DNA of 36,900 bases from assembly GCA_013202295.1 (NCBI GenBank), contig JABMRT010000177.1, positions 1 through 36,900 on the forward strand, in the 5' to 3' direction. A program made the translations under genes and the position numbers. Positions 1 to 36,900 of the stretch are shown here, in pieces (the first letter of the stretch is position 1; each line of letters begins with the position of its first letter). This stretch comes from Candidatus Zhuqueibacterota bacterium. GTDB lineage: Bacteria > Zhuqueibacterota > QNDG01 > JABMRT01. Below the pieces are notes generated by a model. The model saw nothing but the letters and a program-made list of their open reading frames with translations, did not search any database and was not told where the DNA came from.

Positions 1-2595
1 ATTATAAACAACCAATTTCACTTTGCCGGCTTTAGGCATTTGGTAGAGGATGGTCGTAGTCGGATTAAATGGATTTGGATAGTTCTGGCCCAGCATAAAG
101 TTGGAAGGAGCCAGTTTTTTATCCTCCACAGCATTACCTCCCATCTCAAATGAAACATTCAAAACAGGAGGTTTATTCGCACTTCCGTTAAAGGATTCAT
201 ACTCCCTGTTGATATCTCTTGTTTGTGTTGGGTCTCCCGTAATCACTATCAAGATATTATTTCCTGCGGCCCATCCATCTTGAGCAACTATTTCTTGTAT
301 GATAGCGCTAATATCAGAGGTCCGCTCAGACTCGGTTGCATCGCCAACTGCTACCGAGGGTGCCGGAGCCCAGTCCACCTGTGCTGTTGTCCTGGGGTGT
401 GATGAAATATTAAATGGTGTCCCGGTGATTACATCCACTGTGGGTTCTTTTGCTCCATAGATATAAATTCCAGGTAAGTCAGCATCTGTTGTACCCGGCT
501 TAACCACATCAACGGTAAATTGAACATAGGCATTTGTTATGTTTGCATTTTTTGGTATCTGTACATCCCTGAAAAGCAAACCTATATATTGAGGTTCGTG
601 ATCAAATATGATTTCCAGATCAGAGCTACCGAGATCCATTCCTCCCAGGGGACCATCCGGTTCAAGTTCTGCAGCATATTCTTCTGCGTCATCGGTGCCA
701 TTAATAATTGGAATAGAAATATTGGGCGCAGGCCCCGGATCTTCAATGCAACTGCCAAACATTACGGCAGGAAGGGTAAGAGCGCTATCCGGTACGAGTA
801 GTACTCTGTAACCCTCAGCATCGCCACATGCACCGGGTACAGATTTTTCAACATAATTGGTTTCGGGATCAGGACCGTTCTGGTATGCGAAAAAATATTT
901 CAAATCGGTCCCCGGCAATAATGGTAACGTATAAGTGTAAATACTATCACTATCCGTATCAGTCATGATGTAAGAAGAATCCCAGGCACCAAAAGCCAGC
1001 CAAACAGCACTCCCTTCATATAAATCTGTGATATAACCTAAATCAACCTGGAAGGTAATGTCTTGAGAAGCTTGATCGCAACTGCCATACAAAACAGGAG
1101 GAAGAGTAAGGTTGCCATAGGGTACGCTTAGAAATCTATACCCTTCCGCATCACCACATTCAGCAGGTACAGTTTCATCATTAAAGTCAGTATCGGGATC
1201 AGGACCTGTTTGATATGAGAAAAAATATTTCAAATCGGTTCCGATTGCCACAGGCGGCAACGTAAAAGTGTAAATACTATCACCATCAGAATCAGTCATT
1301 ACGAAAGAAGAATCCCGGACACCAAAAACCAGCCAAACAGCACCCCCTTCATATAAATCTGTAACTTCGCTTAAGTCAACCTGAAAGGTAATTTCTGAGC
1401 TGCTTTTATTGATTCTAAGCGAATCAAAAACAACCTGGTTTGCGTCCATGGCTTTCATCATCAGCCTGTCCCCGTCAATATCAATATTGCAGAAGTGTCG
1501 TTTACTCACTGAATTATCCAGCCACCAGAGACTGGGATCTGCCGCACCAGACATAGGTGCTCCGGCGCTCCCTGCCACAATCTGACAGCGCCCCTGTCCA
1601 TCGCCGCTTCCATAGTTTTCGACAGGAGAGCCTGTACTTACATTTCTGTTAACCGGTTTGGTTCTCTGGTAATTATGCGTATGCCCGTTGAAGATCATAT
1701 CGACACCGTAATCATCGAATGCCTTCCACCATGTATTAAAATAACCATCCATTTCTCCGGAATGTGAGGGACTGGTATAAAAAGGTACATGGAAAAATAC
1801 AAACTTCCATGTCTGATCATTATTTGCTTCCAGGGTGGACAGCAGCCAGTTGTATTGCGTTGCATCCCCGGCCCGTTCACTATTGAGGCAAATAAAAACG
1901 GCATTACCATAATTAAATGAATAGTACATTTCATTTCCGGGCAGTGTAAACAAACCTAAAAAGTTGTCAAATCCACTTGGGGAGTTATCATCATCATGGT
2001 TACCGATACAATGGTAGATAGTCTCCCTGGAAATAAATTCTTCTCCATAATCAAACCAGTTTTGCCAGTCAGACGCATTTTTCCCATCGTTAATGATATC
2101 GCCCAAAAACAGGGTAAAGTCAGTGTCCAGAGTTGCATTCGAAATGGTTCTCCACTCTTCAGGGTAGGTCCGGCTGTCACCAAATGCTGTAAACGAAAAC
2201 CGATTAGTGGATGCGTTCGATGCTGTTTTGAAGGTCCGCTCCTCAGTCCATACGCCATCTTTTGAATCAAATAATGCATAATGAATGGTTGAACCGGCAG
2301 TAAGAACAGGGAAAGTATATTCAAATCGAGTGCCAGTTATCGAAGTACTTTTCTGCCCTCCTGAAATCCCATTCTCAAGATTAGAGGTATATCCCCATGC
2401 AATACTGTCAGCAGTCCCACTGCTATTCCAGGCTATGGTTAACCCGTTCAACGGATCACCTGTGCTGCCAAATCGGATATCGGTTATACTTGTTTGTCCA
2501 GATGCAGGATTTACACTGATAAAAAGAAAAAACAGTAAAACAACGACCAAATACGTTGATCGGTTTGGAGTGTTCTTACTGATAAGAGTTTTCAT
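1..2595 (-). CDS. Secreted purple-acid-phosphatase-like metallophosphoesterase with C-terminal sorting domain (3' end beyond window)
   Basis: This frame is open for all 865 codons from ATG 2595 (SD GGAG, 6 nt upstream) to base 1, so the stop lies outside the window. A signal peptide ends near residue 33. An Fn3-like domain follows (about 38-130), then a calcineurin-like metallophosphatase core. Visible metal-site motifs are GDSR (139-142), GDIIN (165-169), GNHD (198-201), FFH (His269) and GHTH (304-307). The Tyr of the GDxxY motif of purple acid phosphatases is Asn, so the Fe(III)-Tyr charge transfer is not expected. Two tandem E-set/CBM-like domains occupy about 400-620. A DNRLRE/CBM96-like beta domain spans about 630-830. 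The FlgD-like/type IX sorting domain begins at NYPNPFNP (838-845). The protein is probably a cell-surface or secreted phosphomonoesterase; the substrate is unknown. Confidence 0.9.
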   Translation of the reverse strand, partial: MKTLISKNTPNRSTYLVVVLLFFLFISVNPASGQTSITDIRFGSTGDPLNGLTIAWNSSGTADSIAWGYTSNLENGISGGQKSTSITGTRFEYTFPVLTAGSTIHYALFDSKDGVWTEERTFKTASNASTNRFSFTAFGDSRTYPEEWRTISNATLDTDFTLFLGDIINDGKNASDWQNWFDYGEEFISRETIYHCIGNHDDDNSPSGFDNFLGLFTLPGNEMYYSFNYGNAVFICLNSERAGDATQYNWLLSTLEANNDQTWKFVFFHVPFYTSPSHSGEMDGYFNTWWKAFDDYGVDMIFNGHTHNYQRTKPVNRNVSTGSPVENYGSGDGQGRCQIVAGSAGAPMSGAADPSLWWLDNSVSKRHFCNIDIDGDRLMMKAMDANQVVFDSLRINKSSSEITFQVDLSEVTDLYEGGAVWLVFGVRDSSFVMTDSDGDSIYTFTLPPVAIGTDLKYFFSYQTGPDPDTDFNDETVPAECGDAEGYRFLSVPYGNLTLPPVLYGSCDQASQDITFQVDLGYITDLYEGSAVWLAFGAWDSSYIMTDTDSDSIYTYTLPLLPGTDLKYFFAYQNGPDPETNYVEKSVPGACGDAEGYRVLLVPDSALTLPAVMFGSCIEDPGPAPNISIPIINGTDDAEEYAAELEPDGPLGGMDLGSSDLEIIFDHEPQYIGLLFRDVQIPKNANITNAYVQFTVDVVKPGTTDADLPGIYIYGAKEPTVDVITGTPFNISSHPRTTAQVDWAPAPSVAVGDATESERTSDISAIIQEIVAQDGWAAGNNILIVITGDPTQTRDINREYESFNGSANKPPVLNVSFEMGGNAVEDKKLAPSNFMLGQNYPNPFNPTTTILYQMPKAGKVKLVVYN
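727..1392 (-). repeat. 333-bp in-gene tandem duplication
   Basis: Two adjacent copies of a 111-residue domain lie inside the metallophosphatase gene, beginning at residues 402 (base 1392) and 513 (base 1059). Both start with an ITFQVDL motif and both contain TDLYEG, a DSS..MTD acidic stretch, DLKYFF, GPDP and CGDAEGYR, and end in a GSC motif. DNA identity is also high, so the duplication is fairly recent or homogenised. The fold resembles the glycogen-binding-like E-set domains common in surface proteins of the FCB group. Confidence 0.85.
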
Positions 2596-2659
2596 GTTTT
2601 GCTCCTTAAAAAATAATAGTGTAAGTTCAAGTAATAAGTGCAACTGTTAGAATGTAGGG

Positions 2660-2736
2660 ATTAATTGCTTAAATTAGTTGTTAACCCCGACGGTCAGAAA
2701 CTCACAGGAGCACAAGATGTGCTACTAGCAATTAAT
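2660..2736 (-). other. Structured leader or REP-like hairpin upstream of the metallophosphatase gene
   Basis: A perfect 10-bp inverted repeat (ATTAATTGCT at 2660-2669 and AGCAATTAAT at 2727-2736) encloses a second hairpin, AGCACA-AGA-TGTGCT (2709-2723). It lies 65 nt upstream of the minus-strand ATG at 2595, so it could be a folded 5' leader. It could equally be a REP-type mobile palindrome. I recognise no known riboswitch class. Confidence 0.45.
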
Positions 2737-3082
2737 ACTTGAACCAAGATATAAAATTTGTGAATACATACAAGCAGAATTTTCAAAGATCAAAATAGCG
2801 GATCGGATTGGTCTGAGTTATGCGGAGTTTATGCGGAAACGCGGAGTTTTTCCGCGGAAGGTTTTCTGTGTTTTGTATTGATTTTTCGCAGAAAATGTTG
2901 TATCGTTGTGTTGTCATCATGACATTTAATTTGTTAATAATTGTTTTACATTGAGAACTGAATTCTTTGTAACTCGGATTTAATTGCATGTCATATTCTA
3001 TTGAAAATGATATTTATTATTGAACTCCTAAAAATTCAAATTTGTTGTCATTAAAAAGATAAAAATTATGGTAAGACAATAG
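2737..3082. other. AT-rich gene-free stretch with short GCGGAGTTT repeats
   Basis: I see no convincing gene here. It holds two direct copies of GCGGAGTTT (2822-2830 and 2841-2849) and a 6-bp hairpin, CGCGGA-GTTTT-TCCGCG (2840-2856). The rest is AT-rich, in contrast with the genes to the left, and forms the edge of an AT-rich patch reaching about 4.4 kb. Confidence 0.5.
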
Positions 3083-3328
3083 ATGTCTGATTCAATTACG
3101 AAATATAAGTCTTTAAGACCGCTTTATAAGAGTTTTACTGACAAACTTGTAGCCTTATTAAAGGAAATATTGGATGATAATGGGATAAAATATTACTCAA
3201 TAGAAAGACTGATCGCCTCGGGATTCCCATCCCGGGGTGTTGAAATTTGTAGAGGATTGAATCATCTTAATCATTACGCCCAAGGATCGGAATCCTTGTA
3301 CGATCAGAAACTGTATACATCAATATAA
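3083..3328 (+). pseudogene. N-terminal remnant of a RelA/SpoT-domain (p)ppGpp synthetase-like gene
   Basis: The first 42 residues from ATG 3083 match the usual beginning of small RelA/SpoT-domain proteins: KYKSLRPLYKSF, then LVALLKEILDDNGIKYYSIE. In the family this is followed by an SRTK stretch and the nucleotide-binding core. Here the resemblance stops at codon 42 (bases 3206-3208). From base 3209 on, the frame merely reads through two inverted copies of a palindromic element (3209-3307) and ends at 3328. All catalytic parts are missing, so this is a 5' gene fragment. The assignment rests on recognition of the N-terminal pattern alone. Confidence 0.6.
3209..3307. repeat. REPIN-like pair of inverted palindromic elements (copies A and B)
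   Basis: Copy A (3209-3238, plus) and copy B (3277-3307, minus) share the pattern GATC-N5-GGGATTCC-N-ATCC-NN-GGG. Each copy folds into a stem around a four-base loop (GGGAT-TCCC-ATCC in A). The two copies face each other across about 38 bp, so the whole 99 bp can also fold as one long imperfect hairpin. Two inverted REPs with a short spacer is the layout of a REPIN. No REP-associated transposase is present in the window. Confidence 0.65.
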
Positions 3329-3386
3329 TTATAGTAATAAAACATATAAATAATATATTTCACATAAAACTGAGAAAAGTGAATAT

Positions 3387-4214
3387 ATGAATTATGAACC
3401 ATTAACAGTTGATGAATTTGCAATGCTTGAGAGAGCAAATGGTACAAATGTGATAAAAATAGACGATATTTGGTGGACCGAAGTAAAACCTTTTTTTTTC
3501 CGTCCATTATTGCCATTTAGAGAGATAAATCCAATATTTAATAAAATTCCCTTAAAATTTTTAATCGGTGGTTATCAGCATGTTGTTGATTCCAGGATAC
3601 ATTCAAATTCAACAATGAGCTTCTTTGCTTTTGATGATATTCAAAATTATTCATTTGACAATTTGAGCAGCAGCCGTAGAAATGTGATACGGAGGAGTTT
3701 GAAAAATTTTTCAGCTAAACAAATGAAGGATGAGAAAGAATTTGTGAATGATGCATTTAAGGTTTATGTATCATTCTATGAGCGAACTAAATATTATTAT
3801 AATAAAAAGCGAATAAATAAGAGTTATTTTTCAGCATGGGCAGAAATTCTTTTTAAATTCCCAAAACTGATGATTATTGGCACCTATCATCAAGATAAAT
3901 TATCTGCCGTGAGTATTTCTTTCTTAATAGATGAGAATATTATTGATGCAACTTTTTTTTCTGATACACAAAGTCAGAAAATGCAGGTAACTGATTTCAT
4001 ATTGCACACTATTAGAGAAACTGCATCCCATTCAGATGCAAAGTATATCCTTAGAGGAATGCCTTCCGGGAAAGAGGGTTTGGATAATGCAAAGTTAACA
4101 AGAGGATGTAGACTAATTAAAAAACCAGCTTATTATAAAATTAATCCAATTACATCATTGGGATTAAAGCTTTTTATGAAAAACAGCTTCACAAAAATTG
4201 AAGTTGACGACTAA
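3387..4214 (+). CDS. GNAT/FemAB-like acyltransferase
   Basis: The 275-residue protein has the layout of FemAB-like proteins with a GNAT fold. An N-terminal part carries TVDEFAMLERANG, a WW pair (near residue 30) and RPLLPF. The SSSRRNVIRR basic stretch (near 100) resembles the S.RR.IRKA motif of the family. A Y..FYER helix follows, then strands with GTYHQDKLSAVSISFL and, at the end, GLDNAKLTRGCRLIKKPAYYKIN. No signal peptide or membrane segment is seen, so it is probably cytosolic. The acyl donor and acceptor are unknown. It is paralogous to the gene at 36009-36890. The coding sequence is clearly AT-rich, unlike its neighbours, which suggests transfer. The SD is weak. Confidence 0.65.
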   Translation: MNYEPLTVDEFAMLERANGTNVIKIDDIWWTEVKPFFFRPLLPFREINPIFNKIPLKFLIGGYQHVVDSRIHSNSTMSFFAFDDIQNYSFDNLSSSRRNVIRRSLKNFSAKQMKDEKEFVNDAFKVYVSFYERTKYYYNKKRINKSYFSAWAEILFKFPKLMIIGTYHQDKLSAVSISFLIDENIIDATFFSDTQSQKMQVTDFILHTIRETASHSDAKYILRGMPSGKEGLDNAKLTRGCRLIKKPAYYKINPITSLGLKLFMKNSFTKIEVDD

Positions 4215-4292
4215 ATGCTCATGATATGAAAATTGAGTAACCTTAATATAACACCTCGCTGAGACTCCCGCCTCTGCGGTAAAACCATACAT

Positions 4293-4319
4293 CCCATTGA
4301 CGGAAATCCTTGCGTGATC
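4293..4319 (-). repeat. Degenerate copy (E) of the palindromic element
   Basis: On the minus strand this reads GATC, ACGCA, AGGATTTCC, then a degenerate right arm ending in TGGG. It aligns with copies A-D, with one extra base and a decayed second half. It lies between the acyltransferase gene and the esterase remnant. Confidence 0.45.
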
Positions 4320-4417
4320 GGGGATTCAATTTATTTGCTAACCAAATCGAATGTGATAACGTCTCATATGATATACATTCTGTTTTTATCTAACCTAAAA
4401 ATCAAGAGAGGCCCTCA

Positions 4418-4588
4418 ATGAGAAAAGGTATTCGATTTACCTTGGTCTTACTCTTCATCCTTATGCAATCAAGCGCTTTCTCCCAGACAGACAATGGCGT
4501 TCAGATCGGTCACCTGGAAACCGTTCATTCCAAAATCCTGAATGAAGACCGGCCGATTTAAATCTGTCTTCCCGGCGATTGCTTGTGC
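4418..4588 (+). pseudogene. N-terminal remnant of a secreted esterase (esterase D/PF00756-like)
   Basis: From ATG 4418 there is a clean signal peptide (RKGIRFTLVLLFILMQSSAFS), then VHSKILNEDRPI, which resembles the start of the putative-esterase family where the next residues are usually WVYLP. Here codon 48 is TAA (4559-4561), and the same frame continues past it as ICLPGD. One point mutation therefore seems to have created the stop. The resemblance ends at 4588, where palindromic element C begins. The catalytic Ser, Asp and His are all missing. The identity is inferred from about 20 residues and the signal-peptide context. Confidence 0.55.
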
Positions 4589-4617
4589 CGCCCAAGGATC
4601 GGAATCCCTGGGCGATC
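4589..4617 (-). repeat. Palindromic element, copy C
   Basis: On the minus strand it reads GATCG, CCCAGGGAT, TCCG, ATCCTTGGG. This is a 9-bp stem with one G-T pair and a UNCG-type loop. It abuts the broken esterase gene on one side and lies 14 bp past the stop of the beta-propeller gene on the other. It could therefore also act as a transcription brake for that gene, although no T-run follows. Confidence 0.65.
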
Positions 4618-4631
4618 GATTTTATTTTTCC

Positions 4632-6518
4632 TTATTTTAACAAAATCATTTTCCGAGTCGATGAAAACTTTTCCGTTTCAATTTTAACCATATATATACC
4701 GCTCGGGACCGGCATGCCGGTCGCGTTCGTGCCATTCCATTTGATTTCATGGTGGCCTGCGCTAAAGACGCTGTTTGCAAGGGTCTTGACAATCCGGCCT
4801 GTCAGGGTGTAAATCTGAATGATTGTTTCGCTCTGGCTGTCCAAACTAAACCGGATTGTGGTTGCGGGATTGAACGGATTGGGGTACACCGGATACAGGT
4901 GAAATGCTGAAACATTTTCCACGCCCGGATTGACACCGGAGGAGTAGTTCACATGGGCGGTCACTGATTGATTGTTATAAATCACCATAGACGTGGATGT
5001 CAGGTCCGCCTGTTCCACATCTCCTTCCCAGTGATCAAACGTATAATCCTCAAAGGGCGCGGCTTCGAGCGTAATCCGGTCGCCTGATGCATAGGCATGG
5101 ATCCCTACGGGTGGAAAGAGGATACAAGCACTGTCCGGTTCCATGGAAAGGTCCAGATAAACCGGGTCTCCGAAGCGAATCATCATCGTGCCCCGGTCCT
5201 GTGTTAAGGTATCCCCATTGTTCAACAGGGCATTCGGACCCATGGCTCCTGAGAAAACAACATGATCTCGGGAGTCCGTACCGAGTGTTCGGCAGTAATC
5301 ATATCCTTCACCACCGATTGTATGCAACCAGCCGATGTGGCCGTCCGAATCAAGTTTCATCAGATAGATATCACGATCGCCCTGACCCTGTCTGGTTTCA
5401 TCGCCGAATACCGATTCCCCCTCAAAGAAACCGCTTGTATAGACATTGGCAGAGTCGTCCACCACAAGATTGGCGGCCTTGTCGATGTTTGGCCCGCCGA
5501 TCACAGTGCCCCAGAGGCTTTGACCGGACGTGTCGAATCGGGCGACGTACACATCCTCCTGAGTGCCGTCATTGGTATACTGGGTGCCTCCCAGCACAAT
5601 CGAGCTCACAAAATCACCGGTCAGATAGAGGTCATTGTCGTTGTGCAAGACCAGTGCAGTTCCATCCCCCCACCAGCCGATACCCAGACTCCTGGCCCAG
5701 CAAACGCGTCCGTCTGCAGTCATTTTTAATAAAAAGCCGTCGGTGAGTCCCGGGGGTGTCATGGAGTGAGGTCCGATCTGGATTTCCGCGCCAATCGAGC
5801 CGGTCGCGTAGCATTGACCCGATGCGTTAATCGCCACATCGCTTCCATATTCAAGGCCGCCGCCGTAAAGTTCGAGAGCCCAAAGTTCACGGCCCGACGC
5901 GTCAAATTCCGCTACAAATCCGGCCGTCATATATTCAAAGGGCACCGTAATCGTATCGGATTGAAATGTGAGTGTCCCTGACGTATATCCGGCAATGCCG
6001 ATGTGACCGGAAGCTCCGACATCGATTCCGTTTATCCTGGAGGATCCGCTCCCGGGAATCACTTTCATCCACTCTTCTTCTCCCTGCGGGCTGAGTTTAC
6101 CGATGAACAGATCGTGTCCCGATTCATTCTGATAGGTCTGATTGTTGAATGTCAGGGTCGATTCAAACCTTCCCGCTATAATCAGGCCGCTGTCGGGAGC
6201 AAGGCAAATATGGTGTCCCTCATCGTCGTCAAGACCGCCGAATGTATAGGCCTGAATCACATTGCATTCTGAGTCCATGTGCAGAATGACCACATCCCAC
6301 GCGTCCTGGCTGATCAGGGTATACCTGCCCACATTGAGTGTGTCCTGGAATGGGCCGATGCTCCACATTTCGCCATTGTTTGTCTGTATGAAATCCAAAA
6401 TCGGCAGGCTCTTTTGTGACCAGATTAATCCGGGAGGCGGTTCCAGCGCAAATACCGGGCTGGTGATCATGATCCATATCAGGAGCAGGTGGCAATGGAA
6501 CTGGCAGGTTTTAAGCAT
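4632..6518 (-). CDS. Secreted beta-propeller (SBBP-like) protein with C-terminal sorting domain
   Basis: The 628-residue protein starts at ATG 6518 with SD AAGGAG six bases upstream and a signal peptide (residues 1-25, cut near VFA). Residues about 40-470 consist of repeats of the type G.IG.AGYTSGTLTF or VYTSGFFEG, the SBBP beta-propeller repeat pattern. Each repeat has an aspartate-rich turn. Residues about 475-540 form an InlB-B/Flg_new-like domain (SGDRITLEAAP, FDHWEGD). The C-terminal 85 residues are the FlgD-like/type IX sorting domain: YPVYPNPFNPATTI, then SGIYMVKIET and MILLK. The protein is probably displayed on the surface or secreted, in a binding or adhesion role. No catalytic motif is visible. 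Confidence 0.85.
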   Translation of the reverse strand: MLKTCQFHCHLLLIWIMITSPVFALEPPPGLIWSQKSLPILDFIQTNNGEMWSIGPFQDTLNVGRYTLISQDAWDVVILHMDSECNVIQAYTFGGLDDDEGHHICLAPDSGLIIAGRFESTLTFNNQTYQNESGHDLFIGKLSPQGEEEWMKVIPGSGSSRINGIDVGASGHIGIAGYTSGTLTFQSDTITVPFEYMTAGFVAEFDASGRELWALELYGGGLEYGSDVAINASGQCYATGSIGAEIQIGPHSMTPPGLTDGFLLKMTADGRVCWARSLGIGWWGDGTALVLHNDNDLYLTGDFVSSIVLGGTQYTNDGTQEDVYVARFDTSGQSLWGTVIGGPNIDKAANLVVDDSANVYTSGFFEGESVFGDETRQGQGDRDIYLMKLDSDGHIGWLHTIGGEGYDYCRTLGTDSRDHVVFSGAMGPNALLNNGDTLTQDRGTMMIRFGDPVYLDLSMEPDSACILFPPVGIHAYASGDRITLEAAPFEDYTFDHWEGDVEQADLTSTSMVIYNNQSVTAHVNYSSGVNPGVENVSAFHLYPVYPNPFNPATTIRFSLDSQSETIIQIYTLTGRIVKTLANSVFSAGHHEIKWNGTNATGMPVPSGIYMVKIETEKFSSTRKMILLK

Positions 6519-6755
6519 GGCAAACTCCTTGATGGTACGGAATGTGAGACTCTGGCGTCTTGAAATCCCGACCGTTGTGATTGGTGCAGCTTAAACAATA
6601 TGATAAAATGAAAGCATAACTATGTAAAGATGCAAGAAGGAAATAGAAAATGGCTGCCTGGTCAGAGATAAAAAAACCAGTTGTAAAAATGGAACTTGTC
6701 TTGATTTCAATTATCCATGATGTGGCTTCAGGATTGTATAGGTCACTGTCATGAT

Positions 6756-6944
6756 AACCTGTCTGGTCTCCAGGCGAACCTGCCAACCTTTCAGCACCAC
6801 CTGCCTTGTCTTCATGAGAACCTGCTGTGCCTTCATATTGACCTGCCATGCCGTCAAGAGTACCTGCTGATCCTATATATAAACCTAAGACACCCTCCTG
6901 AAAACGGTCGATGCCGAAATACTAACCTGCTCATGTGAAATATT
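6756..6944. repeat. 21-bp minisatellite, nine units
   Basis: Units start at 6756, 6777, 6798, 6819, 6840, 6861, 6882, 6903 and 6924, an exact 21-bp period. The consensus begins AACCTG and usually continues CCNTGNCTTCA. Unit 8 is the most diverged. The array lies 240 bp upstream of the propeller gene start and 240 bp upstream of the SGNH gene, that is, between divergent promoters. On the minus strand one frame reads as a heptad series (QVLMKTR, QVVLKGW, QVRLETR), but it has a stop just before and no convincing start, so I do not call it a gene. Confidence 0.8.
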
Positions 6945-7184
6945 GGTCTGCGATGACGATATTGAACACCTTAGGATTTTCATCACGTGTTAGTGCTTTC
7001 CTTTGCTTTTCAACGATCCTTCTAAAAAATCCTTGACTAAAGGGAGTAAAAAAACTACATTTTAATGTAAATCGTGCGGATTTGATAGCCCCGTTATATG
7101 CTTCGTAACAGCTAAGGATGATATCCATAAATTAGGTAAAATAAAAATATAGGTGCATTGCATCTAATCATTCAGGACATTTAA
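6945..7184. other. Intergenic region before the SGNH esterase gene
   Basis: I see no gene with good support. A small palindrome, TACATT-TT-AATGTA, occurs near 7058-7071. The divergent promoters of the two flanking secreted-protein genes should lie here and in the minisatellite, but no clear -35/-10 pair stands out. Confidence 0.35.
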
Positions 7185-9011
7185 ATGAAAAAAGGGAATC
7201 AGATGATGGATAGCCGAACAAGATTGAGTCTATTAATTTTCTTGTTTTTATGGACAAATCATTCCGGAGCGGTAGAGATTTTACCCACGAATTCAGATAT
7301 TCGTTACACCGGGCGATGGAACTTTGACGACCTGTCCATCCCATGGGTGTCGTGGCAGGGTTCCTCCATCATCGTGGAATTTGAAGGTACAGGTATCAGC
7401 ATTGATATGAGTGGTACCAGAACCGAACAATATCGTGTAATTATTGATGGTGAACCCGAGAACGATCGCCGATATTTTTCCTCAAGCAGAGATACTTATA
7501 TCATGGCTGAAGGCCTTGCTAACGGAATCCACACTCTGGAAATAATGAAAGAAACCTTCAATGGTAGATCCTATTTCTATGGTCTTAATGTGACGGGGAA
7601 TGGGATTCTTCCACTTCCTGACCGACCGGCATTACGCATCGAGTTTTTTGGGGATTCAAATATGAACGGTTCTTCAAATTATAGTGAAAAAAATAGCGGT
7701 GATATGGGAACTTATTACGCTTTTCCGGCAATGGTTACACGAATGCTCGGTGCTGAAATGAACAATCAATCGGTGGGCGGCGCCCAACTCTACGGAACAG
7801 GTGACAATTGTGTGGGTTCCTTTATTTTTTCTGAAGATTACTACACTCAGGATCCGGATTACCGCAGTGGTTTTGATCCGCATATCATCGTAGTCAATGC
7901 AGGTGCCAACGACATTGGGAACAGTAAATCCGTCATCAAACAACGGTACAAGAATGTCGTTGCCGATCTGCGAACCGTTTACGGTGACACCCCGCAGATC
8001 ATCCTGATGAATTCCTATAGCTGGGATGTCAACGAACCTGCAAACTACACCCATGAAGTGGTGGCTGAACTCGGTGACCCGAATCTTTCGGTGTGCCTCT
8101 TCCCCTGGCTTTGGGAACAGTGGCATGGCTGCCAGTGGGATCATAGCGGTGAGGCACATGTGCTACTCGATCACATTACCGCACTTAATCCGGACTGGAC
8201 GCAAGTGAATCCCGGTGATATCTTTGATGGCTTCGGCCGAAATTCGGATTTTGCCAATGGGAGTTTCGAACACGCTGCATCTTTCGGCGGATTTGGCTGG
8301 CGCTATCATGAAGATGGTGTGGAGCGAATCCATGATCCGAACCGTGCAGCAAATGGTGAATATTATATCCGCCTTCAGGCTGGAGAAAAAGTGCACCAGC
8401 CCACCGATGCAACCGGTGACTTTTTGCCCGGCGCCACAGTGGGAGGTGAAACCTACTTCATAACTGCCAAAATTCGTGGGGTGAGCGAGGGGGCGCAAGC
8501 ACAGATCATTACTGATTTTCAGGGACAACAAATCTGGACACGCGGCAATGCACAATCCACACCCTTTTCCCTTACGACAGAGTGGGAAACCTATACGGCC
8601 TCTGCCGTCGCTCCGGCCGGGATATGGATTCTGTTCAATACACTGCAAGCAGTTACCGGTACGGTAGAATTTGACGCTGTCAGCATGAGCAATATTGATC
8701 CGGAAGTTACTGGAGTGGGTGGTGATAAAACAACTGGTTCTCTTAAACAGGCCAAGGATGAAATACAAGTATATCCCAATCCATTCAATCAATCAACGAC
8801 AGTGGCTTTGCATCTAAAAAGCAACTCAGAGGTTAGACTTGATGCCTATAATATTTATGGCCAGAAAGTTACAGAGCTGGTCAATCGAGATATGGATGCT
8901 GGAACATTTAACGTAAACTGGGGTGCGAAAGATTTACCAAGCGGCATGTACTTTTTGGTTCTAGAAGCAAATTCAACATTTTTAACAAAAAAAACAACTT
9001 TATTGAAATGA
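7185..9011 (+). CDS. Secreted SGNH carbohydrate esterase (CE2-like) with CBM and sorting domain
   Basis: The 608-residue protein probably removes acetyl groups from polysaccharides outside the cell. After a signal peptide (cut near HSGA) comes a jelly-roll domain (about 35-145) typical of CE2 esterases. The SGNH hydrolase core follows, with nucleophile motif GDSN (Ser158), GAND (Asn242) and a candidate catalytic His320 in WDHSGEAH; a second DH pair follows at LLDH. Residues about 360-510 look like a CBM4/9-type carbohydrate-binding domain (NGSFEH start). The tail is the type IX/FlgD-like sorting domain (VYPNPFNQSTTV, SGMYFLVLEA, KKTTLLK). Two further in-frame ATGs at 7203 and 7206 follow an AAAGGGA SD and may be the true start. 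A hairpin follows the stop. Confidence 0.87.
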   Translation: MKKGNQMMDSRTRLSLLIFLFLWTNHSGAVEILPTNSDIRYTGRWNFDDLSIPWVSWQGSSIIVEFEGTGISIDMSGTRTEQYRVIIDGEPENDRRYFSSSRDTYIMAEGLANGIHTLEIMKETFNGRSYFYGLNVTGNGILPLPDRPALRIEFFGDSNMNGSSNYSEKNSGDMGTYYAFPAMVTRMLGAEMNNQSVGGAQLYGTGDNCVGSFIFSEDYYTQDPDYRSGFDPHIIVVNAGANDIGNSKSVIKQRYKNVVADLRTVYGDTPQIILMNSYSWDVNEPANYTHEVVAELGDPNLSVCLFPWLWEQWHGCQWDHSGEAHVLLDHITALNPDWTQVNPGDIFDGFGRNSDFANGSFEHAASFGGFGWRYHEDGVERIHDPNRAANGEYYIRLQAGEKVHQPTDATGDFLPGATVGGETYFITAKIRGVSEGAQAQIITDFQGQQIWTRGNAQSTPFSLTTEWETYTASAVAPAGIWILFNTLQAVTGTVEFDAVSMSNIDPEVTGVGGDKTTGSLKQAKDEIQVYPNPFNQSTTVALHLKSNSEVRLDAYNIYGQKVTELVNRDMDAGTFNVNWGAKDLPSGMYFLVLEANSTFLTKKTTLLK

Positions 9012-9019
9012 TTATAGCG

Positions 9020-9039
9020 TCCAGGGGAATACCCCTGGA
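9020..9039 (+). terminator. Hairpin after the SGNH esterase gene
   Basis: A perfect 8-bp stem, TCCAGGGG-AATA-CCCCTGGA, begins 9 bp after the stop codon. It is followed by GATTTAAAAA rather than a clean T-run, so it is a weak intrinsic terminator or an mRNA-stabilising 3' hairpin. Confidence 0.55.
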
Positions 9040-9072
9040 GATTTAAAAAGGAAATGATGCCTCATAAGCTCT

Positions 9073-9104
9073 CTGATCACTCTGGATTTCCAATCCGGGG
9101 GCGA
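9073..9104 (+). repeat. Palindromic element, copy D
   Basis: It reads GATC, ACTCT, GGATTTCC, A, ATCC, GG, GGG. Spacing is identical to copy A, and the changed stem bases still pair (several G-T). It lies in the 157-bp gap between the esterase gene and the UROD-like gene. Confidence 0.55.
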
Positions 9105-9168
9105 GAAAAATCTTGGAGGTTTGAATTATCCTGAAGGTGACATCCAAAGGAGGCAATAAATTAAATCC

Positions 9169-10302
9169 ATGACAACGCGTCAGCGACTGCTTGCCGCATC
9201 AAAACAGCAGCCGGTGGATATCATTCCGGTTTCACCCCGACTCGGATATGCCGCACATTATCATTGCGGATCTGCCTCTCCGCAGAACATCCTCAGACTC
9301 AAGAAAACATATGACTTTGATCCATTCATTACTCTAGATGGCCAGGATCTTCCGCTGGTCAGTCCTTTCGGAACATTCCGTTTTGCCGATGGTGTTGAAG
9401 TCGAAATCAAAGTAACCGATCTGGGCCCCAAAAGAAGTGTGGACCGAACCATCCACACCCCAGAAGGTGATCTTCATGAGATTCAGATTGTACCCAATCC
9501 GGGACGCACTCAATATGGTATGGCGCCGGATCCCGTTCATACAGAGTACATAGTAAAAACCCGCGATGATTTGCCGAAATTAAAATACCTTATGCCTCCG
9601 GTCAACATATCTTTTGCCGATGAGTACCATGGGTGGGAACATGTAGCCGGTCATGAGGCCGTTACGAGGCTTTGTGTTTATGGCCCAATCGGCTATCAGG
9701 CTGATATGGTTATGTCTCATGAGGATCTGATGATTAACTATTTAGTAGACCGCGAATTCATTATCCAACTCGTTGACCTCTTTTTCCAGAATCTGCAGGC
9801 TCAGACCAAAGCCCTCCTCGAACATGGGGTTCGATATTTCCATTCCTCGTGGTATGCTCATTCACTCTCTGTAGGCTGGTCTCCCGAGATGTTCCGTGAG
9901 TGGTTTCTGCCCATGATCAGGGACCATGTCAAGCTCATTCACAACTATGATGGCATTGTTGATTACTATGATGACGGCAAGAATATGGGAATTCTTGAGA
10001 TGCTCCTCGAAGCAGACGTGGATGTGCTTGAGACCTGCACGCCACCTCCGGTTGGAGACATGAACCTTGAAAAGGCCAAAGAAATTTGCAGTGGGAATAT
10101 AACCCTTATGGGGTATACCGATCTTATTTACGTCATTCACAGAGGAAGTGTCGAAGATATACGGAAAACAGTCGAACAGGCCTGTTACATTGGTGGCAAA
10201 GACGGATCTTTCATTCTCGGAACCAGTGATTCTATGCGGGAAGGAACTCCAGTTGAAAATATCGATGCTTATTTTAAATATGCCAGACATTTCGGCAAAT
10301 GA
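9169..10302 (+). CDS. Uroporphyrinogen decarboxylase-fold (MtaA/UROD family) methyltransferase-like protein
   Basis: The 377-residue cytosolic protein matches the UROD superfamily. It has an N-terminal helix with QPVDIIPVSPRLGY, YGPIGYQADMV in the middle, WSPEMFREWFLPMIRDHVKLIH, and a C-terminal ILGTSDSMREGTPVENIDAYFKYARHFG. Corrinoid:CoM methyltransferases of this fold (MtaA type) bind zinc through an HxCG motif. Here the corresponding stretch reads YYDDGK, with a later Cys in ETCTPPP, so the metal site is altered or absent. True HemE function is unlikely from context: no heme genes are nearby and the next gene, 24 bp downstream, is a BCCT transporter. I infer a role in one-carbon or quaternary-amine metabolism. 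AAAGGAGG lies 15 nt before the ATG, an unusually long spacing. Confidence 0.8.
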   Translation: MTTRQRLLAASKQQPVDIIPVSPRLGYAAHYHCGSASPQNILRLKKTYDFDPFITLDGQDLPLVSPFGTFRFADGVEVEIKVTDLGPKRSVDRTIHTPEGDLHEIQIVPNPGRTQYGMAPDPVHTEYIVKTRDDLPKLKYLMPPVNISFADEYHGWEHVAGHEAVTRLCVYGPIGYQADMVMSHEDLMINYLVDREFIIQLVDLFFQNLQAQTKALLEHGVRYFHSSWYAHSLSVGWSPEMFREWFLPMIRDHVKLIHNYDGIVDYYDDGKNMGILEMLLEADVDVLETCTPPPVGDMNLEKAKEICSGNITLMGYTDLIYVIHRGSVEDIRKTVEQACYIGGKDGSFILGTSDSMREGTPVENIDAYFKYARHFGK

Positions 10303-10326
10303 TACTAATCCGGAAGAAGGAGGCAC

Positions 10327-11877
10327 ATGGAAAAAGTAAAAATTGATCGAATCATATTTACATCATCCATACTGGTTATCGTTGCGGTCTGTATCCCACT
10401 GGTTCTGTTTCCCTACAAAAGTACAGAAATCGTAAACAGAATATTTTATTTCATGACCTCTCAGTTGGGTGTCATTTATATCTGGACTGGCATCGGTTGT
10501 CTGGGATTTCTTTTCTGGCTTTCATTCAGCCGACATGGCAGTGTAGTGCTCGGATTCGAGAACGAAAAACCTAGATTCTCCCTGTACAGTTGGGTTAGCA
10601 TGCTCTTCTGTGCCGGCGTAGCAACCGGTATCTTGTATTTTGGAACAATAGAGTGGGCTTATTATTACACCTCGCCACCTTTTGGATTGGAAGCGGGTTC
10701 TGATCAGGCCATAGAATGGGCTGCGACTTACGGCATGTTCCATTGGGGGGTAATCGGCTGGGCATTTTATGCATTGCCGGCTGTGGCAATTGGATACTTT
10801 TACTACATAAAAAAGATTCCTTACATGCGACTCAGCACCTCCTGCTACGGCCTTATCGGCAGTCGTGCTGAAGGTACCTTAGGCAGGATGATTGATATTA
10901 CTTTTATGTTCGGGATGATCGGATCAGTCGGCACCTCGATCGGCTTAGGCACCCCAATGATCTCTGCCGGTATCAGCCGACTGTTTGGTATTGAAGGATC
11001 ATTCGGCCTTAATCTGATTGTGGTCTGCATCGTCACAATAATCTTCGCCATCACTGTCTATGTCGGTATCGAAAAAGGAATAAAAAGACTGGCTGATGTG
11101 AATATGGCTTTGGCATTATTCATTCTGCTCTTTATTTTAGTCACTGGTCCAACCGTTTTCATCCTGAAAATGGGCACAAACAGTATCGGTATTATGCTCC
11201 AGAATTTTATCCATATGGGCACATGGACAGATCCTCTTACAGAATCCAGATTTGTTGAAGACTGGACAGTGTTTTACTGGGCATGGTGGATCGCTGTTGG
11301 ACCGTTTATGGGAATTTTTCTTGCAGAAATTTCACGTGGCAGAAATATTCGGCAGGTCATACTCGGCAGTTTATTTTTTGGCAGCTTTGGTTCTGCCGTG
11401 TATTTTATAATCTTTGGGAATTATGCGCTTTACCTTGAAATAAACAACATTGTACCGGTCATTAACATCCTTGCCCAGAATGGGGCTCCATCGGCTATCA
11501 TCGCAGTCATTTCTTCACTGCCCTTTGGTATGCTTCTGCTCTTTCTGTTCTGTCTCGTAAGCATTATCTTTATGGCCACGACCTACAACTCCTCATCATA
11601 TGCCATGGCCTCCTGCGCCTCCAGCAAGATAAAGATAAATCAATCTCCGACAAAATGGCACCGACTTTTCTGGGCCTTTGCTCTCGTTTTACTGCCTCTA
11701 TCCCTTATGTTTATAGGCGACCTTGACTCGGAAGGTTTTAAATCCAAAGCTTTCGAATCATTGAAGACAGCTTCTCTTTTAGTGTCGTTGCCCTTACTAA
11801 TCGTGTTTGTAATAATGTCTATTTCTTTAGCAAAAAGTCTAAAAGACGACAATACAAAGTTCTCTAAGAAAAACTGA
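10327..11877 (+). CDS. BCCT-family transporter, CaiT-like
   Basis: The 516-residue inner-membrane protein has about 12 membrane helices. BCCT transporters move betaine, carnitine, choline and related compounds. The family signature is FCAGVATGILYFGTIEW followed by AYYYTSPPFG. This resembles CaiT (an aromatic WAYYY box and a glycine segment that lacks the GMGIG form of Na+-coupled betaine carriers), so substrate/product exchange is plausible. The second signature, DWTVFYWAWWIAVGPF with AEISRGR, supplies the Trp-rich binding site. It starts 24 bp after the UROD-like gene with a strong SD (AAGGAGG), so the two are an operon and probably share a substrate. Substrate identity is inferred only. Confidence 0.9.
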   Translation: MEKVKIDRIIFTSSILVIVAVCIPLVLFPYKSTEIVNRIFYFMTSQLGVIYIWTGIGCLGFLFWLSFSRHGSVVLGFENEKPRFSLYSWVSMLFCAGVATGILYFGTIEWAYYYTSPPFGLEAGSDQAIEWAATYGMFHWGVIGWAFYALPAVAIGYFYYIKKIPYMRLSTSCYGLIGSRAEGTLGRMIDITFMFGMIGSVGTSIGLGTPMISAGISRLFGIEGSFGLNLIVVCIVTIIFAITVYVGIEKGIKRLADVNMALALFILLFILVTGPTVFILKMGTNSIGIMLQNFIHMGTWTDPLTESRFVEDWTVFYWAWWIAVGPFMGIFLAEISRGRNIRQVILGSLFFGSFGSAVYFIIFGNYALYLEINNIVPVINILAQNGAPSAIIAVISSLPFGMLLLFLFCLVSIIFMATTYNSSSYAMASCASSKIKINQSPTKWHRLFWAFALVLLPLSLMFIGDLDSEGFKSKAFESLKTASLLVSLPLLIVFVIMSISLAKSLKDDNTKFSKKN

Positions 11878-11895
11878 CGGATATCAGTGTATAAA

Positions 11896-11916
11896 GATTG
11901 GAGTCTTCATCCAATC
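11896..11916 (+). terminator. Hairpin after the BCCT gene
   Basis: A perfect 7-bp stem, GATTGGA-GTCTTCA-TCCAATC, starts 18 bp after the stop of the transporter gene. No T-run follows, so termination efficiency is uncertain. Confidence 0.4.
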
Positions 11917-11947
11917 AGTCGATATTCATTTAGAACTTATTATTCAA

Positions 11948-11976
11948 TTGACCATCACTACCATTCCCTGTAAACC
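11948..11976 (+). promoter_or_regulatory. Possible sigma70-type promoter for the serine hydrolase gene
   Basis: TTGACC and TAAACC are separated by 17 bp, about 70 bp before the ATG at 12049. The -10 box is imperfect. This is the best pair I could find in the gap. Confidence 0.25.
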
Positions 11977-12048
11977 TTTCTTACATTTTTATTGTCTTAT
12001 ACCCTGAAAGTGGTTACACTTCAACAACTCATATAAAAGGAGTAAGCG

Positions 12049-13962
12049 ATGTTCAGCAATAGCCAGAATCAATCCCAATTCTCAATTCATTCCGCGACAC
12101 TGCTTTTAATTATACTATTAACTTTCATCAGTGCACCTCTGTCAGAGAACACCTGCTTTGCAAAAACCCAATCACAGGCTGAAGAACTGGTCTTTGCTTC
12201 GTGGGATCAGAATCTGGAACAAATCAAATCGCTTATACCCGATAGCGTTGATGTGAACACACAGGCAGGGCCGGGATTAACTGCGTATCATTGTGCAAAG
12301 CTGCGGGGTAATATAGATATACAAGATTGGTTGCTAGAAAACGGCGCGAAATCGGATATAAAGATGCCAGAAAGAAATGAAATTGCTGATTTCATATTCA
12401 AGAGAAACGCAGATCCCGATGCACCGGGTGGAGTGCTGGCCATTGTTCGGGACGGAACCGTGATTCTCAAGAGCTGTTACGGCCTGGCCAATCTTGAGCA
12501 TGCCGTGCCCATCACATCAACCACTGTGTTTAAACTGGCCTCGGTATCCAAACAGTTCACCGCCTTTGCCGTGTGCATGCTGGCTCAGCAGGGCAAGATT
12601 TCGCTTGATGACGATATCCATAAGTATATTCCTGAACTGTATGATTTCGGGTATCCTATCAAAATCAGACATTTGCTGAATCACACAGCCGGTTTTCGTG
12701 ATACCATGGGATCTTTATGTCTGGCAGGCTGGAATCTGGACGATGTCATTACTTATGATCATCTTCTGACCTTCGCCCTGAATCAAAAAGGATTGAACTT
12801 TGAGCCGGGATCCGAGCATCTCTATTCAAACACCGGATATGTTTTACTCGCGGAACTGGTGCAGCGGGTGACCGGTGAAACCTATCGGGCATGGGGAGAA
12901 ACCCATATTCTTGAGCCGCTTCAAATGACAAGCAGCCTTATCCGTGATGATTATACGGAACTGATTCCAGGCAAAGCTTATGGATACAATAACGGAAGGG
13001 ATGGTAAATTCCATGCGGCTTCCGATAATTATGCAATGCTTGGCCCCAGTGGTTTTTACAGCACAATCGAAGATATGACCCAATGGGTCATCAATCTGGA
13101 AACACATGAAGTGGGTGGGCAGGGAGTGTTTGATTTGATGTTTCAAAAAGGCGTGTTGAACAATGGAGAGCAGATCTCCTATGCCAGCGGGCTTGATATT
13201 ACCGAGCACCGCGGTGCGACAAACATCGGACATGGGGGTGGTGGTGCGGGTTTTTTGACTTATATCATGTATTTTCCAGAGCACCATTTTTCTGCGATAG
13301 TCTTGTACAATTACAACACGGATGTTTACAGAACCATGACTGATATGGCAGACATATATCTGGGTGATCAACTGACTGTTCGGGAGATAAAAGAGCCTGT
13401 TGAAGAAGCTCCGCAAATTCATATTGCTGAAGAACTGCTTGACCGGTACATCGGAACCTATAAAGTGTTTCCAGCTTTTTATATCACGATCTCCCGTGAC
13501 GGAGATCAGCTCATGGCCCTTGAGACGAATAAAGAGATATGCCAAATCCAAGCCATCTCAGAAACCGAGTTCAGGCTTGCTTCCTGGAATCAAAACCTGA
13601 AATTTAATGTGGATGAATCCGGCGATGTAGCCGAGTTCTCCTTTCTGGGAAGAACCTGCCCCAAAGTAGAAGAAGGTCCGGCGCCTATCATGTCTTCCTT
13701 ATCTGAAGACCTTACAGGCAGTTATTATTGTGAAGAATTAGACGTCCGATACACCATCGCGATTGAAGATGGCAGGCTGGTTGCCAAGCACAGACGTCAC
13801 GGTACTGCCAATCTGACTGCGGCCTGGAAAGAAAATTTCAGGAGTGACTGGTGGTTTATGCGGTCCGTTGAATTCAATCGGGATGAACACGGAATCGTAG
13901 TCGGACTGACAGTAAACCAATGGCAAAGCAGGAATCACCGGTTTGTTAAAGTGAACAATTAA
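12049..13962 (+). CDS. Exported ankyrin/serine beta-lactamase-family hydrolase with DUF3471-like tail
   Basis: The 637-residue protein starts behind AAAAGGAG, with a long signal peptide (hydrophobic residues about 18-38, cut after CFA). Residues 45-105 contain ankyrin repeats (ELVFASWDQNLEQIKSL, then a GLTAYHCAKLRGN unit). The class C/PBP-like domain has the catalytic S165-V-S-K168 (SxxK), Y259-S-N (YxN) and H395-GG, the third motif. The last 150 residues resemble the DUF3471 lipocalin-like tail common in these hydrolases. The family includes esterases, D-amino-acid peptidases and carboxypeptidases; true beta-lactamase activity is unlikely. An ankyrin N-terminus on an exported hydrolase is uncommon. 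It lies in the same direction as the BCCT gene but 171 bp away. Confidence 0.88.
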   Translation: MFSNSQNQSQFSIHSATLLLIILLTFISAPLSENTCFAKTQSQAEELVFASWDQNLEQIKSLIPDSVDVNTQAGPGLTAYHCAKLRGNIDIQDWLLENGAKSDIKMPERNEIADFIFKRNADPDAPGGVLAIVRDGTVILKSCYGLANLEHAVPITSTTVFKLASVSKQFTAFAVCMLAQQGKISLDDDIHKYIPELYDFGYPIKIRHLLNHTAGFRDTMGSLCLAGWNLDDVITYDHLLTFALNQKGLNFEPGSEHLYSNTGYVLLAELVQRVTGETYRAWGETHILEPLQMTSSLIRDDYTELIPGKAYGYNNGRDGKFHAASDNYAMLGPSGFYSTIEDMTQWVINLETHEVGGQGVFDLMFQKGVLNNGEQISYASGLDITEHRGATNIGHGGGGAGFLTYIMYFPEHHFSAIVLYNYNTDVYRTMTDMADIYLGDQLTVREIKEPVEEAPQIHIAEELLDRYIGTYKVFPAFYITISRDGDQLMALETNKEICQIQAISETEFRLASWNQNLKFNVDESGDVAEFSFLGRTCPKVEEGPAPIMSSLSEDLTGSYYCEELDVRYTIAIEDGRLVAKHRRHGTANLTAAWKENFRSDWWFMRSVEFNRDEHGIVVGLTVNQWQSRNHRFVKVNN

Positions 13963-14037
13963 GCCAATTAAAGAAAAGGCATTGTTTTGGGATTGTCCCT
14001 TTTGATGATTGGATTATCGGAGGATCATTAGATCAGA

Positions 14038-14432
14038 ATGGCATCAGACCGTACACCGCATCAGAAAAGCATGCACAATGCCCTTGCCCCGTACTGGGAT
14101 ATAGGCCTGTTCTGTGTGGAACAGGCCTAGCAAGCATCTGGATCGATTGGGGGGCCTTTTGGAAGGGATATGTGCTTGACATGGTGGGTCCGGCGTGGAA
14201 CTATATACTATTTCGAGGCCGATATACTGAAGCGAAAGACAATGGCTGGACTCGGTTTTTTACTCCTCAACATACATTGGTCCTGTTTCTTATCGTATGC
14301 TTCAGCATTGAAGGCGCGCAATATTTAAAATTGTATGACGCGACGTTCGATCCCTGGGATTTTCTGGCATATGTTTCAATCCTATGCCCGTTGTTTTTGT
14401 TAGATGTCATTCTTTCAGAAAGAAAGAGATGA
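14038..14432 (+). CDS. Small membrane protein interrupted by a one-base frameshift
   Basis: The conserved-looking part (14172-14432) is an in-frame stretch with VGPAWNYILFRG, WTRFFTPQHTLVLFLIV, EGAQYLKLYDATFDPWDFLAY and a last helix. Its topology resembles VanZ/DUF2809-type proteins. Reading upstream in the same frame gives GTGLASIWIDWGAFWKGYVLDM, a good helix, but no start. A start, ATG 14038 with GGAGG upstream, lies in the other frame (MASDRTPHQKS ... YWDIGLFCV), which ends at a TAG at 14126. One missing base near 14114-14118 would join them into a 131-residue protein with helix IGLFCVGTGLASIW. The shift sits in the loop of a 10-bp hairpin (14103-14128). It may be real decay or a sequencing error. 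The function is unknown. Confidence 0.5.
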
Positions 14433-14683
14433 TCACTCCGGGATTCTCTCTGGGGATTTTTCCGCTCCTGGCTGTACTGGGCGTGTTTAAACTGCGCCGG
14501 TCCGGACAAAGTGTTCTGAAAATACCGGGATATCCTTTTACTTCTTTTATTTATCTTGCTGTGGGCCTGGCGATTCTCATTCTGGCCTTTTTAGAACGGC
14601 CGGTTGAATCCAGTATTGCGATTGGTACTGTGCTGTTGGGTGTGCTGTTTTATTTTTTATTTAAGGCGAGGAATAAACCTTAA
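14429..14683 (+). pseudogene. C-terminal remnant of an APC-type amino-acid permease
   Basis: The 84 residues from ATG 14429 look like the last two or three helices of an APC-superfamily permease: SLGIFPLLAVLGVFKLRRSG, then GYPFTSFIYLAVGLAIL, ERPVESSIAIGT and LLGVLFYFLFK. A GYP-T motif followed by a terminal LLG-P-Y pair is characteristic of the C-terminus of these carriers. The other nine or so helices are missing. The start overlaps the preceding stop (ATGA), so the fragment may still be translated. No substrate can be assigned. Confidence 0.55.
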
Positions 14684-14688
14684 CCCAG

Positions 14689-14800
14689 TTGTCATCCTGA
14701 GTGAATGAAATGAACGAAGGATCTGAGTAAGTATAATTTGTGCAAAAACATTAAAGCGATTAGATTCTTCATCCTGACAAAACGATACTCAGAATGACAA
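14689..14800. repeat. GTCATCCTGAG intergenic repeat, copy 1, at a convergent junction
   Basis: The ends form a 14-bp inverted repeat with one mismatch (TTGTCATCCTGAGT and ACTCAGAATGACAA). Inside are CGAAGGATCTGAG and TTAGATTCTTC, the typical body of this widespread bacterial intergenic repeat. It fills the gap between two convergent genes and can fold from either strand. It may therefore serve as a bidirectional terminator. Confidence 0.7.
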
Positions 14801-14835
14801 TGAAAGAGATCTAATTGATAGTCTTGTTAAGCCTG

Positions 14836-17304
14836 TCAGACAATCCGATCTTTATGCTGAATGATCTGTTTGAGGAAGGTGTGGAACTGTTTGGGCAAGC
14901 CCTGAAATGTGGCGGGAAGAGATTCCTTATTCAAGTCAGAAGGAGTAATTGAAGATACATTTTCCAGATAGGATCCAAACTTATTTTCAACTTGTGCTAT
15001 GATTTTTTGATCATCTGTTCCTGCGATTTCATTTACGGCTTCTTTTAGATTAAATTCATTTGTAACCAGTATCTGAAAACAAATTCCCCTGAAATACTCG
15101 GTAATGGTACCGCGGTCACGGTTGCCTAAGGCATGCGCTGTTTGTGTAATTGCTGAGTGCGAGAATTTATATGAGCGAAGCATGGACAGGATTTGCTCTT
15201 CCAGAGGCAGGTATGAGACAGCCGGAGCATCCGACTCTGATTTCATCTCCATTTCATCCGAAAAATCTTCGACAGAGATTTGATCATGGCCACGGCTTGC
15301 AGCTAAAATGGCCGCTCGTCGAACGCAGTTTTCCAGTTCTCGCACGTTGCCGGGCCAATCGTATTTTTGAAGGCGATCCAGTGCCGCCTGGGATAAAGAC
15401 TGGATTTGATCCTTTGCATAGCGATCCAGGAAATGATGCACCAGCAGGGGAATGTCCATTTTACGATCTTGTAACTGGGGCAGCTGAATTAGAAATCCAT
15501 TCAAGCGGAAATAGAGATCAGCGCGAAAACGACTCGCGTCTACTTCCGCTTTCAAATCACGGTTGGTGGCAGCGATGATCCTTACATCTGTCTGAATCGG
15601 CTGCTGCCCACCCACACGTTCGAACAGGCCCTCCTGAAGCACGCGAAGCAGCCGGGCTTGAAACGCAGGGGAAGTTTCGGAGATTTCATCTAAAAAGAGC
15701 GTGCCGCCGTGGGCCTGTTCAAAACGGCCGATGCGACGGATGTGTGCACCTGTAAAGCTCCCTTTTTCATGTCCGAAGAGTTCACTCTCTAATAAATTTT
15801 CAGAAAGCGCACCGCAATTCACAACCAGAAATTCCCGGTCATTCCTTTTGCTGCTTTTGTGAATGGCGCGGGCGATGAGCTCTTTTCCCGTACCCGTCTC
15901 ACCCAAAATGAGCACAGCAATGGTATTCGGTCCGACAGTGTGTACCTGTTTCAGAATTTCCACCAACGGGCTATTGGGCGCGTGAATGATTTCTCCGAAT
16001 CTCGAATTCATTGACACATCCGGCAAACGAATGGCCTCAAGATCGCGGAGATGCTTTTCGAGCCTGAGCACGGCCTGATCTTTTTCCTCTTCAGATGTCT
16101 GTTTCTCAGATTGTGTCCGATTTAACTCGGTTCGGGTCTGTTCAATTTCCTGTTCCAGAAAAACATTTTGAGATTTTTGTACTGAATAGCGGGATAATAG
16201 GGAGAGACTGGTCAAACAGATGAGTCCGAATAAAGCGAAGAAAAAAGGTGTTAAAGGCAACAGAATGGTTGCGAAAGTGTAGAGCAGCAATCCGGGGAGG
16301 AGCCAACTCACACAGAAGACGGATAAAAGGAGAATGGAGGACCAGTATTGGCGCGTCCAGATTGACCATAGCAAAAAAAGTGTCATGAGTGATCCGATTA
16401 TCCACAATACAATTTTGGGAACAGACCGGACCAGATTGCCTGTAATGATATTTTCAGCAACCGTAAGATGGATGAGCGATCCGGGAACGGTGCCGAATTT
16501 TGGAAGCTGTTTGATTACAGGCAGTGTCTGCGCGGTCGGTGCGACCAGGACAAGTTTTCCGTTCAGATATAGCGAATCCGGCGCGGATTGGAAGGTTTGA
16601 AGGAGTTCGACAAATCCGATTGTTTTAACCTGATTCAATCCTCCGAAATAGCTTGGCCGGAAATCCCCTTCTCCATCCACAGGGATATACAAGCATGTCC
16701 CATCCGTTTGGGTCAGGATGATCCGATTCCCTTCTACGATTGGCTTTTCGGTGATATCGAGATAGTGGCGGGCCAGCTCGAATCCGAAAGAAAATAAGTG
16801 GCTGTCGTCACGGGGAATGGATAATGGGGAATGATGAACGGGTGATTCCTCTCCAAGATTGCTAAAGCCGAGGGCCGTATGTTCGCGAAACAACAGTGCG
16901 GGAAGAAGGATTTCTCCATCCGATTGGACTATTGCAGGCAGTACGATCCGGTCGGAGGAACGAATGAATCCGGCTAATGCCTGATCGTATTCTAAAAAGA
17001 GGCTATCCGTGTCATTGAAGAGAAAATCCAGGCCAATGGTTTTAGCTCCGCTTGCGGAAAGCGCGTGAATCATGTAGGCGTAGTAGTCACGCGAGATGGG
17101 CCATCCGCCAAGAGATTCAATGTCCATATCATCCAAAGTGACGAGAACGATTTGATCTGACGCGGATCTCTCTCCATTCATCTGTGTGTAGATTGCGGAT
17201 GAGATAGGGTCGAGAGCCGACTGTGAAAACATCCAGCCTGCGGTGCAGAGGATGAGGAGTGTCGAGATGCTTTTGAGAATCAGGAAAGATCCGGATTTAT
17301 TCAT
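14836..17304 (-). CDS. CHASE2-transmembrane-sigma54 activator (one-component enhancer-binding protein)
   Basis: I place the start at ATG 17304; the frame is also open to TTG 17337, but neither has a clear SD. The 822-residue protein has a membrane helix (SISTLLILCTAGW) and an extracytoplasmic CHASE2 domain of about 280 residues (LVTLDDMDIESLGGWP, GLDFLF). Three membrane helices follow, then a Glu-rich coiled coil and a sigma54 AAA+ domain. The AAA+ domain shows Walker A GETGTGKE, GSFTGA (usually GAFTGA, needed to contact sigma54), Walker B GTLFLDEIS and an R-finger region. It ends in a short non-canonical domain (NRDRGTITEYFRG) rather than an obvious Fis helix-turn-helix. It probably senses an external signal and activates RpoN promoters from the membrane. 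I saw no clear -24/-12 promoter in the window. Confidence 0.88.
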   Translation of the reverse strand: MNKSGSFLILKSISTLLILCTAGWMFSQSALDPISSAIYTQMNGERSASDQIVLVTLDDMDIESLGGWPISRDYYAYMIHALSASGAKTIGLDFLFNDTDSLFLEYDQALAGFIRSSDRIVLPAIVQSDGEILLPALLFREHTALGFSNLGEESPVHHSPLSIPRDDSHLFSFGFELARHYLDITEKPIVEGNRIILTQTDGTCLYIPVDGEGDFRPSYFGGLNQVKTIGFVELLQTFQSAPDSLYLNGKLVLVAPTAQTLPVIKQLPKFGTVPGSLIHLTVAENIITGNLVRSVPKIVLWIIGSLMTLFLLWSIWTRQYWSSILLLSVFCVSWLLPGLLLYTFATILLPLTPFFFALFGLICLTSLSLLSRYSVQKSQNVFLEQEIEQTRTELNRTQSEKQTSEEEKDQAVLRLEKHLRDLEAIRLPDVSMNSRFGEIIHAPNSPLVEILKQVHTVGPNTIAVLILGETGTGKELIARAIHKSSKRNDREFLVVNCGALSENLLESELFGHEKGSFTGAHIRRIGRFEQAHGGTLFLDEISETSPAFQARLLRVLQEGLFERVGGQQPIQTDVRIIAATNRDLKAEVDASRFRADLYFRLNGFLIQLPQLQDRKMDIPLLVHHFLDRYAKDQIQSLSQAALDRLQKYDWPGNVRELENCVRRAAILAASRGHDQISVEDFSDEMEMKSESDAPAVSYLPLEEQILSMLRSYKFSHSAITQTAHALGNRDRGTITEYFRGICFQILVTNEFNLKEAVNEIAGTDDQKIIAQVENKFGSYLENVSSITPSDLNKESLPATFQGLPKQFHTFLKQIIQHKDRIV

Positions 17305-17337
17305 GGTCCATTGATTTGTTTGGTGTTTGGAGAACAA

Positions 17338-17729
17338 TTAAAATAATGTAAGGAAAATGGGGCTGGAATATAACAGAATCCGAGTGGATCTTTGATTCGA
17401 TTCGATGTCCTTTTCTTTGGTGCAAAGAAAAGGACCAAAAGAAACATGCCTTTTCGAATGCGTTTTAATAAGATTGATTATTTGGTTTATTCAACAAGTT
17501 GTCCACCGCTCCGCTCTACCTAACTTTCCAGGTACTTCGATAACACCTTCTCGTACCTGGAAAGAAATCCACCCCTCATCTATTATATCTCTGCTGAGCC
17601 TGATTAATGCACGAAAAGGCGTTCCCCACCCATCCAGTACAGATAAATGAATAAAGAACCGATGAATTGATATTGAGAAAGTCATTCATCTTGGTTATAT
17701 TGTGACTTGGAACACCGCATTTTAAAAGA
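17338..17729. other. Gene-free gap with two perfect hairpins
   Basis: Hairpin 1 is TCCTTTTCTTT-GGTGC-AAAGAAAAGGA (17408-17434). Hairpin 2 is TTTCCAGGTAC at 17525-17535 pairing with GTACCTGGAAA at 17553-17563. Both stems are 11 bp without mismatch. The gap separates the divergent sigma54-activator and ettA genes. Short reading frames here lack family resemblance. Confidence 0.55.
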
Positions 17730-17741
17730 TTGGAAAGTCAT

Positions 17742-19424
17742 ATGAACACGCAACCGGATAAAATTATCTATTCGATGAACAGAGTCAGCAAGTTTTATAA
17801 TAAAAAACAGGTGTTAGTGGATATTTCCATTTCTTATTTTTATGGAGCAAAAATCGGTGTGATCGGGTTGAATGGATCGGGCAAGAGCAGTTTGCTCCGT
17901 ATCTTTGCGGGAATCGATCATGAATATAACGGTCAGACCACACTCGCTCCCGGACATACGATTGGATTTCTGGAACAGGAACCGGTGCTGGAAGCAGGCA
18001 AGACCGTACGCCAGATTGTAGAGCAAGGTGTACAACCCATTGTGGACTTGCTGCGTGAATATGACGAAATCAATGAAAAGTTTGCTGAGCCCATGGACGA
18101 GGATGCCATGACCAAGCTGATTGAACGACAGGGCAATGTGCAGGAGAAACTCGACGCCACGAATGCGTGGGATCTGGACTCCCGACTAGAAATGGCCATG
18201 GATGCGCTCCGCTGCCTTCCGAGCGATACGGTTGTGGATGTGCTTTCCGGTGGGGAAAAACGACGCGTGGCCCTGTGCCGGCTGCTCCTTCAAAAACCAG
18301 ACATCCTTCTACTCGATGAACCCACCAATCACCTGGATGCCGTATCTGTGGCCTGGCTGGAACAACATCTTCAGCGTTATGCGGGTACAGTCATCGCGGT
18401 GACGCATGACCGCTACTTTCTCGATCATGTGGCAGGATGGATTCTTGAACTGGATTACGGCAAAGGCATCCCGTGGAAAGGCAATTATTCTTCCTGGCTG
18501 GAGCAGAAAAGGATACGTCTTTCCCATGAAGAGAAATCCGAGTCTACCCGGCAAAAGACCCTGCAGCGCGAGCTGGACTGGATCAATATGTCGCCCAAGG
18601 CCAAGCAGACCAAAGGCAAAGCCAGGATAAACGCGTATGAAAAGCTGCTGTCTGAGGAGAATGTGAAACGGGCGCAGGATATGGAGATTTTCATTCCGCC
18701 CGGTCCGAGGCTGGGTAATATTGTCATTCAGGCAGAGGGTGTTCGTAAAAGTTACGAGGATAATATCCTTGTCGAGGACATGACTTTTTCTCTGCCTCCC
18801 GGAGGGATTGTTGGCATTATCGGCCCTAACGGCGCGGGTAAAACCACTCTGTTTAGAATGATTACCAATGAAGAAAAACCAGATGAAGGATCTATACACG
18901 TGGGCGATACAGTAAAGTTGGCATACGCAGAACAAGAACGCGCCCTGGATCCGGAGAAGACCATTTGGGAGGTGATTTCCGATGGCAAGGATACAATCCA
19001 GCTTGGCACTCGGGAAGTAAACTCACGGGCGTATGTGGCGCGGTTTAATTTTTCCGGATCGGACCAGCAAAAGACATTGTCCACGCTATCGGGCGGTGAA
19101 CGCAATCGGGTGCATCTGGCGCGTGTTTTAAAATCCGGCGCAAATGTGATCCTTCTTGATGAGCCCACCAATAATCTGGATGTGAACACCATGCGGGCTT
19201 TGGAGGAAGGCTTGGAAAATTTTGGCGGATGCGCAGTGGTCATCAGCCATGACCGGTGGTTCCTCGACCGGATTGCGACTCATATTCTTGCGTTTGAAGG
19301 AGACAGCCGGGTGGTGTGGTTCGAGGGGAATTATTCTGAATATGAAGAAAATCGTAAGAAGCGTCTGGGCGCGGATGCGGATCAGCCTCACCGGATTAAG
19401 TATCGGCATTTGACAAGGGAATGA
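17742..19424 (+). CDS. ettA: Energy-dependent translational throttle protein EttA (ABC-F)
   Basis: The 560-residue protein contains two ABC ATPase domains and no membrane segment. EttA binds the ribosomal E site and gates entry into elongation according to the ATP/ADP ratio. Domain 1 has GLNGSGKSS, LSGGEKRR and LLLDEPTNHLD. The EttA-type linker (tRNA-interaction motif) follows, rich in Lys/Arg (MSPKAKQTKGKARINAYE). Domain 2 has GPNGAGKTT, LSGGERNR and LLDEPTNNLD. The length matches EttA (about 555). Start ATG 17742 has GGAAAG upstream; TTG 17730 in frame is less likely. It is monocistronic and ends at the repeat-filled convergent junction. Confidence 0.95.
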   Translation: MNTQPDKIIYSMNRVSKFYNKKQVLVDISISYFYGAKIGVIGLNGSGKSSLLRIFAGIDHEYNGQTTLAPGHTIGFLEQEPVLEAGKTVRQIVEQGVQPIVDLLREYDEINEKFAEPMDEDAMTKLIERQGNVQEKLDATNAWDLDSRLEMAMDALRCLPSDTVVDVLSGGEKRRVALCRLLLQKPDILLLDEPTNHLDAVSVAWLEQHLQRYAGTVIAVTHDRYFLDHVAGWILELDYGKGIPWKGNYSSWLEQKRIRLSHEEKSESTRQKTLQRELDWINMSPKAKQTKGKARINAYEKLLSEENVKRAQDMEIFIPPGPRLGNIVIQAEGVRKSYEDNILVEDMTFSLPPGGIVGIIGPNGAGKTTLFRMITNEEKPDEGSIHVGDTVKLAYAEQERALDPEKTIWEVISDGKDTIQLGTREVNSRAYVARFNFSGSDQQKTLSTLSGGERNRVHLARVLKSGANVILLDEPTNNLDVNTMRALEEGLENFGGCAVVISHDRWFLDRIATHILAFEGDSRVVWFEGNYSEYEENRKKRLGADADQPHRIKYRHLTRE

Positions 19425-19430
19425 TCCGAT

Positions 19431-19601
19431 TTTGTCATCCAGAGGGAGCGAAGTGACTGAAGGATCTGAGTAGTATAAATGTAATGCGGAAAGTGCCACG
19501 CATCCCACTTGAGCGGGGTACGTGGCACTTTGAGACTATTAGATTCTTCTCCCGCCAAGACGGGATCCCCGAAAAGAAATCGGGACAGGCAGAATGACAA
19601 T
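19431..19601. repeat. GTCATCC intergenic repeat, copy 2, at a convergent junction
   Basis: It shares TTGTCATCC at the left end, GAAGGATCTGAGTA and AGATTCTTC inside, and AGAATGACAAT at the right end with the copy at 14689-14800. It is longer because it encloses an extra perfect hairpin, AAAGTGCCACG (19490-19500) with CGTGGCACTTT (19521-19531). Like copy 1 it fills the gap between the ends of two convergent genes. Confidence 0.7.
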
Positions 19602-19607
19602 CTCTCT

Positions 19608-20969
19608 TTAATTTCCACTCAACTTCTGCGGGATGTCCTTCCAAATCAAGAGATCCAGCAACACATTGTACAGCCAATGCGCGATGATGATGGGCCAGAG
19701 CGACCGGATGCGCAAGGCAATGGCCGCTGCGGCAATGCCCCATGCAATTGTGCCGCCCATTTCAAGTGGTGGTTTGCCGTAATGCCAGGTCGTGTATGCA
19801 AGCATTTGAATGAGAATGGCATAGACGCCGAAACGCAAAACCGGAGGAACCGTATGTCCATCCATTTTTATCCGATGCAATCCAAATAATAAATAACCCC
19901 GAAACGCGAATTCAATTGAGATGAAAAAGAGCAAATAGACCAATTCGTAAATCAGAAATCCGCTCCAGGACGTAATGGTATCTCCGAACAACGGGTATTC
20001 AGCCTGCATCTCGCCATTAAATGATGCGGCGAATATAAAGAGAGATGTGAATCCGAATAAACTCGCGAAGGCCACCCACGATTTTTTATAATCCTCCTTC
20101 TTGGGGAGCCCAAGACCGTAATCCTTCAAACTTTCCTTAAACCGGATTTTGATGATCAGGCAGGGGAGGGCCACCGCGAGAATAAATCCCACCACAAAGG
20201 ATACAAGCTGCTCGCCCCAGGCCAATCCAAATGTGATTTTTTGCGTCCAGTCCTCGCCGAACGGTTTATCCAGCAGGCCATGCAGAATCTCCATGTTGCC
20301 GTGCAATCCCCAGATCATGAGAAAGAGGATGCTTGTCCACATGATGATGGCGGCTTTATCCCCAAGCTTTTTTAAGGATGCCCAGACGATGGCCAGAATA
20401 GCAGACGAATCGAATTCGCCATCCTCGATTCTTTTCATCTCATCGGGACTCATTCGCCGTCTGTACCATTTTTTGATCAGGCTGGTTGCCTTGAGCACAG
20501 CATACATTTTTTTTGTGAACCAGACCCCGAATTTATAAATCATATTTTTTGGAGGGAAGAGCGTGTAATCAAAATGTTTGACAACCGGCGTCATATTGAT
20601 GATGCCCCAGGCCACATACACCTCTTCGAAAATGTCAATGTCCCTGACCGTTTCGTCCTTGATATTCTGCCAGTCTGTCAGATCCGCAAATTTGGTGTTT
20701 ACGTCTCCCATAACACGATACCCTGGCGCTGATCCATCGTGCACCTGTTTGATGCATCGGTCTAAAATCTGAGATTTCTGCCAGTCCACGCCCGCGCGCT
20801 TGAAAATCTCCATATCCACAGCAATGGCATCCGGCCCGCCGAACAGCATTTGAAGCGGCTGGGAATGGCCGATCTTGTATCCCTGAAATCCATCCGATGC
20901 GATCCATGCATCCACAAACGCAAAATGAATCGGGAAGTTGCGCAGAGACCGGGCCGTGACATCCTCCAC
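19608..20969 (-). CDS. C-terminal part of a DUF362-CPBP membrane protein (split by frameshift)
   Basis: This frame contains the end of a DUF362 domain (GGPDAIAVDMEIF), a linker, then about seven membrane helices with a CPBP (CAAX protease and bacteriocin-processing) domain. CPBP motif 1 reads SIEFAFRGYLLFGL; the first Glu of EExxxR is Ile. Motif 2 is TTWHYGK and motif 3 is AHWLYN. The homology continues upstream of any start codon to base 21030 (NIYGCFPNPSKVCRYH). That shows it belongs with the upstream gene, from which it is separated by one missing base. The intact protein would have about 651 residues. It would be an inner-membrane protein, possibly an intramembrane metalloprotease-like enzyme. 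Confidence 0.75.
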   Translation of the reverse strand: MEDVTARSLRNFPIHFAFVDAWIASDGFQGYKIGHSQPLQMLFGGPDAIAVDMEIFKRAGVDWQKSQILDRCIKQVHDGSAPGYRVMGDVNTKFADLTDWQNIKDETVRDIDIFEEVYVAWGIINMTPVVKHFDYTLFPPKNMIYKFGVWFTKKMYAVLKATSLIKKWYRRRMSPDEMKRIEDGEFDSSAILAIVWASLKKLGDKAAIIMWTSILFLMIWGLHGNMEILHGLLDKPFGEDWTQKITFGLAWGEQLVSFVVGFILAVALPCLIIKIRFKESLKDYGLGLPKKEDYKKSWVAFASLFGFTSLFIFAASFNGEMQAEYPLFGDTITSWSGFLIYELVYLLFFISIEFAFRGYLLFGLHRIKMDGHTVPPVLRFGVYAILIQMLAYTTWHYGKPPLEMGGTIAWGIAAAAIALRIRSLWPIIIAHWLYNVLLDLLIWKDIPQKLSGN

Positions 20970-21562
20970 CTCATACTTGATGTGATACCGGCAGACTTTT
21001 GAGGGATTCGGAAAACAACCGTAAATATTTCAACTGCCAACGTCATATAATCATGTTCGTGGGTTTTGCATTTGGCAAATGAAATTCGGAAATCCGCGTC
21101 ACGCCATGTGCGGCCCACGGTGTCTTTCCATGTTTTCTCCCCACCGTTTTTACCCACATATCGGTAGTGAAAGGTCTCTTTTTCCAGAGTCAAGTCCGCG
21201 ATCCAGTACCGGCCATCAGGTTTGTATCCGATCTGTTCCGAAACGAATTGCACGTTGTGATTCTTGAACATCCTGCCCACATCATGCTGGGCCTCGCACA
21301 GGGTGATATGGGTGAATCCTAGCTCGATGATATGATCCACAAGGTGCTCTACCAGCTTCGGATCGGTTACAACCGCTTGTTCCGCTTCGTGCGTGACAAA
21401 GACCATCATATTGGGTTTGATAACCACCCTGAAATCCTGTTTGGGTCTTTTCGATTTTTTATACGCTTCGCTCAGGGTGCTATTGAATTCAGTCATTTCA
21501 AGCAAGATATCCAGCGACTCATGCTTGTCGTGTCCTTTCACGGCGCCAACAATCGGATCCAT
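20762..21562 (-). CDS. N-terminal part of the DUF362-CPBP protein (frameshifted after residue 177)
   Basis: Start ATG 21562 follows a strong GGAGG SD. Residues 1-177 match the DUF362 family, which often accompanies Fe-S or quinone-linked enzymes: VVIKPNMM, AVVTDPKLVEHLVDHIIELGF, ISFAKCKTHEHDYMTLAV. After Val177 the family expects GNIYG. Here the codon series reads EIFTV because one G is missing on this strand (at + base 21030-21032). The remaining 90 residues to 20762 are out-of-frame sequence. The other frame then carries NIYGCFPNPSK and continues into the CPBP part. Function is unknown; no Fe-S cysteine cluster is obvious. Confidence 0.75.
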   Translation of the reverse strand: MDPIVGAVKGHDKHESLDILLEMTEFNSTLSEAYKKSKRPKQDFRVVIKPNMMVFVTHEAEQAVVTDPKLVEHLVDHIIELGFTHITLCEAQHDVGRMFKNHNVQFVSEQIGYKPDGRYWIADLTLEKETFHYRYVGKNGGEKTWKDTVGRTWRDADFRISFAKCKTHEHDYMTLAVEIFTVVFRIPQKSAGITSSMRWRMSRPGLCATSRFILRLWMHGSHRMDFRDTRSAIPSRFKCCSAGRMPLLWIWRFSSARAWTGRNLRF

Positions 21563-21565
21563 CAC

Positions 21566-21841
21566 TTTCCTCCATCGTTGAGTTACAGAAAGAAAAATAA
21601 AATTTCAGACTGGTGATACTGGTCGGCCTTGATTAAGAAGCCAACGGATTGCAGCGCACTTGTTGAATTTTCAGATGTAGATTTGTTATGCTTTTGAGGA
21701 ATATAAAGAATCCAACCAGGAATTGCAATAGATATGGGGTGGGATTGAATGGGATGTTCACGGTAGGGTGAGTTAGGGAACCCCCTGCGGTTTCCCTTAA
21801 CAGGGGGCAAAATATTGTCCATTTTTACTAGAAAGGTGAGG
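21566..21841. other. Gap between anti-sigma gene and DUF362 gene, with one hairpin
   Basis: It holds a GC-rich inverted repeat, CCCCCTG (21781-21787) with CAGGGGG (21801-21807), 35 bp past the anti-sigma stop. It may end or stabilise the sigma operon transcript, although there is no T-run. No gene with family resemblance is seen. Confidence 0.4.
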
Positions 21842-22423
21842 CTATACTCCTGAGGCCAGCACCGAATCGATTTTCTGAATTTCGTGCCTATAATCTGATT
21901 GCATGAGTGATCGGAAGAGGAGGCTGTCTTCCAGCACATTTCGGCCGATCTGGCTGGAGTCTGCATATTCGGGTGTTGTGGCCTCATAATCTCTGGATTG
22001 CTGTCTGTAACTTATCCATTTTGATGCACTGATTCCTTCGGTTCGCACCACCCCTTTATGGGCATTGATGATGGAAATCGACACAAATAAAATAAAAAAT
22101 GCCACGGCTGCCTGATATGCCGGGACTTTCCAGCCGAACAGCCTCTGCAGGATTCCGGCATTTCCAGTGCAGTTTTTTTTCCTCTTCATGTGCCGGATGG
22201 CATTCACACGGATGTGTGGAAGTGGTTTGGTTTCAGGATGCGTTTCGGGATCCAACTCTTGTTCGAATACAGAAATGGACTGAAGCAAGTATTGGCAGGA
22301 AGCACACTCCTTTAAGTGTTCAGCGATGCACCGTTTGTCCGTGTCCGTCCAGTTTTGTTCGGTAGTTTGGAGAATGAGATCCTGTACTTTTGTGCAATCG
22401 TCTTTTTGAGAATGGGTTGACAT
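21842..22423 (-). CDS. Zinc-finger anti-sigma factor (zf-HC2 family)
   Basis: The 193-residue protein has an N-terminal anti-sigma domain with the HLKECASC zinc motif (H-x3-C-x2-C). A single membrane helix follows (AVAFFILFVSISII, about 110-125), then a periplasmic tail of 70 residues. It starts 12 bp after the ECF sigma gene with SD GAGG, so the two are co-transcribed. In this family it should hold the sigma factor at the inner membrane until a signal triggers release. Confidence 0.85.
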   Translation of the reverse strand: MSTHSQKDDCTKVQDLILQTTEQNWTDTDKRCIAEHLKECASCQYLLQSISVFEQELDPETHPETKPLPHIRVNAIRHMKRKKNCTGNAGILQRLFGWKVPAYQAAVAFFILFVSISIINAHKGVVRTEGISASKWISYRQQSRDYEATTPEYADSSQIGRNVLEDSLLFRSLMQSDYRHEIQKIDSVLASGV

Positions 22424-22435
22424 GATATGCCTCTT

Positions 22436-23014
22436 TTAAATTTCTTTATAATCCCGCAAACGGCCAGAAAGATATCTTGTGGTATGAAACAGCCTAGATT
22501 TGACAGTGCCTTCCGGACAATCCATGATTTTGCTGATCTCACGAATGGAGTGATGTTCCTGGAAACGAAGCAGAAAAACGGATCGCTTTTTCTCATCAAT
22601 TCCGACAAGTTCTTTGTGCAAAGATCGCATGAATCGGTCGTGATCGATTTGGTCGTCCCATGCTGGATACTCCTTCAATGTGTCACTTCCGGAGTGGTCG
22701 GTTACTGATCCTCCAAATTTCTTGTTGGCTCGAAAGGTATTCAAACAGAGATTGTGTGCGATTGTGAAAAGCCAAGTACTGAATTTGCCATCCTCTCTGA
22801 ATGTGTAAGCTTTTTCAATGAGCCTGATACAGGTTTCCTGGAGTAAATCTTGTGCCAGGGATTCATTACCACCGAGCATGCGATAGAAATAGTGGAGCAG
22901 CCTGTTGCTGTACCGGCGATAGATCTCATCAAATGCCAGGGTATCGCTTTGTGCGATTCGGCCAACGAGTGTTTCGTCCGTTTCAGAAACAATGGGACTT
23001 TGGGTGTTTGTCAT
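22436..23014 (-). CDS. ECF sigma factor (RpoE-like)
   Basis: The 192-residue protein has sigma region 2 (FDEIYRRYSNRLLHYFYRMLGG, DLLQETCIRLIEK, FSTWLFTIAHNLCLNTFR). Region 4 has the helix-turn-helix HSIREISKIMDCPEGTVKSRLF. It lies 63 bp after an exported-protein gene and directly before its anti-sigma factor. A candidate ECF-type promoter in that 63-bp gap suggests autoregulation. The signal is probably an envelope event. Confidence 0.93.
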   Translation of the reverse strand: MTNTQSPIVSETDETLVGRIAQSDTLAFDEIYRRYSNRLLHYFYRMLGGNESLAQDLLQETCIRLIEKAYTFREDGKFSTWLFTIAHNLCLNTFRANKKFGGSVTDHSGSDTLKEYPAWDDQIDHDRFMRSLHKELVGIDEKKRSVFLLRFQEHHSIREISKIMDCPEGTVKSRLFHTTRYLSGRLRDYKEI

Positions 23015-23047
23015 GTTATTCCAAAATTCAGATTGGGCACTGTATTG

Positions 23048-23077
23048 TATACGCTGTACATCCTGAAATCAGTTCCC
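23048..23077 (-). promoter_or_regulatory. Candidate ECF-sigma autoregulatory promoter
   Basis: On the minus strand GGGAAC (23077-23072) is followed after 18 bp by CGTATA (23053-23048). Many ECF factors use a -35 GGAAC and a -10 starting CGT with this spacing. It overlaps the stop codon of the upstream gene and lies about 34 bp before the sigma start codon. The match is by eye only. Confidence 0.45.
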
Positions 23078-24207
23078 TATTGTCCGGCCCGTCTGACAAT
23101 CAAATCATGTAGAGTTTGCCAAGGTTCCGCTTTATACGTCTCACCACTTGTCTCATAATGATCAATCAGCATGTTCAACCCCGGAGTGTAATTCATGTGC
23201 AGATATTTGTTCATTATTTCGGTTTCTATACGATTTTCATCATACCATCCAACCGTCAGATAGTCAAGCCGATACTGTGTTTCAAAATTCTTCCGCACCA
23301 TGGCCACATTGTCGAAACGCGATTTGGTGTACTGATTGACCAAACCCGTACAAAATAGCTTATCCTTGAAATCTTTGATATAGTTATCCGCAACCGTGAG
23401 TGCGAAATAGATTTTGCGATCCGGAGACTGAGATCGAATTGTATTGAGAATTTCATTCAGGTCGAACTTATCCAGGTTCAGTTTCACACCGATCTCTTTC
23501 ATCTTTACTTTCAGATAAGGCAAATCCTGGATCATACTGAGATTAAGAAGGATCACATCTGGCCGGATTTCTTTAACATGCTGAAGTACCCAGATTGGAT
23601 AGGTGTCATTGTCCCCATTCGAGAAAAGGATTCCATCTTTCTCCACAGAGACAAGCACGTTATAATTGTACTCATACAGGCTTGGGGCATAATCCTCACT
23701 GGCGTAGAGTTTCTCACAGGAGACTTTCATCTTTTCACTCTGACCTAAACGTTCATATGAGGAGATCAGACTATAGTAGGTAAGGGGCGCATCAGGATTG
23801 AGCGCATGGGCTTTTTCCAGATAACGGATTTCTTCATTTAAATCCTTTAATGTACTGTTGGCTCCATCTCCCATCATCAGGTTATATTCGTAACTGTTCG
23901 GAACTGACTTCTCCATCGCCTGAACGAGTTCAAGGTTTTTGGCTTTGACATCTTTATAGGTCTTTTCTTTGTCAAACATCAGGTTATATCGGTTTGCCTG
24001 ATAGTAATTATACCACGCATTGGCATTGTCCGGATGCGCCTGCACTTCCTTCTCCCAAAGTTCAGCCTGCTCCTGATACCATTCCGGTGTCATGAATATT
24101 TTGCGTAATGAGAGCACAGGCTGAGGTTTGTCTCCAGAAATTCCAAGTATGGTTGGAAGCAGGATGAGTACTCCGATCAGTATAGTCCAATTTGTTTTTA
24201 TCTGCAT
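23077..24207 (-). CDS. Exported DUF2723-C-terminus-like protein with TPR-like repeats
   Basis: The 376-residue protein starts behind GGAGGAAAA and carries an N-terminal signal or anchor helix (WTILIGVLILLPTILGI). Residues about 45-165 resemble TPR repeats (ELWEKEVQAHPDNANAWYNYYQ, YLEKAHALNPDAPLTYYSLISSYERLG). Residues about 185-330 resemble the soluble tail of DUF2723 membrane proteins: DGILFSNGDNDTYPIWVLQ, EIRPDVILLNLSM. The multi-helix membrane part of full DUF2723 proteins is absent. It is the first gene of the operon with the ECF sigma and anti-sigma genes. A role in sensing or in the response is possible but not shown. Confidence 0.7.
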   Translation of the reverse strand: MQIKTNWTILIGVLILLPTILGISGDKPQPVLSLRKIFMTPEWYQEQAELWEKEVQAHPDNANAWYNYYQANRYNLMFDKEKTYKDVKAKNLELVQAMEKSVPNSYEYNLMMGDGANSTLKDLNEEIRYLEKAHALNPDAPLTYYSLISSYERLGQSEKMKVSCEKLYASEDYAPSLYEYNYNVLVSVEKDGILFSNGDNDTYPIWVLQHVKEIRPDVILLNLSMIQDLPYLKVKMKEIGVKLNLDKFDLNEILNTIRSQSPDRKIYFALTVADNYIKDFKDKLFCTGLVNQYTKSRFDNVAMVRKNFETQYRLDYLTVGWYDENRIETEIMNKYLHMNYTPGLNMLIDHYETSGETYKAEPWQTLHDLIVRRAGQ

Positions 24208-24300
24208 TTTTCCTCCATTGGTTTTGTGATTCCTTATTTAGACACACGAATGGGGGAAAGGTTTAAAAAAGCCAAGAGACTTAATAAGAGAGGTAAGGAA

Positions 24301-24339
24301 ATAAAAAACAGCCCGACTGCATCATGCAATCAGGCTGTT
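24301..24339 (-). terminator. Rho-independent terminator of the RND efflux operon
   Basis: The arms 24307-24321 and 24325-24339 pair over 15 bp with two mismatches around a TCA loop. Read on the minus strand the hairpin is followed by TTTTTTAT (24306-24301). It begins 32 bp after the RND gene's stop. This is a textbook intrinsic terminator. Confidence 0.88.
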
Positions 24340-24370
24340 AAATGATGGATAACTACATTTTATATTAGAT

Positions 24371-27300
24371 TTATTTTTTCCGTTTTAGTAGCTTGCCGAT
24401 ATCCTGTCCGATCATGTACAAACAAGGCACCAGAACGAGTGTCAGCGGCGTGGCAAAAAGAAGTCCCCAACCCAGGGCCAGAGCCATGGGTGCCATAAAC
24501 AAGGCAGATCCACCGATACCATATGCCAATGGCAGGAGTGCCACAACCGTCGTCAATGTCGTCATCACGATTGCACGCAAACGTGTGGCTGTTCCTTTAG
24601 CAACCAAGTCTCTGATATTCTTTTCCGGATTCTCTGCTCTCTTTTCATTTAAATGATTGACCAAAACGAGAGAATCATTGACAACAACACCAGAGAGGCC
24701 GATGATGCCCATGATTCCCATAAAGCTGAGGGGTTCTCCATGAAATCCAAATGCCATGATCACCCCAGTGATACCAAAGGGAATGGCAGCCATGACAAGG
24801 AAGGGTTGAGTCATCGAATTAAATAGAAGGACGAGCAAAAAATAAATCCCAACCACGGCCACGATGAGTGTCTGAAACAATCCTGCCATTGATTGCTCGG
24901 TTTCAAAGATTTCGCCACCTAAACCGAGCTGTATACCTGGCCAGTCCCTGTCCATGTCGAAATGGGTCAGAACTTTATCCGTGACCTCCAATGGAGTGGC
25001 AATATCCTGATTGAGATCCGCTTCGATGGTCACAGTTCTTTCTCCATCATAATGACGGTAGTCAGATTGTCCGGGCCCTATCTCAAGGGATGCCACTTCC
25101 TTTAGAGGAATCAATCTGCCTTGACGATTGGGAATTAGGACCTCTTTTAAATAATCAAGACGTTTACGCGCCTTCTCTTCTACCATGACTCGGAAATTGA
25201 CATCTTCATCTCCGTAGCGAACACTGGTGACTATTTCTCCATCATAGGCGATTCGCACATTCTGGGCAACATCAGCCACAGTCAGGCCCATGCGTGCCAG
25301 ACGGTCATATCGGATCTGAATCTCAACCTGATCCTTGCCTTGTTTGTCATCCCTTGTGATGTCTTTCACACCTTCGATATTTGCCAGATAAGCTTCCACC
25401 GAATCAGCGAAGGTGGTTCTAAAACCGTCATCGGATCCCACGAGACGCAGGCTGATGGGCTTGCCGACCGGCGGACCCCCAGAGGTAATCAGATAAATCA
25501 CTTCTCCTTGTTCTTCCAAGGGCTTGGTTTTCTCTCTTAGCGCTTCGACAATCTTTTCCGCAGTTCTTGATCGTTGATTATATGGTGTCAGGTTGACAGA
25601 TAAGTAGGCATAGTTTTCTGTTTCAGCGTTGATGAATGGATTGGTTCCAATACGCGTGGTGAACGAGGAGAGTTCTTCCTCCGGCAATTCGGCCACAAAG
25701 TTTTCAATGGCCTCGATTTTATCTGCCGTTATCAGAAGGGGTGTGCCGATGGGCAGTTCATATCCGACATAAAAATGACCTGCAGTCTCGGATGGGAAGA
25801 GAATAAACTTCATGTAGCTGCCAGCATACCAGAAGGATCCACCTAAAAATATGACAAATATCAGGACGAGGATATATCTTCCTTTTAGAAAGCGGAAAAC
25901 AAGACGGCCGTATTTTTCGCTTATTTTGCGAAACCAGTTACGACCTGTTGATTTCACAGAGATATGTTTCATGGTGCTGGCCATGTGTGCTGGAAGGACA
26001 ATCATGGCCTCTATTAGAGAAATGAACAGGGCAAGACTGATTGCTAACGGGATAGGAACAATGTACTTGCCGAAAACACCGGGCATAAAAAACATCGGTG
26101 CAAACACAAGAAAAGTCGTCAATACGGTCGTGAGTACAGGACGAAATACTTCATGAATACCGTTGACTGCCGCATCGATATGGGAATCGCCCATTTCCCG
26201 GCGCCGCGTGATGTTTTCGGAGATGATAATGGCATCATCCACAATAATGCCGATGACCAAGATCATTCCACTGAGTGTGATGGTGTCCAGATACATTCCA
26301 AACATGGGCAACAGAAAAATCGTCCCCAGAAACGCAACAGGGATTCCCATTGCAACCCAAAAGGATGTTCGGAGATTTAGAAAAACAGGCAGAATTAGGA
26401 CAAGTAGCACCAGACCAATCCAACCGTTGTTCAACACGACATCAAAACTATCCCGGACAATAGGAGAAAGATCATTGGAATAAATAATCTCTACTCCCTC
26501 AGGCAGATTTTTTCGCTCTTTTTCTATCAGCTCTTTGACTGCATCTGTGGTGCGGATCACATCCGCTGACTCTGCCATGTACACTAAAAATGAGATGGCT
26601 GTTTTGCCGTTCATGCGCGAAAGCACCCGCGCATCTTCAAAATCATCATTTACTATGGCGAGATCCTTAACACGAACCAGTGGACCATCGAAGGAGGAGC
26701 GAACAATCACATCACCTACTTCAGTTGGATCCTGAAACTGGGCAAGTGTGACTAGGTTTTTCTCACTTGTGTAGGATTCAAAGGAGCCTGTTGTACCACG
26801 GATGTTGCGCTGCTGAACAGCCGCAATAATCTCCCGGATGGGGATCTGAAAGTTCCCCATTTTACCAGGAGAGACTTCAACCTTAATTTCACGAGATCGA
26901 TAGCCTGCACGGCTAAGCCTTGACACTCCGGATACATTTTTTAATTTTTTCTCGAACAACCTGGCCAATTCCCGCAATTCTCTGTATGGCAATTCTCCTG
27001 AAAGGCCTACTTGAATAATTGAATTATGAGAATTGGAGCTAAGTTCGGTGACTTTTGGAGAGTCCGTGACTTCCGGCGGAAAATCGGTTACACGGCTCAC
27101 CGCTTCCCTAATCTCCGTTTTAATTTTGTCCTGGTCCTTGGTATCTATATTGATAATCACCTGAATCAGCGAGATGTTTTCCATAGATATGGATGTGAAG
27201 TTTTCAATCCCCGTGACACTTTTAAGTTCTGCCTCAAGTTTGTTTGTGACATTGAGCTCCACATCTTCGGGTGAGGCACCAGGATAACGGGTCATAATGG

Positions 27301-27439
27301 TCATCGTTCCGAAATCAACCTGTGGATAGATATCTCGCTTGATAGTTAACAATGTCGTCACACCCAAAATGATAATCATCACAGTGATGAGTGTCGCCAG
27401 AATATGTCGCTCAGCAAAGAACCGAAAAAATGATTTCAT
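24371..27439 (-). CDS. RND-family efflux permease (AcrB/HAE-type)
   Basis: The 1022-residue inner-membrane proton antiporter has the usual 12-helix layout with two large periplasmic loops. Visible landmarks are KRDIYPQVDFG and YPGASPEDVE at the N-terminus, the TM4 proton-relay pair in GIIVDDAIIISEN, and GLSGVVVNDSLVLVNHLNEKR in the C-terminal half. I prefer ATG 27439: GGAGG sits 8 nt before it, inside the alternative upstream ATG 27454. It follows the TolC-like gene in one operon and ends at a strong terminator. No membrane-fusion (adaptor) protein gene is adjacent, which is unusual for this class. Confidence 0.93.
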   Translation of the reverse strand: MKSFFRFFAERHILATLITVMIIILGVTTLLTIKRDIYPQVDFGTMTIMTRYPGASPEDVELNVTNKLEAELKSVTGIENFTSISMENISLIQVIINIDTKDQDKIKTEIREAVSRVTDFPPEVTDSPKVTELSSNSHNSIIQVGLSGELPYRELRELARLFEKKLKNVSGVSRLSRAGYRSREIKVEVSPGKMGNFQIPIREIIAAVQQRNIRGTTGSFESYTSEKNLVTLAQFQDPTEVGDVIVRSSFDGPLVRVKDLAIVNDDFEDARVLSRMNGKTAISFLVYMAESADVIRTTDAVKELIEKERKNLPEGVEIIYSNDLSPIVRDSFDVVLNNGWIGLVLLVLILPVFLNLRTSFWVAMGIPVAFLGTIFLLPMFGMYLDTITLSGMILVIGIIVDDAIIISENITRRREMGDSHIDAAVNGIHEVFRPVLTTVLTTFLVFAPMFFMPGVFGKYIVPIPLAISLALFISLIEAMIVLPAHMASTMKHISVKSTGRNWFRKISEKYGRLVFRFLKGRYILVLIFVIFLGGSFWYAGSYMKFILFPSETAGHFYVGYELPIGTPLLITADKIEAIENFVAELPEEELSSFTTRIGTNPFINAETENYAYLSVNLTPYNQRSRTAEKIVEALREKTKPLEEQGEVIYLITSGGPPVGKPISLRLVGSDDGFRTTFADSVEAYLANIEGVKDITRDDKQGKDQVEIQIRYDRLARMGLTVADVAQNVRIAYDGEIVTSVRYGDEDVNFRVMVEEKARKRLDYLKEVLIPNRQGRLIPLKEVASLEIGPGQSDYRHYDGERTVTIEADLNQDIATPLEVTDKVLTHFDMDRDWPGIQLGLGGEIFETEQSMAGLFQTLIVAVVGIYFLLVLLFNSMTQPFLVMAAIPFGITGVIMAFGFHGEPLSFMGIMGIIGLSGVVVNDSLVLVNHLNEKRAENPEKNIRDLVAKGTATRLRAIVMTTLTTVVALLPLAYGIGGSALFMAPMALALGWGLLFATPLTLVLVPCLYMIGQDIGKLLKRKK

Positions 27440-27502
27440 TAGAAAATCCTCCATCTATTGCACAGCATATGATAGCATTTGATTGTTTTATCTACAATCA
27501 AC

Positions 27503-28924
27503 TCACTCATACAACTGATCCATCAAAGCCTCGAATTCCAAAGTCAGTTTATGATAGGTGAGGGCATTCGTTGCATAAGTGTTCTTGGCATTGTCTTCAT
27601 TGTCCCGACTGAGGATGACAAACGTCAGATCGCCGCGACCTTGATTATAGAGCTTGAGTTCCTCTTCGGTACGCTCTTTGGCGGATTCAATCTGCTCTTG
27701 ATTGAGCTTCAGCACATTCTCCAACTCACTGATCTGAATGTGCAGGTTTGTTAATGCAGATTCCAATGTGAGGGTAATCTCTTCTTGCTGTTTTTGTAAT
27801 TGTGTGGTTTGAAGCTGGGTTTTTACGATTTTATGCTTTGCTGTTCTGTTTTGAACCGGGAAAGAATATTGTAATCCGATCAGAGCATCCGGCTTATCCA
27901 TTCCCAAAGATTTGGCCAGTTCTTCATCAAACTTTTTAATATTAAACTCAGCAACGAGCGATAAATCCGATTTGCCTGTCTCCTCATATCCTGTCTGAGC
28001 ATATTCTAACTGTCTGAGGCGGATGTCGAGGATCTGTAGAATACGGGATTCTTCTTTAAGTTGTTTTACTGCATCTTCCAATGGTCCCTGGTTTTGAATG
28101 GCATAGAGGTCGTATTTGGGCGCAGTATTGAGAAGTTCAGTGTTCTGTGATACCACAGAAAGTTCCGCCTGAAGAGCCTGCCATCGCGATTCGACCAGTA
28201 CCAAATTCTGTTTCCATGATCTCACAGCATCTTCAGCCCGAATTACATCCACCTGGTCCACTAGATTCGCTTCCCGTTTTCGTTGAGTACGCTCCAGCTC
28301 TTCTTTACTCAATTTCAGGCGGTTCACAACAATGATTTTCTGTTCATTCAAGAACACCCAATCCAGAAACTTGGCAGCAGACGATTTCAGAAAATCTTCC
28401 ATGTTTTCTTTTGTTTGGATTTCGGTGAAATCGATATCAAATTGTTTTAGATTGTATTGGAGCTGATTTAGATACCCTTTCCGATTCCGTAATAAGGGAT
28501 GGGAATAGGCTATTGAGACCTGATTCATATAAAAGGATTCAGGAAAACCAAACTGGGGATCCAATTCGATATTGGCTTTACTGGAACTGAATGATGCTGA
28601 GAGCCTTCCGCCGGTCGCCCAGAAAAGACGATCGACACCTCCAATGACATTGACGGCATCTGTTTGTTCAGGTCCTGCAATGGCAATCATAGGTTCTTCG
28701 TGGCTGTAATTTAACAAAGCAGATATATTCCAGTCTTCCGTACCGCGATAGCTGGTCTGTTCTTCTTGATGGATTTGTGGAGTCAGCTTCTCCTTCTCAA
28801 AAACCGGATGGTTTTGAATTAATCCGCTCAGAAAATCATCCAGAATAATGGTTTGTGTTTGCGCGGAGTTTAGACACAAACAAACTCCCACCATAATCCA
28901 ACTTGTTTTTTTTCGACTAATCAT
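27503..28924 (-). CDS. TolC-family outer-membrane efflux protein
   Basis: The 473-residue protein has a signal peptide (cut near SAQTQ) and two helical repeats rich in Gln, Glu and Leu (for example LKLSKEELERTQRKREANLVD and the final LTLESALTNLHIQISELE). The pattern YSHPLLRNRKGYL and LYNQGRGDLTFVI is typical of OEP/TolC proteins. TolC trimers form the outer-membrane exit duct. SD AGGAGA is 8 nt from ATG 28924. It is the middle gene between the barrel gene and the RND pump. Confidence 0.88.
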   Translation of the reverse strand: MISRKKTSWIMVGVCLCLNSAQTQTIILDDFLSGLIQNHPVFEKEKLTPQIHQEEQTSYRGTEDWNISALLNYSHEEPMIAIAGPEQTDAVNVIGGVDRLFWATGGRLSASFSSSKANIELDPQFGFPESFYMNQVSIAYSHPLLRNRKGYLNQLQYNLKQFDIDFTEIQTKENMEDFLKSSAAKFLDWVFLNEQKIIVVNRLKLSKEELERTQRKREANLVDQVDVIRAEDAVRSWKQNLVLVESRWQALQAELSVVSQNTELLNTAPKYDLYAIQNQGPLEDAVKQLKEESRILQILDIRLRQLEYAQTGYEETGKSDLSLVAEFNIKKFDEELAKSLGMDKPDALIGLQYSFPVQNRTAKHKIVKTQLQTTQLQKQQEEITLTLESALTNLHIQISELENVLKLNQEQIESAKERTEEELKLYNQGRGDLTFVILSRDNEDNAKNTYATNALTYHKLTLEFEALMDQLYE

Positions 28925-28979
28925 CTCTAAGTTCTCCTATAAAATTGAATCATTACTCTAAATCTCATCGAACAATTCT

Positions 28980-29885
28980 CTATATACCCAGAACGATTTT
29001 CCCTCGAACATACATCGTTTGTTTTAAATCCAGGGATTGTACTTTGTTGTCTCCACTAAAGAATTCAAAATTGCGATAAGCTGCATACCCTCCCTCAAGC
29101 ATTAAATGGAACCATGGTGTTAAATGGATTTGCATCATCGGACTCAATGTACCCTCAGAATATTTCATATATGGAACAGCTTCTCCAAATTTATTGGGAT
29201 CGCCATGATATCGGTTTCCTTCAACCTTAAAGGAAAATCCTAGATCAAGTTTAGGATGTACAGAATAGGAAAGGAGTAAATTTGTAGGGACCAGTCCGTT
29301 CAGTTTCATCTTTTGTGAAATCATCCAATCCAGATAAAGAAAAGGCATGGGAAGCGGTTCACCAAAATCAGGCATGTAGGCGATGCCAAAACCAAGATCA
29401 AAATTGGATTTTATTGTACGAATAAAACCAAACACAGCACCGAATGTGAAATCCTCGGTTACCAGATCCCCTTCAAAATCAGAAGCGAATCCCGGAGTCA
29501 GGACTGCAACCATTTTCCATTTTTCTGAAAGTGAATCGATCATGAAACAGGTTAGCGAATAGGATTGCATCTGTCCGATCTCAGCGGAATTCTCCGGTAA
29601 ATTTTCATACTTTAAATCAGTTCGTTTATAATTGAACTGATTCATCACAATTATTCTTCCCTCTGAAAAAGACAAAGGAAGAGCAGCCCCAACGGTCCAG
29701 GCATTGGCTTGAATTTTCAAGTCAGGAGCCTCGGTAATGGGATCAACCAATTCGACTGATGGAAACATTTCATAGCCATAAGACAAACCAATGATCTCCT
29801 GAGCAATGAGATGAGTAGTCATTCCCAAAATGATACAACACATGACGGTCGGGAATATTCTGCGAGTCATTTTAAAAGCTTTCAT
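28980..29885 (-). CDS. Outer-membrane beta-barrel protein (DUF6268-like)
   Basis: The 301-residue protein is read from ATG 29885 (SD AAGGAG, 8 nt). It has a signal peptide (FPTVMCCIILGMTTHLIAQ), then alternating strands ending in aromatic residues across the whole length, typical of an outer-membrane barrel. It closes with YVRGKIVLGI. I place it in the DUF6268 outer-membrane group from the overall pattern (GYEMFPS, LSFSEGRIIVMNQFNYKRTDL). It opens the operon with the TolC-like and RND genes, 55 bp upstream of the TolC-like gene. A role in the same export path is likely but unproven. Confidence 0.7.
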   Translation of the reverse strand: MKAFKMTRRIFPTVMCCIILGMTTHLIAQEIIGLSYGYEMFPSVELVDPITEAPDLKIQANAWTVGAALPLSFSEGRIIVMNQFNYKRTDLKYENLPENSAEIGQMQSYSLTCFMIDSLSEKWKMVAVLTPGFASDFEGDLVTEDFTFGAVFGFIRTIKSNFDLGFGIAYMPDFGEPLPMPFLYLDWMISQKMKLNGLVPTNLLLSYSVHPKLDLGFSFKVEGNRYHGDPNKFGEAVPYMKYSEGTLSPMMQIHLTPWFHLMLEGGYAAYRNFEFFSGDNKVQSLDLKQTMYVRGKIVLGI

Positions 29886-30225
29886 CACAATTTCTCCTTC
29901 ATAGATTAATGTGTCAATTGGTTTTGAATGTAAATTTTAATTCTGTTTGTGATTACTTCAAAAAAATGAGAAAAAATGATTAGAATCGAAACAATCCTTT
30001 TCAGCATCATCACCTTCAAATATGTCATCAATTTTTTAGTCACTTTTTCCTCGGACATTTGACTTATACTTTCTTACGAGGGCAATATGGGACAAAGATT
30101 CAAATTAGTCGACCAGCCCAATGGGTTTGGACGTCCAATCCAATGGGAAGATACTCAATCGATAAATCCATCTACAAGAAGGAACTATTGATTTTTCAAT
30201 TTTACGAGGGAATTTTGGGCAATAA
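29886..30225. promoter_or_regulatory. Upstream region of the efflux operon with repeats and a palindrome
   Basis: No gene is seen. Two near-identical direct repeats, TTACGAGGGCAATATGGG (30074-30091) and TTACGAGGGAATTTTGGG (30202-30219), lie 128 bp apart. Between them is a perfect 12-bp palindrome, TTGGACGTCCAA (30127-30138), flanked by two CCAATGGG sequences. AraC-type regulators usually bind direct repeats, and such a regulator is encoded next to this gap. These are candidate operators for the efflux operon, by inference only. Confidence 0.4.
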
Positions 30226-31407
30226 CTAAGAGGTTCTGGACTCAAGTTTCAACTTGAACTGGGAGGGTGTCATATTCGTATGCTTTTTGAATATTGAATT
30301 GAAGGAAGATTTTGAATTAAATCCGGCATCGTATGCAATAGACAGAAGCGTGTAATGTTGTTTAGCAGGATCAGCCAACGTCTTTTTCACTTCTTCCACA
30401 CGATAATGATTGATGAAATCGAAAAAATTTTGCTTAAGCTGCGTGTTGATTACTTCTGAAAGATTGTGTCCGGAGATGACTAATTTTTCTGAAAGTTCAT
30501 GCAAAGTCAGGTTCGCATCTGTAAAGGGCTTTTCTTTTTCCATCAGACCAACCAAATCCTGCAACACTCTTTTTGCCTTTTCCGATGATAATCCTGATTT
30601 CTCATATTTTTTAACATCTGAGTGAATAAGTTCGAGAGATCCGTTTTCCAAATCTCCATTCGGTAGATTTGAAATAAAATTCATAGAAAAAATTTCTGGC
30701 TGCTTTAAACCCATATATCCCATGATATATACAAGGATCGAGGTGGCAAGCGCAATGATTTCAGGAGACAAGATCATCCCACCAAACAATGGGGATGCAT
30801 GCAAAAACAATACAGTCAACCATACCAGGAAAGTCAGAACTGTAATGTTTCTCAGCCAATAGAGATTGATTCTATCCAATGTAGAGAAGAATTCTTTTTT
30901 ATGTTTTGCATATCGCCAGAGTAGAACAAATGTGAGTGTCATGTATGTCAAGCCTGAAATGATGACGCCACACAGGAGTAAAATGGGGATGAGGGAATTA
31001 TTTTGGCTTGATGTTCTATTGATGAAATTGAGAATTTCTTCTCTGGGTTTAAAAAAAAGAATACTATAATAGATACGTTCGATTAAAAATGGGAGAAAAT
31101 GTAATCCTTGTCTTTTGGAGAATTTCATATGAGGCGAAACTAAAAACTTCGCATAAAAATAATGTAATGGACCAAACAAATAAGGAAATCCAATAAACAA
31201 ACTATAGAGATAGGGATATTTGTTATAGACATTGATCTCATGTAATGCATATCGGAAAACATACAACGAGTAAAAGAACATTAAAAATGCTAAAAAACGA
31301 TTCGCATATTTATTATCTCGTTTTTGGAAAAGAAACCACACAAGAAAAAATCCCTGGATGGCTCCTAAAAAGAAGATGATAGTATGAAAGTTTGACGATA
31401 TGTGCAT
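30226..31407 (-). CDS. Membrane-anchored AraC-family transcriptional regulator
   Basis: The 393-residue protein has about seven N-terminal membrane helices (for example IIFFLGAIQGFFLVWFLF, FLAFLMFFYSLYVF). A cytoplasmic AraC/XylS DNA-binding domain follows, with LTLHELSEKLVISGHNLSEVIN and LLSIAYDAGFNSKSSFNSIFKK, then HTNMTPSQF. The 7TM-AraC layout is typical of Bacteroidota and relatives. It reads in the same direction as the barrel-TolC-RND operon 340 bp downstream and is probably its regulator. No ligand can be named. The SD is weak. Confidence 0.9.
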   Translation of the reverse strand: MHISSNFHTIIFFLGAIQGFFLVWFLFQKRDNKYANRFLAFLMFFYSLYVFRYALHEINVYNKYPYLYSLFIGFPYLFGPLHYFYAKFLVSPHMKFSKRQGLHFLPFLIERIYYSILFFKPREEILNFINRTSSQNNSLIPILLLCGVIISGLTYMTLTFVLLWRYAKHKKEFFSTLDRINLYWLRNITVLTFLVWLTVLFLHASPLFGGMILSPEIIALATSILVYIMGYMGLKQPEIFSMNFISNLPNGDLENGSLELIHSDVKKYEKSGLSSEKAKRVLQDLVGLMEKEKPFTDANLTLHELSEKLVISGHNLSEVINTQLKQNFFDFINHYRVEEVKKTLADPAKQHYTLLSIAYDAGFNSKSSFNSIFKKHTNMTPSQFKLKLESRTS

Positions 31408-31753
31408 TGTTAACTATTAGTCTCTTCTGAATGCAAATCAATTGAACCGTTTGGAGGTCCATAGAAAGATGATATTTTTTTCTGAAATTACAGTGAAAAA
31501 GTAAGTAGGCTGAGCAAGAAAGTCAAGGAGATTTTATTTTGTGTAAGTGTTGTATCGATTGCTATCAATAGACGAGAAGATGTTCACTGGAGATGAGTAA
31601 ATGGAAATAAGTGGTGGCTTCTCACAAGCAATCCAAGGTTATAAGCCATTTGTATCTTCATTCAGTAATAAGGACACAATAATATCAATCCGAATGCGTT
31701 TACTGATAATGAATGCTCATCAGAAATAATCCAGACGCAAAAGGAGGCTGGTT
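31408..31753. other. Divergent promoter region between the AraC regulator and the YXWGXW gene
   Basis: I see no gene. It is AT-rich and must hold both divergent promoters, but no clear -35/-10 pair stands out. CAGTAA near 31664 and TTACTG near 31701 form a 6-bp inverted repeat that could be an operator. Confidence 0.35.
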
Positions 31754-32167
31754 ATGAAAACGCGAATTTTTGTTTCTCTGATAATCGGATTGTGGGTGCT
31801 TACATTTATCCCAATCGAAGTAGTGCATGCAGATATCCCACTAAAACCAGGTCCGAATTATGTGTGGGTGAAACCGCACTCTATAAATGATGGCACCGTC
31901 GTTCCCGGGCATTGGCGCTTGAAAACACGCCCCGGATATATCTGGGTGGCTGGTAACAGGAATACAAGTGGCATATGGGTTGCCGATTACTGGAAACCGA
32001 CCGGTCCAGCTCCAAAGGGACAAAGCTGGGTACACGGTTATACAAATGTGAAAGGAGTATGGGTTGCCGGACAGTGGCGATCCAATTCGAAGCAGAATCA
32101 TGTCTGGGTATCTGGACATCGAAATCGGAATGGAAAATGGGTGAAGGGACATTGGAAGAGACGATAG
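31754..32167 (+). CDS. Exported YXWGXW-repeat-type protein
   Basis: The 137-residue protein begins behind AAAGGAGG with a signal peptide ending near VVHA. The mature part consists of about five Trp-rich repeats of the form YVWVKPH, PGHWRLK, YIWVAGN, GIWVADYWKP, GVWVAGQWR, HVWVSGH and KWVKGHWKR. These are like the YXWGXW/BcpO-related proteins of unknown function. It is basic at the C-terminus. It is a single gene ended by an intrinsic terminator. The function is unknown; a location in the periplasm or outer envelope is likely. Confidence 0.85.
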   Translation: MKTRIFVSLIIGLWVLTFIPIEVVHADIPLKPGPNYVWVKPHSINDGTVVPGHWRLKTRPGYIWVAGNRNTSGIWVADYWKPTGPAPKGQSWVHGYTNVKGVWVAGQWRSNSKQNHVWVSGHRNRNGKWVKGHWKRR

Positions 32168-32196
32168 TTAATAATCATAGTTATCAATTTTATAGG

Positions 32197-32230
32197 AAGC
32201 CCCGAGACGAACGAGTCTTGGGGCTTTTTT
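32197..32230 (+). terminator. Rho-independent terminator of the YXWGXW gene
   Basis: AAGCCCCGAGAC (32197-32208) pairs with GTCTTGGGGCTT (32215-32226), with one G-T pair, around a GAACGA loop. A run of T follows to 32230. It begins 30 bp after the stop. Confidence 0.92.
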
Positions 32231-32307
32231 AAAATTAAGATAATTTTGTGAATTTAAATGACTGGAATATCCACGATCACCATTAAAATTCTATTAAAAG
32301 ATCCGCA

Positions 32308-32350
32308 AGTGTAATTTTTTGTTGCGATCCATTGTTACACTTTCTATATT
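32308..32350 (+). promoter_or_regulatory. Sigma70-like promoter with overlapping inverted repeat before the envelope operon
   Basis: TTGCGA (32322-32327) and TATATT (32345-32350) are separated by exactly 17 bp, about 50 bp before the start of the first CsgG-like gene. A perfect 7-bp inverted repeat, AGTGTAA (32308-32314) and TTACACT (32335-32341), covers the -35 and spacer. It is therefore a candidate repressor operator. Confidence 0.55.
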
Positions 32351-32402
32351 CTAAAGAATCAAGACATTTCAATTTCCTATCCTATTTCAATGAGGTCAAG
32401 CC

Positions 32403-33158
32403 ATGTTTGGCAGAAATAACTCATTTGCAATCCTTCTTTTATTACTATTCAGAATGACCCTAAATGGTCAGGAACTTCCAGACCAAAAAACAGTCACAAT
32501 ATTTCCATTTCATTTCGCATCCACGAATATTGAGGAGAAGCAGGCGATCTCTGAACTGAACGATCTTTTCTATGATCTTTTTGCAGGACAGTTCGTGAGT
32601 ACAGGATATTTTAGTGTAGTTGATCGACAACATATCCGTGAATTAATGGATGAAATCAAACTGCAACAAAGCGGATTGACCCAGGGCAATGTGATTGAGA
32701 TCGGCAAGATGCAAGGTGCGGATCTGGCAATTTTTGGAACCGTGACCAAGGTCGCACACCAAACCTATCTGACCATGAAAATCATCGAGATTGAAACCAC
32801 CTTGATCCTGAAAGTAATAAAAGCCAAGGGATCGCTTTCAAAACCGGATGTGCTCGCGCTGGAAGCGGGCCTGAACTTTATGGATGGGCTGAGCTCTGTG
32901 CTGGTCGAACGATATGGATTGGGAACCGAGGAAGTTACCTCCATTTCAAAGAAGGGACTTGAGAATTATCTGAAAGGCCGGGATTTGGCTGAACAGGCCA
33001 TTGTGGCCAATCAGGATGGTAATGAGAAGAAGGGAAGCAAATTTTTAAAGGATGCCGAATCCCGATTTCAAAAAGCAGTCTCTGCTGATCCCGAATTGGA
33101 ATCGGCAGTAGCTGAATATAAGAATAGTCATCCTGATTTGTTCGATCAACCTGAATAA
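32403..33158 (+). CDS. CsgG/GNA1162-like exported protein
   Basis: The 251-residue protein has a signal peptide (FAILLLLLFRMTLNG). A CsgG-type alpha/beta domain follows: KTVTIFPF start, LFYDLFAGQFVSTGYFSVVDR, LQQSGLTQG, GKMQGADLAIFGTVTK. A short TPR-like helical tail ends it (ENYLKGRDLAEQAI, FQKAVSADPELESAV). CsgG proper is a lipoprotein pore for curli; here there is no lipobox cysteine, so a channel role is uncertain. It is the first gene of a four-gene plus-strand operon, 31 bp before a second CsgG/FlgO-like gene. Confidence 0.75.
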   Translation: MFGRNNSFAILLLLLFRMTLNGQELPDQKTVTIFPFHFASTNIEEKQAISELNDLFYDLFAGQFVSTGYFSVVDRQHIRELMDEIKLQQSGLTQGNVIEIGKMQGADLAIFGTVTKVAHQTYLTMKIIEIETTLILKVIKAKGSLSKPDVLALEAGLNFMDGLSSVLVERYGLGTEEVTSISKKGLENYLKGRDLAEQAIVANQDGNEKKGSKFLKDAESRFQKAVSADPELESAVAEYKNSHPDLFDQPE

Positions 33159-33189
33159 TATCCAGCAAAAACATATTGAGGAGAAATGG

Positions 33190-34089
33190 ATGAAACGCAT
33201 TGTATCAAGTCTAATGCTTCTGATACTGCTCATGGGATGTGCAGCCATTCATCCCCCGGGTGAGATTCAGCAAACAACAGCGCCTGAGATTTCCAAGAAG
33301 GAAACAACCATCGAAGTGCTGCAAGCCAATCTGGATCAGGAGAATGTGATTCTACCCAACAGTGTGGGTGTGTTGCCTTTTCAGGAAAAAGGCGAGGAGA
33401 CTGGACTTGGCCTGGCTGCGTCCGAATTCTTTTCCGCTAATCTGGGTCTGGTGGACGATCTGAATTTGATCGATTTGAGCACGACCAGTGTGCTCGATGC
33501 CGAATTTGCGACATTCTCTCCAGACAAAAAACAGAAGGCCTTGCACGCAGAACAGATTGTTACAGGATATGTAACCCAATCCGGCGGAAAGCTTTTCATT
33601 AATGGCTTATTGCGATCTGCAGAAACCACTGATTATGAACCCCTTGCTGTACTGGATGGAGAACAATCCGATTTCTTTCGGCTTGTCGCAGATCTGGATA
33701 TCCGCTTTCTTGAAAAACGTGGTGTGACCGTGACTCAGGAGATGGCCGATCAATTCTATACGGTGCCAACCGAAAAGATAGAAGCATATATTCTGTACGC
33801 AAAAGGCAGGCAGGCTGAATATCTTGGCAATTTCGATGAGGCGAAGGCTGCATATCAGGAGGCAAGCGAGATTGATCCTGATTTTGAAGAGGCCAAAGAG
33901 AGCAATCAGCGGGTTGAACAGCAGATGACCGCATCCACGGATGTTGTGACTGCTCCTCAGCCGCAGACTCAATCCACGTCTGAGGATTTGTTCGCCAGTC
34001 CGATCGAACAGCCACCGAGCATTGAAGAGAAGAATGTGCCGGCCACGGGCAACACAGGCACGGTCACTATTAGAATGGATTTGCCCTGA
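33190..34089 (+). CDS. CsgG/FlgO-like lipoprotein with TPR-like repeat
   Basis: The 299-residue protein has a lipobox (LLMGC, Cys18), so it should be a lipoprotein of the outer membrane or periplasm. The N-terminal domain (VGVLPFQEKGEETGLGLAASEFF, LNLIDLSTTSVLDAE, AEQIVTGYVTQSGGKLFING) has the FlgO/CsgG-like fold. One TPR-like unit follows (AYILYAKGRQAEYLGNFDEA, YQEASEIDPDFEEAKES). A Gln/Ser/Pro-rich linker then leads to a short strand, TGTVTIRMDLP, at the stop. SD GAGGAG is strong. It is the probable partner of the preceding CsgG-like protein. Confidence 0.75.
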   Translation: MKRIVSSLMLLILLMGCAAIHPPGEIQQTTAPEISKKETTIEVLQANLDQENVILPNSVGVLPFQEKGEETGLGLAASEFFSANLGLVDDLNLIDLSTTSVLDAEFATFSPDKKQKALHAEQIVTGYVTQSGGKLFINGLLRSAETTDYEPLAVLDGEQSDFFRLVADLDIRFLEKRGVTVTQEMADQFYTVPTEKIEAYILYAKGRQAEYLGNFDEAKAAYQEASEIDPDFEEAKESNQRVEQQMTASTDVVTAPQPQTQSTSEDLFASPIEQPPSIEEKNVPATGNTGTVTIRMDLP

Positions 34090-34133
34090 TGTATGATAAA
34101 ATCCGTAGGATATTTTTGAAGGGAGCTAATCTT

Positions 34134-34796
34134 ATGCGAAATACAAATAAAATCAGGTGGATTGGTGTTCTTATCCTGATATCCATGTTAAATTCATGTC
34201 AGGTTCAGAAGCCCAATGAACCGAGCAGATCAGCGAAACTTTCTGTCAACTTACAAATGAGTGATGGTTCAGAGCAGGGAGGCTTGATCTCACATATCCG
34301 GCCCGTTGAGCCATTAAAATCTATGACTCCGGTGTTTCCGGCTTCGCCCGAATCCATTGAAGATGTACAGATTGTGTTCTATCATTTTGATATGACCATC
34401 GAAGAATTGATTGAAAGTTATGATACAAAAGAAGTAGAACTTGAAGACGTGCTCGATGCATGGGAAGGCGATATGTATGATTTTGAAGCATATTGGATCG
34501 GATTTACAAAAGCCATATTTGATATCGTTGCTCCTGGAAAATACAATATCGAAAGGCAAGACCAACTTGAGATAGACGGTCATCACGCAACTGGTGAATT
34601 TGAGTTGGGTGAAGGCGTGAAATATATTCTCGTCGGCTTGACAGGGCATGAGAGACTGGAATATGTCGGAGAATCATTTGAATTATACGATCCGGATACT
34701 CAAACATATTCGATATTCTTTGAACTCGAATCCGAGCAAGAAAAACAAGTTAATATTACACTTTATGGTCTGTACGGTGGTTACTATTCATATTGA
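34134..34796 (+). CDS. Acidic lipoprotein of unknown function
   Basis: I chose ATG 34134, preceded by AAGGGAG and followed by a proper lipoprotein signal (WIGVLILISMLNSC, Cys near 20). The ATG at 34089, overlapping the previous stop, would give an unusually long n-region. The 220-residue protein is rich in Asp/Glu and aromatic residues (EDVQIVFYHFDMTIEELIESYD, YDFEAYWIGFTKAIFD). It looks like one or two small beta-sandwich domains. I do not recognise a family. It lies between a FlgO-like lipoprotein and an outer-membrane barrel in the same operon. Confidence 0.75.
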   Translation: MRNTNKIRWIGVLILISMLNSCQVQKPNEPSRSAKLSVNLQMSDGSEQGGLISHIRPVEPLKSMTPVFPASPESIEDVQIVFYHFDMTIEELIESYDTKEVELEDVLDAWEGDMYDFEAYWIGFTKAIFDIVAPGKYNIERQDQLEIDGHHATGEFELGEGVKYILVGLTGHERLEYVGESFELYDPDTQTYSIFFELESEQEKQVNITLYGLYGGYYSY

Positions 34797-34843
34797 TCAA
34801 TTCAATTCATCAATGGAGTAACCATTTTGAAAGGAATAATATA

Positions 34844-35941
34844 ATGGTAAATAAATTAACTAAATCCGTGATCATCCTACTTTTTTTATATCAAATTGTG
34901 TTTGCGCAGAGTACGACTGCTAAGAAGAATATTTTATTAAAAACACATGAAACCGCCGGACTCTGTTTTCAATTACAATCTATGTCACCAGAATCCGGTA
35001 GCAGTAAAAGTTATAAGATGTTGGCTATTCCAATCCAGGCTAAATATAATCATAACCGGTATGTGGCTTACACACTTCGATATAATATGGGTCACCAATC
35101 CTTTGACGGAAATGGACTTTTTTCATTTGGAAATTTGAATCTGGGTGTTCGTGTACTATCCGGTGAGAAAATGACTTATATGGGCGAATTGATCCTGCCA
35201 ACAGGATCTCAGGAGTTTGAACGCAATGATCTAAATACGACCTCAGCGGGGAGACTTCCTTTTATCAACGCACCGTTAATCTACCGGGCATCCGGGATGG
35301 GGCTCAAGCTGGGAGCCTCCTATGGCACACAGATAAACGAGCATACAACCGTTGCGTTTGGTGCGCGATATTCCGTGAGGGGAAGTTACACCCCGATCAA
35401 GAAGGGAACGAAGTATAATCCGAGTGACGAACTGATGATTGCCGCTGGTATTGATTATGGTGATGCTGAATCCCTCGGATTCATGGGTGATCTGCAGATT
35501 AGTCTCTACTCTGATGAAAAGGTCAATCATGAAACCTATAGCGATCCCGGTATTGGATTCTCTCTCTCTGGAGATTTCTATTTCAGTCACTTAAAAATCA
35601 ATTCTCTGTTTTATAAACGCGGTGAAAGTGATCTGTCCTACGCAGGTGAATTTAAACCGCCATCCATACTTCGGTTAAAATTATCTCATAAAGATGTCTG
35701 GGATTATATCCCTCTCAACCTTTCTGTGCCGGTTATGCCTTATATCGGGTACATGATGACAGGTGAGGGTACCATGGTGGATGGATCCAACCTGATTCTT
35801 CTCGGCGCAACTTTCGGTGGAGTTACGTATAATGAGTTTCCATTATCGCCCTATTTAGAAATAGGTTTTGGAAAGATTGGGGATGAAACGAGTACATTTG
35901 GACTGAAGATTGGAACAGATGTGGCGTTTCAGGTTTATTGA
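34844..35941 (+). CDS. Outer-membrane beta-barrel protein
   Basis: The 365-residue protein starts at ATG 34844 (SD AAAGGA); an in-frame TTG at 34793 is unlikely. After a signal peptide (VIILLFLYQIVFAQ) it shows amphipathic strands along its length (YVAYTLRYNMGHQSF, TVAFGARYSVRGSY, LEIGFGKIGDETSTFGLKIG). It ends in FQVY, with a terminal aromatic residue as expected for BAM-assembled barrels. I recognise no specific family. It is the last gene of the envelope operon. Confidence 0.75.
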   Translation: MVNKLTKSVIILLFLYQIVFAQSTTAKKNILLKTHETAGLCFQLQSMSPESGSSKSYKMLAIPIQAKYNHNRYVAYTLRYNMGHQSFDGNGLFSFGNLNLGVRVLSGEKMTYMGELILPTGSQEFERNDLNTTSAGRLPFINAPLIYRASGMGLKLGASYGTQINEHTTVAFGARYSVRGSYTPIKKGTKYNPSDELMIAAGIDYGDAESLGFMGDLQISLYSDEKVNHETYSDPGIGFSLSGDFYFSHLKINSLFYKRGESDLSYAGEFKPPSILRLKLSHKDVWDYIPLNLSVPVMPYIGYMMTGEGTMVDGSNLILLGATFGGVTYNEFPLSPYLEIGFGKIGDETSTFGLKIGTDVAFQVY

Positions 35942-36008
35942 TAAAGTATTCGGTACCGGTGCATCGATTTCATTATACATCATCACATAGGATTATCAGA
36001 CTCTATCT

Positions 36009-36890
36009 ATGACTGATTCTGCACATTTAGAATTACATAATTATCAATCAATGACAGTGAATGAGTATGCTGCTTTTGAGCAGGCAACGACAAATGAGCA
36101 ACTCCTTAACAAGGATGGATTCTGGTGGCGGCGGGTGCGTCATGGTTTTTACCGCCCTCTTACTCCGTTCCTACCCGAATTAACTCCAAGTTCAAAACCG
36201 CATGGGAGTTTGGTGCAATATGGTCTTTATGACACTGCTCATGCGAATTCATTTCTTAACCTGATTGTTTTTGATACTAATAATCAATACCATTCGAATA
36301 ATTTATCACAGAGTATGCGACGTCATTTGAAGATAGCAGTAAACCAGGGATTGAATGTTAAACAGATTTCTAATCCACGTATTCTCATGGATCAGGCTTA
36401 TAATGTATATAGATCATTCGTGTATAGAACAGGCTATGAGTATGACAATAAAAGAATTGTTGCAGATTTCTTTCAGAAGTGGATTTTATCTTTGCAAAGA
36501 TTTCCAAAGTCAAAACTTCACGGTGTTTTTTATAAAAAATATCTTCTTTCGTTCCAAATCTCTGTATTGGTGGAAGATGTTCTGGTTCTTAAAACCCTAA
36601 TTAATTCAAAAATGGGGCTTCAATTGCATTCCTCTGATCTACAACTCCATTATTACAGGAAGATTGCATGCAAACAAGAGAACATCCGAATGATTTATGA
36701 CGGATATTTTTCTCAACGGTATGGTCTGAACCTATACAAGCTGATTCGAGGGGCTAAAGTCTGGTATCTGCCTGCAAGGATTGATGCTCCATTTCCTCTT
36801 CTCATGATGGCTCGAATCATACGCCCGCTAGATTATAAATATTTGATGGGATTTACTGAATATGAGCTTTCTCATGAATATAAGTGCTGA
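36009..36890 (+). CDS. GNAT/FemAB-like acyltransferase, paralogue of the 3387-4214 gene
   Basis: The 293-residue protein shares with the gene at 3387 the N-terminal pattern MTVNEYAAFEQA, a WW pair and FYRPLTPF, plus SQSMRRHLKIAV and YNVYRSFVYRTGY motifs in the same order. Both therefore belong to one family, though well diverged. There is no signal peptide or membrane helix. The late part differs (GLNLYKLIRGAKVWYLPARI against GLDNAKLTRGCRLIKKPAYY). The acceptor is unknown. It is AT-rich and follows the envelope operon by 67 bp; membership in that operon is possible. The SD is weak. Confidence 0.65.
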   Translation: MTDSAHLELHNYQSMTVNEYAAFEQATTNEQLLNKDGFWWRRVRHGFYRPLTPFLPELTPSSKPHGSLVQYGLYDTAHANSFLNLIVFDTNNQYHSNNLSQSMRRHLKIAVNQGLNVKQISNPRILMDQAYNVYRSFVYRTGYEYDNKRIVADFFQKWILSLQRFPKSKLHGVFYKKYLLSFQISVLVEDVLVLKTLINSKMGLQLHSSDLQLHYYRKIACKQENIRMIYDGYFSQRYGLNLYKLIRGAKVWYLPARIDAPFPLLMMARIIRPLDYKYLMGFTEYELSHEYKC

Positions 36891-36900
36891 GGATTGTGTG

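Follow-up and report, generated by a model that had tools for sequence, protein, structure and literature searches.

The window analysed here is a 36,900-nucleotide stretch of a Candidatus Zhuqueibacterota draft genome. Near its left end lie two 5′ gene fragments, each followed by a palindromic element (A and C), with an intact gene between them. The first frame (3083-3328) opens with MSDSITKYKSLRPLYKSFTDKLVALLKEILDDNGIKYYSIER, enters element A and reaches its stop at 3328. Its first 42 codons (3083-3208, + strand) resemble the beginning of a RelA/SpoT-domain gene: residues 1-41 align without gaps and colinearly with positions 4-44 of phrog_9640 (E=0.008). Members of this family encoded elsewhere in the phylum (L071-L073; about 350-360 aa) all carry PF04607 (RelA_SpoT). 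With the domain beginning at residue 48, 47 and 51, respectively, the fragment would correspond to the segment preceding the catalytic domain. There are thus good grounds, on a match of 41 residues, for regarding it as the N-terminal segment of a RelA/SpoT-domain protein with the catalytic domain absent. The 42 residues gave no convincing match in Pfam, NCBIfam, PADLOC or PDB, nor among plasmids and phages; a Lysinibacillus match (E=0.02) was rejected because the matched stretch contained no RelA-like frame. The fragment was absent from all relatives searched, the nearest of which belong to other genera, and hence no empty site was available for element A or for element C.

Element A (3209-3307) is a complete nonautonomous element composed of two inverted units with a common central hairpin. 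CM R1 matched it twice, at 3209-3267 on the + strand (E=9e-13) and at 3251-3307 on the − strand (E=1.5e-13), and further copies were found elsewhere in the genome. The left unit (3209-3267, +) consists of TGATCG, hairpin 1 (CCTCGGGATTCCCATCCCGGGG), a spacer and the shared hairpin 2; the right, inverted unit (3251-3307, −) consists of the shared hairpin 2, a spacer, hairpin 1′ (CAAGGATCGGAATCCTTG) and CGATCA. The ends read (C)TGATCG...CGATCA(G), and the element starts at 3209-3210. The expectation that resemblance to RelA/SpoT would be lost at 3208 and the element begin at 3209 was therefore borne out by both phrog_9640 and CM R1.

An intact gene for a 275-aa protein (3387-4214, + strand) lies between A and C and matched neither Pfam nor NCBIfam. 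By eye its product resembles that of 36009-36890 (PLTVDEFAMLERANG.../SMTVNEYAAFEQATT...), which also had no Pfam or NCBIfam match; both are possibly FemAB/GNAT-like.

The second fragment (4418-4561, + strand) is the 5′ part of a gene for a secreted PF00756-type esterase: 47 codons followed by a nonsense codon at 4559-4561. The stub (4418-4558) reads ...IGHLETVHSKILNEDRPI, stop, and then ICLPGD in the same frame. Its homologue L050, a PF00756 protein (E=1.7e-16), reads IGFYRTIHSEIMNEDRLLYVHLPEGY, and the two are 36% identical over residues 7-52 (E=6e-4); the stub on its own had no match in Pfam. Homology persists in frame to about 4579, some 10 nt short of element C. The esterase fragment is a pseudogene twice over, having acquired a nonsense codon and lost everything past about 4579. 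As the stop codon precedes element C, this decay may be independent of the element.

Element C (4589-4619, − strand) is a single hairpin 1 with a CGATC foot (fold z=-2.2), the remnant of a larger element that has neither hairpin 2 nor a second unit. CM R1 matched it over 4543-4619 (E=1.1e-6), the match being convincing for hairpin 1 alone. According to the original prediction the esterase resemblance would end exactly at the element boundary. It is indeed lost within a few codons of C; the exact coincidence did not stand, the stop codon coming earlier and C being half an element, so that the joint lies inside the element and not at its outer end.

A proposed third member between them, element B (about 4240-4330), was rejected: its fold does not exceed that of shuffled sequences (z=-0.9), the CM match is not credible (E=1.8), and its place as the middle copy of a series was not confirmed. 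A probable decayed unit of the family lies between two genes at 9073-9131 (+ strand; E=0.0011 in a search of the window, 0.15 in a search of the whole genome). The sequence CCCAAGGATCGGAATCCYTG, with 3 mismatches allowed, occurs twice in the window and in none of 100 shuffles, and chance is not likely to be the cause of this repetition.

Two other kinds of repeat were seen in the window. One is intergenic, takes the form TTGTCATCC-GAG--GAAGGATCTGAGTA and is present in 2 copies (14689-14729 and 19432-19472, 83% identity); TGTCATTTCGAATC stretches at another locus of the genome (L034) resemble it. A large metallophosphatase gene on the minus strand contains internal direct repeats at 741-1396 (172 nt/75% and 141 nt/85%, spacing about 330).

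Structure and distribution of the repeat family

A CM R1 search of the whole draft genome (5.15 Mb) revealed 22 distinct loci at E<1e-3. The copies are single and dispersed over about 20 contigs, and most are intergenic with apparently intact genes on either side. The family was also detected in 9 of the 13 related genomes tested.

The unit is 57 nt long. It opens with TGATCG and hairpin 1 (about 11 pairs, TTCC-type loop), after which come some 10 nt of spacer and hairpin 2 (7 pairs). The TGATC foot is identical in all 14 aligned units and varies in some weaker copies. It occupies the place at the hairpin foot where canonical GTAG-type REPs have the tetranucleotide GT[AG]G, which is absent here. 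In the alignment 90.4% of stem cells are paired, an excess that is partly built in, because the copies were aligned by sequence and the structure was drawn up by hand after a single unit. The stronger support for the stems comes from two-sided changes, observed in 27 cells compared with 9.1 in shuffles. The covariation score was 0.355, and 0.047-0.159 when the structure was slid along the alignment.

Besides A, two complete short elements (L004 and L005) were recognised. All three measure 95-97 nt from TGATCG to CGATCA and are built as an inverted pair of units with hairpin 2 in common, the arrangement of about 100 nt that characterises REPINs. Folded as DNA, each was more stable than its shuffles (z=-3.5 for A; -7.5 and -4.8 for L004 and L005). 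No consistent target-site duplication was found at the element ends: most pairs of flanks have none, and the copy on contig C248 has a 7-nt match. The sequence outside the ends is AT-rich, with T immediately before TGATC in 19 of 28 cases.

Two further forms of repetition were noted at family loci. A 177-nt version with two separate copies of hairpin 2 occurs on contig C33 and at C193:4107-4283 (L016, L102, L106); it has a conserved spacer, CAGAACATTC, the copies are 93-96% identical, and one is cut within the last hairpin. On contig C176 (L119) the 82 nt adjoining the element form a 92.7% direct repeat about 1.1 kb apart (1559-1640 and 367-448), perhaps a duplication linked to the element.

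A RAYT gene between inverted units

One copy of the family, on contig C193, encloses a gene for a RAYT-type Y1 transposase of 184 aa (L032:1384-1938; PF01797, E=3.7e-5), one of 8 PF01797 matches in this genome. The order is (G)GATCG-hairpin 1-hairpin 2-ORF-hairpin 2′-hairpin 1′-CGATCA, the left unit having the foot GGATC. The protein contains the motifs HMH, WQ, YMHDNPVR and WKYSSARNW, all of which are RAYT motifs, and an alignment of 8 homologues shows conservation of HxH, of the Y in Y-x-H-x-N-P and of W-x-YSSA. It combines the features by which a RAYT is recognised: a Y1/HUH domain with a RAYT-type Y motif and flanking palindromic units that are also dispersed in the genome.

A search for relatives with the single sequence found none, and a search with the alignment found 436. 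Orthologues with 51-64% identity are present in four related genomes (G007, G004, G008 and G039), with one more in a Marinifilum MAG. These too are flanked by inverted GATC-footed two-hairpin units, with different stem sequences. More distant RAYTs (43-37%, e.g. in Chryseobacterium and Flavobacterium) had almost no R1 matches, and two of them, read by eye, have flanking palindromes lacking the TGATCG unit.

Around the other Y1 genes of this genome (L029-L031, L033-L036) the R1 search yielded nothing at E up to 1. Five of them (L031, L033, L034, L035 and L036) are RAYT-like and, by eye, each has its own palindromes on one or both sides, such as AACCTGCCAGGTT..AACCTGGCAGGTT, CCTCCCGAAGGC..GCCTTCGGGAGG and CCCTGACAGGG. 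Because of these palindromes the genome may host several parallel RAYT/repeat families.

Since inverted units bracket a RAYT gene both here and at the orthologous loci, the elements are best explained as nonautonomous REPIN-like elements belonging to that RAYT. From the co-occurrence of units and gene we infer that the short elements may be mobilised by the C193 RAYT. Two subfamilies can be distinguished, GGGGTTGTGCCCC/GAGGGC (GGGG/GAGGGC) in the RAYT-bearing copy and GATTCCnATC/GGATTCAATCC in A and C; because they differ, another RAYT may serve A and C.

Gene ends at element boundaries

The most precise joint was found on contig C52 (L127), where a reading frame, at least 123 codons in length, leads into a TGATC unit. 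The gene has a paralogue on contig C246 (L283), with 95% identity along the 155 nt that end in ...CTTGAAATCTT. At this point the C246 paralogue goes on with AAACCAGAAC and its sequence reads AAACCAGAACATG...GATTTGTAA, whereas the C52 copy reads TGATCACCCTGAGG and passes into a unit whose start is TGATCACCC; its last approximately 92 codons are gone. The C246 copy runs off its contig at the 5′ side, so that it is intact only along the stretch used for the comparison and in its 3′ part. Another paralogue, on C71 (L034), agrees with C246 and has a frameshift. Neither paralogue carries the element. Alignment with the paralogue thus shows, exact to the nucleotide, that the element's outer end is at TGATC and that the gene is cut at the same place. 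Comparison with an intact version, which had been advised for the two genes of the window, was feasible for this third gene. It supports the suggestion that the element marks breakpoints or deletion joints, and no intact homologue carrying the element at the same codon was seen.

Further frames enter elements on C259 (34 residues), at C193:4227 (36 residues) and upstream of the RAYT gene on C193 (121 residues), and a probable 3′ gene fragment lies at the element on C56. None of them matched a Pfam family, so these cases are only suggestive. At C, C259 (L105) and C56 (L121) the gene fragment joins the truncated side of the element, which points to deletions ending within it.

The 3′ parts missing from the window had been expected beside other copies of the element. 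The draft assembly (5.15 Mb, 95.65% completeness) contains neither that of the RelA/SpoT gene nor that of the esterase gene. Its single PF04607 gene is full-length, and phrog_9640 gave zero matches. Of 11 PF00756 matches, a single one has an element within 1.5 kb; it is an open frame of 681 aa.

Origin of the truncated genes and relation to known systems

We consider it probable (roughly 80%) that A and C are nonautonomous REPIN-like elements moved by a RAYT and that insertion together with deletion of neighbouring DNA left the 5′ stubs. An inverted pair of 57-nt units with TGATCG feet would be moved by a Y1 (HUH) RAYT encoded elsewhere in the genome, which would cleave single-stranded DNA at the TGATC foot, the foot presumably acting as the guide. 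Element A would have inserted into a small RelA/SpoT-type gene, and C beside or into an esterase gene. Later loss of neighbouring DNA would have removed the 3′ parts of both genes, plus half of the element at C, so that 5′ stubs ending at an element remained. The joint on C52, exact against an intact 95%-identical paralogue that has no element, is the reason for reading such joints as scars of insertion and deletion. That deletion followed insertion is inferred; the same appearance would result if a rearrangement had carried an element already present to the end of a gene.

The elements could instead be passive, with deletions or rearrangements stopping at hairpin-rich repeats through replication slippage or cruciform breaks and joining unrelated gene ends to elements already in place, without any insertion into the genes. 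The fragments at C, C259 and C56, which meet the truncated side of their element, fit this reading, as do the 3′ parts missing for A, C and C52. We hold it possible, though clearly the less likely reading: at C52 and A the fragments meet the outer end exactly at TGATC, as insertion predicts, and the family has the character of a mobile element, with multiple copies and a transposase inside one. Ordinary pseudogenes whose ends happen to meet elements would be in keeping with the esterase stub having its own stop before the element and with the RelA/SpoT stub being identified by 41 residues only. Such coincidence is very improbable for three independent genes (A, C and C52) that end about 0-10 nt from an element, and at C52 the exact joint relative to the paralogue largely excludes it.

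The original prediction also considered that the element targets genes. A preference for inserting close to the 5′ end of coding regions, switching genes off, would account for stubs of 34-47 codons at A, C and the putative frames on C259 and at C193:4227. However, the majority of the 22 copies are flanked by genes that look intact, for which reason gene targeting is not needed. Moreover, the C52 joint comes after at least 123 codons, C56 leaves an apparent 3′ fragment, and outside the element end there is only the AT-rich sequence with its frequent T at -1. This reading can therefore be given hardly any credence, and even less is due to an integron-like (attC-like) recombination site with the stubs as truncated cassettes of an array. 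In the window a palindromic element does stand downstream of small genes in a row. However, attC conserves just short end boxes, whereas in the inverted units seen here both the TGATC feet and the loops are conserved. The copies are single, spread over about 20 contigs and mostly set between ordinary genes, the transposase inside one of them is Y1 and not a tyrosine integrase, and element B, which an array would require, is unsupported.

The REPIN-like reading of A and C agrees with what is outlined for REPIN/RAYT systems (REPtrons) of Pseudomonas fluorescens and E. coli (PMC3116915, PMC3733652). REPINs are described as inverted pairs of REPs, thought to be moved by RAYTs, with singlets arising by decay or deletion of the partner (PMC3116915); REP families have GTAG or CGTC feet and lie mostly downstream of genes and sometimes within them (PMC3733652). 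Those systems and the present one share inverted short hairpin units with conserved outer feet, dispersed and mostly extragenic copies, units flanking a Y1 transposase gene, singlets ascribed to decay or partner deletion, and intragenic copies. Compared with the same accounts, the foot here is TGATC instead of GTAG (or CGTC), the units contain two hairpins apiece with the central one common to both units of the short element, the approximately 22 loci fall below the large REP families, and some copies meet truncated genes.

The system is probably closest to TnpA-Y1 subclass 2.6, judged by motifs only. This subclass is equated with RAYT group 5 of Bacteroidetes and is outlined as having atypical flanking structures without GT[AG]G, with copies in the genome (PMC6006769), both of which apply here. 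The proteins on both sides are about 180 aa long with WQ, Y-x-H-x-NP and an SS motif near the end; the C193 RAYT has WQ, YMHDNP, YSSAR and non-GTAG flanks, a comparison by motif only. The motifs given for the subclass include NH[LIV]H and YIH[QN]NP (PMC6006769). In contrast to that NH[LIV]H, the HUH box is TH[ML]H in the closest members (THMH in the C193 RAYT), and the flanks are resolved here, in KSB1-type bacteria, as a two-hairpin TGATC-footed unit. Some RAYT genes flanked by other terminal inverted repeats have been described (PMC3733652). These TIRtrons (TIRYT) likewise have RAYT-like genes with inverted non-GTAG flanks, some doubly palindromic and some belonging to repeat families; the motif reported there as common to some of them is GGGGWSAS, as against TGATCG here (PMC3733652). 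A short search of the literature (PMC3116915, PMC3733652, PMC6006769) met with no TGATC-footed two-hairpin unit in the accounts given there.

IS200/IS605 elements and their nonautonomous derivatives resemble the family in the Y1 HUH transposase, in subterminal hairpins with a short guide at the foot and in that no target duplication is expected. The present family differs from them in its inverted, near-symmetrical units and its RAYT-like protein (NPVR, YSSAR), and next to the C193 RAYT gene no tnpB was noticed.

The best reading of the stubs is that the repeat inserted, neighbouring DNA was lost and the genes were broken in this way, and not that a new gene-targeting device was at work; the TGATC-footed bipartite unit is a variation within a known type of system, REPIN/RAYT. 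Such systems are widespread, and the usual description of their repeats is GTAG-footed and intergenic. The TGATC family has another conserved foot, covarying bipartite units, a compact transposase-carrying copy and one joint mapped to the nucleotide. It is a concrete substrate for asking whether the foot serves a RAYT as its guide and whether RAYT activity gives rise to insertions and to deletions next to them. A more far-reaching proposal, which we consider rather doubtful, is a clade of TGATC-guided RAYTs with bipartite ends, in KSB1-type bacteria and some Bacteroidota, whose cleavage at the element end would actively delete adjacent DNA. If this were true, the elements would be gene-truncating agents and not neutral extragenic repeats.
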